Of a DNA stretch of 58,674 bases, positions 1 to 58,674 are shown one piece after another. The notes below the pieces were generated by a model. The model was given only the letters and a program-made list of their open reading frames with translations. It did no database searches and was not told where the DNA came from. The translations under genes were made by a program, and so were the position numbers. The DNA is from Candidatus Gastranaerophilales bacterium (GTDB lineage Bacteria > Cyanobacteriota > Vampirovibrionia > Gastranaerophilales > Gastranaerophilaceae): positions 1 through 58,674 of the forward strand of contig CALURR010000075.1 of the NCBI GenBank assembly GCA_944323195.1, written 5' to 3'. Numbering within the stretch: the first letter of the stretch is position 1; every line of letters begins with the position of its first letter.

Positions 1-47
1 TTCAGGGTCTAATGAATAGTAAAACCTCTTTTGCCTTTAAGTAATTG

Positions 48-102
48 TTCACTTTTCTTCTTTTTTCTCTCAAACGGCGAAATGAAAAAGAAGAAAAGTG
101 AA
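48..102. terminator. Long hairpin downstream of the left prepilin-like gene
   Basis: Positions 48-65 and 85-102 form an 18-bp perfect inverted repeat of pyrimidine-rich and purine-rich arms around a 19-base spacer. It lies about 165 bases past the stop codon at 266. It may act as a terminator for the minus-strand gene or have another structural role. Neither side has a clean T-tract, and a partial third copy of the purine arm follows at about 104-117. The inverted repeat is seen directly; its function is inferred. Confidence 0.45.
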
Positions 103-163
103 TCGAAAAGAAGAAAATTTCCGCCTGCGTCATAATTATTGGGGTTACGACCAAGATATATAT

Positions 164-181
164 GTTTTGCTATAGCAAAAC
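164..181. repeat. Perfect 18-nt palindrome 3' of the left prepilin-like gene
   Basis: The palindrome reads GTTTTGCTATAGCAAAAC and can fold as a 7-bp stem with a TATA loop. It lies about 85 bases beyond the stop codon of the cysteine-rich gene. Diversity-generating retroelements often have a short hairpin just 3' of the variable region, but this one is farther away and AT-rich, so the link is only suggestive. The rest of 1-265 holds no gene that I can support. Confidence 0.4.
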
Positions 182-265
182 TTGATAAAAACCTGACGTA
201 GTTTAACCATTTAATCTAATAAAGTTATTTTAATTTTCAATGTACAATTAAATTTAAAATGTTTT

Positions 266-2134
266 TTATAATTCTGTAACGCAACGAACAGAATTAGCAG
301 ATGAAACTCCACTATAGGAACATTTAAAATCAGTATTGTAAAGATAACAAAAAAAGTCAGAATGGGGAGTGCTCCATGCATAATCTGGTCTGCAATAATC
401 ATTGCCTGAACCTCGACAACTTTTTAAGGAGCCACATTCGGCTGCTAAATATTGCGAGCTCCAATGGCAAAGCTGTAATCCATTCACACCTTTACCAGTC
501 GAATTTGTTCCCCAATTAGACATTTCACTTGTTGTGGCTAAGCGCCAAGTATAACCTCCTGCGCTAAAATTTTTACAGATATAATCTGCGGCACTCCAAT
601 TGCAAACTGTTCTGTTACAGCCGGAATATCCACCGCCATTTTCATTATTGCAAGGCCTTGCAGTTGTACCTTTCCAACAACACTTATTTGAGCCTGAAGC
701 ATTGCAAGTCGAACCTACATTAACTACATTCACTCCACTTGGGATTGCAAGCGCTGTGCTATCACCCATGTTTCTCCTTGTAACACATAGACTTCCAATT
801 TGCATAAAATCGCTACCGGAACATGTAAAATCACTTTCACATGCCGGATTACCGCTTGAATTTGAGCTCATATGATACCCATCAGCACATTTTGTACAAA
901 ATGCCATATTGCATTCACTACAACTTGAACCAAATTTTGAAGCGCAATCAACAACGCATTTTCCATCTTTTAAAATATAACCGCTATCACAGGATAAACA
1001 AGTTGACCCATCGCAAGTCAAGCAGCCATCACCAAATCTATCAGCGCAACTTTGAGGCATGGATGAAACACAGCGCACCGAAACGGCGGACGTGCGAATG
1101 TTGGTATTCTGATTCCAACCACCATTAAGCAAGTAGTAAAAGTAAGCATAGGAAGAACTAAAAACAGTACCACTCCACACGATGTGCGGGCTGCACCAAT
1201 TACCCTTCGACCCTGGGCAACTAGTCGTAAAGTGACACTGAGCTGAAGAGTAACCTGAATAGTCGTCGCAAAGTTGAAGTCCGTTAACGCCTTTACCTTT
1301 AGAGTTATTTGCCCAATTAGACATTTCAGATGTTGTCGCTAAGCGCCAAGTATAGCCTCCTGCTTTGAAATTCTTACAAATATAATCAGCGGCATACCAT
1401 TCACAAACCGTTCTTGTACAACCGCTATAACCGCCGCCGTTTTCATTATCACAAGGACTTGCAGTTGTACCTTTCCAACAGCATAAATTGCTTGCACTTG
1501 GCGAACAACTTGTTCCTGCATTCACTACATTCACCCCGCTAGGTATAGTCAGTTTATCTCCATCACCCATGTTTTTCTTTGTAATACACAAAGACCCAAT
1601 TTGAATAAAATCATCTCCACCGCATTCAAAATTGGTACAAGGATTAGATGAAGTAGGATTTTCTAAAACATACCCATCTTTACAAGCTGCGCACTTATTC
1701 TCATCACAGCTTGTACAATTAGAAAATTTATTAGTACAGCTTTTACAACTTTCATCACTATTATCTAAATACTCTCCATTAGGACAGGTTAAACATTTAT
1801 TATCATTACATTTATTACAATCAGCTCCATATTTATCCACACACTTTTTACAACTACATGTCTTAGTATCTTTATATTCATCAACTCCACAAGATAATCC
1901 ACTACACACTATACAAAAATCATTGGTACATAATGTACAATTAGAACTAAATTTATCACATTCATTTGTAATATCACTAACAGAACCACCACCAGATCCA
2001 AATACACCAGATGAAAATTTCTTTGTTATTAATGGTGTAAAAGCAGCAGTTATACAGCTTATGATGATAAGCGAAATAAGTAATTCTACCAACGAAAAGC
2101 CATTTTTTTGGCATGATAAATGTTTGTGTTTCAT
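266..2134 (-). CDS. Cysteine-rich prepilin-like surface protein with two C-type-lectin-like domains (putative DGR target)
   Basis: This 622-residue protein begins with a type IV prepilin leader: cleavage is expected between G12 and F13, with Glu at mature position 5 and a hydrophobic helix to about residue 35. A Gly/Ser linker (about 42-52) leads to cysteine-rich furin/GCC2-like repeats (about 57-168). Next comes a C-type-lectin-like (FGE/DUF1566-like) domain (about 170-355), more Cys repeats (about 358-435) and a second lectin-like domain (about 437-622). Both lectin domains end in SVRCV. Residues 291-351 form the hypervariable block shared with the gene at 57218. The start has a weak GGGG Shine-Dalgarno. 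The gene is divergent from an XRE regulator. It is probably exported by type IV pilus-like machinery and displayed on the surface; the ligand is unknown. Confidence 0.85.
   Translation of the reverse strand: MKHKHLSCQKNGFSLVELLISLIIISCITAAFTPLITKKFSSGVFGSGGGSVSDITNECDKFSSNCTLCTNDFCIVCSGLSCGVDEYKDTKTCSCKKCVDKYGADCNKCNDNKCLTCPNGEYLDNSDESCKSCTNKFSNCTSCDENKCAACKDGYVLENPTSSNPCTNFECGGDDFIQIGSLCITKKNMGDGDKLTIPSGVNVVNAGTSCSPSASNLCCWKGTTASPCDNENGGGYSGCTRTVCEWYAADYICKNFKAGGYTWRLATTSEMSNWANNSKGKGVNGLQLCDDYSGYSSAQCHFTTSCPGSKGNWCSPHIVWSGTVFSSSYAYFYYLLNGGWNQNTNIRTSAVSVRCVSSMPQSCADRFGDGCLTCDGSTCLSCDSGYILKDGKCVVDCASKFGSSCSECNMAFCTKCADGYHMSSNSSGNPACESDFTCSGSDFMQIGSLCVTRRNMGDSTALAIPSGVNVVNVGSTCNASGSNKCCWKGTTARPCNNENGGGYSGCNRTVCNWSAADYICKNFSAGGYTWRLATTSEMSNWGTNSTGKGVNGLQLCHWSSQYLAAECGSLKSCRGSGNDYCRPDYAWSTPHSDFFCYLYNTDFKCSYSGVSSANSVRCVTEL
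557..617 (-). other. Part of the C-terminal lectin-like domain, 3' portion (possible second variable region)
   Basis: Residues 557-617 of the left prepilin-like protein lie at coordinates of about 281-466, not at the short coordinate span given here, which only marks part of the domain upstream of that segment. The segment follows the conserved GVNGLQLC and ends at SVRCV, exactly where the internal variable block sits in the first domain. Framework codons differ from that block (for example TCT GTT CGT against TCG GTG CGC), so it was not copied from the same template. It is at the very 3' end of the gene, the usual place for a DGR variable region. With only one copy visible, variability cannot be tested. 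Confidence 0.25.
1050..1081 (-). other. Invariant 32-nt block 3' of variable region 1 (IMH-like)
   Basis: Read on the minus strand, these 32 bases begin TCGGTGCGCTGTG and encode SVRCVSSMPQ. They are identical to 58247-58278 on the plus strand and directly follow the variable block in both genes. The block is GC-richer than the surrounding gene. Its position matches the initiation-of-mutagenic-homing site of known DGRs. The identity is seen directly; the function is inferred. Confidence 0.6.
1082..1264 (-). other. DGR-like variable region in the left prepilin-like gene
   Basis: This is a 183-base block (61 codons, residues 291-351) in the first lectin-like domain. Aligned without gaps to 58064-58246, it shows 38 substitutions in 25 codons. 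All change the amino acid; 36 of 38 are at codon positions 1 or 2, while third positions stay C or T (for example CAC/AAC, TTT/GAT, CTT/GGT, AAT/ACT). That is what adenine mutagenesis of AAY codons in a template repeat gives. Two codons (AAG/AGC and AAT/GGG) also change at position 3 and would need A there in the template. Confidence 0.8.
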
Positions 2135-2154
2135 AATTCCCCAAAAGATATAAT

Positions 2155-2220
2155 TTATAAGTTATATATTATAACTTATAACACTCTTAAATTTATAAGT
2201 CAATATTTATATACTTATAA
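2155..2220. promoter_or_regulatory. Two palindromic operator-like sites in the divergent promoter
   Basis: Four half-sites TTATAAGT or its complement ACTTATAA occur at 2155, 2174, 2193 and 2213, in alternating orientation and spaced 19, 19 and 20 bases. The first pair is a perfect 27-base palindrome (2155-2181). They fill the 88-base gap between the prepilin-like gene and the XRE gene, and the last half-site ends two bases before the XRE start codon. This looks like a double operator for the XRE protein, repressing both itself and the surface gene. The repeats are seen; the regulation is inferred. Confidence 0.65.
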
Positions 2221-2222
2221 AT

Positions 2223-2447
2223 ATGGATAAAGATATATTATTAAAGAAATTTGGGAAAAACGTAAAAATAGAGCGCATAAAAAAAGATCTTACACAAGAA
2301 CAACTTGCTGAAATCATGAATGTTTCACAAAACTATATTGCAAACATAGAAAGAGGCAAGGCAAACATGTCTTTAGCCAAAATATACGAACTATCAAAAT
2401 ATTTAAATGTAAATATTGAAAAATTATTGATTTTTAGTGAGAATTAA
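2223..2447 (+). CDS. XRE-family helix-turn-helix regulator (74 aa)
   Basis: A single Cro/CI-type DNA-binding domain fills the protein. Residues 22-44 form the helix-turn-helix (LTQEQLAEIMNVSQNYIANIERG). There is no ligand-binding or dimerisation domain. The gene is divergent from the cysteine-rich prepilin-like gene, and four inverted half-sites lie in the shared 88-base promoter, so autoregulation and control of the surface gene are likely. No Shine-Dalgarno is visible, because the last operator half-site abuts the ATG. It is only distantly similar to the XRE protein at 56723, although both have the same position relative to their prepilin-like gene. The 3' end overlaps the convergent Nudix gene by 14 bases. 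Confidence 0.85.
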   Translation: MDKDILLKKFGKNVKIERIKKDLTQEQLAEIMNVSQNYIANIERGKANMSLAKIYELSKYLNVNIEKLLIFSEN

Positions 2448-3012
2448 TTCTTAAAAGCGCATAATATACGCCGCAAACCAGTGCAGCTGCAACAGATATT
2501 TCATTTTGATTTATATTTTTTAGATATTTATCTATATTATCGACAGGAATAAAAAATCTATCTAAAATAATGCCTCCATCAGAAACAGGTTTTTGAATAA
2601 TATCATAAGAGTTGCAAATTGCTGTAATATATGTCAAAGTTTCGCTTGATAAACCTGCGCTTGTAGAGGAATTTTTTAATTCAATATACATCTCATCGGC
2701 AACAAGTCCCGCCTCTTCGAGCAACTCTTTTTTAGCGCATTCAATCAATGTTTCATCTTTGTCGTTATCCGCAATTAAACCTGCCGGAGATTCAAGGCAA
2801 TATTTTGCCTTATTTTCAGAAGAAATAGGCGGTCTATTTGTCTTAATAAATAAAAAATTATATTCACCATTTACTTTAACTAAAGTAGTTATAGCAACAG
2901 CACTATCGGTATTAGGTCTGTCATTGGTCCTTTTAACATAATACCAGTCATGACCTGATGGAGATAATGCAGATTTAAAATCTAAAAATTTAGTTGAATT
3001 AATTGTTGCCAT
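2434..3012 (-). CDS. Nudix hydrolase, ADP-ribose pyrophosphatase-like
   Basis: This 192-residue protein has a Nudix box at residues 78-104. It opens PAGL, has a three-residue insertion relative to the canonical spacing, then runs into the helix KKELLEEAGL, which carries the metal-binding glutamates. PAGL at the start of the box is typical of the ADP-ribose and nucleoside-diphosphate-sugar hydrolases, which cleave a diphosphate with Mg2+. The exact substrate cannot be read from sequence. The start overlaps the end of thiE by 14 bases, so the two are likely co-transcribed and translationally coupled. It is cytoplasmic, with no signal peptide. Confidence 0.75.
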   Translation of the reverse strand: MATINSTKFLDFKSALSPSGHDWYYVKRTNDRPNTDSAVAITTLVKVNGEYNFLFIKTNRPPISSENKAKYCLESPAGLIADNDKDETLIECAKKELLEEAGLVADEMYIELKNSSTSAGLSSETLTYITAICNSYDIIQKPVSDGGIILDRFFIPVDNIDKYLKNINQNEISVAAALVCGVYYALLRINSH

Positions 3013-4024
3013 GGTTTAATGCCTCACTAAATAATTTCACAGTCATATTTATATCACTTGAATCCATTAATGCTCTTATAGCTGCAACTTTTGTCGCACC
3101 TGCTTCTACAACTTTGAAGATATTATTTTCATCAATAGAACCAATGGCATAAAAAGGAATTCTAATATTATTTTTAACCCATTTTACATATTCTAGTCCA
3201 ACAGGATCGGTATTTGGTTTTGTTGGAGTTTTAAAAACAGGACCAACACCGATATAATCGGCATTATTATCTTGTGCAATAATTGCATCATCAGGCTTGT
3301 GAGTTGAAATTCCAATTATTTTATCATCCCCTAAGATTTTTCTTGCTGAATTTATATCTATATCATCTTGACCAAGATGAACACCATCAGCGTCAATAAT
3401 TTTAGCAATATCGACCCTATCATTTACAATTAAAAGAGCGTCATACATTGAACAAAGCTGACGAAGCTTTTTGCCGATTTTGATAATCTCTTGTGCAGTT
3501 TTATTTTTTTCCCTATATTGGATTAATTTTACTCCTGCATTTAAAATTTGAGCGATTTTATCAATAAATTCATCCTCACTTAAATTATTTTGTGAAGTTA
3601 TTAAATAAATATTTTTGTTATTCAATAATGCTTGTTTAATATTGGTTTTCTTTTCAGTATTTGCAATTTTCATAATCTCTTTTTCTATTTCATACATTTT
3701 ATATCTATAACAATCATTCAAAGACCCATATTCATTCAATACTCTAAGGGCTTGCTGTGTTCTTTTTATATTAGCTTTCACAACATCAGAATTTGATTGC
3801 TTTTTTGTTATATTTTCAATATTAACCCCAACATCATTTGTTGTATCACGAGAGTTAACCAATTTGTCATAAATAGGCTCAAAAAACATTGTAATCTGGT
3901 GACGCAGATTTTTCAATTCTTTTGATATATCTTTATTGTTTAAAACAAATCTGGTATATTCCTCGATATTTCTAAGCCCTTCACAAGCCCTATTTAAATT
4001 AGCATCTATTATTCTAAAGTACAT
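2999..4024 (-). CDS. thiE: Thiamine-phosphate synthase with N-terminal extra domain
   Basis: The C-terminal part (about 130-341) is a TIM-barrel ThiE, which joins the pyrimidine and thiazole phosphates into thiamine monophosphate. GVHLGQ, IGISTH and the phosphate-binding GVGPVF followed by TPTKP are all present. The N-terminal 125 residues, starting MYFRIIDANLNRACEGLRNI, are the helical domain found fused to ThiE in cyanobacteria and some Bacteroidetes (I recall it as the ThiD2 family, proposed to act on pyrimidine phosphate). At 341 residues it is well above the roughly 210 of plain ThiE. No thiC, thiG or thiD is nearby, and I see no TPP riboswitch in the 69-base upstream gap. Confidence 0.9.
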   Translation of the reverse strand: MYFRIIDANLNRACEGLRNIEEYTRFVLNNKDISKELKNLRHQITMFFEPIYDKLVNSRDTTNDVGVNIENITKKQSNSDVVKANIKRTQQALRVLNEYGSLNDCYRYKMYEIEKEIMKIANTEKKTNIKQALLNNKNIYLITSQNNLSEDEFIDKIAQILNAGVKLIQYREKNKTAQEIIKIGKKLRQLCSMYDALLIVNDRVDIAKIIDADGVHLGQDDIDINSARKILGDDKIIGISTHKPDDAIIAQDNNADYIGVGPVFKTPTKPNTDPVGLEYVKWVKNNIRIPFYAIGSIDENNIFKVVEAGATKVAAIRALMDSSDINMTVKLFSEALNHGNN

Positions 4025-4093
4025 AAATATTATCCTATTGAATATATATATCAGATTATAGCGAAATAAGATAAAATTTAATAGTCTAATTTT

Positions 4094-4660
4094 ATGAATG
4101 AAGAAAAATTAGAAATAATCAAAAGAGCAATAAACTCAGATAAATTAGCGTTAATTGAACTAATTAAACAAGAACAAGACAATATATATTCAACACTTTT
4201 TTATCTTAAAAAAGATGAAAACGATATTGCAGATATAATGCAAAATGTATTAATTAAATTAAGCAAAAAAATAACACAGCTTAAAAATCCAAAATATTTT
4301 AAAACTTGGCTTAATCAGATAATAATAAATTCATATTATGACTATTTGAGAAAAAATAAAAGAAAGTCAACAGAAATTCCGCTTATTAAAAATGATGATA
4401 GTGCTGCGATTGAAGTACCAGACTATGACTCAAACCCCCAAGAGGCAATACTCAACAATGAACTTGACCTAATTATTAAGACGTCAATTGAAAATCTGCC
4501 GCTACACTATAAAATACCAATTACTTTGCGAGAAATTCAAGGCTTAAGTTATGATGAAATATCAAATATAACAAACACAACAATAGGAACGGTAAAATCT
4601 AGAATTGCAAGAGCAAGAGCCATTATTAAAGATGATATAAACAAATATTCAAGAGGATAA
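4094..4660 (+). CDS. ECF-type RNA polymerase sigma factor
   Basis: At 188 residues it has the two-domain ECF layout. Region 2 (about 10-95) contains DENDIADIMQNVLIKLSKKI and a W-L-IIINSYYDYLRKNKR helix. Region 4 (about 125-180) has the helix-turn-helix GLSYDEISNITNTTIGTVKSR. Region 3 is missing, as expected. It would direct RNA polymerase to a small regulon, probably envelope or stress genes. The downstream ORF starts two bases after its stop and occupies the usual place of an anti-sigma factor. The gene is divergent from thiE across a 69-base gap. Confidence 0.9.
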   Translation: MNEEKLEIIKRAINSDKLALIELIKQEQDNIYSTLFYLKKDENDIADIMQNVLIKLSKKITQLKNPKYFKTWLNQIIINSYYDYLRKNKRKSTEIPLIKNDDSAAIEVPDYDSNPQEAILNNELDLIIKTSIENLPLHYKIPITLREIQGLSYDEISNITNTTIGTVKSRIARARAIIKDDINKYSRG

Positions 4661-4661
4661 A

Positions 4662-4994
4662 ATGATTTCAACAAGTTCACTAGAAGATAAAATAAACGAA
4701 TATTATGATGAACAAATGAATTCATCTCAACTAATTAATTATGAAGCAAGGATTGCTAATTCGCTTTTGATTAAAGAATATACATATCAAAGATGTTTTG
4801 AATTTTACAAAATTTCCAACTCAATTAAATTAACAAAAGAAAAACTAAAACAAAGAGCAAACGCAACAACGCAAAAAATATTGATTAATATGCAAAATGA
4901 ATTATTCTTCGACTCTAATTCCGTTTTTCTGAAGCGTTTCTATAAACATTTGTGCCGCTTTTTTTTGAACATCAGGAGGCACAACTCTAAGTAA
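4662..4994 (+). CDS. Small unknown protein, possible anti-sigma partner
   Basis: This 110-residue ORF begins two bases after the ECF sigma stop. The first 40 residues (DKINEYYDEQMNSSQLINYE and following) resemble the start of anti-sigma factors, with a short acidic helix pair. There is no zinc-binding HxxxCxxC and no membrane helix. The last 30 codons lie antisense to the 3' end of the convergent gene at 4902-5225, so the C-terminus may be read-through of a decayed gene. Position supports a regulatory partner; sequence alone does not prove it. Confidence 0.5.
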   Translation: MISTSSLEDKINEYYDEQMNSSQLINYEARIANSLLIKEYTYQRCFEFYKISNSIKLTKEKLKQRANATTQKILINMQNELFFDSNSVFLKRFYKHLCRFFLNIRRHNSK

Positions 4995-5225
4995 TTCAAC
5001 CGTTCTTGAAATTACAGGATCCTTATCATACCATCTTGAGCCACCATTAATTGGCTTAACAAGCTGATAAAACTTTTCAATCGCCTCTTTGGAAACTTTT
5101 TTTTCAATTGATTCTAAAAACTCACCAGCTTGCTCTTTAAGTTCATCTTGGTAATCTTTAAGCATATTTATAACTTTAAGCAAGAGAGGGTCATAATCAT
5201 ACCATCTTTTATATTCTTGTGCCAT
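4902..5225 (-). CDS. Unknown 107-residue protein with an internal duplication
   Basis: I do not recognise a family. The protein is two similar halves: RWYDYDPLLLKVINML at about 7-22 and RWYDKDPVISRTVELL at about 64-79. Each is followed by an amphipathic helix (DELKEQAGEFLESI and DVQKKAAQMFIETL). There is no signal peptide or membrane segment. Its first codons overlap the murA 3' end by 17 bases on the same strand, so it is probably translated from the murA transcript. The clean duplication argues for a real, folded helical protein. Confidence 0.7.
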   Translation of the reverse strand: MAQEYKRWYDYDPLLLKVINMLKDYQDELKEQAGEFLESIEKKVSKEAIEKFYQLVKPINGGSRWYDKDPVISRTVELLRVVPPDVQKKAAQMFIETLQKNGIRVEE

Positions 5226-6525
5226 TTATTTCTCCAATCATATCACCTTGAGAATTGTCATTAGTTCTAACAACATCCAAACCAAGCCCGCGAAGTTTAT
5301 CTACAAAATTTTCATATCCTCTATCGATATGACTTAAAGCTCCAATTTCAGTTTCGCCTCGAGCCATAACAGCTGCCGTAACGAGTGCTGCACCAGCTCT
5401 CAAATCAGTTGATTGGACTTGTGTACCCACAAGACAATCAACACCTTTTATAATGGCATGTTTTTTATTTACAATAATGTTAGCACCCATTTTCCATAAT
5501 TCCGGAATATGCATAAACCTATTTTCATATAAACTTTCGGTTACAACTGAAATTCCATCAGCACAACACAATAAAGCCATAGCCAAAGCCTGAAGATCAG
5601 TAGGAAAACCCGGATAAGGCTGAGTAATAAAATTCATGGCTTTTAATCTTTGGTTATTTGAAACCTCCATTGTATTTGGGTCAATTAATTTTATTTTAGC
5701 ACCCATTTCAAGAAGTTTTCCTGTAAAAAGGGTCAAATGGTTTGGGAAAATATTTTTAATTATTCCTTGTCCTCGTGACGCAATAATTATACTCATGTAA
5801 GTGCCGGCTTCAATTCTATCAGGTAAAGTAGTATACTCGCAGCCTTTTAAATCGGACTGTTTAACGCCGGTAATTACAATTTGATTAGTACCAGCTCCTT
5901 CAATTTGCGCCCCCATAGATTTAAGGAAATTTGCTAAATCAACAATTTCAGGCTCTTGAGCAGCATTTTGAATAATTGTTTCCCCATCAGCCAAAACAGC
6001 AGCCATCATAACATTTTCAGTTGCACCAACCGATGGTATATCAAAGCACACAGTTGCACCTGATAATTTTGTTGCTTTTGCGATTACATAACCATCATCT
6101 ATAGTACACTTACAACCTAGAGCTTCAAGTCCCTTAATATGAAAATTAACTCTACGCTCACCAATTTTGCATCCACCGGGGAGTGCAACTTTAGCTTCAT
6201 TTAATCTCCCCACAAGCGAACCAAGAACGCAAAAACTTGCACGCATTTTTGAAACAAATTCTTTAGATGCCGTACAATTTGTAAGATTTGAAGAATCAAT
6301 TTCAACTTTTTTCAATTCTTTATCATAAATACATTTTGCACCAAGCTCTGACAATACTTCAAGCATTATCTCGACGTCAGATAAACAAGGCACATTATAT
6401 ATCACGCAAGTATCTTTACACAAAAGAGAAGCTGCCATCAACTTCAATACTGAATTTTTTGCTCCGCTGATAGAAACTTCACCTTTTGTTGGATTTTGAC
6501 CTTTAATTATTAGTTTTTCACTCAA
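5209..6525 (-). CDS. murA: UDP-N-acetylglucosamine 1-carboxyvinyltransferase
   Basis: MurA transfers enolpyruvate from PEP to UDP-GlcNAc, the first committed step of peptidoglycan synthesis. At 438 residues it is slightly longer than the usual 420. The catalytic, fosfomycin-sensitive cysteine is C119 in LPGGCKIGERRV, and the PEP-binding lysine lies in SGAKNSVLK (K23). The EPSP-synthase-like repeats run throughout. Translation appears to start at TTG (6523-6525), preceded by AAAGGG. The small duplicated protein downstream overlaps it by 17 bases. Confidence 0.95.
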   Translation of the reverse strand: MSEKLIIKGQNPTKGEVSISGAKNSVLKLMAASLLCKDTCVIYNVPCLSDVEIMLEVLSELGAKCIYDKELKKVEIDSSNLTNCTASKEFVSKMRASFCVLGSLVGRLNEAKVALPGGCKIGERRVNFHIKGLEALGCKCTIDDGYVIAKATKLSGATVCFDIPSVGATENVMMAAVLADGETIIQNAAQEPEIVDLANFLKSMGAQIEGAGTNQIVITGVKQSDLKGCEYTTLPDRIEAGTYMSIIIASRGQGIIKNIFPNHLTLFTGKLLEMGAKIKLIDPNTMEVSNNQRLKAMNFITQPYPGFPTDLQALAMALLCCADGISVVTESLYENRFMHIPELWKMGANIIVNKKHAIIKGVDCLVGTQVQSTDLRAGAALVTAAVMARGETEIGALSHIDRGYENFVDKLRGLGLDVVRTNDNSQGDMIGEINGTRI

Positions 6526-6614
6526 AGTAATTACCCTTTTCTAACTGATTTTAGTATAAAATACTTATATTTTAAAGCATACAGCTAAAAAATAAAATTT
6601 TTGTAGGATATTTA

Positions 6615-7724
6615 TTACTTTTTATCTTCGTTTTCAATTACTTTTGAATCAATAACTTTTGCGTCAATTATACCTTTTTCTTTGTCTTTTTCTATTGTTT
6701 TTTTGTGTTCTTCAATTTCCAATTGCTTATTTATAACTATAGTTTGAGCAATTTGGAAAATATTGCTGGTAACCAAGTATAATAAAGCACCTGCCGGAAT
6801 TGGAATAAATACAAAAGTCAGAACAATCATAACCGGCATTATTGTACCCATAGATTTTTGGATTGCTTCTTGAGTTGCATCTTGGCCTTTTGTTTTGGTT
6901 GTTGCCATCATTACTTTTTGTGAAAGCCAAATTGTTATACCAAATAATGCAACTAATAAAATTACATCATAATGAATAGCATTTTGTGCAGGAATTGTAG
7001 GTACTGAAGCAACCAAAATATCGCCTCTTCTTGTAAATTCAATATTTTCAGTTTCTTTTGTCATGATATTCATAACAGAAAGTTCTGCTTTTTGAATTTT
7101 ATCCAATTGAGCGAATTTCAAATTTAAACTATCAAGTGAAATTTTAAGTTCAATTGGTTTATCTTGTTCGATTTCACCTTGAATAGACACAGCTTTTTGT
7201 GGTTTTTCAATTTTTACATTTTCGATAACTTGATTATTTAGCAAAAATACTTTAGCAGACTTGCCGGCTTGAAATTGCGCATTTTTACCTACCGAAAATT
7301 TACCGTCAAGTGAAACACCTGCATTAGATTTAATTGTTGCATCAAGTCGATTTATAAATAAGAAATTTGTATTTCCTGCCATTTGGATAAATTGAGGACT
7401 CATAAGAGCACTATATAACATGATAAAAACAGGAATTTGAATTAACATAGGCAAACAACCTGCTGTTGGGTTAAAATTGTGCTCTTTGTAAAATTCCATC
7501 ATTTTTTGTTGCATCAATTGAGGATTATTTTTATATTTTTCTTGAATCATCTTCATTTTTGGCGTAAGTGTTTGCATATTTTTCATGGAGCGCTGCTGAG
7601 AAACATTAATAGGCCATAAACAAAGACGCATTAATATAGTAAAAATTATAATTGCCATGCCATAGGACCCTGCAAAAGAGGCTAGTTTGTTTAAAATTTC
7701 TATTGTTAACGTTACAAAATCCAT
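6615..7724 (-). CDS. yidC: YidC/Oxa1 membrane protein insertase
   Basis: YidC inserts membrane proteins alone or with Sec. The core transmembrane segments are at about 18-40, 90-110, 250-268 and 295-330. The cytosolic hairpin (MKMIQEKYKNNPQLMQQKMM) and AGCLPMLIQIPVF are typical. It lacks the large N-terminal periplasmic domain of proteobacterial YidC. Instead, about 115 mostly beta-rich residues (about 130-247) are inserted between the second and third core segments, as I recall in cyanobacterial YidC. The start has a GAGGAGA Shine-Dalgarno. The tail is charged and Lys-rich, which suits ribosome contact. Confidence 0.93.
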   Translation of the reverse strand: MDFVTLTIEILNKLASFAGSYGMAIIIFTILMRLCLWPINVSQQRSMKNMQTLTPKMKMIQEKYKNNPQLMQQKMMEFYKEHNFNPTAGCLPMLIQIPVFIMLYSALMSPQFIQMAGNTNFLFINRLDATIKSNAGVSLDGKFSVGKNAQFQAGKSAKVFLLNNQVIENVKIEKPQKAVSIQGEIEQDKPIELKISLDSLNLKFAQLDKIQKAELSVMNIMTKETENIEFTRRGDILVASVPTIPAQNAIHYDVILLVALFGITIWLSQKVMMATTKTKGQDATQEAIQKSMGTIMPVMIVLTFVFIPIPAGALLYLVTSNIFQIAQTIVINKQLEIEEHKKTIEKDKEKGIIDAKVIDSKVIENEDKK

Positions 7725-7796
7725 ATATTCTCCTCATTAAATAAAAGTCTAAATTATTTAAGTTTAATTTTACTATAAACATGATAAAATTATCAT

Positions 7797-9125
7797 ATGG
7801 AAAATAATTTTGATACAATTTGTGCAACATTAACTCCGCAAGCACTATCGGCAGTTGGAATTATAAGAATATCCGGAGATAAAGCAATTAAAGTTGCTAA
7901 GTCGATTTTCTCCAAAGAAATTAAGCCAAAATGTATTAATTATGGCTACATTCTTGATGAAAATAATAATAAATTAGATGAAGTCATATTACTCCCCTTT
8001 CTAGCTCCACACAGCTATACAGGTGAAGATGTTGTTGAAATTCAAACCCATGGAAATCCTGCAATTATTAATTCAATTCTCGAATTAATACTATCAAAAG
8101 GTGTTAGGGTTGCCCAAAAAGGCGAGTTTACCAAACGTGCTTTTTTAAATCACAGAATTGACCTGTCGCAAGCTGAAGCAGTTTTAGATGTAATCAATGC
8201 TAAAAGCACCAAATCTGCACAAAACGCACTTAATAACCTTGGCGGTTATCTAAAAGAAAAAATTAATTTAATAAAAAATGATTTAATTGAAATTTATTCC
8301 AAAGTTATTGCATCAATAGATTTTCCTGAAGATGTAGCAGAAGTTGATAATAAATCAATCGTTTCGATATGTAATGATAAAATTCTGCAAATTGATGAAA
8401 TATTAAATAACGCCAAAAGCCATGATTTTATAAGAGATGGTATAAGCGCATGTCTAATAGGGCAACCCAATGTTGGAAAAAGCTCACTTTTTAATTCATT
8501 GCTAAACTATACAAGAGCCATTGTAACAAATATCGCCGGAACAACAAGAGATACTATCAAAGAAGCGATTAACCTGAATGGCTATATAATAAATTTTATT
8601 GACACTGCAGGAATAAGAGATAAAAACAGTGCCGACGAAGTTGAAAAAATCGGGATAGATAACTCAATTGAAGCAATAAAACAATCCGATATAGTCTTAT
8701 TTTTATATGAAAAAAATATTTCAGAAATTGATACAAAATTAATTGAGCTTGCCAAAAACAAGCAAGTTATATTTGTCAAAACAAAAGCTGATATATTAGA
8801 AAAAAAAGATAATGTTGAAGCCATAGAAATAAGCTCAAAAAGCGGATTTGGTATTGATAAATTAAAAAATAAAATATCATCATTAATTAAAAATTTAGTT
8901 ATTGACGATACCAACTACACAACAAATAAACGTCAGCAAACCTGCTTGTTAAGAGCTAAAGAAGCCCTTGAAAATGTTATCAAAACCTCATTAGAACAAG
9001 ACTTAGCTGATTTATATGCAATGGATTTAAAAAGTTCTATTTTAGCGCTTGATGAAATTACAGGCGAGGTTTTAACAGACAGCATATTGGATAATGTATT
9101 TTCAAATTTCTGTATTGGAAAATAA
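7797..9125 (+). CDS. mnmE: tRNA modification GTPase MnmE
   Basis: With MnmG, MnmE modifies the wobble uridine (cmnm5U) of several tRNAs. The 442-residue protein has the N-terminal folate-binding domain (from DTICATLTPQALSAVGIIRI), the helical domain with GEFTKRAFLNHRIDLSQAEA, and an inserted GTPase domain. The P-loop is GQPNVGKSSLFN (about 221), with TNIAGTTRD and DTAGIRD switch motifs. The C-terminal CIGK has the catalytic cysteine. The gene is divergent from yidC, a common neighbour, with 72 bases between. Its end overlaps the convergent oxidoreductase gene by 24 bases. Confidence 0.96.
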   Translation: MENNFDTICATLTPQALSAVGIIRISGDKAIKVAKSIFSKEIKPKCINYGYILDENNNKLDEVILLPFLAPHSYTGEDVVEIQTHGNPAIINSILELILSKGVRVAQKGEFTKRAFLNHRIDLSQAEAVLDVINAKSTKSAQNALNNLGGYLKEKINLIKNDLIEIYSKVIASIDFPEDVAEVDNKSIVSICNDKILQIDEILNNAKSHDFIRDGISACLIGQPNVGKSSLFNSLLNYTRAIVTNIAGTTRDTIKEAINLNGYIINFIDTAGIRDKNSADEVEKIGIDNSIEAIKQSDIVLFLYEKNISEIDTKLIELAKNKQVIFVKTKADILEKKDNVEAIEISSKSGFGIDKLKNKISSLIKNLVIDDTNYTTNKRQQTCLLRAKEALENVIKTSLEQDLADLYAMDLKSSILALDEITGEVLTDSILDNVFSNFCIGK

Positions 9126-10403
9126 TTTTTGCTTTATATGTCTTGCAACAGCTTCACCCATAGACATACAACTTTTTTGGACTCTTAGTGCACTATGTGT
9201 TTCAAAATCAGCTCCAACCAATTTGCCGATTGCATAGAGATTATCCAAGTTTGAACTGATTAAAGACTCAACAGGTAAACTATAATTAACCGTCTTAACC
9301 AACAGCGACTTATCTTTATCTTTAGAATGTATGTCTATAGGATAATTTGCCTCTAAAACAGGATTATCAAAAGCCTTACCCGAAATAATATCTTCTTTTG
9401 AATAAATATATTTAGATTTAATTCTTTTTTGTTCTCTAATTCCTGTTTGAGTTGCAATATTAACTATAACAGCATTTTCGAAACCATCAAAATATTTTTT
9501 TGTAAAATTGTACAACCTATAAATAGCTTTTCTGGCCTCAATTAATTCAAGAGAATACTTAAAGGGATTATCCAGATAGTTATTAATTCTGGGACAATTA
9601 AATGCAACTTCGTTGCGTGCGCCGGCAACAGAAAAAATTTGAAAATAATTTCTGTCAGAGTCAAGTAAAATACCGTCGCGAACACCTTTTTTAAGATATT
9701 TATCCAATGCCCAAACTTTATTAGTATCCCAAGTTGATGCAGTTGTAAAATGAATTTCGTCATTAGTATCTAAATCGTTTCGATAGGTATTGGTAATATC
9801 CTCATCGTAATCAATATTTTTAATGAATTTTACAAACCTTTCAATGTCAACATTGCCCAAAATAAATCTTAATGAATTTTGTTGTTTAATTGATATATCA
9901 TCCAAAAATTCACAACCGCACATCAAAGAAAATTCACCCGAACCTGTAGCATCAACAAAACAACTCGCTTCGATTGGTATTGATAATAAATTTGACTTCA
10001 ATACAATAGAAGTAATTAATTTATCATTTCTTTCAACAGCCAAAACTTCACTTTCAAATAAAATATCGAGATATTTCCTGTTGTTTTGAGATAAAAGCAA
10101 TTCATCTAATACAATTTTAAGCAGCTCAGGATTAAACCAACCATCATTTTTGTCTTTGTATGTAATTTGTGCTTTATATTTTTTTGCTGTTTTGACAAGC
10201 TGAGAATAATATTCGCAATTATATTCTTTAACAGAAGATTTCATAACGGGAACAACAAGTCCACCTGTCATCAAACCGCCCAAAAAATTATTTTTTTCGA
10301 CCAAGAGTGTTTTTAATTTATTTTTTGCACACATATAAGCGCAAGCACAACCTGATGTACCACCGCCAATTATTACAACATCATATTTAGTTTTATTTTC
10401 CAT
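9102..10403 (-). CDS. FAD-dependent oxidoreductase (FAD_oxidored family)
   Basis: The 433 residues begin with a Rossmann FAD site, VVIIGGGTSGCACAYMCAKN, then VEKNNFLGGLMTGG, which is characteristic of the PF12831-type flavoproteins. A second FAD contact is at SCFVDATGSGEFSLMCGCEF, and a C-terminal YAIGKLVGADFETHSALRVQ segment closes the cofactor site. Substrate and partner are unknown; members are often annotated as FAD-dependent dehydrogenases of uncertain role. It stands alone, with no operon partner. It is cytoplasmic or peripheral, with no signal peptide. Confidence 0.8.
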   Translation of the reverse strand: MENKTKYDVVIIGGGTSGCACAYMCAKNKLKTLLVEKNNFLGGLMTGGLVVPVMKSSVKEYNCEYYSQLVKTAKKYKAQITYKDKNDGWFNPELLKIVLDELLLSQNNRKYLDILFESEVLAVERNDKLITSIVLKSNLLSIPIEASCFVDATGSGEFSLMCGCEFLDDISIKQQNSLRFILGNVDIERFVKFIKNIDYDEDITNTYRNDLDTNDEIHFTTASTWDTNKVWALDKYLKKGVRDGILLDSDRNYFQIFSVAGARNEVAFNCPRINNYLDNPFKYSLELIEARKAIYRLYNFTKKYFDGFENAVIVNIATQTGIREQKRIKSKYIYSKEDIISGKAFDNPVLEANYPIDIHSKDKDKSLLVKTVNYSLPVESLISSNLDNLYAIGKLVGADFETHSALRVQKSCMSMGEAVARHIKQKLFSNTEI

Positions 10404-10769
10404 AGTTTAATTATATCATTTACGTATTCTAAAAATACAGTTGTTTACATTAATTTTAATTACTAAACTGTTTCTGAATATAATTGCATTTTGATGGGTT
10501 TTCCATGTTAAACGATTGGTTATGATAATGTATATTATGTAACAACAGAAGAAATATAACAAAGGATACCAAACATACTAATTAACAAAAACATCAACCT
10601 TAAATCGAATTCTGGAACGTAAAATTATTAAATTGTCAGACCAATTTAAAAAATTGTATAAAGTATATTTCAAATCTAAATTTTTGCTATAATTACACGC
10701 TTTAATGTTATTAATGCAATGAACTTATAAATATAAACTGGTAATCTTATAAAAAATTAAGGAGAAATT
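10404..10769. other. 366-base intergenic region upstream of the response regulator
   Basis: No gene is supported here. The region is AT-rich, with an A- and AAC-rich stretch at about 10535-10600 that does not resemble the lectin variable blocks. An extended -10 element TGCTATAAT lies at 10685-10693, and AAGGAG precedes the next gene. The leader from there to the ATG is about 70 bases. I see no riboswitch fold. Confidence 0.6.
10685..10693 (+). promoter_or_regulatory. Extended -10 promoter of the response regulator gene
   Basis: TGC precedes a perfect TATAAT (10688-10693), the extended -10 form that needs no good -35. The hexamer at -35 spacing (10665) is poor. The predicted transcript starts near 10700. 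Confidence 0.55.
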
Positions 10770-11459
10770 ATGCAAAATACAATTTTAAATAATAACGAGG
10801 AAAAAATAAGATTAATGATTGTTGATGACCATAAATTATTCCGCTGTGGTATAAAATCATTGTTTAAAAACTCATCATGCGTATGTGTTGTAGCAGAAGC
10901 ATCAAGCGGAAAAGAAGGGATTAATAAAATAGTTGCACAAAATCCTGATGTTGTACTTTTGGATTTAGAATTAGGCGATATAAATGGCCTAGATTTAATT
11001 GAAAAAGTTTCAGCGCAAAAACCTAATGTTAAATTTGCAATATTAACATCGCACATCAATGAACATGTTATAAACAAAGCAATGAAAATGGGGATATATG
11101 GATATATATTAAAAGACATAAATACAGAACTACTTGATCTTATTGTTCAATCTGTTTCAAGAGGTGCAATGTGGATTGACAAAAAAGTTGTTCAAATTTT
11201 AAGAGAATTAAATCCTAATGTAATACCAAACACGCAAGTAAGCAGATCAAATTTCAAGCAAACCCATGCAAATTTAACAGCAAGAGAATACGAAGTTTTA
11301 AAACTTGTAGTTGACGGAAAATCAAATCAACAAATTGCAGATGAATTACATATCTCAGAACACACATCAAAAGCTCATGTGTGCAATATAATTCAAAAAC
11401 TGGTAGTTGACGACAGAACACAAGCTGCAGTTAAAGCAATTAGGGAAGGTATTGTATAA
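10770..11459 (+). CDS. NarL/FixJ-family response regulator
   Basis: The 229 residues comprise a receiver domain (about 13-130) and a LuxR-type helix-turn-helix (about 165-225). The acidic pocket is VDDHK (D19, D20), the phosphoacceptor is D65 in VVLLDLELGD, and Thr and Lys are in LTS and LKD. The DNA-binding part has LTAREYEVLKLVVDGKSNQQ and IADELHISEHTSKAHVCNI. No histidine kinase is adjacent, so it is an orphan regulator. A good AAGGAG precedes the ATG. A rhodanese protein follows, separated by a gap that carries a direct repeat. Confidence 0.93.
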   Translation: MQNTILNNNEEKIRLMIVDDHKLFRCGIKSLFKNSSCVCVVAEASSGKEGINKIVAQNPDVVLLDLELGDINGLDLIEKVSAQKPNVKFAILTSHINEHVINKAMKMGIYGYILKDINTELLDLIVQSVSRGAMWIDKKVVQILRELNPNVIPNTQVSRSNFKQTHANLTAREYEVLKLVVDGKSNQQIADELHISEHTSKAHVCNIIQKLVVDDRTQAAVKAIREGIV

Positions 11460-11521
11460 ATATTATCAATATCAATCGATTAGATACATTACAAGATATT
11501 ATCAATATCAGTCGAATAGAT
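11460..11521 (+). repeat. Pair of 26-nt direct repeats
   Basis: 11460-11485 and 11496-11521 match at 24 of 26 bases (core ATTATCAATATCA followed by TCGA). They are 36 bases apart start to start, between the response regulator and the rhodanese gene. They could be a binding site for a dimeric regulator, perhaps the neighbouring response regulator, or a small tandem duplication. Confidence 0.55.
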
Positions 11522-11538
11522 TTAGATAAGGAGCAAAA

Positions 11539-11928
11539 ATGGATATTAAATATTTAACAGAAAATACAAAAAAAGCAGAAGAATTTTTTCAACATCAACT
11601 TTCATTTATAATTTCACCATTTGAATTAAAAAGAATGATTGAACATGAAATTGATAAAATAAATATAGTGGATGTCAGAAAATATGAAGATTATATCGAA
11701 GGACACATCCCATATGCAATCCATGTCCCATACGATAGTCTTGACGAGCATTTAATCATGTTTGAAAAAAACAAGTTAAACATAGTATATTGCTACAGTC
11801 AATATTGTGCATTAGCAGATAAAACAGCCTATGAAATAGCAAAAAGAGGCTATATGGTAATGGTAGTCAATGGTGGCTTCAAAATATGGGAAAAAATGGA
11901 CTTTGAAACAGTGAAAGTAGCAGAATAA
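11539..11928 (+). CDS. Rhodanese-like domain protein
   Basis: A single rhodanese domain fills most of the 129 residues. The hallmark is DVRKYEDYIEGHIPYAIHVP (about 45-64), and the active-site loop is CYSQYCA with catalytic Cys85. These proteins carry a persulfide and move sulfur or detoxify cyanide; the acceptor here is unknown. It lies 79 bases after the orphan response regulator and has a good AAGGAG Shine-Dalgarno, so the two may share a transcript that ends at the terminators near 12010-12099. The domain closes with GGFKIWEKM. Confidence 0.85.
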   Translation: MDIKYLTENTKKAEEFFQHQLSFIISPFELKRMIEHEIDKINIVDVRKYEDYIEGHIPYAIHVPYDSLDEHLIMFEKNKLNIVYCYSQYCALADKTAYEIAKRGYMVMVVNGGFKIWEKMDFETVKVAE

Positions 11929-12006
11929 CAATCTTTCAGTCTATAAATAGTATATATGTAGTATTTCTATAATTGTAGCGCATAGTATAATAATTAATGT
12001 TAAAAA

Positions 12007-12030
12007 AAAGCCCAATAATAATCGGGCTTT
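12007..12030. terminator. Hairpin with A-tract upstream (terminator-like)
   Basis: AAAGCCC (12007-12013) pairs with GGGCTTT (12024-12030) around a 10-base loop. The run of eight A before it gives a T-tract only on the minus strand, so as a terminator it is better formed for minus-strand transcripts, although both neighbours are on the plus strand. Confidence 0.55.
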
Positions 12031-12062
12031 AAGATTTACTAACGATACAAGACTCATTATAT

Positions 12063-12099
12063 AACCGGTTTTGAAATATATTCAAATTCGGTTTTTTTT
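12063..12099 (+). terminator. Rho-independent terminator after the rhodanese gene
   Basis: AACCG (12063-12067) pairs with CGGTT (12089-12093), with an inner TTTGAA/TTCAAA pair and an uninterrupted T-tract to 12099. It terminates the response regulator and rhodanese transcript. Confidence 0.7.
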
Positions 12100-12261
12100 A
12101 TACCTCTCTTGATATGAGGTGCATTATCTATCTTATCTAAAAAATATTTTTTTGCAATAACTTTTTATTAAATTTTACTTAATTAAACTTAATAATTTTA
12201 ATTTATTAATCAATTTTATCAATTAACCATCCTTTATTTATACATAAGTAAAGGAATCACC

Positions 12262-13998
12262 ATGTCTATTTTGTCAAATTATCAGGATTTTAAAGCCCAC
12301 CAGCCAGAATATAAAGACTGGAAAGAGCAACGAGATTTAAACCTACAAAAAAAATTAGAATACATCAAAAACAATAAAACTCAAATCCCAAATTACGAGG
12401 AAGATATTAAACGCGCAAAAATTATTTTAAATGCTGTTAATGTAATGGATGAATATTCTCAAACTAAAGCAGAGGATATGGAGCAAATTACACAAACAAT
12501 TTCTGCACCCATAGCGCAATTTTTAACATATGTTTCAATTGGATTGGGTGCGCTTGTTGCATTTGTAAATAAAAATTCCAGAAATGCATTAAAAGATATA
12601 TTAAATGAAGGTAATTTTAAAAATATCAAATCATTATTCCCCGCTGCCTTTGTTGCAGGCGGCGCCTTATTAACTTCAATTACGACATTATCAACTTGGG
12701 GATGTTCTCAACAACTCAAGGCATCTAGAATGGGTAGGACCGAAGCAATGATGAGCACATTATCAAGTGTAAATCAATTTGCAGTTTTAGATGATACTCA
12801 AGAAAAAGAACAAGAAAAAATAGCTAACACAATAACTGTTGATAAAAAAGAAGCAAAAAGTGCATTAAATGCCAATAAAGGATTAGGGATAATTGATTCA
12901 ATTAAAACAATTTTTAAACCTGATGAAAATATAGTAAAACAACAAAAAGAATTTAATCAAAAAATTCAAAAAGAAATTGAAAATATAGATAATTTAAAAT
13001 TAAATGAAAATGATGTACTGCAAGCAAAAAGAGATCAAGATTTAATCCAAAATATTGTCGAAAAAGTTGACATTGCTTCACAAGATTACGCCGAAAATAC
13101 AGAACTTACAACTAATGTACTAACTGGACTTATATCAGCAAGCGGAATTGTCGCATTTGCAGCAATTGAAAAGCTGCTATCAAAAATTAAACCTGTTTCA
13201 AAATATTCTAAATATATTGCTGCTATAGTTTCGGGTGGTTATTTTATAGGTAGTGTTGCTCTAACAACGAAACTGCAAAAACAGGCTTCTCGAGTAGGGC
13301 GTTTTAAGGCAAAAAATGAATTGTTAGAAAATCCTGAACAATTGGTTTATGTTGATCCAGAAAAATACAAAAACATGGAAGTTAAGCCTCAAGAAAAGAA
13401 AAAAATTGGCTATATTCAACAAGTAATTAACTTATTTAAAGACAATAAAAAATACAATGAATATGTTAAAAACAATAATATTCGTGAAGTTCAATTAAGA
13501 AAAGCTAAGGACAAAATAAATTTATCTGATGAACAAATAAATAGAGCTAATCAGCTTAAAAACAATGTATTTAAAATGTTTAATAAGTTGGATGAAAAAT
13601 CGCAAGCCTATTCTGAATCAACAGAGGCAATAGGTGAAGTTGTATCTACGAGCGTTGGATTAGTCGGTTCTATACTTTCTTCTTTACTTATATTGAAGAA
13701 AACCTCTAATATGGCATCAGGCTTCAAAGCGCTTGATATTGCAAAATCAATACTACCATTTTTGCCTGTTGTTGGACTTGAAATTTTTGTTACAAAAGAA
13801 CAAAAAGCTGCGTCAAGGGTAGCTGATATGCTAGCAATCAACGAATTAAATGATTATAGGCATTTTGCTTCAAACAACCCTAACTCCATATCAAAAAATG
13901 AATCTGAAAAAGCAAAGCAAAAAATAAATTCTGATGTTCAAATGAGTCCTATACTTGAACAAATGTTGAACAAAAAAGAAGATAAAAAAGCTACTTAA
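12262..13998 (+). CDS. Unknown membrane protein with three repeated units
   Basis: I do not recognise a named family. The 578 residues hold three repeats, each a pair of hydrophobic segments followed by a basic motif: QLKASRMGRTEAM (about 155), KQASRVGRFKAKNEL (about 345) and QKAASRVADMLAINEL (about 515). Long charged, Lys/Glu/Asn-rich linkers separate them. There is no N-terminal signal peptide. The layout suggests a cytoplasm-anchored integral membrane protein built by triplication. Its stop overlaps the end of the convergent rex gene by 8 bases. Its size and the terminator upstream indicate a monocistronic gene. Confidence 0.8.
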   Translation: MSILSNYQDFKAHQPEYKDWKEQRDLNLQKKLEYIKNNKTQIPNYEEDIKRAKIILNAVNVMDEYSQTKAEDMEQITQTISAPIAQFLTYVSIGLGALVAFVNKNSRNALKDILNEGNFKNIKSLFPAAFVAGGALLTSITTLSTWGCSQQLKASRMGRTEAMMSTLSSVNQFAVLDDTQEKEQEKIANTITVDKKEAKSALNANKGLGIIDSIKTIFKPDENIVKQQKEFNQKIQKEIENIDNLKLNENDVLQAKRDQDLIQNIVEKVDIASQDYAENTELTTNVLTGLISASGIVAFAAIEKLLSKIKPVSKYSKYIAAIVSGGYFIGSVALTTKLQKQASRVGRFKAKNELLENPEQLVYVDPEKYKNMEVKPQEKKKIGYIQQVINLFKDNKKYNEYVKNNNIREVQLRKAKDKINLSDEQINRANQLKNNVFKMFNKLDEKSQAYSESTEAIGEVVSTSVGLVGSILSSLLILKKTSNMASGFKALDIAKSILPFLPVVGLEIFVTKEQKAASRVADMLAINELNDYRHFASNNPNSISKNESEKAKQKINSDVQMSPILEQMLNKKEDKKAT

Positions 13999-14614
13999 TA
14001 TTTTCAACAGCACAAAATTGAATAAAGCTGCCAATTATATTTTCATGCCAAACTTTAACATCTTTTGGCACAATTAATATACTTGGTGCAAAATTCCAAA
14101 TATATTTTATACCACACTCGACTAAAAAATCGCAAACTTCCTGGGCAACCTTATTTGGAGTTGTTAAAATAGCAATATTAATCCCCGTTGATTTTACTCT
14201 ATTTTTTAACTCGCTTATATTAAAAATTTCCTTGCCATCAATTATTTTGCCAATTTTATCCTTATCCAAATCAAACAAACAATCAATCTCAAGACCAAAT
14301 TCGCTGAATTTAGAATATCTTGAAAGCGCCACACCAAGATTACCTGCACCAATTACAAAAGCTTTTTTAATAACTTTGTAATCAAGTACATCTTCTATTA
14401 TGGATTTTAAATCAATAACAGAATAACCAACTTTGCATTTACCCTTGCAATTGATACTTTTAATATCTTTTCGTACCTGAGTCTCGTCAATATCCAGCAA
14501 CTGAGAAATTTGTGACGAAGTAATGTTTTTAATATCTTTTTTAGAATAATCTCTAAGTATCGTATAGTATTGCGTTAATCTATTTATTGTTCGTTGCGAC
14601 AAAGTATTTTTCAT
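13991..14614 (-). CDS. rex: Redox-sensing transcriptional repressor Rex
   Basis: Rex senses the NADH/NAD+ ratio and represses fermentation genes when NADH is low. The N-terminal winged helix (SQRTINRLTQYYTILRDYSK and ITSSQISQLLDIDETQVRKD) is followed by a Rossmann fold with AFVIGAGNLGVALSRY. A C-terminal helix completes the dimer swap. I take ATG at 14614 (207 residues); an in-frame TTG at 14626 would add four residues. It sits just downstream of adhE, its classic target, on the same strand but beyond a strong terminator. I could not find a Rex operator (TTGTGA-N6-TCACAA) upstream of adhE. Confidence 0.93.
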   Translation of the reverse strand: MKNTLSQRTINRLTQYYTILRDYSKKDIKNITSSQISQLLDIDETQVRKDIKSINCKGKCKVGYSVIDLKSIIEDVLDYKVIKKAFVIGAGNLGVALSRYSKFSEFGLEIDCLFDLDKDKIGKIIDGKEIFNISELKNRVKSTGINIAILTTPNKVAQEVCDFLVECGIKYIWNFAPSILIVPKDVKVWHENIIGSFIQFCAVENIK

Positions 14615-14631
14615 AAATTTATCCAAACATT

Positions 14632-14667
14632 AAAAAAGCAAGGCTCAATAAAATCAAGCCTTGCTTT
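14632..14667 (-). terminator. Rho-independent terminator of adhE
   Basis: An 11-bp perfect stem (14635-14645 with 14657-14667, AAAGCAAGGCT/AGCCTTGCTTT) encloses an 11-base loop. On the minus strand the stem is followed by TTTTTT. It lies between adhE and rex, so rex probably has little read-through from adhE or is served by partial read-through. Confidence 0.85.
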
Positions 14668-14680
14668 ACGTTTATTCTAA

Positions 14681-17305
14681 CTATACATTGCCATTGAAAG
14701 CATCAATGTATAACTGTTTCATATCTTCCATTAGAGGATATACTGGGTTAGCACCTGTACATTGGTCATCAAATGCTAATTCAACCATTTCATCTAATTT
14801 AGCGTAGAAATCTTCTTCAGAAACGCCAAATTCTTTAATTGATTTTGGAAGTTGAATATCAGTCATTAATTTATCGATAGCATCAATTAATAATTGAGTT
14901 TTTTCTTCATTTGTATTTCCGCCCAATTTCAATTCATCTGCAATTTGAGCATATCTTTCAACAGCACATGGATATTTATATTGAGGGAATGTTGCTTGTT
15001 TTTTAGGACAATCAGTTGCATTGTATTTAATAATTTGTCTGATTAACAATGCATTAGCTACGCCATGAGGAACATGGAACATAGCACCTAATTTATGTGC
15101 CATAGAGTGACATAATCCTAAAAATGCATTTGCAAATGCCATAGCTGCAATTGTAGCTGCATAGTGCATTTTTTCTCTTGCAATAGGATCGTTAGCACCT
15201 TCATGGTATGAACGACCTAAATATTTAAATACCAATTTAATAGCTTCTAGAGCATTGGAATTAGTAAAGTTTGTTGCCATACAAGAAACATATGCTTCAA
15301 CAGCGTGAACTAAAGCATCAATACCAGATGCAGCAGTTAGACCTTTTGGCATACCATCAACAAAGTTAGGATCAACGATTGCCATAGATGGAGTTAGAGC
15401 ATAATCAGCAATTGCATATTTTACACCAGATTTATCATCAGTAATGATAGAGAATGGTGTTACTTCAGAACCAGTACCTGATGTAGTTGGAATAGCAACC
15501 ATAAGCGCTTTTTTACCAAGTTCAGGAAGTTGACAAATTCTCTTTCTGATATCCATAAATCTCATAGCAATATCTTCAAACACTGTATCTGGTTGTTCAT
15601 ATTTTAACCATAAGACTTTTGCAGCATCCATTGGAGAACCACCGCCTAGAGCAATGATTACATCTGGTTCAAACGGTTTCATAATTGCAAAAGCATCTTC
15701 AATTGTTGAAAGAGTTGGATCCGGTTTAACATCAAAGAATACTTCATGATCAATTCCGATTTCATCAAGAACTTTAATAATTTGATCTGCAGCACCAGAA
15801 TTGAATAAAAATCTATCAGTAACGATAAATGCTTTTTTTCTTCCTTGTAATTCACGTAGAGCTAAATCAGTTGCACCACGTTTAAAGTAAACTTTTTGAG
15901 GAACCTTAAACCAAAGCATGTTTTCTCTCCTTTCAGCAACTCTCTTGTAGTTTAATAGATCTCTAACACCAACATTACCGGAAACTGAGTTTTTACCCCA
16001 AGAACCGCAACCTAGAGTTAATGATGGTTCCATACGGAAGTTGTATAAGTCACCGATACCGCCTTGGCTTGATGGTTGATTAATCAATACTCTGCAAGAA
16101 GGCATTTTCTTAGCATATGTATCAATTCTATCTTTTTTGCGTTCATCTGTATATAAAACAGAAGTGTGACCAGCACCACCTTTTGATACAAGCGTATATG
16201 CCATATCAGCTGCTTGTTCAAAGTTTTCTGCTCTGTACATAGCTAAAATTGGAGATAATTTTTCTCTTGAGAAAGGATCTGCCCAATCAACTGATGGTCT
16301 TTGAGCAATTAACACTTTTGCATTTTCAGGAACTTCAAAACCTGCTAATTTTGCAATTGTGTGTGCGCTTTGGCCAACGATTTTCGGATGAGCTGTTCCT
16401 CTTTGTGGATCAATAAATGGAAGGTCGATTAGTTTTTGCATTTCAGAATCACTTAACAAATAAGCACCTCTATATGCAAATTCTTTTCTAACTTCTTCAT
16501 ATACGCTATCTACAACAACAACTGATTGTTCAGAAGCGCAAATCATACCATTATCAAATGTCTTAGACATCAATACAGAAGATACTGCCATTTTAATATC
16601 AGCAGTTTCATCAATAACAGCTGATGTATTACCAGGACCAACACCCAATGCAGGATTACCTGATGAATATGCAGCAGTAACCATACCTGGGCCACCTGTT
16701 GCTAAAATGCAAGAAATCTTTTTATGTTTCATTAAGCAACCTGATAAATCAATTGAAGGTACATCAATCCAGCCAATAATATCTTTAGGAGCACCCGCTT
16801 TAACAGCTGCTTCTAAAACAATTTTAGCTGCTTCAATTGTGCATTTTTTAGCTCTTGGGTGTGGTGAAAAAATAATACCATTTCTTGTTTTTAGAGCAAT
16901 TAATGATTTAAAAATTGCAGTTGAAGTTGGGTTAGTAGTAGGAACAACACCTGCCAAAACACCCAAAGGTTCAGCAACAATTTTAATTCCATTTGCTTTA
17001 TCTTCTTCGATAACACCACAAGTTTTAGTGTTTTTATGTTTATTGTAAATGTATTCAGATGCAAAGTGATTTTTAATAACTTTATCTTCTACAATACCCA
17101 TTCCTGTTTCCTCATGAGCCATTTTAGCAAGAGGAATACGAGCCTTGTCTGCTGCAGTTGCTGCTGCTTTAAAAATTTTATCAACTTGTTCTTGTGAGAA
17201 TGTTGCATATACTTTTTGAGCTGCGGCAACTCTGTCGATAAGAGCTTCTAACTGTTCAACAGTTTCAACCAATTCGGTTGTTTTCTTTTCTTCAGTAGCT
17301 GTCAT
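14681..17305 (-). CDS. adhE: Bifunctional acetaldehyde/alcohol dehydrogenase AdhE
   Basis: AdhE reduces acetyl-CoA to acetaldehyde and then ethanol, reoxidising two NADH. The aldehyde dehydrogenase half (about 1-440) has the catalytic cysteine in NGMICASEQSVVV. The iron-dependent alcohol dehydrogenase half (about 450-874) has GGGSPMDAAKVLWL and the metal-binding HSMAHKLGAMFHVPHGVANA. I start it at ATG 17305, which has AAGGAG at good spacing; an upstream in-frame ATG at 17371 lies in the -35 element and would be untranslated. The 874 residues match the usual length. It is expected to form spirosome filaments. Rex next to it probably controls it. Confidence 0.97.
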   Translation of the reverse strand: MTATEEKKTTELVETVEQLEALIDRVAAAQKVYATFSQEQVDKIFKAAATAADKARIPLAKMAHEETGMGIVEDKVIKNHFASEYIYNKHKNTKTCGVIEEDKANGIKIVAEPLGVLAGVVPTTNPTSTAIFKSLIALKTRNGIIFSPHPRAKKCTIEAAKIVLEAAVKAGAPKDIIGWIDVPSIDLSGCLMKHKKISCILATGGPGMVTAAYSSGNPALGVGPGNTSAVIDETADIKMAVSSVLMSKTFDNGMICASEQSVVVVDSVYEEVRKEFAYRGAYLLSDSEMQKLIDLPFIDPQRGTAHPKIVGQSAHTIAKLAGFEVPENAKVLIAQRPSVDWADPFSREKLSPILAMYRAENFEQAADMAYTLVSKGGAGHTSVLYTDERKKDRIDTYAKKMPSCRVLINQPSSQGGIGDLYNFRMEPSLTLGCGSWGKNSVSGNVGVRDLLNYKRVAERRENMLWFKVPQKVYFKRGATDLALRELQGRKKAFIVTDRFLFNSGAADQIIKVLDEIGIDHEVFFDVKPDPTLSTIEDAFAIMKPFEPDVIIALGGGSPMDAAKVLWLKYEQPDTVFEDIAMRFMDIRKRICQLPELGKKALMVAIPTTSGTGSEVTPFSIITDDKSGVKYAIADYALTPSMAIVDPNFVDGMPKGLTAASGIDALVHAVEAYVSCMATNFTNSNALEAIKLVFKYLGRSYHEGANDPIAREKMHYAATIAAMAFANAFLGLCHSMAHKLGAMFHVPHGVANALLIRQIIKYNATDCPKKQATFPQYKYPCAVERYAQIADELKLGGNTNEEKTQLLIDAIDKLMTDIQLPKSIKEFGVSEEDFYAKLDEMVELAFDDQCTGANPVYPLMEDMKQLYIDAFNGNV

Positions 17306-17343
17306 TTTATATTCTCCTTTTCGTGAAAAAAATCTCAATTTAA

Positions 17344-17371
17344 ATTTTACATCAAAATTAATAAATGTCAA
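17344..17371 (-). promoter_or_regulatory. Promoter of adhE
   Basis: On the minus strand TTGACA (17366-17371) is followed after 16 bases by TAAAAT (17344-17349), a near-consensus sigma-70 promoter. The leader to the ATG at 17305 is about 30 bases. Confidence 0.75.
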
Positions 17372-17433
17372 TCGTACACTATTAATTTTTATAAACTTAT
17401 TTTATAGTTTTAGCAACTAATTTTATTGCTGCG

Positions 17434-17442
17434 TGTTATAAT
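17434..17442 (+). promoter_or_regulatory. Extended -10 promoter of the small membrane protein gene
   Basis: TGT followed by TATAAT (17437-17442) is an extended -10 element. Transcription would begin near 17449, at the AAGGAGG, giving a very short leader before the ATG at 17461. Confidence 0.55.
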
Positions 17443-17460
17443 AGCAAAAAGGAGGTGTGC

Positions 17461-17769
17461 ATGCCTAGGGTATTTTCAATTGGACAAATTAACAATAAGA
17501 CAAATTCAGCTGCATCATACATTACAAGAAGTGCAGTTGCCAGCGCCGGATTAGGAGCAACAGTACAAGGCGCATATGAATTAGGTAATTATTTAAAAAA
17601 TTTAAAATCAATGAAAAAATATGGTGTAACAACTGATTATTTAAAATTAATACCAAAAAGTATTCTTAGTGCTGCAGGACATTCTGCATTATTAGGCGTA
17701 GTTCTATCAAGCGCATACATCCTTATAGATAAAATCAAAAACAGCAAAGCAAACAATAAAAATCAGTAG
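17461..17769 (+). CDS. Small unknown membrane-associated protein (102 aa)
   Basis: I recognise no family. The ATG at 17461 is five bases past AAGGAGG, so it is preferred over the in-frame GTG at 17455. Two hydrophobic, Ala/Gly-rich segments (about 18-45 and 68-88) flank a basic loop, and the C-terminus is Lys/Asn-rich. No signal peptidase site is visible. It is followed by a hairpin and the TOPRIM gene. The hydrophobic pair resembles one unit of the triplicated protein at 12262 in style, but not enough to claim homology. Confidence 0.7.
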   Translation: MPRVFSIGQINNKTNSAASYITRSAVASAGLGATVQGAYELGNYLKNLKSMKKYGVTTDYLKLIPKSILSAAGHSALLGVVLSSAYILIDKIKNSKANNKNQ

Positions 17770-17775
17770 AAATTA

Positions 17776-17798
17776 AGCGGTTGCAATAAACAACCGCT
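17776..17798 (+). terminator. Hairpin between the small membrane protein and the TOPRIM gene
   Basis: AGCGGTTG (17776-17783) pairs with CAACCGCT (17791-17798) around a 7-base loop, 11 bases before the next ATG. No T-tract follows, so it may be a weak terminator or an RNA structure affecting translation of the next gene. Confidence 0.5.
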
Positions 17799-17809
17799 AT
17801 TAAGTAATT

Positions 17810-18769
17810 ATGAAGTTTAAAAAAATCCCAAAGGAGTATTTTACAACAATTCTCGACAGACTAACTCGATTTGAACCTGCATACATACGCTATGATCGAG
17901 TTTTTGATGATATTATAAATAAATTTTGTCTTGAAATAAAAACAAAAGATATTGACCTTGCAACAAAAATCAAAATATCAGAAGAAATATTTAATTCATC
18001 ATTATCATCTATCAGTGCCAATACAGATATAAACAAAATTTTGATAAATCTTGAGGATAAATATTTTATTTATAATGAGTTATCTTATCAATACCTATCG
18101 AGCCGATTATTTATATCTGATATGTTAAATGAAATTGATGAAAAAAATATCATATCTAAAAATTTATTATGGATCAAAAACGTAAATGACTCCAAAGACA
18201 ACATCTTTGAACTCAGAAAAAAGAATTCATTATTATATCCAATTGAAAAAATTATATTATGCGAAGGGCAAACTGAATATACACTTTTAAACACCATTTT
18301 CAAATTATACGACATAAATCTTGATAAGCTTGGTATAATGGTAATTCCTGCCGGAGGCAAAAATCAAGTAGCAAGAAAATATTACTCTATGATTGAATAT
18401 ACAAAACTTCCTTTTTTTATTCTTTTAGACAAAGATGCCTCGCAAACAAGAAGTTTAATAGAGCCCAAGCTCAGACCGCAAGATAAAATTTATTTGCTTA
18501 AAAGCGGCGAATTTGAAGACTTAATTCCAACAAACGTACTTTTTAAAACAGTTAATTATATCCATCAAAACGAATTTAATTGTTTGTATGATGATTTTGA
18601 CAAAAATGCCTCAATGGTCGAAAATCTGGAAAATGTATACAAAAAATATGGTTTTGGAGAATTCAAAAAGGCACAATTTGCACTGGAGCTTAAAAATTTT
18701 ATTGAAAAATATTTAACCAAAGACGATTTTTTTAACACAGAATTTGAAACAATTGTCAAATCATTGTAA
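17810..18769 (+). CDS. Stand-alone TOPRIM-domain protein (OLD-nuclease-like)
   Basis: The C-terminal half holds a TOPRIM-like fold: a hydrophobic strand with the catalytic glutamate, KIILCEGQTEYTLL (about 144-157), then FFILLDKDAS (about 201-210) with the DxD pair, and ESGEFEDL-like acidic residues in SGEFEDLIP. TOPRIM domains with such motifs occur in OLD-family nucleases, topoisomerases and primases. Here there is no ATPase domain; the N-terminal 140 residues are helical and unrecognised. A nuclease or DNA repair role is inferred. It lies 18 bases upstream of the SDR-like gene and may share its transcript. Confidence 0.6.
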   Translation: MKFKKIPKEYFTTILDRLTRFEPAYIRYDRVFDDIINKFCLEIKTKDIDLATKIKISEEIFNSSLSSISANTDINKILINLEDKYFIYNELSYQYLSSRLFISDMLNEIDEKNIISKNLLWIKNVNDSKDNIFELRKKNSLLYPIEKIILCEGQTEYTLLNTIFKLYDINLDKLGIMVIPAGGKNQVARKYYSMIEYTKLPFFILLDKDASQTRSLIEPKLRPQDKIYLLKSGEFEDLIPTNVLFKTVNYIHQNEFNCLYDDFDKNASMVENLENVYKKYGFGEFKKAQFALELKNFIEKYLTKDDFFNTEFETIVKSL

Positions 18770-18787
18770 ACAAATTAAAATGTATAT

Positions 18788-19663
18788 ATGGATAAAATTT
18801 TTATTACTACCTCAGGCGATATTTTAAGTACATGTCTTGCCGAGATTTTACTAAAAGATAATGAAAATATAATTTACACACCAAATGTAACATCAGGAGA
18901 AAATTTTTCAAATATATACAATTTTCTCAAAAATGACAATTACAATCCAATTGGCGATGATGTACCAAATTCAAAACTCCCAATAGTTGATTATATATAT
19001 TTTCTGGATTGTATGGATACCGATAAATATCTTGAAAATAAATATAATTTTTCGATAAACCTTATTAACAAAATTAATAATTTTTTATTACACACAAAAC
19101 AAACTGGTGCTAAAATACTATTCACCTTGCCTTTTTGTGACTACAGAAAAAATAATAAAAACTTGTATGAGTATTATAATTTACTTGCACTAATAACAAA
19201 TTTAATCACATTGTTTGGAAACGAAAACAAAATAAATTATCAAATAACCCGATTATGTGATATTTATGGAAAATATTGCACAATTAATTCAAATAATACT
19301 GTTGCAAAAATTATCTTTAATACAATTAATAACAAAGAAATAACATTAAATAATAACATCTTTCACTTAATTTATGCTAATGATGCAGCAAACATTTTAA
19401 TAAAAATTATGAACACAATTAAAACAGATGACATAATCGATGTAGCATCTCAAAGTGTATACTTAGATTTTGATATTGCAAAACTAATTGCTGATAAACT
19501 AGGCAAAAAGAACAAAATAACAATTAAAGATAATTTAAAAAAATTACCCGATTTTATTCCAAATCTAAGCTATCTAAACAACAATAATCTAACCCCAAAA
19601 ACCACTTTATCAGATGGACTTGATGAGGTTATAAATTATTTTAAACTTGCGTATTTTAGATAA
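18788..19663 (+). CDS. Divergent NAD-dependent epimerase/dehydratase-like protein
   Basis: The 291 residues look like an extended short-chain dehydrogenase. The segment RLCDIYGKYCTIN (about 157-169), followed by FHLIYANDAANILIKIM (about 196-212), is the pattern of nucleotide-sugar epimerases. The N-terminal glycine motif (FITTSGDILSTCLAEILL) is degenerate and the usual YxxxK is not clear, so it may be inactive or have another role. It ends abutting the convergent nadC stop at 19664. The genes upstream and downstream give no pathway. Confidence 0.45.
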   Translation: MDKIFITTSGDILSTCLAEILLKDNENIIYTPNVTSGENFSNIYNFLKNDNYNPIGDDVPNSKLPIVDYIYFLDCMDTDKYLENKYNFSINLINKINNFLLHTKQTGAKILFTLPFCDYRKNNKNLYEYYNLLALITNLITLFGNENKINYQITRLCDIYGKYCTINSNNTVAKIIFNTINNKEITLNNNIFHLIYANDAANILIKIMNTIKTDDIIDVASQSVYLDFDIAKLIADKLGKKNKITIKDNLKKLPDFIPNLSYLNNNNLTPKTTLSDGLDEVINYFKLAYFR

Positions 19664-20524
19664 TTATTTAATATAATCAAAAGCTAAATCAAGAGTAGGA
19701 GCTTTCATCACTATTGCACTGGTTGAAATAATATCAACACCGGTTTTCGCTATTTCTTCAATATTATCTAAAGTTACGCAGCCTGAAGCCTCAACAATAG
19801 CTTGCTTATTAACAATTCTGACACATTCATTCATCATATCAGGAGTCATATTATCAAGCATAATAATATCAACATTATTTGCCAATGCTTCTATAACTTG
19901 TTCTTTTGTATCACATTCAACTTCAATCTTATGAGCGTGAGAAATGTTTTTTCTAACTTCGCTAACTGCAGATGTAATTGAACCGCCAAGCAAAGCTATA
20001 TGATTATCTTTTAACATAACACAATCTGATAAATTGAACCTATGAACATAATTACCACCAACTTTAACTGAATATTTTTCAAATAATCTAAAGTTTGGTG
20101 TATTTTTTCTTGTGTCAACAACTCTAACATCATATTTAGAAATTTTTTCTTGAAATTTTCTTGTAAATGTGGCAATACCGGACATTTTTTGCACAAAGTT
20201 AAGTGCCAAACGTTCTCCTGTTAAAATATATCGAGCATCACCTTTGATATGAGCAATTTTATCACCTTTTTTTATTACATCTCCATCATTAAAATAAAAT
20301 TCAATATTAACACTGTTATCTGCCAATAGCTTAAAAACTCTTTTAAATACATCTTTACCGCACAAAACGCCATCACATCTTGTAGTTAAGTACAATTCAA
20401 AAACAGGGTTATCAAGATTAGCACACACCGAATCAGTTGTAATATCGCCATAATACATATCTTCTTTTAAAGCTGATAAAATAAAATCATCAATTGCAAA
20501 ATTATTTAACCAATATTGTTTCAT
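19664..20524 (-). CDS. nadC: Nicotinate-nucleotide pyrophosphorylase (quinolinate phosphoribosyltransferase)
   Basis: NadC converts quinolinate and PRPP to nicotinate mononucleotide in de novo NAD synthesis. The 286 residues contain ALKEDMYYGDITTDSV near the start, RNTPNFRLFEKYSVKVGG (about 140) with the basic substrate contacts, HNLS-like NLSDCVMLKDNHI, and IMLDNMTPDMM plus EASGCVTLDNI. The gene overlaps the 3' end of nadB by 23 bases, so they form an operon. Quinolinate synthase (nadA) is not in the window. The length is typical. Confidence 0.95.
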   Translation of the reverse strand: MKQYWLNNFAIDDFILSALKEDMYYGDITTDSVCANLDNPVFELYLTTRCDGVLCGKDVFKRVFKLLADNSVNIEFYFNDGDVIKKGDKIAHIKGDARYILTGERLALNFVQKMSGIATFTRKFQEKISKYDVRVVDTRKNTPNFRLFEKYSVKVGGNYVHRFNLSDCVMLKDNHIALLGGSITSAVSEVRKNISHAHKIEVECDTKEQVIEALANNVDIIMLDNMTPDMMNECVRIVNKQAIVEASGCVTLDNIEEIAKTGVDIISTSAIVMKAPTLDLAFDYIK

Positions 20525-22121
20525 ATTTACCTTTTCTTTCTAAAATATTTGTATCTTTCTTAGGTGCATCATCACGATAATGAGCGCCGATTGAATCTTT
20601 TCTTTTTAGAGCAGCTTCAGATATTAATCTGGCAGTACAAATTGCATTTTTTAATTCATATTTTAATCTTGAATTAGTTGTATGAAGATTATTTAGTGAA
20701 AAATCAATCTCATTTATTTTTTTTATCGCAACCTCAAGCGAACTTTTATTACGAACAATTCCGACATATGTGCTCATTGTATCCTTTAGCTCATCAAATA
20801 ATGACTGTATTTTTTCAATTTCATCATGGCAATCATCATCGGAAGAAATATATTTATCTATGGCTTCCATTAATTTAGCACCATGTTTTTTGGGTGGAGC
20901 AACATGACTATGTATTAATTCATCAGCTAAAGCATCTGCAAAAACAACACACTCAAGCAAAGAATTTGAAGCAAGTCTGTTTGCACCATGGAGTCCGGTT
21001 GAAGCACATTCACCAATTGCATAAAGATTGTTTATTGACGTTTTAGATGACAAATCTGTCTTAATACCACCCATAAAATAATGCTCAGAAGGAACAACAG
21101 GAATCAACCCGCTTTCAAGGTCAATATTATTATCCTCACATAGTTTAGTAATTGTTGGAAATCTTTTTTTAAATTTTTCAATACCAATTTGAGAAATATC
21201 CAAGTTTACATAATCAGAACCGGTATTTATCATTTCTTGTCGTATTGCCCTTGCTACAACATCTCTTGGCGCCAAATCAGCAAGATAATGATAATTTTTT
21301 GCAAAATATTCACCATTAATATTAACCAGCTTAGCCCCTTCTCCTCTAACTGATTCTGAAACTAACGGGCTCGTTTTTTTATTTTTAACATAAAGTGAAG
21401 TGGGGTGAAATTGAACAAATTCCATATCCTGCACTTGCGCTCCTGCATTATACGCTAAAGCAATCCCATCAGCAGTTGATTCAAGAGGATTCGTAGTATT
21501 TTTATACAACTGACCAATTCCGCCTGTTGCGATTACAATATTACTTGTATAAATTACTTCATAACTATCATTTACCCAATTATAAGCAATAATACCTTTT
21601 GCACTATTATCATCATCAATTAATAATTCAACAGCCATTGTATTATCATATAAGTCAACATTAGATGACTTTTCAAGCTGCTTACAAAGCGCTTCTTCAA
21701 TAACTCTACCTGTTGAATCACCCTTAGCATGAAGTATCCTAGGGCAGCTATGAGCTCCTTCAAGAGTAAAGTTAAATTCATGCTTTGAATTTTTATCGAA
21801 TTGTACGCCAAAGTTAATCAAATCTTGAGTCACTTTAGAAGATTGTTTTGAAACAAATTGTACAGCAGAAATATTGTTTAATCCACATCCGGCGTCTATT
21901 GTATCTTTGATATGTGATTCAATAGAATCTTTTATATTTATTTCAGGAATAACGCTTACAATACCGCCTTGCGCTAAAGAAGATGAGCCGGAAAATAAAT
22001 CTTTTTTTGTAATAATTAAAATACCATCACTAAATTCTTTATTTTGTGCCAATTTATTTGCAAGAAATAAGCCGCTTATTCCGCTACCAATAATAGCAAC
22101 GCTATATTTTGAATACTTCAT
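20502..22121 (-). CDS. nadB: L-aspartate oxidase
   Basis: NadB oxidises L-aspartate to iminoaspartate, the first step of de novo NAD synthesis. The FAD site is VAIIGSGISGLFLANKLAQN. SSSLAQGGIVSV and the HPTSLY and HEYF-type motif (SEHYFMGGIKTD) identify the succinate dehydrogenase/NadB flavoprotein family. RDVVARAI and GANRLASNSLLE carry the substrate-binding arginines. The 539 residues fit the family. It may work with fumarate as acceptor under anoxia; that is known for the family and not shown here. It is followed by nadC with an overlap. Confidence 0.95.
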   Translation of the reverse strand: MKYSKYSVAIIGSGISGLFLANKLAQNKEFSDGILIITKKDLFSGSSSLAQGGIVSVIPEINIKDSIESHIKDTIDAGCGLNNISAVQFVSKQSSKVTQDLINFGVQFDKNSKHEFNFTLEGAHSCPRILHAKGDSTGRVIEEALCKQLEKSSNVDLYDNTMAVELLIDDDNSAKGIIAYNWVNDSYEVIYTSNIVIATGGIGQLYKNTTNPLESTADGIALAYNAGAQVQDMEFVQFHPTSLYVKNKKTSPLVSESVRGEGAKLVNINGEYFAKNYHYLADLAPRDVVARAIRQEMINTGSDYVNLDISQIGIEKFKKRFPTITKLCEDNNIDLESGLIPVVPSEHYFMGGIKTDLSSKTSINNLYAIGECASTGLHGANRLASNSLLECVVFADALADELIHSHVAPPKKHGAKLMEAIDKYISSDDDCHDEIEKIQSLFDELKDTMSTYVGIVRNKSSLEVAIKKINEIDFSLNNLHTTNSRLKYELKNAICTARLISEAALKRKDSIGAHYRDDAPKKDTNILERKGKYETILVK

Positions 22122-22245
22122 TGTTATTAATCCCCATATTAATTAAATAATATAATATAAAAACAAATTAAATAAAATCCATCTTGTTAGTGATTATTTT
22201 TCTTGATAAAATGTGTTAGTAAAAAATTATTTTAATGAGGTTATT

Positions 22246-23784
22246 ATGACAAATACAAAAAAAAGAGCATTATTGTGCATCCTGGATGGATGGGGTATAT
22301 CAAAAGATACAAAATATAATGCAGTTTATTCAGCAGAAACACCAAATTTTGACAAATATTTTAATCAAATGCCATCTACAACAATTCATGCCGATGGTCT
22401 GCATGTTGGACTTCCGGAAGGACAAATGGGAAATTCCGAAGTTGGACACTTAAACATTGGCGCAGGAAGAATTGTATATCAAGAATTAACAAGAATAAAT
22501 AAAGCAATTGATGATGGTGACTTTTTCAAGAATGATGAGTTTCTTAATGCTATAAACCATGTTAAGAAAAATAACTCTGCTATGCATATATATGGACTAG
22601 TTTCACCAGGAGGTGTACATAGTTCAATGAAGCACTTAAATGCATTAATTGAAATGATGGCAAATAATGGCCTTAAAAATGTATACATACATGCATTTCT
22701 TGATGGCAGAGATACCCCGCCATCATCAGCAGTTGAATATTTAGCTCAAACTGAAGAAGTGTTAAAAAAACATAATTTACCTAAAATAGCATCAATTATT
22801 GGCAGATACTGGGCTATGGATAGAGATAAACGCTGGGATAGAGTAGAAAAAGCTTATAATTGTTTAACTCTAGGCGAAGGAATAAAAGAAGAAGATTCAC
22901 ATACAGCTATTGAAAATTCATACAAAAACAACATAACAGATGAATTTGTTGAACCAACAGTAATTTCTCAAAGAAGAATTGAAGACAATGACGCTATTAT
23001 TTTCTTTAATTATAGGCCGGATAGAGCTCGTGAAATTACAAGAGCGTTCAATGATATACATTTTGACGGATTTAACAGAAAAAAAATAATAAACAATCTT
23101 TATTATGTATGTATGACTCAATATGACGAAACTTTTGATGTTCCTGTTGCATTTAAGCCGCAAACACTTACTAATATTCTTGGCGATGTATTAGATGAAA
23201 ACGGCATTAAACAATTTAGAACAGCTGAAACAGAAAAATATGCTCACATTACGTTCTTCTTTAACGGCGGTGTCGAAAAATCAGGAAAATTAGAAACAAG
23301 AGCACTTGTAAATTCGCCTAAAGTTGCGACATACGATCTAAAGCCTGAAATGAGCGCATATGAAGTTTGCGATAATGTTTTAAAAGCACTGGATAATCCT
23401 GAATATGGTTTCATTTTAGTAAACTTTGCAAACCCTGATATGGTTGGTCATACAGGTGTTATGGATGCTGCAATTAAAGCTTGCCATGCAGTTGACGAAT
23501 GTGTTGGAAAAATTGCTCAAAAAGCACTTGAAAACGATGTAACAATGATTATAACAGCTGACCATGGAAACGCAGAATGGATGTATAACGAGCAAACACA
23601 CGCGCCACAAACAGCTCACACAACAAATGTTGTCCCATTTATCATTGTTTCTAAAGATAAATATGAATTAAACTCTGATGGTGCTTTATGTGATATTGCA
23701 CCAACCATTTTAGATATATTAAATCTAAAAAAACCACAAGAAATGACAGGCCATTCAATGATTAAGCAAATGGCAATCAAATAA
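22246..23784 (+). CDS. gpmI: 2,3-bisphosphoglycerate-independent phosphoglycerate mutase
   Basis: GpmI interconverts 3- and 2-phosphoglycerate in glycolysis using two Mn2+ ions. The start at ATG 22246 has TGAGG five bases upstream and gives 512 residues; an upstream in-frame ATG at 22213 has no Shine-Dalgarno. LLCILDGWGIS holds the first metal ligand and Ser64 in GQMGNSEVGHLN is the phosphoserine. DGRDTPP, NYRPDRAREITR and the second metal site TADHGNAEWM are all present. It is the only glycolytic gene in the window. It is followed by a bidirectional terminator. Confidence 0.97.
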   Translation: MTNTKKRALLCILDGWGISKDTKYNAVYSAETPNFDKYFNQMPSTTIHADGLHVGLPEGQMGNSEVGHLNIGAGRIVYQELTRINKAIDDGDFFKNDEFLNAINHVKKNNSAMHIYGLVSPGGVHSSMKHLNALIEMMANNGLKNVYIHAFLDGRDTPPSSAVEYLAQTEEVLKKHNLPKIASIIGRYWAMDRDKRWDRVEKAYNCLTLGEGIKEEDSHTAIENSYKNNITDEFVEPTVISQRRIEDNDAIIFFNYRPDRAREITRAFNDIHFDGFNRKKIINNLYYVCMTQYDETFDVPVAFKPQTLTNILGDVLDENGIKQFRTAETEKYAHITFFFNGGVEKSGKLETRALVNSPKVATYDLKPEMSAYEVCDNVLKALDNPEYGFILVNFANPDMVGHTGVMDAAIKACHAVDECVGKIAQKALENDVTMIITADHGNAEWMYNEQTHAPQTAHTTNVVPFIIVSKDKYELNSDGALCDIAPTILDILNLKKPQEMTGHSMIKQMAIK

Positions 23785-23799
23785 ACTGATTATTAAATA

Positions 23800-23833
23800 A
23801 AAAAATGGAAGATATAATCATCTTCCATTTTTT
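23800..23833. terminator. Bidirectional terminator between gpmI and lgt
   Basis: ATGGAAGAT (23805-23813) pairs with ATCTTCCAT (23820-23828) around a 6-base loop, with A-tract before and T-tract after. It can stop both convergent genes. The lgt stop codon is inside the hairpin (23818-23820). Confidence 0.85.
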
Positions 23834-24627
23834 TTATAAACAAAATTAGAATAACAAAAAAACACAACGCCAACCAAAACTATAAGAAAGCTAATTATCG
23901 TAGCAACATGTATATCGTTAAAATTTAAAACGCTGTCTAGCCTGATACTTTCAACCAAAAGTCTTATTAAGCCATAAAAGATTAAATAAAAAGAAAAAAT
24001 TGTACCATCCTTAATGTTTTTTGCCTTAAAAAATATTAACAATAAAAAGATAAAGAGAATAAAATTTAAAACTCCTTCATATAAAAAAGTTGGATGAAAA
24101 TAAATTACATTTTTGTATTCCATAGGTCTGTATTTAAAATCAACAAAAAGCTTGATAAACCCATCAGAAGGCAGACCGAAAGCTTCTTGGTTAAAATAAT
24201 TTCCCCATCGCCCTATAGCTTGGCATAAAGGCATCACCACAGCTAAACAATCACACAACTTAAAAAAAGATTTACCGGTCTTTTTGCAATAAAAAAAGAG
24301 AGAAATTATAGCAAAACAAATTGCGCCATATATCGATATACCACCATGATTAATACATATTATTTCATTTGGATAATCAAGATAAAAATCTATATCTCCT
24401 AAAACATAAAAAAGTCTTGCACCAATGATTGAAAATAAAATTAAAAAAGGAGAATAATCAATAAAATCAGATGAAAATTGTTTACTAAACCTTTTTTTTA
24501 TTAAAAAATATGAAAAAAATAAACCGGTAAAAATAGCAACAGTAAGAAATATTCCATAATATTTAATTTGGAAATCAAATATACTAAAAGCAATCGAACT
24601 ATGTGGAGATGGAATAATCAAAGACAT
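23818..24627 (-). CDS. lgt: Prolipoprotein diacylglyceryl transferase
   Basis: Lgt attaches diacylglycerol to the lipobox cysteine of prelipoproteins. It is a 269-residue membrane protein with about seven hydrophobic helices. The signature GRWGNYFNQEAFG (about 140-152) has the catalytic arginine region, and HPTFLYEG (about 178) is the second conserved motif. Several lipoproteins in the window (24645 and 52676) would be substrates. The gene begins 17 bases after the stop of the TPR lipoprotein gene and may share its transcript. Confidence 0.95.
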   Translation of the reverse strand: MSLIIPSPHSSIAFSIFDFQIKYYGIFLTVAIFTGLFFSYFLIKKRFSKQFSSDFIDYSPFLILFSIIGARLFYVLGDIDFYLDYPNEIICINHGGISIYGAICFAIISLFFYCKKTGKSFFKLCDCLAVVMPLCQAIGRWGNYFNQEAFGLPSDGFIKLFVDFKYRPMEYKNVIYFHPTFLYEGVLNFILFIFLLLIFFKAKNIKDGTIFSFYLIFYGLIRLLVESIRLDSVLNFNDIHVATIISFLIVLVGVVFFCYSNFVYKKNGR

Positions 24628-24644
24628 AATAATCTTTTTGACTC

Positions 24645-25202
24645 TTAATTATTTCCCTGTTGCATTTGAGACAATTTTTCTTCATTAGAAGTAATTATTC
24701 TCATTACTTCATCTGAATCATCAGCCGAAGGAGCTAAATCAAGATATTTTTTATAATTCTCATTAGCTTTAGCAAGATAATCAATAAACTTATTTTTCAT
24801 GTTTAAATCTTCAGTTGGATTAGAATATGTGATTTCTTGAATATTGCCGTTTTCATCTGTTTTTTCATAAATATTATGTGCAGCGCAATCATACGCAACA
24901 CCAAGAGTATAGTTAATTGCAGGCTCATTTTTTACTAATTTTTCGGCAGCCAAAGCTTGCTCAACAGCTTTATCACATTCGCCAACTTTAACATAAGCAA
25001 CAGCCAGATTATATCTTGATTCATATAAATCCGGTTCAAGATCAATCGAAGATTCTAATCTTGAAATAGCGCTTTTAGCATCTCCGTCATCAAGATATTT
25101 GGCAGCAATTTGGTTTAATTCTTGAACTGCAAAAGTGTGTATACAAGCACTTGTAAACATTGCGCAAAATAATATTGAAACAAAAACAAATAATTTTCCC
25201 AT
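24645..25202 (-). CDS. TPR lipoprotein
   Basis: The 185-residue protein has an N-terminal signal with a hydrophobic core (VFVSILFCAMF) and a lipobox-like TSAC, so Cys20 is probably lipidated. Two to three TPR units follow: DGDAKSAISRLESSIDLEPD (about 39-58), ESRYNLAVAYVKVGECDKAV (about 61-80) and a third around AINYTLGVAY. It is likely a scaffold at the inner face of the outer membrane or on the outer face of the inner membrane. It sits next to lgt. The function is unknown. Confidence 0.75.
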   Translation of the reverse strand: MGKLFVFVSILFCAMFTSACIHTFAVQELNQIAAKYLDDGDAKSAISRLESSIDLEPDLYESRYNLAVAYVKVGECDKAVEQALAAEKLVKNEPAINYTLGVAYDCAAHNIYEKTDENGNIQEITYSNPTEDLNMKNKFIDYLAKANENYKKYLDLAPSADDSDEVMRIITSNEEKLSQMQQGNN

Positions 25203-25303
25203 ATTTAACTTTCTATCTATGTAAAATATATATAAAGATTTACTAATAATAGCTTATTTGTGATAAATTAAAATGTAAATCATTCAAATGATTAGTTTTT
25301 TGT

Positions 25304-26110
25304 ATGGAATTGATTATGGAAGACAATAATTTACTAATACTTGAATATAGAGAAAGCTTTGCAGATAATTTATCAATTTATGCTTATGGCAAAATTTTAG
25401 AAAAAAACCAAAAAAGAAAATGTTTTTACGAAAATAATACCCAAAAAAGGGTAAAATTTGAAAATACAATGTCTTCTTTTAATCTGGATTGCGGATATAT
25501 TTCAACAAATAGAGTTAAAAGTATCGCAAAAGACGCTCTAAATTACAACAAAATCAGAATAGATGACAAAAAAATTATCAAAGAAATAAAACAAGCTAAA
25601 TCTAAAAATAATAAAATTCTTGATTTAAAGTATTTCAAAATTGACGATATTCCATATATAACAAATGATATATTAAAGTCTATAGAATTCAACAACTATA
25701 ATTTTATTAAAAATTATGACTTGCTTGAAGAAATTTCAAACAATAATTCAATTGGCATTTATATTGACGAAAAAGATGTAATTGGAAATAAAATCAATTG
25801 GGTTTTCATCTCTGATGCGATAAAAAGATTAAATAAATATGTAAAACAGCCTATAATCTACATATTTACAAATAAAAATATCGAGAATAAAATTAGCTCA
25901 ATTATTCCGGTTAAATATATTAACCTAAAGGACTGGAGGGAAGAATTTTACTTTCTGACATCTTGCAAACACAAAATACTACTAAATACACCATCATCAT
26001 ATTCTGTCAATTTTTGGGCAATAATCCTTAATAATAAAGATTACTACATAAATATTTTCGATAAAAACCTAAAAGTAAAATCAAAACCCCAAAATTGGAT
26101 TGGTATATAA
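25304..26110 (+). CDS. Degenerate glycosyltransferase family 11-like protein
   Basis: The 268 residues follow the layout of GT11 (alpha-1,2-fucosyltransferase-like). YAYGKILEKNQKRKCFYEN (about 27-45) matches the helix after the N-terminal motif. IYIDEKDVIG (about 150) sits where the GDP-fucose motif HxRRGD would be but lacks the arginines. LTSCKHKILLNTPSSYSVNF (about 222) closely resembles the C-terminal CKHNIIANSSFSWW motif. The loss of HxRRGD and of the first glycine motif suggests an inactive or altered enzyme. The start could also be ATG 25316. This is inferred from motif memory only. Confidence 0.5.
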   Translation: MELIMEDNNLLILEYRESFADNLSIYAYGKILEKNQKRKCFYENNTQKRVKFENTMSSFNLDCGYISTNRVKSIAKDALNYNKIRIDDKKIIKEIKQAKSKNNKILDLKYFKIDDIPYITNDILKSIEFNNYNFIKNYDLLEEISNNNSIGIYIDEKDVIGNKINWVFISDAIKRLNKYVKQPIIYIFTNKNIENKISSIIPVKYINLKDWREEFYFLTSCKHKILLNTPSSYSVNFWAIILNNKDYYINIFDKNLKVKSKPQNWIGI

Positions 26111-26743
26111 TTAATCAAGCGGTTGCTTTATATAAACTCCGTCACCACCAAGATATTCAACTTGCTTTCCATCTATATATAAATACACTTTCTTACCAGG
26201 TTCATACAATTTTACCGTTTTAGATAACTGCTTAACACGATTTTCGATACTTTGAGTACCACCACCATTTCCAAAATTAGAAGACAAGTTAACAATAACA
26301 CTACCATTTTGTTTCTTAATAGAAATTAAATCAACATTTGAAGGAATTTCAGAATATATTCCTTTTTTGGTTTCAGAAATAATTGGCCCTCTAAGCAAAA
26401 TATTTACTGCCTTATTTAATGACACAGGATTTTGAAACTCACGTTTTACAAGCGTCAAAGTACCGTTTGACCCGTAAAAATAAACTTTTGAATAATAAAC
26501 TTCTTTTGTCTCTTGTTGTTTTGGCTTATCAGTCACTACTTGTTTTTCAGAAACATTTTCAACCGGTTTTTCATTTGGCACATTAACATTTTGAGTTTTT
26601 GGCTCTTCTTTATGTGCGCCAAAAATAGGGTTATTAGAAGAAACCTTTAAACCGCTATAACTATCTGTTGAAACATATTGATAAAATAAAAAGCCAAGGG
26701 CAGCAATCAAGCAAACAAAAAAAGTTTTAAAAAAAGTGTTCAT
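26111..26743 (-). CDS. GerMN-domain membrane-anchored protein
   Basis: It has an N-terminal membrane anchor (FFVCLIAALGFLFYQYVS, about 8-25), a Pro/Lys/Glu-rich linker (about 45-85) and a C-terminal GerMN domain (about 90-205). VYFYGSNGTLTLVKREF, NKAVNILLRGP and the last strand KVYLYIDGKQVEYLGG are typical. GerMN domains occur in spore germination GerM and in envelope proteins of many non-sporulating bacteria, usually extracytoplasmic. The gene starts two bases beyond the truB stop codon, at the end of the infB operon. There is no sign of sporulation genes here. Confidence 0.8.
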   Translation of the reverse strand: MNTFFKTFFVCLIAALGFLFYQYVSTDSYSGLKVSSNNPIFGAHKEEPKTQNVNVPNEKPVENVSEKQVVTDKPKQQETKEVYYSKVYFYGSNGTLTLVKREFQNPVSLNKAVNILLRGPIISETKKGIYSEIPSNVDLISIKKQNGSVIVNLSSNFGNGGGTQSIENRVKQLSKTVKLYEPGKKVYLYIDGKQVEYLGGDGVYIKQPLD

Positions 26744-26744
26744 A

Positions 26745-27590
26745 TCAACAATCCTTAAATATTTTCTTTGGTCTTATTAAATTATCTGATAAAACTGCAA
26801 TAGATACAAGTTTGTTATCTTTTGTTAATAGTATTTTATCATCGCACAAATGTTTTTTTGGTAAAATAAATCCCCCATTTACAATTTTAGAATATTCATT
26901 AAAATCTAACTCATATTTTTCTATCTGAAGAACATCTAAAGGATTTATTTTTTGATAATTCAAATCATCAAGATTATTGGCATTAGAATATATAAAATTA
27001 CCTGCTCTCGTCCTTTGTAAATCAGCTAAATATGCACCGCAATCAAGTTTTTTTCCTAAATCATAAACAAGAGAACGAATATATGTACCCTTTTTGCAAT
27101 TAACTTTAATTTTTGCTTTATCAAAACCGTTAAAATACATCAATTCTATTGAATAGATTTCAATTTCACGTCCGAAGTCTAAAATATCTATATCGATATT
27201 ATTTCTTGCTAAATCGCAAAGTTTTTTTCCACCGCTTTTAATCGCAGAATATTTTGGAGGAATTTGAATAGATACACCCAAAAAAGAGTTTAGTGCATTT
27301 TCTAAATCAGAAAAAGAAAAATCGGGCTTTTTGACAAAAAACTTATCACCTTCATTGTCATACGTTGATGTTTCATAACCAAACTGAATATCAGCAATAT
27401 ATTCCTTATCAGATTGTAAATAATCCAGCAATTTGGTGGCTTTACCGACACCAACCTGCATAACGCCATAAGCAAGCGGATCAAGTGTACCAGAATGCCC
27501 GATTTGTTTTATTCCAATTTTTTTACGTAAAAACCTTACAACATCAAAAGAGGTCATACCCTTTGGCTTAATTAGATTAAGAAAATACAT
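26745..27590 (-). CDS. truB: tRNA pseudouridine(55) synthase
   Basis: TruB makes pseudouridine 55 in the T-loop of tRNAs. The catalytic aspartate is D37 in GHSGTLDPLAYG. LIKPKGMTSFDVVRFLRKK, YSAIKSGGKKLCDLAR and CKKGTYIRSLVYDLG are the other conserved motifs. The 281 residues include a C-terminal extension of about 50, smaller than a full PUA domain. It lies between rbfA and the GerMN gene in the infB transcription unit, with no gap to rbfA. The role as RNA chaperone is known for the family. Confidence 0.96.
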   Translation of the reverse strand: MYFLNLIKPKGMTSFDVVRFLRKKIGIKQIGHSGTLDPLAYGVMQVGVGKATKLLDYLQSDKEYIADIQFGYETSTYDNEGDKFFVKKPDFSFSDLENALNSFLGVSIQIPPKYSAIKSGGKKLCDLARNNIDIDILDFGREIEIYSIELMYFNGFDKAKIKVNCKKGTYIRSLVYDLGKKLDCGAYLADLQRTRAGNFIYSNANNLDDLNYQKINPLDVLQIEKYELDFNEYSKIVNGGFILPKKHLCDDKILLTKDNKLVSIAVLSDNLIRPKKIFKDC

Positions 27591-27941
27591 TTATATTTCG
27601 CCGCGCTCAATTTTATTAATCAAATCCATCATTTTAGCGCCATGTTCTAGTGAATCATCCAAAATAAATAATAATGAAGGTGTCTTTCTTAATCTGATTC
27701 GCTTCCCAACTTCATGCCTAATTTGACCGGTATGACGCTCAAGAGCCTGAGAAGTCCTCCTTTTTTGCTCATCAGAGCCATAAACGCTATAAAAAACTCT
27801 GGCAGCAGAATTATCAGATGACACATCGACATCAACAATAGAAACCATACCGCAAATATTTGGGTCTTTTATTTCACGAAATATAATATCAGATATTTCT
27901 CTCATTAGCGCTTTTCTAACGCGTTCATTTCTTAATGACAT
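27591..27941 (-). CDS. rbfA: Ribosome-binding factor A
   Basis: RbfA binds the 30S subunit and helps mature the 5' end of 16S rRNA. At 116 residues it is a single KH-like domain. The conserved motifs are IIFREIKDPNICGMVSIVDV (about 17-36), ARVFYSVYGS, and IRHEVGKRIRLRKTPSLLFI. The C-terminal part ends DSLEHGAKMMDLINKI. It lies between infB (16-base gap) and truB (adjacent), the common bacterial order. Confidence 0.96.
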   Translation of the reverse strand: MSLRNERVRKALMREISDIIFREIKDPNICGMVSIVDVDVSSDNSAARVFYSVYGSDEQKRRTSQALERHTGQIRHEVGKRIRLRKTPSLLFILDDSLEHGAKMMDLINKIERGEI

Positions 27942-27957
27942 AATTATTTTCTTTCAT

Positions 27958-30465
27958 CTACACAAGTGTTTGAGGTTCAACTTCTTTTGTTGTTGAAACT
28001 TCGATTATATCACCCTCTTGAATATCATTAAATTTAGAGAAAGATATACCGCATTCAAAACCTTCTTTAACTTCTTTGACATCATCTTTAAAACGTTTTA
28101 ATTGGTCGATTTCGCCCTTGAATATTTCTTCGCCGTTTCTTATCAATCTTGCAGTTTTAGAACGAACAATTCGACCCTCAGTTACATAACAACCTGCAAT
28201 TTTTGTTGTTTTACCAATTGTAAATACCGCTCTAACTTCTGCCTTACCAAGTTCTACGTCTTCAATTTCAGGAGATAATAAAGAAAGCATTGTCTTTTCT
28301 ATATCTTCAAGAACTTGATATATAATATCATATTTTTTAATCTTAACACCTTCTTTTTGAGCAGATATTAAAGCGTTAGAATCTTCTTTAACAGTAAAAC
28401 CAAGAATAATTGCATTCGAAGCACTAGCAAGCATAACATCAGCTTCAGTAATATCACCAACTCCGGCATGGACAATTTTTGGAACTACTTTTGATGATTT
28501 TACATTTTGTATAGCATGCGAAACAGCTTCAGCAGAACCATTTGTATTTGCCTTGATGATTAAATTAAGATTAGTTACTTGATTATCAGCCATAGCCTCT
28601 TTTTGAACATGGGCAGCTGTCATTGCTTCAAGCCTTGTTGAGCGCTCTTGTTGTTTTCTTTCTTCAACAATTTGCTTCATCACTTTTTCATTTTTTACAA
28701 CTTCGAACAGATCACCTGCTTGCGGAACTTCATTTAATCCCAATATTTCAACAGGAGTAGATGGTCCGGCAGTTCTAACACGTTTTCCTGAATCATCCAA
28801 AAGCGCTCTAACTTTTCCGCCAACAGTGCCGGCAACAATTGAATCACCAACTTTTAATGTACCGTTCTGTACAAGCATAGTTGCAACAGGGCCCTTACCC
28901 TTATCTAAATTTGCCTCAATAATAACACCTGAAGCAGGGCATTTTTCAACAGCCTTTAACTCTTGCATGTCAGCAACAAGCAAAATGTATTCAAGCAACT
29001 CATCAATACCTGTTTTTTGCAAAGCAGAAACAGGAACACAAATTGTATCTCCGCCCCATTTTTCAGGAATTAAATTATGCTCAGTTAATTCTTGTAAAAC
29101 TTTATCCGGATTAGCATCTGGCTTATCCATTTTATTAATAGCAACGATAATTGGAACACCGGCAGAACGAGCATGTGATATACTTTCAATTGTTTGAGGC
29201 ATAACGCCGTCATCGGCTGCAACAACCAAAACTGCTATATCAGTAGATTGAGCACCCCTTAAACGCATTTGGGTAAATGCTTCGTGTCCGGGAGTATCAA
29301 TAAAAACAATTTTCCTTTTATCAAGCCAAACTGTATATGCACCTATACTTTGAGTAATGCCTCCAACTTCAGTGTGCACAATTTTATGTTTAGAAGCTCT
29401 GATTGAATCAAGTAGTGTTGTTTTACCATGGTCAACGTGTCCCATAACAGTAACAACCGGGGCTCTTTTCACAATGTCTTCAGGTTTAGCATTTAAAAGA
29501 TATTTATTAACTTCTTCTTTTTCTTCCTCTTGCGCAATAAACGCCTCAATATCTTCTTCAAGGACTTCAAGATTGAAATTTTGCGCAACTTTTTTGGCAG
29601 TATCAGTATCGATTGGTGTATTTACAGTAACCATAATACCTTCAAGCATTAAAAATTTGATAATTTCTGCCGGAGTCTTTTTGATTTTATCACTCAATTC
29701 GCCAACAGTCATGGGTCTGTCAATAACAACAGATGTAACTTCTTCAACAGCAGCGGTTTCTTGAGTATGTTTTTTATGTTTATTTTGAACAGTTTTTTCT
29801 AAACTTATTCTTTCTTGTTCTTCTCTTTTGTTTGAATTATTATAATCTTTTTTCTTTTTCTTACCGCCACGAGATTGATTTGCATACATTTCTTGCGAAA
29901 TAATATGCCTTTTAATTGGTTGATTTTGTTGAGGTTCTCTTTGCGGCTTTTGTTTTTTTTCTTGTTTTTCTTGCTTTTCTTGTTTTTGCTCTATGGGTTT
30001 TTGAGGCTTAGAGAAATTTTTTCTAGTCATAGATGGCAAACTGGAAAGCTTATCTGTAGAATTTTCAATCACAGGCTTCTTTTCTGTTTCAACTGCATCT
30101 TGCTCAACTTTAGAAGGTTCAGTATTTGGCTTTTGTTTTTGAATATTACGCTTTTCTTCAATGGATTTTGAAGCACTTCGAACAATTTCTAACTTAGACA
30201 CAGTTTTTATAACAGGTTGCGTGGGCTCAGCTTTTTGTTCAACTTGCACATCGTCAACTTGCTTTTGTTTTTTTACTACAAATGCCTTTGGCTTACTTTG
30301 CGGCTTTTGAGGAGCACCTGAATACAAAGACCTAATTTTAGAAATATAATTATCACCAACTGTCGAACTATGTGATTTTAATGATAATCCTAATACTTCA
30401 TTAGCCTTTTCTATTAATTCTTTAGATGTTATATTTAATTCTTTAGCAAGTTCGTGTACTCTCAT
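27958..30465 (-). CDS. infB: Translation initiation factor IF-2
   Basis: IF-2 is the GTPase that places initiator tRNA on the ribosome. The 835 residues have an N-terminal IF2-N helical domain (MRVHELAKELNITSKELIEK), a Lys/Gln/Pro-rich low-complexity linker (about 55-240), a second IF2-N subdomain and the G domain. The G motifs are GHVDHGKTTLLDSI, TPGHEAF, NKMDKPDA and SALQKTG. EF-Tu-like domains and an fMet-tRNA-binding C-terminus follow. A GGAG Shine-Dalgarno precedes the start. It heads the infB-rbfA-truB-GerMN run; no nusA or rimP is adjacent. Confidence 0.97.
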   Translation of the reverse strand: MRVHELAKELNITSKELIEKANEVLGLSLKSHSSTVGDNYISKIRSLYSGAPQKPQSKPKAFVVKKQKQVDDVQVEQKAEPTQPVIKTVSKLEIVRSASKSIEEKRNIQKQKPNTEPSKVEQDAVETEKKPVIENSTDKLSSLPSMTRKNFSKPQKPIEQKQEKQEKQEKKQKPQREPQQNQPIKRHIISQEMYANQSRGGKKKKKDYNNSNKREEQERISLEKTVQNKHKKHTQETAAVEEVTSVVIDRPMTVGELSDKIKKTPAEIIKFLMLEGIMVTVNTPIDTDTAKKVAQNFNLEVLEEDIEAFIAQEEEKEEVNKYLLNAKPEDIVKRAPVVTVMGHVDHGKTTLLDSIRASKHKIVHTEVGGITQSIGAYTVWLDKRKIVFIDTPGHEAFTQMRLRGAQSTDIAVLVVAADDGVMPQTIESISHARSAGVPIIVAINKMDKPDANPDKVLQELTEHNLIPEKWGGDTICVPVSALQKTGIDELLEYILLVADMQELKAVEKCPASGVIIEANLDKGKGPVATMLVQNGTLKVGDSIVAGTVGGKVRALLDDSGKRVRTAGPSTPVEILGLNEVPQAGDLFEVVKNEKVMKQIVEERKQQERSTRLEAMTAAHVQKEAMADNQVTNLNLIIKANTNGSAEAVSHAIQNVKSSKVVPKIVHAGVGDITEADVMLASASNAIILGFTVKEDSNALISAQKEGVKIKKYDIIYQVLEDIEKTMLSLLSPEIEDVELGKAEVRAVFTIGKTTKIAGCYVTEGRIVRSKTARLIRNGEEIFKGEIDQLKRFKDDVKEVKEGFECGISFSKFNDIQEGDIIEVSTTKEVEPQTLV

Positions 30466-30534
30466 AGCGCTCCATTATTTCATAATATAATTAATATATT
30501 TATAAAATAACACAAGCATACTAATTAGTACAGC

Positions 30535-31797
30535 CTAAAAATTTAATTGTTCAATTCCAATTAATGTCCAAGGGGCATCTTCTCTTTTTTTAAGATAAAA
30601 CTTAACGATAGCATCATTTTTTGAATTAACATTAATAATATCATCGCCAAAAGGCAGCTTAAAATTTACCTGTTCCAAAACGTCATAATAGCCCAACATG
30701 TTACTATGCGAAATAATTTTTTTCTCAACATTATAAATTTTAGAATTAACAACAAGTTCAACTTTTACAAACAAAGATCTAATTTGATGTTTAGTATTAT
30801 TTCTTAAATCAAAAAACAAAACAAAATTCTGTTTTTTTGAAAACATTTTTTTTACCGATTTAATGGCTACATTATCAATTAAAATATCATCCTTATAAAC
30901 ATAATAATCGCTAAGTTGCTTCTTAAATCTTTCAAGCTTAATTGAATAATAATTCAGACTACCGGGTTTATTGTTTTCTTTAGATTCCATAATCAAATCA
31001 TTCAATAGCTTATTATAAATATATGGATTAACAAGATAAGGGTCTATACTAAAAACAGACGATATATATCTATCAGCTTCAACTTTATCAAATTCTATAT
31101 TTATTAAACCAAGTTTATAACGTGCAATCGGCGTATCTAGAATTTTAATTGAATTTTTTAAACTGGCTATAGCTTCTTGCGGTTTTTCATCTTGAATATT
31201 ATAGTCAGCAACGCTAACATAAGAATTTGCATATTTTTGTCTGATAACATTAATATAAGAATTATCATTCATAGCTTTAGAATATTTATAAGCAACTTGA
31301 TAAGCTTTATTTGCAGCCAAAGGTTGATTAGTTTTTTCTAAATTGTCGCCTAATGTTTCATATATTTTCGCTTTGTAAAAATTATGTTTTTTGTTATTTG
31401 AACTCAATTCTTCCGCTAAAATTGCAGATGTTGCATACAAATTATGATTTGCACAAAAAATTGCATATGAATATAGAGAAAAGTCAGATCTTGCAGATTT
31501 TTTTAATGCAGAAATGTAATATTCATCAGCCTTATCGAGTTCGCTCAAAGATTCATATATTTGTGCCAATTTAATATCAACAAAATAATCAGAAGGATCT
31601 TTTGCTCTTCTTTTTTCAAGTTCACCTATAGTACAAAACTTGGACAAATTTGCCATGCTTAACTCTTCTTGATTAACTTTTTGTTCTGAGACAAATAAGA
31701 GATTTAACTCAAAACATAAACAAAAAGTCACAACAACAAAAGTTGCAATTATAAAGGTTAAAATATATTCTTTTATATAATTAACTTTTTTATTCAT
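30535..31797 (-). CDS. TPR-repeat membrane protein
   Basis: An N-terminal transmembrane helix (ILTFIIATFVVVTFCLCFEL, about 12-31) is followed by repeated TPR-like helices: VDIKLAQIYESLSELDKADE, KAKIYETLGDNLEKTNQPLA and VSVADYNIQDEKPQEAIASL. The C-terminal 90 residues are beta-rich with unknown fold (VKVELVVNSKIYNVEKKIIS). I take ATG 31797; an upstream in-frame ATG at 31815 lies within the MgtC coding sequence. The protein is probably tethered in the membrane with the repeats outside. The partner is unknown. It lies between mgtC and infB, 69 bases before infB. Confidence 0.65.
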   Translation of the reverse strand: MNKKVNYIKEYILTFIIATFVVVTFCLCFELNLLFVSEQKVNQEELSMANLSKFCTIGELEKRRAKDPSDYFVDIKLAQIYESLSELDKADEYYISALKKSARSDFSLYSYAIFCANHNLYATSAILAEELSSNNKKHNFYKAKIYETLGDNLEKTNQPLAANKAYQVAYKYSKAMNDNSYINVIRQKYANSYVSVADYNIQDEKPQEAIASLKNSIKILDTPIARYKLGLINIEFDKVEADRYISSVFSIDPYLVNPYIYNKLLNDLIMESKENNKPGSLNYYSIKLERFKKQLSDYYVYKDDILIDNVAIKSVKKMFSKKQNFVLFFDLRNNTKHQIRSLFVKVELVVNSKIYNVEKKIISHSNMLGYYDVLEQVNFKLPFGDDIINVNSKNDAIVKFYLKKREDAPWTLIGIEQLNF

Positions 31798-32488
31798 AAT
31801 ATTCTCTAATTTCAATAGATTCTATATTATTAACCTGTCTAAAAATATCATTAATATCTTTAATTGATTTTTTGGTTGAAATAACTCCATTAAACCTAAG
31901 TTCGTTTGAATTAAGCAGTTTCTTGTTAAACTTAAATATTTTATGAAAATTAGTTTCAAAAATTTCTTGAATTTTTTCACACTCATCCAAAGAAGCACAA
32001 ACAGTTACTTCAAAAAGCGTATAAAATATTTTTCTTTTAGATAGAAAATTCTTTTCCAATCTGCGAATTAAAATCAACACAACCAAAGTAACAAGTGAAG
32101 CCAATATAGCCGTCATATACTCACCACAGCCGCAAGACATACCAATTGCGGCACATATCCATAATGTGGCAGCAGTTGTAATACCTAAAACACTTGTACC
32201 ATGGCGCATTACAGTACCAGCACCGATAAAACCAATACCTGTAATAACTTGAGCTGCTATACGTGCCGGATCATTTGTACCAATAACATCAACAGCAATA
32301 TGCATTTTAAATCCATATATAGATAATATTGTAAATACACATGCACCAAGTGACACTAAAATATGAGTTCTAAGCCCGGCAAACTTTCCTGTCAATTCTC
32401 TTTCAATTCCGGGAATAAATGCTAAAGCCGTAGCCAGAACAATTCTAAATAATATAATAATATTTGGATCTAAATTTGATACTTCCAC
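31790..32488 (-). CDS. MgtC/SapB-family membrane protein
   Basis: Four to five transmembrane helices fill the first 150 residues. PGIERELTGKFAGLRTHILV is the family signature, followed by ITGIGFIGAGTVMR, and GITTAATLWICAAIGMSCG. The C-terminal part (about 155-232) is an ACT-like soluble domain. MgtC proteins adapt cells to low Mg2+ and affect ATP synthase and virulence in some species; the role here is unknown. Its 3' end overlaps the TPR gene by eight bases. The neighbours upstream are OppC and OppB. Confidence 0.9.
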   Translation of the reverse strand: MEVSNLDPNIIILFRIVLATALAFIPGIERELTGKFAGLRTHILVSLGACVFTILSIYGFKMHIAVDVIGTNDPARIAAQVITGIGFIGAGTVMRHGTSVLGITTAATLWICAAIGMSCGCGEYMTAILASLVTLVVLILIRRLEKNFLSKRKIFYTLFEVTVCASLDECEKIQEIFETNFHKIFKFNKKLLNSNELRFNGVISTKKSIKDINDIFRQVNNIESIEIREYYE

Positions 32489-32510
32489 TATTCTATTCTT
32501 TCTAAATAAA

Positions 32511-33575
32511 CTATGTCTTTGGATCTAATATATCTCTTATTTTATCGCCCAACACATTAAAAGACAAAACTGCAATAAAAATTAAAAAACCGGGAGTCAA
32601 AAGCCAAGGGCGATATAGAATATTGGCAAACTCTTGTGCTTCTCTGAGCATATTACCCCAGCTTGCATCAGGCAATTGGATACCAAGCCCTAAAAAACTT
32701 AAACCCGACTCAGCTAAAATATAAGATGGTACAGATAGCGTTATCGCAATAATAACATAGCTTGATGTTTGAGGTAAAATATGTTTCAAAATTATTCTTT
32801 TGCGTGATGCGCCTATTGTTTCAATTGATTTTATATATTCCTGATTTTTTATAGATAAAACCATACCTCTGATAACTCTTGAAAAACCAGCCCAGCCTAT
32901 TAGAGCTAAAATTGCCGTTATCAAAGTAAATCTTTGAATGGATGTCATATTTGAAGGCAATATAGAGGCTAAAATAATTAACAAATAAAAACTTGGAACA
33001 GACATAATAGCCTCTGCTGTACGCATTAAAATTTTATCAATTTTCCCTCCAAAATAACCGGAAACACCACCATAAATAGCGCCTATCGGAAAAGAAATCA
33101 AAAGTGCCAAGAAACCTATCGTAAGAGAAATTTTTCCCCCAAAAAATAATCTTGAATACACATCATGGCCATTTATATCGGTACCCAACAAAAACAAATT
33201 ACAATCATCCGGTTTTGAAATTAAATGTAAATTTGTCTTGAAAATTCCAAATAATTTATATTCATAGCCCCTGCCCAAAAGGCTTATAGGATATTTTTTA
33301 GTTCTATCTTGTTTATATTCAATGGTAAGATATTTTTCATTAAATGTTTTAGTGTAATTATATGTATAAGGATGTTTAACAAGTTTATTATTTTTATCAA
33401 TAACGTAAATATTGCTTGGTGGTTGATAAGCGAGTTTTCTGTTTGCATAAGTGGAGGGATATAGTGCAAAAAAATCGGCAAATGTAATTAAAATATACAT
33501 CAAAACAAGCACAATTAATGCTGCAAAAGGTATTTTATCTTTTTTTATTTTTATAAAAAAATCACCAAATTTCAC
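32511..33575 (-). CDS. ABC transporter permease, OppC/DppC type
   Basis: An N-terminal helix (IPFAALIVLVLMYILITFAD) and an extended loop precede five further helices. The EAA loop, with GASRKRIILKHILPQ, contacts the ATPase. GTDINGHDVYSRLFFGG is the OppC-type periplasmic signature. The 354 residues include an unusually long periplasmic stretch of about 75 residues after the first helix. Translation begins at GTG 33575, two bases after oppB stops, with GAGGG as Shine-Dalgarno. No substrate-binding protein or ATPase is adjacent, so these must come from elsewhere. Confidence 0.9.
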   Translation of the reverse strand: MKFGDFFIKIKKDKIPFAALIVLVLMYILITFADFFALYPSTYANRKLAYQPPSNIYVIDKNNKLVKHPYTYNYTKTFNEKYLTIEYKQDRTKKYPISLLGRGYEYKLFGIFKTNLHLISKPDDCNLFLLGTDINGHDVYSRLFFGGKISLTIGFLALLISFPIGAIYGGVSGYFGGKIDKILMRTAEAIMSVPSFYLLIILASILPSNMTSIQRFTLITAILALIGWAGFSRVIRGMVLSIKNQEYIKSIETIGASRKRIILKHILPQTSSYVIIAITLSVPSYILAESGLSFLGLGIQLPDASWGNMLREAQEFANILYRPWLLTPGFLIFIAVLSFNVLGDKIRDILDPKT

Positions 33576-33576
33576 T

Positions 33577-34542
33577 TTAAACCCTCACTCTCGGGTCAGT
33601 TAATTTTAATAAAATATCTGCCAAGATATTACCCATAATCAACATTATTGAGCCAAACATCAAACTCGCCATTACAAGATTAATGTCTGATTGCAAAACT
33701 GCTTCTAGTATCAATTTGCCAAGACCCGGATATTGAAAAACATATTCTGTCAATGCAGCACCTGATAACAAACCGGCAAATTCAAACCCTAATAATGTAA
33801 TAATAGGATTTATAGCGTTTCTTAGCGCATGTTTTATTATAACCTTTCTTTTTGGAAGACCCTTGGCGTATGCAAATTTGACATATTCTGAATTTAAAAC
33901 ATCCAATAAATTAGCTCTCATTTGTCTGGTTAGAGAAGACAGGGATATAGTTGTTAAAACAAAGGCAGGTAAAAACAGATGCCAAGAAATATCAATAATC
34001 TTTGAAAGAGGAGTCATTGAAGAAAAATCAACGCTGGTAAGCCCTCCAATCGGGAACCATCCTGTATGCTGAGCAAATAGGAGCAATAATATTGCAAAGA
34101 AAAAAGATGGTATTGCCATACCTACACTAGATAAAATAGTTAACATTTTATCAAACAAAGAATTATAATAAACCGCGCCTAAAACTCCAAGCGGTATAGC
34201 AATTATCCAGCTTGAAAATATTACAACAACAGATAATAATAAAGTATTTAATATTCTGCTTTTTATTTTTGTTGAAACTTTAGTATTATCAATACAATAA
34301 CCCAAATTGCCGCTTATAAAATTCTTTGCCCAAAGCCCATATTGAACAATAATCGGCTTATCTAATCCTAATCTTTTGGTTTCTTTCTCAATAGTTTCAG
34401 CACTTATTGCGGGATTTAATTTTAATTGAGCAAGCGGGTCAACAGGAGATAGCCTAATCAGAAAAAAACTGATTAAAGACACTATAAATAATATTGGTAT
34501 TGCTCCAAGCAATCTTTTTATGATATAAGCCCAAGTACTCAT
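33577..34542 (-). CDS. ABC transporter permease, OppB/DppB type
   Basis: The 321 residues have six transmembrane helices. The OppB N-terminal MSTWAYIIKRLLGAIPILFI, the family motif RLGLDKPIIVQYGLWAKNFI, and the EAA loop AKGLPKRKVIIKHALRNAIN are all present. It pairs with OppC directly downstream to form a permease for peptides or nickel-like ligands; the substrate cannot be told. An AGGA Shine-Dalgarno precedes the start. The two genes sit between a TPR gene and mgtC rather than in a full opp operon. Confidence 0.9.
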   Translation of the reverse strand: MSTWAYIIKRLLGAIPILFIVSLISFFLIRLSPVDPLAQLKLNPAISAETIEKETKRLGLDKPIIVQYGLWAKNFISGNLGYCIDNTKVSTKIKSRILNTLLLSVVVIFSSWIIAIPLGVLGAVYYNSLFDKMLTILSSVGMAIPSFFFAILLLLFAQHTGWFPIGGLTSVDFSSMTPLSKIIDISWHLFLPAFVLTTISLSSLTRQMRANLLDVLNSEYVKFAYAKGLPKRKVIIKHALRNAINPIITLLGFEFAGLLSGAALTEYVFQYPGLGKLILEAVLQSDINLVMASLMFGSIMLIMGNILADILLKLTDPRVRV

Positions 34543-34579
34543 TTTTAATAATCCTACTATAATAATATTTAAATATAAA

Positions 34580-36172
34580 TTAGTTAAATAGGTTATTTAA
34601 TCTTTCCTGAATATCAGATGGGTCAATTTCATTTGTTATATTGTTAACATCCATTGCTTGTTGAAAATATTTGGCAGCCTCAACATTTTCACCCTTTAAG
34701 GCATAACACCTTCCAAGGTTATAATATGCAAGCGCATAATTTGGATTACATTCAATTGCAGTATTGAAACAATCAATAGCATTTTGGATTTGCACTAAAT
34801 CATCAAGATAAATTACACCTAAATTATTGTGCGCAATATCATATGTTGAATCAAACTTAATTGATAATTTATATTCTTTTATAGCTTCATCTATATCACC
34901 CATACCCCAATATAGATAGCCTAGATTACAGTGTATCTTGGAATTTTTAGGATCAAGTTCTAAGGCACGACGATATACAATTAATGCGTTTTTATAATCT
35001 TCATTATCATAAAATGCGCTTCCTAAAGAAATATATACATCAATTTCTTTTGGTGAGAGGGCATTTGCCAAATGGTAGTTTGCAATTGCACAATCAGTAT
35101 TTTTTAATACATTTTGTTGGATATAACCCAATGTTTGAGCAACAATACTTGTCCAATCAGGCTTAGGATTAATTGTTATTGCAGCTTGATAATGCGAAAT
35201 AGCCTTTTGTGCTTCACCTTTCATAAAATACAAATTTGCAATATTAGAATGTAAAACAGCATTATTAGGATGAATTTGAATATATTTTTTATAATATATT
35301 ATAGCGTTATCATAATCACCCAATTCTTCATAAGCTTGGACAATTCCCGAGTAAGCACTGTAATTAAGAGAGTCAATCCAAAGAGACATTTTATATTCAA
35401 CAATTGATTCTTCTAATTTACCCGCTTTTCTGTACGCATCGCCCAAAAGAGTATACAAAACAGAAAACCCCGGCATTTTATCAATAGCATCACTATAACA
35501 TTTAAAAGCCCTTTCTATATCTCCTGTTGCAAGATAACCATCAGCTTTTAATAATACCGGAATAATCTTAAACCATTTTGACTTATCTTTAAGAGTTTTA
35601 ATTGCCTCTTTATCAAACGGAAGAGTTAAATAAGACATCAAAAGCTCATAAATTGCGCAAAGTTTCTTTTTTCTGTCTGTAAAATATAATGAATTCAATA
35701 ATCTAAATTTAGAATAATGTATTCTTGAAGATTTTAAAAGCGCATTCTTTAAAGCTAAATCAACATATTCAAGAGCATCTTGAAATCTGTCTTTTTTCTT
35801 CAAACAATTTGAAATCATATAATAGCATTGTGCCTTTGAGGCATTTTTATCAATAGCAATATTAAAATAATTAATTGCTTTATCTAATTCACCCTTGTAA
35901 AATAATGCCAGACCGATTTTATAATATATCTCACCATTATCAATAAGAACTTCGGCAGCTTTTTGATATTCGGTAATAGCTTCATCAATATATTGCTTGG
36001 CTTGGTAAACATCTAAATGCCAATCAAGATATAGATCCCCTAAGCGAATATGAAGATTAGTATCTGTTGGCTCATTCATCAACAAACCTTGACAATATTC
36101 TATTGCACGCTGAATTTCGCCTTTTTTAGTTAATTTATCTAGCTCTTTATTAATTTTTTTAATATCTTCCAA
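34580..36172 (-). CDS. Long TPR protein (530 aa)
   Basis: Roughly twelve tetratricopeptide repeats cover nearly the whole protein, for example YDNAIIYYKKYIQIHPNNA, KALIVYRRALELDPKNSK (written with its DYKNA start) and DEAIKEYKLSIKFDSTYD. There is no signal peptide or transmembrane segment, so it is a cytoplasmic scaffold. Translation starts at TTG (36170-36172) with AGGAG seven bases upstream. It is followed by oppB and preceded by the PilZ gene. The partner is unknown; TPR proteins of this kind often join secretion or pilus assemblies. Confidence 0.85.
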   Translation of the reverse strand: MEDIKKINKELDKLTKKGEIQRAIEYCQGLLMNEPTDTNLHIRLGDLYLDWHLDVYQAKQYIDEAITEYQKAAEVLIDNGEIYYKIGLALFYKGELDKAINYFNIAIDKNASKAQCYYMISNCLKKKDRFQDALEYVDLALKNALLKSSRIHYSKFRLLNSLYFTDRKKKLCAIYELLMSYLTLPFDKEAIKTLKDKSKWFKIIPVLLKADGYLATGDIERAFKCYSDAIDKMPGFSVLYTLLGDAYRKAGKLEESIVEYKMSLWIDSLNYSAYSGIVQAYEELGDYDNAIIYYKKYIQIHPNNAVLHSNIANLYFMKGEAQKAISHYQAAITINPKPDWTSIVAQTLGYIQQNVLKNTDCAIANYHLANALSPKEIDVYISLGSAFYDNEDYKNALIVYRRALELDPKNSKIHCNLGYLYWGMGDIDEAIKEYKLSIKFDSTYDIAHNNLGVIYLDDLVQIQNAIDCFNTAIECNPNYALAYYNLGRCYALKGENVEAAKYFQQAMDVNNITNEIDPSDIQERLNNLFN

Positions 36173-36191
36173 AATAACTCCTGAATTTATT

Positions 36192-36779
36192 TTATTTTTT
36201 TAACGTCATTAACTTAAATACATATTTCATGATTTTATCTTCATCATAAGGGCTCATATTAACATATTTTGCAACATGTATATCGTGCTGAGCCTTAATA
36301 ATTATAGCATCACAAGTAATATTTTTGCCTAAATCATTTTCACTAAATTTAATTTTTATTTTATCATTAACTTTAAAATTATAGCCCTTTGAACTAAAGG
36401 CAATTCCGCCTGCAGAAATATTAATTGCAGTACAATTTACAATGTTTGAATTAAATTCAATTATAAAATGCAAATTGCTAACAACGCGAACAAATTGCCT
36501 TTTTTGTTCAACTTCAGCAGCGTCATTATTTTCAATAACAATGCAATTATTTTTATCTAATTCAGATATAACACAAGAAGTCATGTGCTTAATACCCATG
36601 TGCGTTGAAATCGCTACTGAAACCTCATCCAACTCGCTAATATCTTGTGCCTTAGCAACATCAGGAGCATTTACTTTAATCATAATCCTGTCAAACGTAT
36701 AATCGACAACACTGCCATTTATAACTTGCTTATCTTTATGAGAAATCTGCAATTTTTGCGCTACTCTAATTTCTTTCAT
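36192..36779 (-). CDS. PilZ-domain protein (cyclic di-GMP binding)
   Basis: The 195 residues comprise an N-terminal YcgR-like beta domain (about 1-95) and a PilZ domain (about 100-190). The c-di-GMP contacts are RQFVRVVS (RxxxR) and NISAGGIAFSS (the [D/N]xSxxG motif). It should sense c-di-GMP and act on motility, pili or secretion. Given the prepilin-like genes in the window, a role in pilus function is attractive but not shown. A TPR gene follows 19 bases later. There is no membrane segment. Confidence 0.85.
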   Translation of the reverse strand: MKEIRVAQKLQISHKDKQVINGSVVDYTFDRIMIKVNAPDVAKAQDISELDEVSVAISTHMGIKHMTSCVISELDKNNCIVIENNDAAEVEQKRQFVRVVSNLHFIIEFNSNIVNCTAINISAGGIAFSSKGYNFKVNDKIKIKFSENDLGKNITCDAIIIKAQHDIHVAKYVNMSPYDEDKIMKYVFKLMTLKK

Positions 36780-36840
36780 ATAACGATTTTAAAAGATTTT
36801 TAAAATTAAAGCAAATATTTTAGTACAATCAAACCAGTAA

Positions 36841-37377
36841 TTAATCAGAAATTAAATAATCACACTTAAAATCGCATTTTTCTTGAAAATTCTTATCTAT
36901 GATAAAATTTTCACAAATAACAATAACTTTTTTTGCACTTAATTTGTATTTATCAAAGAATCTATCATAAAAACCCTTTCCATACCCTATTCTATATCCT
37001 TGGGTATTAGCAATTAAAGCAGGAATATAAATAACATCTAATATATCAGGGCTGATTCTAGGGGCAATTGGCTCTAGAATATTCCACTTTGACAGTTTCA
37101 AATTATCAAAACCTTCAAATTTTGCAAACTCTAACTCATTGCCATTACATCTGGGTAAATAATAATTTTTATCTTTAACATTAAACAAACCGGTTATATC
37201 AAGTTCATTTTTTATTGGAAAATATAAGGCAACATTTTTCGCCAGCACAAAATCAGATGAATTTAATATTTTCGATATAACTCTGGATGATTTTTGTCTT
37301 ATATCGCTTTTAAATTCAACACTCATTCGCTCTTTTAAGGCTTGTTTTCTTAAATTTTCTTTATCAAGTGTAATCAT
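36841..37377 (-). CDS. 5-formyltetrahydrofolate cyclo-ligase
   Basis: The enzyme converts 5-formyl-THF to 5,10-methenyl-THF with ATP, recycling folate. At 178 residues it is the usual length. The signature YRIGYGKGFYDRF (about 129-141) has the ATP-binding glycines and aspartate. KQALKERMS at the N-terminus and YFPIKNELDITGL are also conserved. It is four bases downstream of the HIT gene, probably the same operon. It is cytoplasmic. Confidence 0.92.
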   Translation of the reverse strand: MITLDKENLRKQALKERMSVEFKSDIRQKSSRVISKILNSSDFVLAKNVALYFPIKNELDITGLFNVKDKNYYLPRCNGNELEFAKFEGFDNLKLSKWNILEPIAPRISPDILDVIYIPALIANTQGYRIGYGKGFYDRFFDKYKLSAKKVIVICENFIIDKNFQEKCDFKCDYLISD

Positions 37378-37381
37378 AAGT

Positions 37382-37690
37382 TTAATCAGCTAAAATATGT
37401 ATGTGCAAATGCATAACTTCTTGACCAGCGTTTTTACCGGTGTTAATCAAAGTTTTGAAATCCTTAATATTTTCTTGAATATTAATTTTTTTAATTGCTT
37501 CAAACAATTTTTTAATTAAATCCATATCTTCCACCTGAGCCAAAGATTCAATATGCACTTTAGGAATAACAAGAATATGTTTTTTTGCCTTTGGATTAAT
37601 ATCATTAATAGCAAAACAAAAATCATCTTCATATACAAATTTAGAAGGAATTTCTTTATTTAAAATTTTACAAAAAATACAATTATCCAT
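37382..37690 (-). CDS. HIT-family nucleotide-binding protein (HinT-like)
   Basis: The 102-residue protein has the histidine triad near its end, HLHIHIL, as in HinT phosphoramidases. CIFCKILNKEIPSKFVYED is the typical N-terminus with two zinc-binding-like cysteines, and FCFAINDINPKAKKHILVIP follows. I use ATG 37690, which has GGGAGA at better spacing; an in-frame ATG at 37705 adds five residues. It lies upstream of the folate cyclo-ligase gene. Its substrate is probably an adenosine phosphoramidate. Confidence 0.92.
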   Translation of the reverse strand: MDNCIFCKILNKEIPSKFVYEDDFCFAINDINPKAKKHILVIPKVHIESLAQVEDMDLIKKLFEAIKKINIQENIKDFKTLINTGKNAGQEVMHLHIHILAD

Positions 37691-37793
37691 ATCATTTTCT
37701 CCCATGCTTTAACAAAATTATAGATTAAAAATATGAAAAAACTATAAAAAATTTTATTTATAAAAAATGCGTATTATAATATTAAATGTCATT

Positions 37794-38927
37794 ATGGGGA
37801 AATATTTTAAAAAAATAATAAGTTTTGTACTATTGTTTGCATTTTTAAATATGCAAGCTGTACTTTGCGCTCCAATATCAGGACATATCCAAAAAGATGA
37901 AAATGCCCAAAAAGAGCTTGACAAAAAAATGTTCACAGGCGAAATAGACAAACTTGACGGCAATGATGTAATAAAATTAACCGTATCACAAGTTTTAAGT
38001 TCAGGCTATACATTAGAAGGTGATGAATTTTTTGCAGAAGTTACGTCTGATGTAGAAGGCGAAAAAGGAGTCATAATTCCATCAGGCACAATTGCCCATG
38101 GTATTGTCAAATTTATTGAAAATCCAAAAAATATGGGTAGAGACGGATATGTTAATATAGACTTTGATTATATGGTAACACCGGATGGAAGAGAGATTCC
38201 TATTCAAGCATCTTTATCAACAAAAGATAATCTTGTAAAAGGTGCAGCAAAAACAATCGCTACACATGCCGGCTATACTCTATTAGGCGGTGTTGCGGGC
38301 GGCTTTTTTGCACTAAATACGCTTGGACTAGGCGCAGCAATTGCCTCAAACGGATATACCATTGCAGGTGGTGCTGCAATAGGTGGAGTAATTGGGCTAA
38401 CTGCCGCAATAATAAGAAAAGGCAATGGCTTTATGATAAAACCCGGAGATGAACTCAAAATTAAAGTTCAAACCGGAATAGATATGCCTGTATTTTCACC
38501 TGACGCTTTCAGACAAGATGAATTATTTTTAGACGGTTTAAATGTCCGAATTAATTCTGTATCGCTTGAAAAAGACCCCTTTGGACAAGAAAACACTCTA
38601 ACTCTATCCTTGGGAATAGATAATTATACCGATTATACATTTTCAACTTTTGATATAGCCTTAGCTTCAAACACAGAACAAATATTTTTCCCAAGCCCGT
38701 TTGGAGATACATCTCTTTGGTTTAAAACAATTAAACCCGGAGAAAGAGTTATTGGAAAACTATCTTTTAATATTACCGACAAAAAAGCAAAACATTGGCT
38801 AATTTTTTACGACAGAAAAACAAAAAGGCCTGTTGCAAAATATTCAATTGATAATGCCAAAATTGACTTAAAAAAATATGCCAAAAGCAAAGAACAACAA
38901 AAAAAGAACAAAAAAGGCAATAAATAA
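37794..38927 (+). CDS. Unknown secreted envelope protein
   Basis: A signal peptide (KKIISFVLLFAFLNMQAVLCA, cut here to its core region of about 5-25) ends before APISGH. The mature protein has beta-rich segments (FTGEIDKLDGNDVIKLTVSQ and FFAEVTSDVEGEKGVIIPSG), a Gly/Ala-rich hydrophobic stretch (about 165-210) like a membrane or glycine-zipper segment, then more beta strands. The C-terminus is Lys-rich. I prefer ATG 37794 because a TATAAT-like -10 (37774-37779) lies just inside the longer reading frame that starts at 37767. I recognise no family. It precedes another unknown gene by 23 bases. Confidence 0.65.
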   Translation: MGKYFKKIISFVLLFAFLNMQAVLCAPISGHIQKDENAQKELDKKMFTGEIDKLDGNDVIKLTVSQVLSSGYTLEGDEFFAEVTSDVEGEKGVIIPSGTIAHGIVKFIENPKNMGRDGYVNIDFDYMVTPDGREIPIQASLSTKDNLVKGAAKTIATHAGYTLLGGVAGGFFALNTLGLGAAIASNGYTIAGGAAIGGVIGLTAAIIRKGNGFMIKPGDELKIKVQTGIDMPVFSPDAFRQDELFLDGLNVRINSVSLEKDPFGQENTLTLSLGIDNYTDYTFSTFDIALASNTEQIFFPSPFGDTSLWFKTIKPGERVIGKLSFNITDKKAKHWLIFYDRKTKRPVAKYSIDNAKIDLKKYAKSKEQQKKNKKGNK

Positions 38928-38950
38928 TCAAATATTGTTTTTATATTAAT

Positions 38951-40099
38951 ATGATAACGAATGCAAACATTAATAATATTCCTCAGAATAATTTTAATCA
39001 GTTTTCCAAGGTAAATCTCTCTTCCAACAGAGATTACCTTTCGTATGCATACGGTAATTCAATAAATAATTCAAATATCCAATATTACAACGACCCAAAG
39101 AAAAAAGAAAAGAAAAAGCTAAAATTTATAACATCGGCAGCACTTGTTGCAATTTCGACTGCAGCAATTGCCCTAAACGCAATACCAAAAGGCAAATTTA
39201 AGTTAAACATATTACAAAACATTCATTTGCCGGAAAACAAATTTAAAAACGTAAACGTAAAAGATTTAAAAATAAAAGATAAAATTACAAATCTAAGCTG
39301 CAATTTTACTAACGTTAAAGATGATCTATGGGATAAGGTATCTAAAAAAACAGTAGGTACACCATTTGGTTTTATTGAAGATATTGGTCAAAGAATGACA
39401 AAACTGTATAAAAAATGGGTATACAACTCATCTTTGGCAAAACAGTATAATAAAGCTTACGATGAACTTATTAAAAAATATCCTGATGCAAAAAATATAG
39501 ATTTGGTTCAAGATTTTGAAAAATTATTCAAAAATCTTGATGATGATATTCTAAAAAAACTACATGAAAATGGCAACAGGATTAGCGATAATCTATTTTT
39601 CAAAAAAGGATTTTTCAATAAAATTACAAATGAAACTATTGGTGATACAAAAATAAACAATCTCGATAGTGTATCAAATGCATTTAAAAAAATAGAAATT
39701 CCGGAAAATATATCTAATGAGGCCAAAGAAGCATTGAATAAATTCAATGAAATAAAGTTTGAAACAGCGCAAGAACTAGTTCCAAAACTTAGAGACATTA
39801 ATGCCGGTAATGCTCCTACAGACTTAATAACAATTCTAGCTTCAACTGGTGCACTGGTAGGTGCAGTAGCGATGGAAGACGATAAAAAAGAAAAAAAATC
39901 AATCGTAATAAACCTTGGCATACCTCTAATTGCTACACTTGCAACTCAAATATACGGCACAATAAAATTACTAAGCGGGTTTAAATCTTTAATATTTGGA
40001 CTTGCTACAGGTCAAATTGCATCGCAAACCGCAAATATGCTAAGTATGGCAATAGAAAATTTTCAAAACAAACAAAAAAACAAAAACACGCAACCATAA
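38951..40099 (+). CDS. Unknown membrane protein (382 aa)
   Basis: No family is recognised. The N-terminal 50 residues are Asn-rich and polar, followed by a basic KKKEKKK run and a hydrophobic helix (FITSAALVAISTAAIALNA, about 60-78). A long charged helical middle (about 100-290) precedes two hydrophobic C-terminal helices (TILASTGALVGAVAM and NLGIPLIATLATQIYG). The design, with helix pairs and Lys-rich linkers, resembles the triplicated protein at 12262, although shared sequence is not clear. A good terminator follows at once. Confidence 0.65.
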   Translation: MITNANINNIPQNNFNQFSKVNLSSNRDYLSYAYGNSINNSNIQYYNDPKKKEKKKLKFITSAALVAISTAAIALNAIPKGKFKLNILQNIHLPENKFKNVNVKDLKIKDKITNLSCNFTNVKDDLWDKVSKKTVGTPFGFIEDIGQRMTKLYKKWVYNSSLAKQYNKAYDELIKKYPDAKNIDLVQDFEKLFKNLDDDILKKLHENGNRISDNLFFKKGFFNKITNETIGDTKINNLDSVSNAFKKIEIPENISNEAKEALNKFNEIKFETAQELVPKLRDINAGNAPTDLITILASTGALVGAVAMEDDKKEKKSIVINLGIPLIATLATQIYGTIKLLSGFKSLIFGLATGQIASQTANMLSMAIENFQNKQKNKNTQP

Positions 40100-40113
40100 A
40101 TTGCGTGTTTTTG
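40084..40113 (+). terminator. Rho-independent terminator after the 382-residue membrane protein
   Basis: AAACACGCAA (40084-40093) pairs perfectly with TTGCGTGTTT (40101-40110) around a 7-base loop that contains the stop codon, and a short T-tract follows. It may also serve the convergent ferredoxin gene. Confidence 0.8.
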
Positions 40114-40129
40114 CATATTAAATATTTTA

Positions 40130-40309
40130 CTATTCAGCAACATTAATAACGCTAACTGGACAAGCATCAGCAGCTTCTTTAACGCAATCTTCGTTGCCTG
40201 AAATTTTAGAATCATTAACAACACAAACATCTTCAACTTTGAAAACATCCGGGCAGAATGATTCACAAGCGCCACATCCTATGCATCCATCTTCAATAGT
40301 AACTTTCAT
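40130..40309 (-). CDS. Small [4Fe-4S] ferredoxin (59 aa)
   Basis: The protein is 59 residues. The cluster motif is CIGCGACESFCPDVF (about 9-23), with the fourth cysteine in ACPVSVINV near the end, so it holds a single 4Fe-4S cluster of the thermophilic/Desulfovibrio type. An additional pair of cysteines (residues 28 and 42) may form a disulfide, as in those ferredoxins. AAAGGAG precedes the ATG at good spacing and a consensus-like promoter lies upstream. It carries low-potential electrons, for example to hydrogenase or PFOR, neither of which is in the window. Confidence 0.93.
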   Translation of the reverse strand: MKVTIEDGCIGCGACESFCPDVFKVEDVCVVNDSKISGNEDCVKEAADACPVSVINVAE

Positions 40310-40341
40310 TTAATTTCTCCTTTGTTAAAAATACAACATAA

Positions 40342-40370
40342 AGTATATAAAAAATTAATGTTTTTGGCAA
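40342..40370 (-). promoter_or_regulatory. Promoter of the ferredoxin gene
   Basis: On the minus strand TTGCCA (40365-40370) and TATACT (40342-40347) are separated by 17 bases, a good sigma-70 match. The leader to the ATG is about 30 bases. Confidence 0.65.
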
Positions 40371-40384
40371 GTTGAATATATGTC

Positions 40385-41836
40385 TTATTTGTTGGCATAT
40401 TTTTCTTGTATATCATCTTTATTTATTGTTCCTGTCTGATATAACAATTCCAATTGCGATACATTATATTTAATTACAGATGAACTATATTCAACTTTAG
40501 CTTCAACTAATGTACTTTGTGCTTCAATAACATCTAAAAGAATACCTTTACCTCCATTAAATCGAAGCATTGCAAGTTCTATACTTTTTTTAGAATATCC
40601 GACTCTATTTTCTAAAATAGGAAGCTCTCCATCTGCTAATTTTAAGGTAGAATAGCTTGAAACTATCTGTTGCTCAATATCTCTTAATTTTTCTTGATAC
40701 TCAAGTGTTTTAGCTTTGATTTTCTCTTTTTGGGCTTTAATTTTAGTAAAAGTACCCATAAACACATTCTCTCCGGGCATCCATGTCAAATAAGCAGCAG
40801 CAATATAGTTAGGTCGTATAGAAGTATTTATTGTACCTTGAAATTGTTCTTGAAAATTTAATAAAGGCTTTGGCATGAAGTCAGTATACATAACATTTTT
40901 TAATTGTTTTTCATAAGAAATTATATCTTTAAATGCCAACATGTCTTCTCTTTTTGTTTTGGCAAATTCAAACAGAGTTTCAACAGGCATGTTTTTATCC
41001 ATATAATCAATTTTGACAATATCTTGCTCGCAAGGCATCATAGAAGTATCAACATTTATGCCCATAACAAAAGCAAGTCTTGTTTGAGAAATTCTAAAAT
41101 TAGTTAAAGCTCTTAAAAGCTTAGCTTTTGCTATTGCACTTTCATTTTTTGATCTAACTACATCAAACATCATTCCAAAACCGGATTTTTCCAAGCTAAC
41201 AGCGTATGCAAGCTGTGCATTTCTTTCAATCAAATTTCTATAATAAATTTCTATTTCAATCTTAGCTAAAAGCATTTCATAATAATATTTTGCTGTCAGA
41301 TATATTGTATTTGATTTTGAAAAATTAAATTCATGCTTTTTGGATTTTTGAAAATATTTGGCAGCTTTTGCTTGAAAAACTTGTTTACCGCCTTCGGTTA
41401 ATTTGTGCTCCGCTGTGATATTAACTGAAATGGCAGTTTCATGAAATCTATCATTTAAAACACCGCCAACCAAAATTTGACCTTGATAATCAGCAATATA
41501 TGATGTTGTAGTTAATGTTGGCAAAAATTTTGACAATGCATTTTGATATTCATATTTAGAGCTTTTATAATTATGATTTTTAATTTCAATATTAAAATTG
41601 TTTTTCAGGGCAACATCAAGACATTCATCAAGGCTAACCACGACATAATCATTTGATAATTCCTGTTTTATAAAATTTTCGATTTCTAAATCATTAATAT
41701 ATTTTTCGCAAAACTCTTTGAATTTACAATTATTTTTTGGCATGAACTCAATAGGGCTGTCGAATAGCACATCTTTAGCTAAACATGGGCTTATCAATAT
41801 AAATATAAATACAATAAGACAATACACTATTCGCAT
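40385..41836 (-). CDS. TolC-family outer membrane efflux protein
   Basis: A signal peptide (about 1-20, ending PCLAKD) is followed by the coiled-coil, two-repeat outer membrane factor fold. DECLDVALKNNFNIEIKNHN (about 70) starts the first half and LRFNGGKGILLDVIEAQSTL (about 427-446) the second, both typical. The 483 residues fit. It would form a trimeric channel through the outer membrane for a type I or efflux pump. No adaptor or pump gene is adjacent. It indicates an outer membrane, in line with the lipoproteins. Confidence 0.9.
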   Translation of the reverse strand: MRIVYCLIVFIFILISPCLAKDVLFDSPIEFMPKNNCKFKEFCEKYINDLEIENFIKQELSNDYVVVSLDECLDVALKNNFNIEIKNHNYKSSKYEYQNALSKFLPTLTTTSYIADYQGQILVGGVLNDRFHETAISVNITAEHKLTEGGKQVFQAKAAKYFQKSKKHEFNFSKSNTIYLTAKYYYEMLLAKIEIEIYYRNLIERNAQLAYAVSLEKSGFGMMFDVVRSKNESAIAKAKLLRALTNFRISQTRLAFVMGINVDTSMMPCEQDIVKIDYMDKNMPVETLFEFAKTKREDMLAFKDIISYEKQLKNVMYTDFMPKPLLNFQEQFQGTINTSIRPNYIAAAYLTWMPGENVFMGTFTKIKAQKEKIKAKTLEYQEKLRDIEQQIVSSYSTLKLADGELPILENRVGYSKKSIELAMLRFNGGKGILLDVIEAQSTLVEAKVEYSSSVIKYNVSQLELLYQTGTINKDDIQEKYANK

Positions 41837-41970
41837 TGAATTATTTTATCCAATCATAATAATAACAATAATAACTTTGTGGGCTAATACAAAGATTTAA
41901 TCAAAGAAAGTTAAATACAAAAATATTTTTATGTTAAATTATAATTAAGTTGTAGTTATGAGGAATAAAA

Positions 41971-44586
41971 ATGACAGATACACTAAATAATCAAAATGGG
42001 CTTGCCACAGTATACAATGCAAGAGAAATAGAAAAAAACATCTATAAATTCTGGGAAGATAATGAATTTTTTAAAGCAGATTCAAAATCACAAAAAGAGC
42101 CCTATTCAATAGTCATTCCTCCTCCTAACGTTACCGGCGTTCTGCATATGGGTCATGCGCTAGACGGAACATTGCAAGACATTCTTGTAAGATATAATAG
42201 AATGCTTCAAAAAGAAGTTTTATGGATGCCGGGATGTGACCACGCCGGAATTGCTACCCAAAATGTTATTGAAAAAAATCTGGCAAAAGAAGGTAAATCT
42301 CGCCATGACTTAGGAAGAGAAGAATTTCTTAAAATAACTTGGGATTGGGCAAATGAACATAAAAACAGAATTTTAGAACAATTTAAGCTGCTTGGCGCAA
42401 GTTTTGACCTTTCCAGAAAAAGATTTACTTTAGATGAAGGTTGTTCAAATGCAGTAAAAAAAGTTTTTGTTGATTTATATAATAAAGGTTTAATATACAA
42501 AGGAAACTATATTGTAAACTGGTGTCCAAGATGTCAAAGTGCAATTTCAGACGTTGAAACAAACTATGAAACAGAACCCGGACATCTATGGGAAATATCT
42601 TATGCGCTAAAAGACGAAATGGGTGCAATAGTTATCGCTACAACACGCCCTGAAACAATGTTTGGCGATGTTGCAATTGCGGTAAATCCAAATGATTATA
42701 AATATAAAGATTTAATTGGAAAATCTTGTGTAATGCCACTAACAGGCAGGGTTATTCCAATTATAGCAGATGAATATGTAGATAAATCATTCGGAACAGG
42801 TGCTCTTAAAATTACACCTGCACATGATCCAAATGACTTTGAAGTAGGAATGCGTCATAACTTACCGCAAATTAAAGTAATTGATGAAAAAGGTTGCATA
42901 ATGAGAAATGAATATGTGCCACCTCAATTACAAGGATTAACAAGGGAAGAAGCAAGAGAAAAAACCGTTAAAATGCTTGAAGAAAATCAAGTATTGGTAA
43001 AAATCTCTGAACATGTTCATAATGTTGGTAAATGTCAAAGATGTAATACAACTATTGAACCATTGCTTTCAAGACAGTGGTTTGTCAGAATGGAGCCTTT
43101 GGCTAAACCGGCTATAGAAGCTGTTAAATCAGGTGCTATAAAATTCATCCCAAAAAGATGGGAAAAAAATTATTTAATGTGGATGGAAAATATACGCGAT
43201 TGGTGTATTTCAAGACAATTATGGTGGGGTCATCAAATACCTGCTTATTACCACAACCAAACAGGTGAAATGGTGGTTGCGCCGGAAAATCCTGATCCAA
43301 ATAATTACACTCAAGAAACAGACGTATTAGATACTTGGTTTTCGTCAGGTTTATGGCCATTTGAGACTATGGGCTGGCCGGATACAAATAGTGAAGACTT
43401 CAAAAAATTCTACCCCACAAATACGCTTGTAACAGGTTTTGATATTATTTTCTTCTGGGTAGCAAGAATGATAACAATGGGTCTAGAATTTACAAAACAA
43501 CCGCCATTTTCAACAGTATACATCCATGGTTTAATTCGTGATGAGCATGGGCAAAAAATGTCAAAATCAAAAGGCAACACAATTGATCCGGTTGATTTAA
43601 TAGAAAAATACGGTTGCGATGCCCTTAGATTTACTCTGACATATTTATGCACATATGGCGGACAAGACATTAAAATCAGCGATGAAAAGTTTGAATTTGG
43701 CAGAAATTTCTCAAACAAAATTTGGAACGCTTCAAGATTTGTTTTAATGAATTTAACAAAATCGGCTGATGAATTAAATCTTGATTTAAATAATCTTTCA
43801 ATTTCAGATAAATGGATATTAAACGAACTAAATGAAGTTAATAAATTAGTTAATGAAAATCTGGAAAACTATAGAATAGGCGAAGTTGCTTCTATTTTAT
43901 ATGAATTTTTCTGGAACAAATATTGTGATTGGTATGTTGAATTATCAAAAATCGAAAAAAATGAAAATGTTCTAGTATATGTTCTTGATAATTTCTTAAA
44001 ATTGCTTCATCCTATTATGCCACATATTACAGAGGCAATTTGGCAAAAAATGCCAATCAAAAAAGAAACCAAAGGCATCTTGTTTGCAAAATATCCAAAA
44101 TACGACGAAAAATTAAACTTTAGCCCAGATGCCAAAAAAATGGAAACAGTTTTTGAAACAATCAAGGCTTTAAGAAATCTAAGAGCAGAATTTAATATTC
44201 CTCTTGGTTCAACTATAGATATTATTATTGATAACAACGAAGAATTATATTCTCAAATTATTCCATACTTAAAAAGAATGGCAAAAGTTAATTCAATTAA
44301 ATTTGAAAAAGAATCTAAAACTTCAAAAAGCGCTTATTGTACAGTTGGGGACACTAAAATTACAATTCCTCTGGAAGATTTAATTGATTTAAAACAAGAA
44401 ATAAATCGTCAACAAAAGAAAATTGACAAACTTGAAAATGAATTAAAATCAATTGAAGCAAGATTAAATAATGACAAATTTATCAATAGTGCTCCAAAAG
44501 ATGTTGTAGAAAAAACGCAACTAAGAAAAAATGAATTAAACTCAGAAATTAATTTAATCAAAGAAACAATAAAAAAATTATCATAA
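41971..44586 (+). CDS. valS: Valyl-tRNA synthetase
   Basis: ValRS charges tRNA-Val. The 871 residues carry the class I HIGH motif as PPPNVTGVLHMGHAL (about 50-64) and KMSKSKGN at about 529. Editing-domain motifs (ATTRPETMFGDVAIAVNP) and the C-terminal coiled coil (LENELKSIEARLNNDKFIN) are present. The Shine-Dalgarno is GAGG. There is no T-box leader in the short upstream region. A strong hairpin follows the stop. Confidence 0.97.
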   Translation: MTDTLNNQNGLATVYNAREIEKNIYKFWEDNEFFKADSKSQKEPYSIVIPPPNVTGVLHMGHALDGTLQDILVRYNRMLQKEVLWMPGCDHAGIATQNVIEKNLAKEGKSRHDLGREEFLKITWDWANEHKNRILEQFKLLGASFDLSRKRFTLDEGCSNAVKKVFVDLYNKGLIYKGNYIVNWCPRCQSAISDVETNYETEPGHLWEISYALKDEMGAIVIATTRPETMFGDVAIAVNPNDYKYKDLIGKSCVMPLTGRVIPIIADEYVDKSFGTGALKITPAHDPNDFEVGMRHNLPQIKVIDEKGCIMRNEYVPPQLQGLTREEAREKTVKMLEENQVLVKISEHVHNVGKCQRCNTTIEPLLSRQWFVRMEPLAKPAIEAVKSGAIKFIPKRWEKNYLMWMENIRDWCISRQLWWGHQIPAYYHNQTGEMVVAPENPDPNNYTQETDVLDTWFSSGLWPFETMGWPDTNSEDFKKFYPTNTLVTGFDIIFFWVARMITMGLEFTKQPPFSTVYIHGLIRDEHGQKMSKSKGNTIDPVDLIEKYGCDALRFTLTYLCTYGGQDIKISDEKFEFGRNFSNKIWNASRFVLMNLTKSADELNLDLNNLSISDKWILNELNEVNKLVNENLENYRIGEVASILYEFFWNKYCDWYVELSKIEKNENVLVYVLDNFLKLLHPIMPHITEAIWQKMPIKKETKGILFAKYPKYDEKLNFSPDAKKMETVFETIKALRNLRAEFNIPLGSTIDIIIDNNEELYSQIIPYLKRMAKVNSIKFEKESKTSKSAYCTVGDTKITIPLEDLIDLKQEINRQQKKIDKLENELKSIEARLNNDKFINSAPKDVVEKTQLRKNELNSEINLIKETIKKLS

Positions 44587-44592
44587 AACTTC

Positions 44593-44617
44593 TTAACCTT
44601 GGCATTGCCAAGGTTAA
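44593..44617. terminator. Hairpin after valS
   Basis: TTAACCTTGGC (44593-44603) pairs with GCCAAGGTTAA (44607-44617) around a 3-base loop. The T-tract is weak. It separates valS from the convergent glycosyltransferase gene. Confidence 0.7.
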
Positions 44618-45328
44618 TTATTTTAAATTAATTTTAAGTTTAACAACATTGATTAAAGCCTCAAGAAATATTCTTTTGCTCATTTTTGATTTTCCAAATT
44701 TCCTATTTTCAAATATTATTGGAAATTCAGCTATATTTGCATTGTTTTTATATGCACGATATTTCATTTCAATTTGAAAACAATAACCTTTTGATATTAT
44801 TTCATCAAGACCAATATTTTTCAATATTTCACTTCTCCAACCATTAAACCCGCCGGTCAAATCATTTATAGGGCAAGATAAAATAATTTTAGAATATATT
44901 GAACCGCCTTTAGATATTAAGTTTCTAAAAAAAGACCAACCTGAAGCTCTGCCATGCTTGATGTTTCTAGAGCCAATAACAACATCATATTTAGAAAGTT
45001 TATCTATGATTGTTGATAAATATTTTGGATTGTGAGAAAAGTCAGCATCCATTTGAATTATATAATCATAATTATTTGCCAGTCCATATTTAAAACCATC
45101 AATATAAGCACTGGCAAGCCCAAGTTTTTGTTCACGATATAGCAAAAATATGTTTTTATATAACAACAGTTTGCGCTTAACTATATCACGTGTTTCGTCT
45201 TGAGAATTATCATCCACAACCAAAATTGAAAAATCATTTCCTTTTAATTCATCTTGAACTATATCAATCAAATTTCCAATATTTAGAGCTTCATTATATG
45301 TAGGAATAACAATTAAAATAGATTTCAT
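44618..45328 (-). CDS. Glycosyltransferase family 2, polyprenyl-phosphate mannose synthase-like
   Basis: The 236-residue soluble GT2 domain has IVIPTYNEALNIGNLIDIV (about 5-23), VVDDNSQDETRD with the first aspartate, and QMDADFSHNP with DxD. ISKGYCFQIEMKYRAYKNN is typical of the DPM1-like subfamily. It would load a sugar, mannose or glucose, onto undecaprenyl phosphate for envelope glycans. There is no C-terminal membrane anchor. The neighbours valS and sdaAB give no pathway clue. The length matches the catalytic domain alone. Confidence 0.88.
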   Translation of the reverse strand: MKSILIVIPTYNEALNIGNLIDIVQDELKGNDFSILVVDDNSQDETRDIVKRKLLLYKNIFLLYREQKLGLASAYIDGFKYGLANNYDYIIQMDADFSHNPKYLSTIIDKLSKYDVVIGSRNIKHGRASGWSFFRNLISKGGSIYSKIILSCPINDLTGGFNGWRSEILKNIGLDEIISKGYCFQIEMKYRAYKNNANIAEFPIIFENRKFGKSKMSKRIFLEALINVVKLKINLK

Positions 45329-45418
45329 AATGATAATATACCGTAAAATTTTTTTATTAGATATTAAAAATATATAAAAAAATATTAAATTATAAAAAAA
45401 ATATAATAGTATAGAAAA

Positions 45419-46081
45419 ATGAATGAAACATCAATATTAGACATAATCTCGCCGATAATGGTAGGTCCATCTAGCTCTCATACTGCTGGTGCAGTTAAAA
45501 TAGGGCTATTAGCCAGAAATATATATGGCGCAAAAATAAAAAACGTCAAAATAACACTTTATAACTCGTATGCCCAAACAGGCATAGGTCATGGCAGCGA
45601 TAAGGGAATTTTGGCAGGACTGCTTGGCTTTAAAGTTGACGACACAATCATTAAAGATATTTTCAATAGTCTGGAAGCAAGCAAAATTAAATACAGATTT
45701 GAATATGAGGAAAATTTTGCATATCATCCAAACGCTGTAGATATAAACTTTGTAGGCGAGATTGAAATGAAAATCACAGCACAAAGCATTGGAGGCGGAG
45801 AGATTTTAATTACCAAAATAAACGATTTTGATGTAAAAATAAATGGCAAGTTCAACTCAATAATTCTCATAATAGAAGACACAATTGGCTATATTTCAAA
45901 AATTACAAGCATAATTCAAAAATATAATATTAATATTGCAACAATCAACTGTGAAAGAAAAGCAAAAGGGCAAAATGCAACATGCTGCATTTGTCTTGAT
46001 TCAGATATAAGTGATAATGCACTCATAGAAATAAGAGAAGAAATAAATCCCAAACTTCTAAGATACATACACAAACTATAG
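45419..46081 (+). CDS. sdaAB: L-serine dehydratase, beta subunit
   Basis: The two-chain L-serine ammonia-lyase makes pyruvate and ammonia from serine. The 220-residue beta chain has IMVGPSSSHTAGAVKIGLLA (about 14-33), the hallmark of this domain, and a C-terminal ACT domain (about 145-220) with IGYISKITSIIQKYNINIAT. The alpha chain follows 10 bases later. In Firmicutes and other anaerobes this pair uses a 4Fe-4S cluster. It suggests amino-acid fermentation. Confidence 0.94.
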   Translation: MNETSILDIISPIMVGPSSSHTAGAVKIGLLARNIYGAKIKNVKITLYNSYAQTGIGHGSDKGILAGLLGFKVDDTIIKDIFNSLEASKIKYRFEYEENFAYHPNAVDINFVGEIEMKITAQSIGGGEILITKINDFDVKINGKFNSIILIIEDTIGYISKITSIIQKYNINIATINCERKAKGQNATCCICLDSDISDNALIEIREEINPKLLRYIHKL

Positions 46082-46091
46082 CAGGTAATAT

Positions 46092-46994
46092 ATGCAAATA
46101 AACACTTTCGAAGAACTAAAAAATATATTAAAAAAAGAAAATAAAGAAATATATGAAATTGCCCAAGAAATTGAATGTCAAAATTTATGTTTGCCAAAAG
46201 AAGATTTTAGAAAATTAATCAAAAAAACGCTTGACGCAATGAAAGAAGCAATTAAAAACGGTCTTAATAACTTGCAAATCACAAATGGTAAAATGGGTGG
46301 GCAAGACTGCATTAAACTTGTTAAAAATTATCAAAAAGCACCATCTGTTTTTTCAAAACTATTTGAAAAAATATTAACGTATGCACTTGCAACATCAGAA
46401 GAAAATGCAAGAATGGGAAAAATTGTTGCCTGTCCAACAGCAGGAGCATGTGGAATAGTGCCGTCGGTATTAATTTCGCTTTTTGAAGAACTCGAAATTG
46501 ATGACGAAAAACAAATAAATGCATTAATCATTGCAGGATTAATAGGCAAAATTATATCATTTAAAGTCAAACCATCAGGTGCAATTGCCGGTTGTCAAGC
46601 AGAATGTGGAACAGCTTCAGCAATGGCAGCTGGAGCTGCAGCATATTTACTTGGCGGCAATATAAATGCAATTTTAAACTCAATTGCACTATGCATAAAA
46701 AACATACTGGGATTAACCTGCGACCCTGTAAGAGGCTTTGTTGAAGTTCCATGTATAAAAAGAAATCCTTTTATGGCAATACATGCAATGACTGCAGTAG
46801 AGCTTGCCTTGGCAGGAATTGAATCGGTAATTCCAACAGATGACGTAATAGACGCTATGGAACAAACAGGAGCTCTCATGTCTCCAAGCCTAAAAGAAAG
46901 TTCATTGGCCGGGTTGGCCAAAACAAAAACAGCTATAATTATGTCAAAATCTTGTTTTACAAAAAGGTATTACTCAGAACATAGCAACAAATAA
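46092..46994 (+). CDS. sdaAA: L-serine dehydratase, alpha subunit (iron-sulfur)
   Basis: The 300-residue alpha chain carries the 4Fe-4S cluster. The conserved cysteines are in CPTAGACGIVPS (about 116-127), CQAECGTASAMAAGAAAY (about 171-188) and GLTCDPVRGFVEVPCIKRN. GALMSPSLKESSLAGLAKTK closes the domain. It forms an operon with sdaAB. The 216 bases that follow contain a terminator at 47182 and no clear gene. Confidence 0.95.
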   Translation: MQINTFEELKNILKKENKEIYEIAQEIECQNLCLPKEDFRKLIKKTLDAMKEAIKNGLNNLQITNGKMGGQDCIKLVKNYQKAPSVFSKLFEKILTYALATSEENARMGKIVACPTAGACGIVPSVLISLFEELEIDDEKQINALIIAGLIGKIISFKVKPSGAIAGCQAECGTASAMAAGAAAYLLGGNINAILNSIALCIKNILGLTCDPVRGFVEVPCIKRNPFMAIHAMTAVELALAGIESVIPTDDVIDAMEQTGALMSPSLKESSLAGLAKTKTAIIMSKSCFTKRYYSEHSNK

Positions 46995-47181
46995 GTCTTT
47001 AAGATATATTAAGTTTTATTAAACAAATATAAACAAAAAAGTCAATTTTTAGCCCTAATTTTTCTTTATTAAAATATAAAGAATAAGGAACTTAAATAGA
47101 AGATAGCGACGCTAAAAATTAAATATATTGAGGATAATAAAAAAAGTATTTTACTCTCTCTCTTGATATCCTCGTGTTTAT

Positions 47182-47210
47182 AAATGTTTGACCAAGTTCA
47201 AACATTTTTT
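47182..47210 (+). terminator. Rho-independent terminator downstream of sdaAA
   Basis: AAATGTTTGA (47182-47191) pairs with TCAAACATTT (47198-47207) around a 6-base loop and leads into a T-tract. It lies about 190 bases beyond the sdaAA stop, just before the end of murE on the other strand. A small unannotated transcript might also end here. Confidence 0.75.
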
Positions 47211-48677
47211 TTATTCATTTTTCCCAAAAACTTTAACAACTTCTTCTCTATCGTCAAAATGAATTGTTTTGTCGGCAAGAATTTGATAATCTTCATGACC
47301 TTTTCCAGCCAAAACTAAAACATCATTTTCGCAAGAAATATCTTTTAAAAGTTTTATTGCAAGATGTCTGTCAGCCTCTACAAAAACAGTCTTAGGATTA
47401 ATCAAACTTAAACCGGACAAAATGTCTGTGATAATTTGCTGTGGATCTTCTTGACGAGGATTATCAGAAGTAATTATAATTTTATCACACAATTGTTGAG
47501 CAATTTTGCCCATTTTGGGTCGTTTTGTACAATCTCTGTTGCCGCCGCAACCAAACATACATATTAAATTTGCATTTTTAGGAGTTAATTCTCTCGCTGC
47601 TCTTAATATATTTTCTAAACCATCAGGCGTATGTGCATAATCAACAATAACCATCGGATTAGTTCTTACAATCTCAAAACGCCCTGCAACACTTCTGGTA
47701 TCTTCGAGCGCTTCTTTTATTATTTCCAACTTAATTCCATTAGCTAGACCAACTCCTATAGCAGCAAGTGAATTATAAACACTAAACATGCCATTTAGAT
47801 GCAATTTAAATGGCATAGTTTTATCTTGATAACAGCAATCAAAAGCTACACCATCATGCATAAATTCAACATTTTTTGCCATTAAATCAGATTTATTCTT
47901 AACACCGTAAGTAATTATATTAACTTCTTTATCTATAACATCGATTAATCGTTTTGAATATTTATCATCATTATTAACAATAGCATTATTACCCTTTTTT
48001 AAGCCCTTAAATAACTTTGCTTTTGCGTTAAAATAATTGTCCATTGTTATATGATAATCAAGATGGTCTTGTGTTAAATTTGTAAAAATTGCAGTTGAAA
48101 AATTGCAGTTTTTAACTCTGTATTGTTCAAGCGCATGACTTGATACCTCAGTAATAACATTTAATACATCAGCTTTTAATATCTTTTGCAAAGTTTCTTG
48201 CATTTGAGGCGCCTGAGGAGTTGTATGTTTTGCTTCAAGGTAATCATCTTTTGAAGAAAACTTATAACCAAGAGTACCTATTAAAGCACATTTTTTTCTA
48301 TCTTGTTCAAATATTTTTTGTACTAAATGGGCAACTGTTGTTTTACCGTTGGTACCTGTAACACCCATCAAGTTTAATTCATAAGAAGGATTATGATAAA
48401 AAACAGCAGCTAAATCTGCAATGCTTTCTTGAGTAGATTCAACAATTAACTGTGGTATTTCTATATTTAGAGGTCTTTCACACATTAGAGCAACAGCGCC
48501 TTTCTCAAACGCATTTTGTGCAAAATTATGTCCATCAACATGTTCGCCCTTTAAGCAAACAAATATTTCATGTGAGTTAATCGTATTGGAATTATATGAA
48601 ATACCTTTAATATCTACATCTTTAAAATTTAAAACTTCCTTAACCTTAATGTTTTTTACAATATTACTTAAATCCAT
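47211..48677 (-). CDS. murE: UDP-MurNAc-L-Ala-D-Glu:meso-diaminopimelate ligase
   Basis: MurE adds the third residue of the peptidoglycan stem. The 488 residues contain the ATP-binding GVTGTNGKTTVAHLV (about 107-121), VITEVSSHALEQYRV and FTNLTQDHLDYH. The C-terminal DNPR (in SDNPRQEDP) is the motif that selects meso-diaminopimelate over lysine. It is the last gene of the minus-strand envelope cluster, 45 bases from ftsI. The length is typical. Confidence 0.96.
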   Translation of the reverse strand: MDLSNIVKNIKVKEVLNFKDVDIKGISYNSNTINSHEIFVCLKGEHVDGHNFAQNAFEKGAVALMCERPLNIEIPQLIVESTQESIADLAAVFYHNPSYELNLMGVTGTNGKTTVAHLVQKIFEQDRKKCALIGTLGYKFSSKDDYLEAKHTTPQAPQMQETLQKILKADVLNVITEVSSHALEQYRVKNCNFSTAIFTNLTQDHLDYHITMDNYFNAKAKLFKGLKKGNNAIVNNDDKYSKRLIDVIDKEVNIITYGVKNKSDLMAKNVEFMHDGVAFDCCYQDKTMPFKLHLNGMFSVYNSLAAIGVGLANGIKLEIIKEALEDTRSVAGRFEIVRTNPMVIVDYAHTPDGLENILRAARELTPKNANLICMFGCGGNRDCTKRPKMGKIAQQLCDKIIITSDNPRQEDPQQIITDILSGLSLINPKTVFVEADRHLAIKLLKDISCENDVLVLAGKGHEDYQILADKTIHFDDREEVVKVFGKNE

Positions 48678-48722
48678 AACTTATTTTACCTCAATTAGTA
48701 TATTTATATTTTATCAAAAAGA

Positions 48723-50429
48723 TTATTTTTTGGTGTTTTTATCAGGAGTTAGATTTAATATTCTAACAATTTCAGTTGAAATTTCCTTGAATACAGGTGC
48801 AGCAACAGTTGACCCCCAAATTCCCTCTCCGGAAGGAGAATCAACAACAACATAAAGTGCAACTTTTGGATTTGTTGCAGGGAAAAATCCTATCATAGAT
48901 GCATAAAGCTTATTTGAATAACCTGTACCATTTGTATTGGGTTTTCTGGATGTACCTGTTTTGGCTGCTATATAATAATCATCAAGCTTGGCAGGATTTC
49001 TGCCGTTTTCAACAGATTTCATCAACAATTCAGTTATGTCTTTTGCATCTTGTTCTTCCAAAATTCTTCTTTTTACAATTTTAGTTTCTGCCTCTTCAGA
49101 AGAATATTTAATAACATGCGGAGTAATCCATACACCTCCATTTGCAATTGCACTAACAGCACTAATCATTTGGATTGCAGTTACTGAAGCACCATACCCA
49201 TAGCCCATGGCACCATGGGTAGCAACATCCCAATACTTAGGAACTGGTAAAATTCCCACAGACTCACCAGGTAAATCAATTCCTGTCTTCTCACCAAAAT
49301 TAAACAACTTCAAACTATCATAAAATTCCTTATCAGTCATCATTTGAGAGATTTTTATTGAACCAATATTTGATGAGTGCTCAAATAAATATACTAAATC
49401 AATCATACCGGGGGCACCTTTAGTTTTATAATCGTAATTTACGACATCCCACCAGCCGATTTTCATTTTACCTGTATCATTTATTTTTGTATATTTATTA
49501 ATTTTTTTATTCATAAATCCACAAGCAACAGTGATAATCTTAAATGTTGACCCCGGAGGATAAACATCCGTTATTGCCCAGTTTTTCATCTCTTGCATTG
49601 TATATTTACTGTATTGATTTGGATCATAATTTGGTGCAACAGCAAGCGCCAAAATTTCGCCTGAAGAAGGCTCCATAACAATAGCAGCAGCACGTGGAGC
49701 ATGGAACTTTTGTATAGCCTTTAATAAATATTTTTCGCAAACATGCTGAACAGCACTATCAATTGTTAAAGTTAGGGTTTTGCCTTTAACCGGAGCTGAA
49801 ACATCAGCAGGGTCAACACTAATATTGTATATAATATCTCCATTAGGAGACTTTTCATAAGTAATAGTTTTGTCAACATATTCCAAATAATCTTTTGCTT
49901 TATATTCAACACCTCCTGCTGTATCGGCATTTGGATTATAAAAACCAAGCACATGAGAAGCAAGAGTGCCTTGAGGATAAACTCTTTTATTTTTTACTTC
50001 ATAAGAAAGTTCTCTAAGCCCCTTCTTTTTAATTTCTTGAACAGTCTTTCGGTCAAGATCTTTTTTGACAGTTATAATTTTTTTATTTGTTTGAGATAAT
50101 TTCTTTGTCAATTCTGAAACAGGCATCTTTAAATATGGCGCCAAAATTTCAGCCAACTTTTCAGGGGGATAATCATAATAATTGGGGTGAGCATACAAAA
50201 CAAACGTTGTTTTATCTGCAGCAAGTTTAAAACCGTATCTGTCAACAATTTCGCCTCTTAATACATACATTTTAGAAGTTCTTTGAGATTTGGCTTTTTG
50301 CTTGCAATGCCTAATATCGCAAACCTGCAACAAAAACAAATATAAAACAAGACCAACGCATGTTATATAAATAAATGATTGCAAGCAACCAATGCGTCTA
50401 TCAGATTTGTTATTATTTTTTTCCTTCAA
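48723..50429 (-). CDS. ftsI: Septal transpeptidase, penicillin-binding protein (FtsI)
   Basis: The class B PBP cross-links septal peptidoglycan. One N-terminal helix (LQSFIYITCVGLVLYLFLLQ, about 17-36) anchors the dimerisation domain and the transpeptidase. Active-site motifs are STFK (about 294), SSN in FEHSSNIGSI, and KTGTS (about 489). The 568 residues match FtsI. It follows the FtsL-like gene and precedes murE, the standard dcw order. The cytoplasmic tail before the helix is short and charged. Confidence 0.94.
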   Translation of the reverse strand: MKEKNNNKSDRRIGCLQSFIYITCVGLVLYLFLLQVCDIRHCKQKAKSQRTSKMYVLRGEIVDRYGFKLAADKTTFVLYAHPNYYDYPPEKLAEILAPYLKMPVSELTKKLSQTNKKIITVKKDLDRKTVQEIKKKGLRELSYEVKNKRVYPQGTLASHVLGFYNPNADTAGGVEYKAKDYLEYVDKTITYEKSPNGDIIYNISVDPADVSAPVKGKTLTLTIDSAVQHVCEKYLLKAIQKFHAPRAAAIVMEPSSGEILALAVAPNYDPNQYSKYTMQEMKNWAITDVYPPGSTFKIITVACGFMNKKINKYTKINDTGKMKIGWWDVVNYDYKTKGAPGMIDLVYLFEHSSNIGSIKISQMMTDKEFYDSLKLFNFGEKTGIDLPGESVGILPVPKYWDVATHGAMGYGYGASVTAIQMISAVSAIANGGVWITPHVIKYSSEEAETKIVKRRILEEQDAKDITELLMKSVENGRNPAKLDDYYIAAKTGTSRKPNTNGTGYSNKLYASMIGFFPATNPKVALYVVVDSPSGEGIWGSTVAAPVFKEISTEIVRILNLTPDKNTKK

Positions 50430-50443
50430 CTTCTCACCCGATA

Positions 50444-50953
50444 CTAATAACTAACAACTAAAGAATGTTTCTTTTTATTTGTTTTATTAAAATTCAAATT
50501 TGGCAAATCAATCGCATCAACTTCAACAACATGCTTTGCCCTTTCCAAAAGATTTGTCTTAGAAACGGCTTTATCGATATTGTAATACGACTGTAAGGAA
50601 TCTACCTTATTTTGAAGCTCTTCATTTTCATAATTCAATTCAAGCGTTGCCCTTGAAATTTGGTTAAGCTGAACTTCTTTACAAGAAACAAAATAATAAC
50701 AAACAAGGCAAAACAAAACTAAAATACCCAAAACTACATATAAAAAATTGTTCACACGTTGAATAATCATTTCTTTATATGGCTTTTCATCCAAAAAATA
50801 CCCGCTAATAATCTGATTATTATTATCAATTGGATTTTGAGCAGAAACATCAGCGTTATTGAAAGTAGGTCTATTTTGTCGCTGAACAGTCTGCTTTTTA
50901 TTTGTTTTATTTTTTGAATGCCTATATTTATTTTTGTTTGTACTTAAATTCAA
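50444..50953 (-). CDS. FtsL-like division protein
   Basis: The 169-residue protein has a polar, Asn/Lys-rich cytoplasmic part (about 1-75), one transmembrane helix (FLYVVLGILVLFCLVCYYFV, about 80-99) and a coiled coil (about 100-140) with heptads around LELNYENEELQNKVDSLQSY. That plan and the place between rsmH and ftsI identify an FtsL analogue of the FtsLBQ complex, although sequence similarity is weak, as usual. I start it at TTG 50951-50953, which has GAGG five bases upstream; an ATG at 50995 would overlap rsmH by 32 bases. Confidence 0.7.
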   Translation of the reverse strand: MNLSTNKNKYRHSKNKTNKKQTVQRQNRPTFNNADVSAQNPIDNNNQIISGYFLDEKPYKEMIIQRVNNFLYVVLGILVLFCLVCYYFVSCKEVQLNQISRATLELNYENEELQNKVDSLQSYYNIDKAVSKTNLLERAKHVVEVDAIDLPNLNFNKTNKKKHSLVVSY

Positions 50954-50963
50954 AATAACCTCA

Positions 50964-51905
50964 CTACACTCGCATAGCCACTCTGAGCTTTGCACTCCTT
51001 GATGGAGGATTAATTTTCAATTCTTCGGCGCTTGCTGTTATGGGTTTTTTATTTACTAATTCCAATAATTTCCCTCCGCACGTGCACACAGGAGCAAATT
51101 TATCGCATCTGCAAGAAGAATATAATTTCAAAGTTCGTTTCGCTAGTCGATCTTCCAAAGAATGGAAAGTTAACAAACTTATTATAGCACCAACATCACA
51201 TAAATTGATAACTTTTAACAATGTATTTTCAAAATTTAACAATTCATGATTAACTTCAATTCTTAATGCCTGAAACACTCTTGTTGCAGGATGAATTTTA
51301 GTTTTGATTCTAGGAGTAGAGTTAATAATCAATTCTGAAAGTTCTAATGTTGTTTTTATAGGTCGATTTTGCACAATTGCATGTGCAATGCGCTTAGAAA
51401 AACGCTCTTCACCATAGCAAGAAAAAATTTCAACAAGATCTTTTTCGCTATACTTATTCACAACATCATATGCGCTAAAATCTTGATTTTGATTAAAACG
51501 CATATCCAATGGCGCATCTTTCATAAAACTAAAACCACGCTCAGCACATGTTAATTGATGATATGATGCACCCAAATCAAAAATAATTCCGCCGTTAATT
51601 TTCTCTATTCCAAGGCGGTTTAATTGTTCTGCTATTTCAGTATAACTTGCATTGATTATAGTTAAATTGTCATATTTTTTTAATCTTTCGGTTGCAAATT
51701 CTATCGCATCATTATCCACATCAAAAGAAATTAATTTGCCTTTTGGAGAAATTCTTTTCAAAATTTCTTCGCTATGACCTCCGCCTCCAAGTGTGCAGTC
51801 TACAAAAATTTTATCAGAATTATAACAATTCAGACTGTCAACAACCTCGTTTTTCATGACGGTATAATGAACAAATTTATTTTTTATTTTATTATTATCT
51901 AACAT
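50964..51905 (-). CDS. rsmH: 16S rRNA (cytosine(1402)-N4)-methyltransferase
   Basis: RsmH methylates C1402 of 16S rRNA using S-adenosylmethionine. The SAM motif is DCTLGGGGHSEEIL (about 35-48). Other hallmarks are GGIIFDLGASYHQL, ERGFSFMKDAPLDMRF and the C-terminal SLLTFHSLEDRLAK. The 313 residues fit the family. It is the first gene of the division cluster, with no mraZ upstream; instead, an unknown gene ends two bases before its start. Confidence 0.96.
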   Translation of the reverse strand: MLDNNKIKNKFVHYTVMKNEVVDSLNCYNSDKIFVDCTLGGGGHSEEILKRISPKGKLISFDVDNDAIEFATERLKKYDNLTIINASYTEIAEQLNRLGIEKINGGIIFDLGASYHQLTCAERGFSFMKDAPLDMRFNQNQDFSAYDVVNKYSEKDLVEIFSCYGEERFSKRIAHAIVQNRPIKTTLELSELIINSTPRIKTKIHPATRVFQALRIEVNHELLNFENTLLKVINLCDVGAIISLLTFHSLEDRLAKRTLKLYSSCRCDKFAPVCTCGGKLLELVNKKPITASAEELKINPPSRSAKLRVAMRV

Positions 51906-51907
51906 AT

Positions 51908-52288
51908 TTAAAAGTTTATCATTCTTTTTATTTTTTTTAAAACAGTTTTAAAATTATTTTCTTTTTTGGAAATTAAATCATCCTGATTATACTTCAAATA
52001 TCTTTCAATGATATTCTTGGGCAAACTGTGATTTTCTTTTAAGATTTGAGAAATTTCAGCCAAAAAATCATCCTGCACCAGCGCATAGTCCTTAATCTTT
52101 TTTCTCAAATCTTCATCAGCTTCCCTATAAACTAAAGCATCAAAAGCACATTTAATGCTTACATCAACAGAATCATCCGGAAAAGACAAAAGTGCCTGCT
52201 GAACAGTTTTTTTATTACACAAGACCTCATTAATTAAATCAGATACTAAAAGTCTATCTTGATAAATTTTAAGTTTTTCACTCTCCAT
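51908..52288 (-). CDS. Unknown 126-residue protein upstream of rsmH
   Basis: No family is recognised. It is predicted to be all helical, with charged segments and a Lys-rich C-terminus. The central part reads ALVYREADEDLRKKIKDYAL and the N-terminal part KIYQDRLLVSDLINEVL. There is no signal or membrane segment. It starts seven bases after the BlaI-like regulator gene ends and stops two bases before rsmH, so it is likely co-transcribed with the division genes. It occupies the usual mraZ place but does not resemble MraZ, which is beta-rich. Confidence 0.6.
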   Translation of the reverse strand: MESEKLKIYQDRLLVSDLINEVLCNKKTVQQALLSFPDDSVDVSIKCAFDALVYREADEDLRKKIKDYALVQDDFLAEISQILKENHSLPKNIIERYLKYNQDDLISKKENNFKTVLKKIKRMINF

Positions 52289-52295
52289 TTAAATA

Positions 52296-52649
52296 CTATA
52301 CACTAACCAAGCGGTCATTATCAATTGTATTTAAAATTTTTGAAACTTGAGATAAACTTCCGTTACAATATCTATTAGCAATTTCTTGCAATGAATTTAT
52401 AACAACTTCATCGTTAGAAAAAGCTGTTCTATAGAAAAACTTTTTACCTTGCTTATATCTTAATAACACGTTTTTTTCAAACAATCTGTCCATAACAGTT
52501 TTAATTGTTGTGTATGCTCTTTTTTCGGTGTTATTTTTTGCCAGAATATCATAAACATCTTTAACGGTATTAGTCATAATTCCGTCTTTTTCTAGATCCC
52601 AAAGGGTGCTTAATATCGCACTTTCAAGACTTCCGTGCTTAGATAACAT
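52296..52649 (-). CDS. BlaI/MecI/CopY-family repressor
   Basis: The 117-residue protein is a winged helix with the family pattern ILSTLWDLEKDGIMTNTVKD (about 12-31), then KRAYTTIKTVMDRLFEKNVL (about 44-63) and the wing YKQGKKFFYR. The family represses beta-lactamase, PBP2a or copper genes and is released by a BlaR-type protease. No protease or beta-lactamase gene is nearby. Within this run it may regulate the envelope cluster. An AGGA Shine-Dalgarno is present. It lies 26 bases downstream of the lipoprotein gene. Confidence 0.85.
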   Translation of the reverse strand: MLSKHGSLESAILSTLWDLEKDGIMTNTVKDVYDILAKNNTEKRAYTTIKTVMDRLFEKNVLLRYKQGKKFFYRTAFSNDEVVINSLQEIANRYCNGSLSQVSKILNTIDNDRLVSV

Positions 52650-52675
52650 AAAATATTCCTTTCTTTTGCTGTTAA

Positions 52676-52960
52676 TTACTTCATTTTAATAGGTAAATCG
52701 AAATTTATATCTTTCGGACCAAACCGAATCTCACTACTCCCATTTTTATAATTATTATTTGATGTATTGTCTTTATAAATTACTATTCCTGATGATCTTA
52801 TTACTTCGTCTTTTTTCTGCTGTGGCAAAACATCTTTCATAACCTTCTGAACTTTGCTTTCACGATAGAATTGTATGGATCCGCTCTGACAACCAGAAAG
52901 CACACAACCCATTAAACCACAAAATAAAATAATTAAAACCACCAATATTTTTTTATTCAT
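52676..52960 (-). CDS. Small lipoprotein (94 aa)
   Basis: The signal sequence KKILVVLIILFCGLMGCVLS ends in the lipobox LSGC, so lipidation at Cys24 is expected. The mature part is short and polar, containing SIQFYRESKVQKVMKDVL and a C-terminal FGPKDINFDLPIKMK. No family is recognised. It is three bases downstream of the MscS-like gene, so they are co-transcribed. Lgt at 23818 would process it. Confidence 0.75.
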   Translation of the reverse strand: MNKKILVVLIILFCGLMGCVLSGCQSGSIQFYRESKVQKVMKDVLPQQKKDEVIRSSGIVIYKDNTSNNNYKNGSSEIRFGPKDINFDLPIKMK

Positions 52961-52963
52961 AAA

Positions 52964-53821
52964 TTAAGCCTTATTTGTTACAACCAACTGATTAAATGGT
53001 ATTTCAATATTTTCGATTTCAAATTGTTCTTTAATTATTTTATTAAATGCTCTTCTAATAATCCATTGTCCTTTTGGTTGAGTTTTTACTCTGCATTTTA
53101 TAGACAATGAACTATCTTTAAATTCGTCCAAACCAAAAATTTCTATATCAGACAAAATAATTTTTTTATATTCCTCATTATCCAACAAAATGTTAAAACT
53201 TTTTTTAATAACATTTATCGCATGGTCAATATTAGTTTCATACGCAACATCAAAAGAAAAAAATGAATATGAATAATGCATGGTATGATTTACAATCGTA
53301 TCAACATAACCACATCTAATAAAACACAAAGCACCAGTATCAATTGTTCTAACAGTAATTAACGGTAATGTAATCTTTTCAACAACACCTTTCATATCGC
53401 CAATTTCAACATAATCGCCGACTCTTATTTGTCCCTCTAGAAGAATAATAATGCCGCTTATAACATCTTCAACTAATTTTTTAGAACCAAAACCTATAGC
53501 AACACCCAAAACACCGGCAGTTGCAAGCAATGGACGAACATCAATTCCTATTAAAAACAAAATACTTATTAAATAAACACCTACAATAAATACTTCAAGA
53601 GCATGGACAATTATGACCTTTAGAGTAATTAATTGTTGAACTCTTTCTGTTGAATCGATTTTAACCTTAATTTTATTTACCAACTTATTAGAAATTACTC
53701 TTAATAACTTAACACTGATTGCCAATAAAAAAGTACACTTAATTAAAGACAAAATAAATACAATAATTTTTACATACTCAGGCTTAAGTTGAGCAAATTC
53801 TAAAGTTAAAAATTCTTCCAT
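52964..53821 (-). CDS. MscS-family mechanosensitive channel
   Basis: The 285 residues have three transmembrane segments (about 15-40, 65-85 and 93-120) and a soluble beta domain. The pore helix and following region read LATAGVLGVAIGFGSKKLVE and VEDVISGIIILLEGQIRVGD, with GDYVEIGDMKGVVEKI typical of small-conductance channels. It should relieve osmotic shock. It heads the minus-strand envelope run, with an AGGGG Shine-Dalgarno. The C-terminal part aligns with the MscS alpha-beta domain (VAYETNIDHAINVIKKSF). Confidence 0.93.
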   Translation of the reverse strand: MEEFLTLEFAQLKPEYVKIIVFILSLIKCTFLLAISVKLLRVISNKLVNKIKVKIDSTERVQQLITLKVIIVHALEVFIVGVYLISILFLIGIDVRPLLATAGVLGVAIGFGSKKLVEDVISGIIILLEGQIRVGDYVEIGDMKGVVEKITLPLITVRTIDTGALCFIRCGYVDTIVNHTMHYSYSFFSFDVAYETNIDHAINVIKKSFNILLDNEEYKKIILSDIEIFGLDEFKDSSLSIKCRVKTQPKGQWIIRRAFNKIIKEQFEIENIEIPFNQLVVTNKA

Positions 53822-53952
53822 GTTTCCCCTTAAAAATATTTTGTAATTCTGATTATAAAAAAAATAAACCTATAGGTCAAAAATAAAATTCATCTTTTGA
53901 TTAATCTGTTTTTTCAAAATAGCTACTAAACTAAAATATGACGGAGGTTATT

Positions 53953-54747
53953 TTGAGCTTTACTTATACAAACGACAAGACAAAAGATTTTAAAAAAAGC
54001 CAATATATAACAAATCCAGCAAAAAAAGATAAAAACTTTTTTTGTGCTCTTGGCGATTCTTTTATGCTTAAAAATGAATACAGAAAAGCTGTAAAGGAAT
54101 ATTTAATCTCCCTAATGATAGACAAAAAAAATATATACGCATACAAGGGTGCATCAAAAGCATATAAAAATCTAAAAGAATATGATAAAGCAATCAGGCA
54201 CCTAAAAAACGCAAGAAATGTATACGGATTTGATTCTGAGATATATTATGAACTTGGCCTTAATTATCTTCTTAGTGCAGATAATTGTAATGCAAAAAAA
54301 AATTTCATAAGAACAATCAAACTAGAACCAAATAACAAAAATGCACAAATAAAACTTGCGCTTACCCATGAATTATCCGGCGAAGAAGACATGGCTGAAC
54401 TTGTCTATAATACAATAATCGAAAAATACCCAAATTACATTCCTGCAATGACTAATTTGGCAAGTATGCACATAGAAAATCAAAATTACGCAGATGCAAT
54501 AATACTTTTTAAAAAAATCCTTAAAATTAACTCTGAATATTATAGAGCATATCTTGGATTGGGCATTTGTTTTGATAAACTGGAAAAATACACAAAAGCA
54601 ATAAGGTTTTACAAAAAATATATATCAATTAAGCCGCAATCAGACGCGACAAAATCACTTGTTGGCAGAATATACGAAATACACAAATTAAAAAAAATGA
54701 AAAAAATCAAAAATTCACGATTAAAAATTATAAAAACGTCTAATTAG
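53953..54747 (+). CDS. TPR protein (264 aa)
   Basis: About six tetratricopeptide repeats cover most of the protein, for example YRKAVKEYLISLMIDKKN, YDKAIRHLKNARNVYG, YADAIILFKKILKINSEY and YTKAIRFYKKYISIKPQS. The C-terminus is basic (KKMKKIKNSRLKII). There is no signal peptide. I choose TTG 53953, which has GGAGG six bases upstream; the in-frame ATG at 53938 has no Shine-Dalgarno. It lies just before the strongly promoted pilin gene, so a role in pilus assembly is possible but not shown. Confidence 0.8.
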   Translation: MSFTYTNDKTKDFKKSQYITNPAKKDKNFFCALGDSFMLKNEYRKAVKEYLISLMIDKKNIYAYKGASKAYKNLKEYDKAIRHLKNARNVYGFDSEIYYELGLNYLLSADNCNAKKNFIRTIKLEPNNKNAQIKLALTHELSGEEDMAELVYNTIIEKYPNYIPAMTNLASMHIENQNYADAIILFKKILKINSEYYRAYLGLGICFDKLEKYTKAIRFYKKYISIKPQSDATKSLVGRIYEIHKLKKMKKIKNSRLKIIKTSN

Positions 54748-54767
54748 TACAAAAATATTATTTTTAA

Positions 54768-54796
54768 TTGACAAGAGACAAAACACACAATATAAT
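54768..54796 (+). promoter_or_regulatory. Consensus sigma-70 promoter of the pilin gene
   Basis: TTGACA (54768-54773), a 17-base spacer and TATAAT (54791-54796) match the sigma-70 consensus exactly. Transcription should start near 54803, giving a leader of about 38 bases with AAGGAAG before the ATG. It predicts high expression. Confidence 0.9.
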
Positions 54797-54840
54797 TGAA
54801 ACAAGATAGAAATTTATTAGTTTACAAAGGAAGTATTACT

Positions 54841-55599
54841 ATGAGACTTAAAAAGGGTTTTACATTAGCAGAAATCTTGATTGTATTAATGGTTATCGGT
54901 GCCATTGCAACAATGACAATCCCATCATTAATGAAAGGTGTTACAGAGTCACAATGGAAAACTGCTTACAAAAAAGCATATAATGCAGTTGTTAACTTGA
55001 CAGCAATGGAAAGAATTGCAGGTCAACTACCTTCTACACCAGACAAAACTGGCGTAGGTAAAATGTTCCAATCATTAAACCAAAACCTAGCAATTAAAGA
55101 TTACGCTGCTGCACCTGCATCAATATCAGACGCAGAACCAACTTATACAGCTTCACAATTTAAATCTGCAATCCAATTTAGCGTTGCAACTTCAAGCGAT
55201 CAAGCTGAAACTCCTGCAGAAGGCGACGATACAGGTGAAACACTTAATGCTGGAACAATTGGTGATATTTCACCATGGATTACAACTGATGATAACATTT
55301 CATATTTGGTTACAAAACCAGCTGGAAGCGGCACTTGCTCTACAAAACTTGAAATCAATTCAGCTGGTGCAGATGCTGATGCGCAAGCAAAAGCATGTGT
55401 TATCGTTGTTGTTGACGTTAACGGTTTAACTAACGGACCAAACAAAATTGAACCTCAAATCTCATCAACATTAGATGCTTCAACTTCATTGAGCTCATTA
55501 ACAGGTGACAGATATTACATCTACATCGGTATAGATGGAGCTACTGCTGGTTCTAAAAAATCAACAGTTACAGGCAGAATTGTTTCTGACTTGAAATAA
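54841..55599 (+). CDS. Type IV pilin-like protein, probably abundant
   Basis: The 252 residues begin MRLKKG then F, the prepilin cleavage site, with Glu at mature position 5 (FTLAEILIVLMVIGAIATM) and a hydrophobic helix to about residue 28. A helical stretch SQWKTAYKKAYNAVVNLTAM follows, then a Ser/Ala/Asp-rich globular part with two cysteines near residues 176 and 195. I start it at ATG 54841, because the in-frame start at 54796 lies in the -10 element. It has the best promoter of the window and a clean terminator, which suits a major pilin or pseudopilin. No pilus assembly gene is nearby. Confidence 0.88.
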   Translation: MRLKKGFTLAEILIVLMVIGAIATMTIPSLMKGVTESQWKTAYKKAYNAVVNLTAMERIAGQLPSTPDKTGVGKMFQSLNQNLAIKDYAAAPASISDAEPTYTASQFKSAIQFSVATSSDQAETPAEGDDTGETLNAGTIGDISPWITTDDNISYLVTKPAGSGTCSTKLEINSAGADADAQAKACVIVVVDVNGLTNGPNKIEPQISSTLDASTSLSSLTGDRYYIYIGIDGATAGSKKSTVTGRIVSDLK

Positions 55600-55616
55600 T
55601 TATAAATAAACATATT

Positions 55617-55646
55617 AAAAAAGACCGCTAACAAGGCGGTCTTTTT
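55617..55646 (+). terminator. Terminator of the pilin gene
   Basis: AAGACCGC (55621-55628) pairs with GCGGTCTT (55636-55643), a 7-base loop, and the stem is extended by A:T pairs into a T-tract. It is strong and followed ten bases later by the tRNA gene on the other strand. Confidence 0.88.
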
Positions 55647-55655
55647 AGTTATAAA

Positions 55656-55729
55656 TCGGGATGACAAGATTCGAACTTGCGACCCCCGCGACCCGAACAC
55701 GGTGCGCTACCAAACTGCGCTACATCCCG
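55656..55729 (-). tRNA. tRNA-Pro (anticodon CGG)
   Basis: Read on the minus strand, 74 bases fold as a tRNA: acceptor CGGGATG pairs with CATCCCG, plus discriminator A; the D-arm is AGCGCAGTTTGGTAGCGC; the anticodon stem is CCGTG/CGCGG with loop TTCGGGT, giving anticodon CGG; the T-arm carries GTTCGAATC. The 3' CCA is not encoded. CGG reads CCG proline codons. Confidence 0.95.
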
Positions 55730-55809
55730 ATTAAATTAATCAATACAATTATACAACAAACTAAACAAAATTAATAACTTTTAGTATAATTAATTTAGAG
55801 GAAAACAAA

Positions 55810-56721
55810 ATGAAAATATATAACTCAATTATAGATCTAATCGGTAATACACCATTAATTAAAATTAACAAATTAAATAATACAACTTCGACAATCTTGG
55901 CTAAAGTTGAATTTTTTAATCCTGCAGCCTCAATTAAAGACAGAACAGCACTAAATATGATTAAAGATGCACAAGAAAAAAAATTAATAACACCAAATAA
56001 AACAACTATAATTGAGCCAACAAGCGGAAATACAGGAATTGGGCTAGCACTTGTATGCAGAGCATTGGGATATAAACTAATTCTTACAATGCCCGAGTCA
56101 ATGAGCAAAGAAAGACGAGCAATTTTAAAAGCATATGGCGCTGATTTAATTTTGACCCCAAAAGAAAAAGGTATGCAAGGCGCTATAGATAAAGCACTTG
56201 AATTAGAAAAAGAAATTAAAAATTCATACATTCCTCAACAATTCGACAATCCATCAAATCCTGAAGTACACTACAAAACTACAGCACAAGAAATATGGAA
56301 TGATACAGACGGGAAAATTGATATATTAGTAGCAGGGATAGGAACAGGAGGAACAATTACAGGCTGTGCAAGAAAATTAAAAGAACTAAACCCTAAAATT
56401 AAAATTATCGGTTTTGAACCGGAATCATCTCCTGTTATAACAAAAAATATAGCCGCGCAACATAAAATACAAGGTATAGGCGCCAATTTTATTCCAAAAA
56501 ACTTTGACAAAAAAATAATAGACGAAGTTATAACAATTAACGATAATGAAGCAATTGAATATACAAAGCTTCTCGTAAAAGAAGAAGGGATTTTTGCAGG
56601 AATATCTTCAGGGGCAGCATTATCAGCAGCAATAAAAACTGCAAAGAAATACAAAAATAAAACTATAGTCGTAATTTTGCCGGATACAGGAATGAGATAT
56701 TTATCTGAAGAAATATTTTAA
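55810..56721 (+). CDS. cysK: Cysteine synthase
   Basis: The PLP enzyme makes cysteine from O-acetylserine and sulfide. The 303 residues have the PLP lysine K43 in PAASIKDRTALNMI, the PTSGNTGIGLALV loop (about 69-81), and the phosphate-binding GIGTGGTITG (about 177). SGAALSAAIKTAKKY and PDTGMRYLS close the fold. The start has AGAGG upstream. It stops one base before the XRE gene on the other strand. No cysE is adjacent. Confidence 0.95.
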   Translation: MKIYNSIIDLIGNTPLIKINKLNNTTSTILAKVEFFNPAASIKDRTALNMIKDAQEKKLITPNKTTIIEPTSGNTGIGLALVCRALGYKLILTMPESMSKERRAILKAYGADLILTPKEKGMQGAIDKALELEKEIKNSYIPQQFDNPSNPEVHYKTTAQEIWNDTDGKIDILVAGIGTGGTITGCARKLKELNPKIKIIGFEPESSPVITKNIAAQHKIQGIGANFIPKNFDKKIIDEVITINDNEAIEYTKLLVKEEGIFAGISSGAALSAAIKTAKKYKNKTIVVILPDTGMRYLSEEIF

Positions 56722-56722
56722 T

Positions 56723-57052
56723 TTACTTATTAAAAGTAAACCTCAAAGCCAAAAACAATTCGTAAAAAACCTTTAACATATCTTCATCATCGTTAAATGC
56801 GCTTAATAATTCCTCTTTCATTTGTTCAGGTGTTTTATTGTCGTTAAATTTATAGAGCTCATAAGGTTCAACATTTAATGCTTGCGCGATTTTCTGCAAT
56901 GTATCAATCGAAGGAGCAAACTTGCCATTTTCAATATAACTAATATTGGGTGTCCCTATATTTACAAACTCGGCTAACTGTTCTTGGGTTAAATTTCTAG
57001 CCTTTCTTATTGTTTTAATCCTGTTACCTAAAAGTTTTTTAAGATCACTCAT
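56723..57052 (-). CDS. XRE-family regulator (109 aa) paired with the right prepilin-like gene
   Basis: A Cro/CI-type helix-turn-helix occupies residues 1-65, with LTQEQLAEFVNIGTPNISYI as the recognition unit. The C-terminal 40 residues form an acidic helix (EQMKEELLSAFNDDEDMLKV) that the left XRE protein lacks. The Shine-Dalgarno AAGGAG is well placed. It is divergent from the prepilin-like gene at 57218, matching the arrangement at the left end, but the two XRE proteins are only distantly related. An ATAGTATG/CATACTAT inverted pair (57103-57110 and 57163-57170) in the gap could be its operator. Confidence 0.85.
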   Translation of the reverse strand: MSDLKKLLGNRIKTIRKARNLTQEQLAEFVNIGTPNISYIENGKFAPSIDTLQKIAQALNVEPYELYKFNDNKTPEQMKEELLSAFNDDEDMLKVFYELFLALRFTFNK

Positions 57053-57102
57053 TATACACTCCTTATACTACATAATTTTGCAATATAAGAAAGTAAAAAA
57101 TA

Positions 57103-57170
57103 ATAGTATGGTAATATATATTTTTTCTTGAAATTTAATGTGTTATATTATATTATTAATAGCATACTAT
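57103..57170. promoter_or_regulatory. Inverted ATAGTATG pair in the right divergent promoter
   Basis: ATAGTATG (57103-57110) and CATACTAT (57163-57170) are inverted with 52 bases between. They lie in the 165-base gap between the XRE gene and the prepilin-like gene. They are a candidate operator, less convincing than the left-end array, and share no sequence with it. Confidence 0.3.
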
Positions 57171-57217
57171 ATATTTTGTAAAAAAATATAATATTATACA
57201 TTATATAAGGAGGAATA

Positions 57218-58674
57218 TTGAAACACGGATTCTCATTAATTGAGCTGTTAATAAGCTTAATTGTAATTTCTTGTATAACTGCTGCTTTTACACCATTGAT
57301 TACAAAGAAATTTTCATCTGGTGTATTTGGATCTGGTGGTGGTTCTGTTAGTGATATTACAAATGAATGCGATAAATTTAGTTCTAATTGTACATTATGT
57401 ACCAGTGATTTTTGTATAGTGTGTAGTGGATTGTCTTGTGGAGTTGATGAATATAAAGATACTAAGACATGTAGTTGTAAGAAGTGTTCTGATAAATATG
57501 GAGCTGATTGTAATAAATGTAATGATAATAAATGTTTAACTTGTCCTGATGGAGAGTATTTAGATAGTAGTGATGAAAGTTGTAAAAAGTGTTCTGATAA
57601 ATTTCCTGATTGTACAAGTTGCGATGAGAATAAATGCACAGCTTGTAAAGATGGGTATGTTTTAGAAAATCCTACTTCATCTAATCCTTGTACCAATTTT
57701 GAGTGTGGTGGAGATGATTTTATTCAAATTGGGGATTTATGTATTACAAAGAAAAACATGGGTGATGGGGATAAATTGACTATTCCTAGTGGGGTTAATG
57801 TAGTAAGCACCGGTCAAAATTGCGATGCTTCAAGTTCAAATAAATGCTGTTGGAAAGGTACAACAGCAAGTTCTTGTAATAATGATAATGGCGGTGGTTA
57901 CAGTGGTTGCACCAGAACCGTTTGTGATTGGTGGGCTGCTGATTATATTTGTAAGAATTTCAAAGCAGGAGGCTATACTTGGCGCTTAGCTACCGAAGAT
58001 GAAATGTCTAATTGGGCAAATAATTCTAAAGGTAAAGGCGTTAATGGTCTACAACTTTGCGACAACACTTCAGGTTACTCTTCAGCTCAGTGTAACGATA
58101 CGGGTAGTTGCCCAGGGTCGAGCTTTGGGTATTGCTACCCGAACAACGTGTGGAGTGGTACTGTTTATGGTTCTTCCTATGCTTACTATTACCACTTGGG
58201 TAGTGGTGGTTGGAGTCAGACTTACTACTATCGCACGTACGCCCGTTCGGTGCGCTGTGTTTCATCCATGCCTCAAAGCTGCGCTGATAAAATTAGCGAC
58301 GGGTGTTTGACTTGCAGTGGGTCAACTTGTCTATCATGTGATACAGGCTACATCTTAAAAGATGGAAAATGTAGTGTTGATTGCGCTTCAAAATTTGGTT
58401 CAACTTGTAGTGAGTGCAATATGACACAATGTACAAAATGTGCTGATGGATATAGTTTAACAAATGGAACTTGCGTTAATAATTGCACAACAAAATTTGG
58501 CGAAAATTGTCTATCTTGCAATGAAACAAGTTGCACATTGTGCAAAAACGGATATACTGCATACTCTTGGGGTTGCGCAAATAACGTATGCAAAGATATG
58601 GAAGGATGTTTAGAGTGTTATGACTGTTTTATAGGAGAAAGTTGCAAAACTTGCGGTAACGGTTATGAAATACA
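57218..58674 (+). CDS. Cysteine-rich prepilin-like surface protein, 3' end outside the window (putative DGR target)
   Basis: Translation starts at TTG 57218, four bases past AAGGAGG, and the frame is open for 485 codons to the window edge. The leader is MKHG with cleavage before F and Glu at mature position 5. Cys-rich repeats follow, then one lectin-like domain (about 161-349) with the variable block at residues 283-343, then more Cys repeats. From codon 19 (57272) to about 58455 it is highly similar to the left gene (about 97% over the first 210 bases by eye), whereas its first 54 bases, promoter and XRE partner differ. Its C-terminal plan also differs: more Cys repeats replace the second lectin domain. 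Confidence 0.85.
   Translation, partial: MKHGFSLIELLISLIVISCITAAFTPLITKKFSSGVFGSGGGSVSDITNECDKFSSNCTLCTSDFCIVCSGLSCGVDEYKDTKTCSCKKCSDKYGADCNKCNDNKCLTCPDGEYLDSSDESCKKCSDKFPDCTSCDENKCTACKDGYVLENPTSSNPCTNFECGGDDFIQIGDLCITKKNMGDGDKLTIPSGVNVVSTGQNCDASSSNKCCWKGTTASSCNNDNGGGYSGCTRTVCDWWAADYICKNFKAGGYTWRLATEDEMSNWANNSKGKGVNGLQLCDNTSGYSSAQCNDTGSCPGSSFGYCYPNNVWSGTVYGSSYAYYYHLGSGGWSQTYYYRTYARSVRCVSSMPQSCADKISDGCLTCSGSTCLSCDTGYILKDGKCSVDCASKFGSTCSECNMTQCTKCADGYSLTNGTCVNNCTTKFGENCLSCNETSCTLCKNGYTAYSWGCANNVCKDMEGCLECYDCFIGESCKTCGNGYEI
58064..58246 (+). other. DGR-like variable region in the right prepilin-like gene
   Basis: This is the 183-base partner of 1082-1264 (minus strand), encoding residues 283-343. 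Between the copies there is no indel, every changed codon alters the residue, and changes cluster at the first two bases of codons ending in C or T. Many right-copy codons are AAC, TAC or TAT. Framework codons such as TGG AGT GGT ACT are identical down to the third base, unlike the flanking parts of the genes. Confidence 0.8.
58247..58278 (+). other. Invariant 32-nt block 3' of the right variable region (IMH-like)
   Basis: It is identical to 1050-1081 on the minus strand. It ends where the two genes again differ at third positions (AGC against AGT). This places the edge of the homogenised segment, as expected at the 3' end of a mutagenic homing tract. Confidence 0.6.

Follow-up and report, generated by a model that had tools for sequence, protein, structure and literature searches.

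The stretch of DNA analysed here (the window, 58,674 nucleotides) is the entire contig C75 of a Gastranaerophilales MAG of 1.71 Mb in 131 contigs. It contains two modular prepilin genes, each with a divergent regulator gene upstream and a repeat homologous to a template repeat on contig C47 of the same genome. The features of the two genes are listed below with their coordinates in the window and strands.

266..2134 (-): target gene 1, a modular prepilin of 622 aa
2042..2107 (-): prepilin N-terminal methylation motif (GFSLVELL...) of target gene 1
1067..1624 (-): lectin (Lcl_C / DUF1566-like) domain carrying variable repeat 1; C-type-lectin fold predicted, pLDDT 94.6
1068..1275 (-): variable repeat 1 (VR 1), homologous to the template repeat C47:2799-3006; 21 of 26 differences at template A
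278..823 (-): second, C-terminal lectin domain of target gene 1; tail without a template match, not a current target
2223..2447 (+): divergent XRE-type (HTH_3) regulator gene, 74 aa, upstream of target gene 1
57218..58674 (+): target gene 2, a modular prepilin truncated at the contig end
57221..57286 (+): prepilin N-terminal methylation motif of target gene 2
57704..58261 (+): lectin domain carrying variable repeat 2
58053..58260 (+): variable repeat 2 (VR 2); 21 of 28 differences to the template at template A
56723..57052 (-): divergent XRE-type (HTH_3) regulator gene, 109 aa, upstream of target gene 2

Target gene 1 encodes, in order, a pilin N-terminus, Cys-rich repeats, the lectin domain with VR 1, further Cys-rich repeats and the second lectin domain. 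An additional gene with a prepilin methylation motif, without a variable repeat, was found near target gene 2 (54796-55599, +).

The initial annotation, made from the sequence alone, had described both genes as prepilin-like with a C-type-lectin fold. The first assignment held, since PF07963 and TIGR02532 matched above cut-off in both genes; the second held with PF07603 above cut-off for one gene and a confident structure model. It had also reported a gapless alignment of 183 bases between 1082-1264 (-) and 58064-58246 (+), with 38 substitutions in 25 of 61 codons, all of them non-synonymous and 26 with A in one copy. These counts were confirmed by recount, and the blocks are in frame in both ORFs. 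Its figure of 36 substitutions at codon positions 1 or 2 was off by one and its two third-position changes are three, the recount giving 16, 19 and 3 substitutions at codon positions 1, 2 and 3, respectively (35 at the first two).

The regions around the block behave differently. The changed codons comprised 9 synonymous and 4 non-synonymous ones in the upstream flank (153 bases), and 11 synonymous and 8 non-synonymous ones in the downstream flank (180 bases), giving 20 and 12 over the 111 codons of both flanks. The flanks thus behave like ordinary diverged paralogues. Because no synonymous change is present inside the block while 20 codons of the flanks changed synonymously, the block does not behave as a stretch of this kind. 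The repeats as defined by the template are slightly longer than the 183-base block, as given in the list.

The DGR core on contig C47 and its variable repeats

A dozen relatives of the 183-base block were returned by a search of the window genome. Contig C47 carries, in order, a prepilin-lectin gene fragment (1-846), Avd (1059-1487), a reverse transcriptase (RT, 1502-2647), the template repeat and an intrinsic terminator. The template repeat (at about 2799-3006) lies outside any prepilin gene, ~150 bases past the intact RT ORF, with the terminator ~60 bases beyond it (at about 3066-3092), and 20 of its 68 codons are AAY. The RT contains the motifs IGNLTSQ and YVDD, which is the pattern of diversity-generating retroelements (DGRs; [ILV]GxxxSQ, YxDD). 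It is 42% identical to phage RTs, and its closest solved structure is 8ub7 (E 7e-30), which we take to be the BPP-1 RT. The Avd ORF matched PF22296 (Pfam, 7e-9), NF033474 (NCBIfam, 9e-11) and phrog_3206, 'Avd protein of DGR' (PHROGs, 3e-18), the scores for the first two being below the curated cut-offs; a sequence search found no solved structural relative of it. No DGR RNA family was detected by an Rfam search of C47 and the window. A second RT of the window genome (C26; L019:2492-3370) is retron-like (RT_VI 4.5e-56) and was rejected as a part of the DGR.

Ten variable repeats were compared with the template, leaving out the RT-linked repeat on C47. Changes were found at 203 of 556 template adenines and at 47 of 1449 other bases (odds ratio 17, p ~8e-81), and every change at a template A in these repeats falls at codon position 1 or 2. 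One third of the 47 non-A changes are accounted for by a template site that has itself changed and by a codon near the 3' end, and 9 of the 47 are a single site with C in the repeats and T in the template. Of the 38 sites that differ between the two window blocks, 29 have A in the template (p = 1.2e-9 against the template A content).

The claim that both window genes are targets of one DGR template was therefore upheld, with the template, RT and Avd on one contig of the same genome; the absence of a template repeat or RT genome-wide had been named as grounds for refutation, and the genome search found both, ~150 bases apart. The expectation of a template with A at all 38 variable sites failed. 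So did the proposal that the third-position changes require an A there in the template, as a third-position template A is mutated in no repeat. Outside the view of that annotation were the 11 variable repeats instead of two, their occurrence several per protein, the paired regulators and the cassette arrays of relatives.

The repeats differ in how recently they appear to have been rewritten. Over its 154 bases, the C106 repeat differs from the template by 11 A changes only, and it is the sole repeat with the template-specific T. Since it alone has this base of the present template and differs by A changes only, it was likely rewritten after the template itself had mutated. The RT-linked repeat (C47:604-833) has 24 non-A changes; it seems stale, the most so of all the repeats.

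DGR RTs were found in 40 of 288 family genomes (14 of 41 genera), and all family targets with a readable start are prepilins. Plain self-BLAST missed most template/repeat pairs in the relatives, and more were recovered by a diagonal scan tolerating mismatches at template A. The templates of genomes G017 and G008 have diverged from that of the window genome (87% identity). Full-length G008 repeats mostly have 3-10 non-A differences to their own template and 18-24 to that of the window genome; for the G017 cassette repeat, the non-A differences were 2 and 18, respectively. The repeats of these genomes track their own diverged template. In template/repeat pairs of more distant relatives, the ratios of A to other differences were 19:1, 16:1, 8:0, 15:1 and 17:0.

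Some relatives have unusual template regions. G008 has tandem template repeats with an identical upstream flank (C12:51825-52083 and 52255-52517, -). The second was rejected as an active template, as no G008 repeat follows it, and it may be a spare or overwritten copy. In G022, the sequence at the template position (L100:6818-7030, -) has lost most AAY codons and resembles a variable repeat, so that an overwritten template is possible. G027, of the same genus and 99% complete, has template-like variable repeats (L058, L059, L060), and no DGR RT was found in it; these may be orphaned targets.

The first alternative is that the lectin domains are paralogues shaped by positive selection and gene conversion, without any retroelement. 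In its support, the paralogy of the genes is clear, their flanks have diverged, and rapid evolution is common in surface lectins. Against this, an RT-Avd-template cassette is present in the genome, the changes are tied to the adenines of an independent template sequence with the odds ratio of 17, synonymous changes are missing only inside the template-matching block, and the repeats of relatives follow their own templates. This alternative is all but excluded. The cassette, the adenine bias and the remote targets are established, and we conclude with high confidence that a chromosomal multi-target DGR with its core on C47 accounts for 1082-1264 and 58064-58246, which are two of its variable repeats.

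The second alternative is that this DGR is now dead and the repeats are fossils of earlier rewriting. In its favour are the several non-A changes in some repeats, including the 24 in the RT-linked one, the presence of such repeats in G027 without an RT, and the G022 template-position sequence without its AAY codons. However, both the RT, with its catalytic motifs, and Avd have intact reading frames, the template retains its 20 AAY codons, and the C106 repeat carries the newest template base without any non-A change. We consider a dead element unlikely; present-day activity nevertheless remains an inference, as no read or population data were available.

In the reading of a functional DGR, the template RNA would be copied by the RT with Avd, with misincorporation opposite adenines, and the cDNA, guided by the invariant 3' end (TCGGTGCGCTGTGT), would home in trans to the lectin tails of the prepilin genes. 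As 20 codons of the template read AAY, mutations are confined to codon positions 1-2, no stop codons arise and up to 15 residues per codon are possible. The theoretical repertoire is 15^20, or ~3e23 combinations.

The type system is the DGR of Bordetella phage BPP-1 (mtd, avd, bRT, TR; PMC3240598). Both systems have Avd, an RT with the SQ motif and YVDD, an AAY-rich template, adenine-specific changes, an invariant 3' end and a C-type-lectin target. Unlike in BPP-1, the C47 template follows the RT, the targets are chromosomal prepilins (at least 7 genes, 11 repeats), most of them remote from the cassette, and most repeats are internal and not at the protein end.

Target prepilins, their lectin domains and their regulators

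In the window genome, 11 variable repeats are distributed over at least seven genes for type IV prepilins, with up to two per protein. The gene counts are minima since the assembly is fragmented and target genes lie at contig ends, as expected of variable repeats; the two fragments that lack a 5' end (C83, C47) could be parts of genes truncated at other places. The prepilin methylation motif was present in all seven repeat-bearing genes with an assembled 5' end, and it also starts the repeat-bearing genes found in G022, G002, G224, G184 and G245, which represent five further genera or species. A prepilin peptidase (PF01478, C27) and several pilus-type ATPases (PF00437, C71 and others) are encoded in the window genome. 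The prepilin signals are established, while assembly of the products into a pilus is inferred.

The targets consist of a pilin helix, Cys-rich repeats, a lectin domain, more Cys-rich repeats and additional lectin domains. Of the three lectin domains in the C115 protein, two carry variable repeats, and C83 encodes two variable-repeat lectin domains. Proteins of ~660-1100 aa with three to four complete tandem lectin domains were observed in G022 (L194, L195) and G009 (L199).

The variable repeat is located in the C-terminal half of the lectin domain. The domain was modelled by AlphaFold with 33 diverse homologues (pLDDT 94.6, pTM 0.92), replacing a run with a narrow alignment that gave a poor model (pLDDT 58). 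Structurally, the model best matched the C-terminal domain of Legionella Lcl and Bd2740 of Bdellovibrio (probability 1.00 in Foldseek; Z 9.2 and 9.6, respectively), followed by many C-type lectins; Lcl itself is C-type-lectin-like (PMC11162425). A search of the domain sequence against solved structures gave no meaningful match, and the Foldseek E-values were modest (best 1.3e-3). The predicted fold nevertheless agrees with the Lcl_C sequence match, and the prediction of a C-type-lectin fold for the variable domain is a confident one. The products would be modular type IV pilin-like proteins exposing one to three lectin domains outside the cell. That these domains bind ligands, probably on host, diet or neighbour surfaces, is inferred.

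The divergent XRE-type genes of the window begin 121 and 174 bases from the prepilin motif of targets 1 and 2, respectively. The targets on C65 and C106 also have a divergent XRE-type gene and that on C115 a divergent S24/CI-like gene, so that, among the six targets whose upstream region could be read, five are each paired with a divergent regulator of the repressor type. The C44 target has no divergent regulator upstream, and the C30 target abuts the contig end, leaving its upstream region unreadable. A profile search of ~130 kb of the window genome detected four XRE genes, all four beside target genes, and both of those found within the 58.7-kb window flank the two targets. This search is not a clean statistic, as the stretches were picked for their repeats and the profile was partly built from these proteins. 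The pairing was also found in G008 (three genes), G017, G138 and G022, and is established. The regulators of different target prepilins are unlike one another. Separate XRE/CI-type regulators probably switch each target individually; this role is inferred.

Remote targets, and targets with several repeats in one protein, are already known for DGRs (PMC4891356, PMC7517822, PMC10907252, PMC6642488), and DUF1566 DGR targets with pilin-like parts were mentioned earlier (PMC6642488). The DGRs of Treponema denticola and cyanobacteria (PMC4891356, PMC7517822) likewise serve several dispersed lectin-fold targets from one cassette, but those targets are lipoproteins or mostly cytosolic kinase fusions, whereas here they are type IV prepilins with paired regulators. 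The DGRs of Thiohalocapsa PB-PSB1 (PMC10907252) share several repeats per protein, action in trans and natural multi-target use; they comprise nine cassettes and conflict-system proteins (15 targets, 21 repeats), compared with one template, 11 repeats and pilin-like proteins in the window genome. Bacteroides type V tip pilin DGRs (cited in PMC12632263) also place a pilus-borne variable binding domain in gut bacteria, but these pilins are lipoproteins of another fold, while the window targets have N-terminal type IV prepilin signals and Cys-rich stalks. The modular type IV pilin PilB of Streptococcus sanguinis (PMC8179133) similarly has a pilin helix followed by an adhesive module, which in the window genome is hypervariable and may occur up to three times.

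No DGR paper on this lineage was found in the literature searched, the coverage of which was incomplete. The window DGR is a known type of system with an unusual target set. With it, the uncultured Gastranaerophilales of the gut could hypervary an entire repertoire of pilus-borne lectins from one template, and with per-gene repressor-type regulators both adhesin sequence and adhesin choice could vary.

Cassette arrays in three related genomes

The lectin-domain search showed that some relatives have far more tail segments than genes. Such arrays were found in only three of 278 genomes (G119, G063 and G092, of two lineages), with ~20 to 70 headless, template-like cassettes each and an intact DGR RT in all three; on the RT tree the trait requires two changes. 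In G119, 31-33 headless cassettes of ~210-230 bases each lie 3 kb from the RT (C1:341284-350004), with a near-constant 3' end (TCGGYTCGCTGTGTCC), short related spacers and a median pairwise identity of ~56%. A terminator-like hairpin was found past the last cassette. G063 has ~68 cassette ends over five contigs (C80, C57, C47, C95, C88) and G092 has ~20 cassettes. The cassettes share the fixed exchange ends, CTTTG-GAC to CGCTGTGT, with the template and variable repeats of the window genome. AAY codons make up 5% of codons in G119 cassettes, 4% in G063 and 19% in G092, against 36% in the window-genome template. We rejected the idea that one AAY template gave rise to the G119 cassettes, as only 63% of third bases are pyrimidine; it is also contradicted by the common occurrence of lysine, glutamine, glutamate and methionine.

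In G119, the prepilin gene located between the RT and the array carries a copy of a single cassette, bounded precisely by the cassette ends. The copy matches its donor at 212 of 215 bases, with the next best cassette at 75%. In both substitutions the donor has A and the copy T. The copy also lacks one base at the 3' end, so that in this assembly the Gly-rich C-terminal part is not in frame. The RT-linked prepilin of G063 is truncated at a contig end within the repeat, and what remains is identical to one C47 cassette of that genome except for one donor A to C. In G092, 22 bases remain ahead of the constant 3' end, and they match a C158 cassette without a difference. The copies at the expression sites of G063 and G092 are thus partial. 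All three copy/donor substitutions of G119 and G063 are at donor A (chance ~0.007), or 0.03 without one of the G119 substitutions, which sits in the 3' end where T is already usual among cassettes. This result rests on too few events to decide between RT and recombination.

Because of the fixed ends, the linkage to the RT and the three of three changes at donor A, we read the arrays as a DGR fed by a template library; the evidence for RT involvement is suggestive and not decisive, and the mechanism is inferred. A serious rival is that silent cassettes enter the expressed pilin by ordinary recombination, vls- or pilS-like, with the RT uninvolved. It is supported by the G119 and G063 cassettes not being AAY-rich and by the almost exact G119 copy. 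On the other hand, every array genome has an intact DGR RT and the copy-carrying pilin is RT-linked, whole cassettes are swapped with the same fixed ends as the template and repeats of the window genome, the copy/donor substitutions are all at donor A, and the G092 cassettes are AAY-rich. On balance we lean slightly against ordinary recombination.

A bolder form of the library reading, for and against which we find the case evenly weighted, is that two opposite DGR layouts exist in one gut family, the library form having arisen at least twice (in G119, and in G063 with G092). In one layout, that of the window genome, a single template would serve many pilin-lectin genes. In the other, ~20 to 70 stored cassettes would serve one RT-linked pilin gene, and the RT would pick among archived templates and add adenine mutations. 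If this is true, one system would combine a mutator with a memory of binding sites that have already been tested, adenine-mutating retroelements and silent-cassette archives, which are treated as separate, would be joined, and a DGR memory of useful binding sites would become directly testable.

No DGR with a template array was described in the literature searched (coverage incomplete), and the cassette-library layout would be new. The vls system of Borrelia (PMC11499132) resembles the arrays in having one expression site and contiguous headless silent cassettes. Borrelia vls works by segmental conversion among cassettes of ~90% identity, whereas the arrays of the relatives involve whole cassettes, mostly of ~55% identity, with fixed ends and linkage to a DGR RT.
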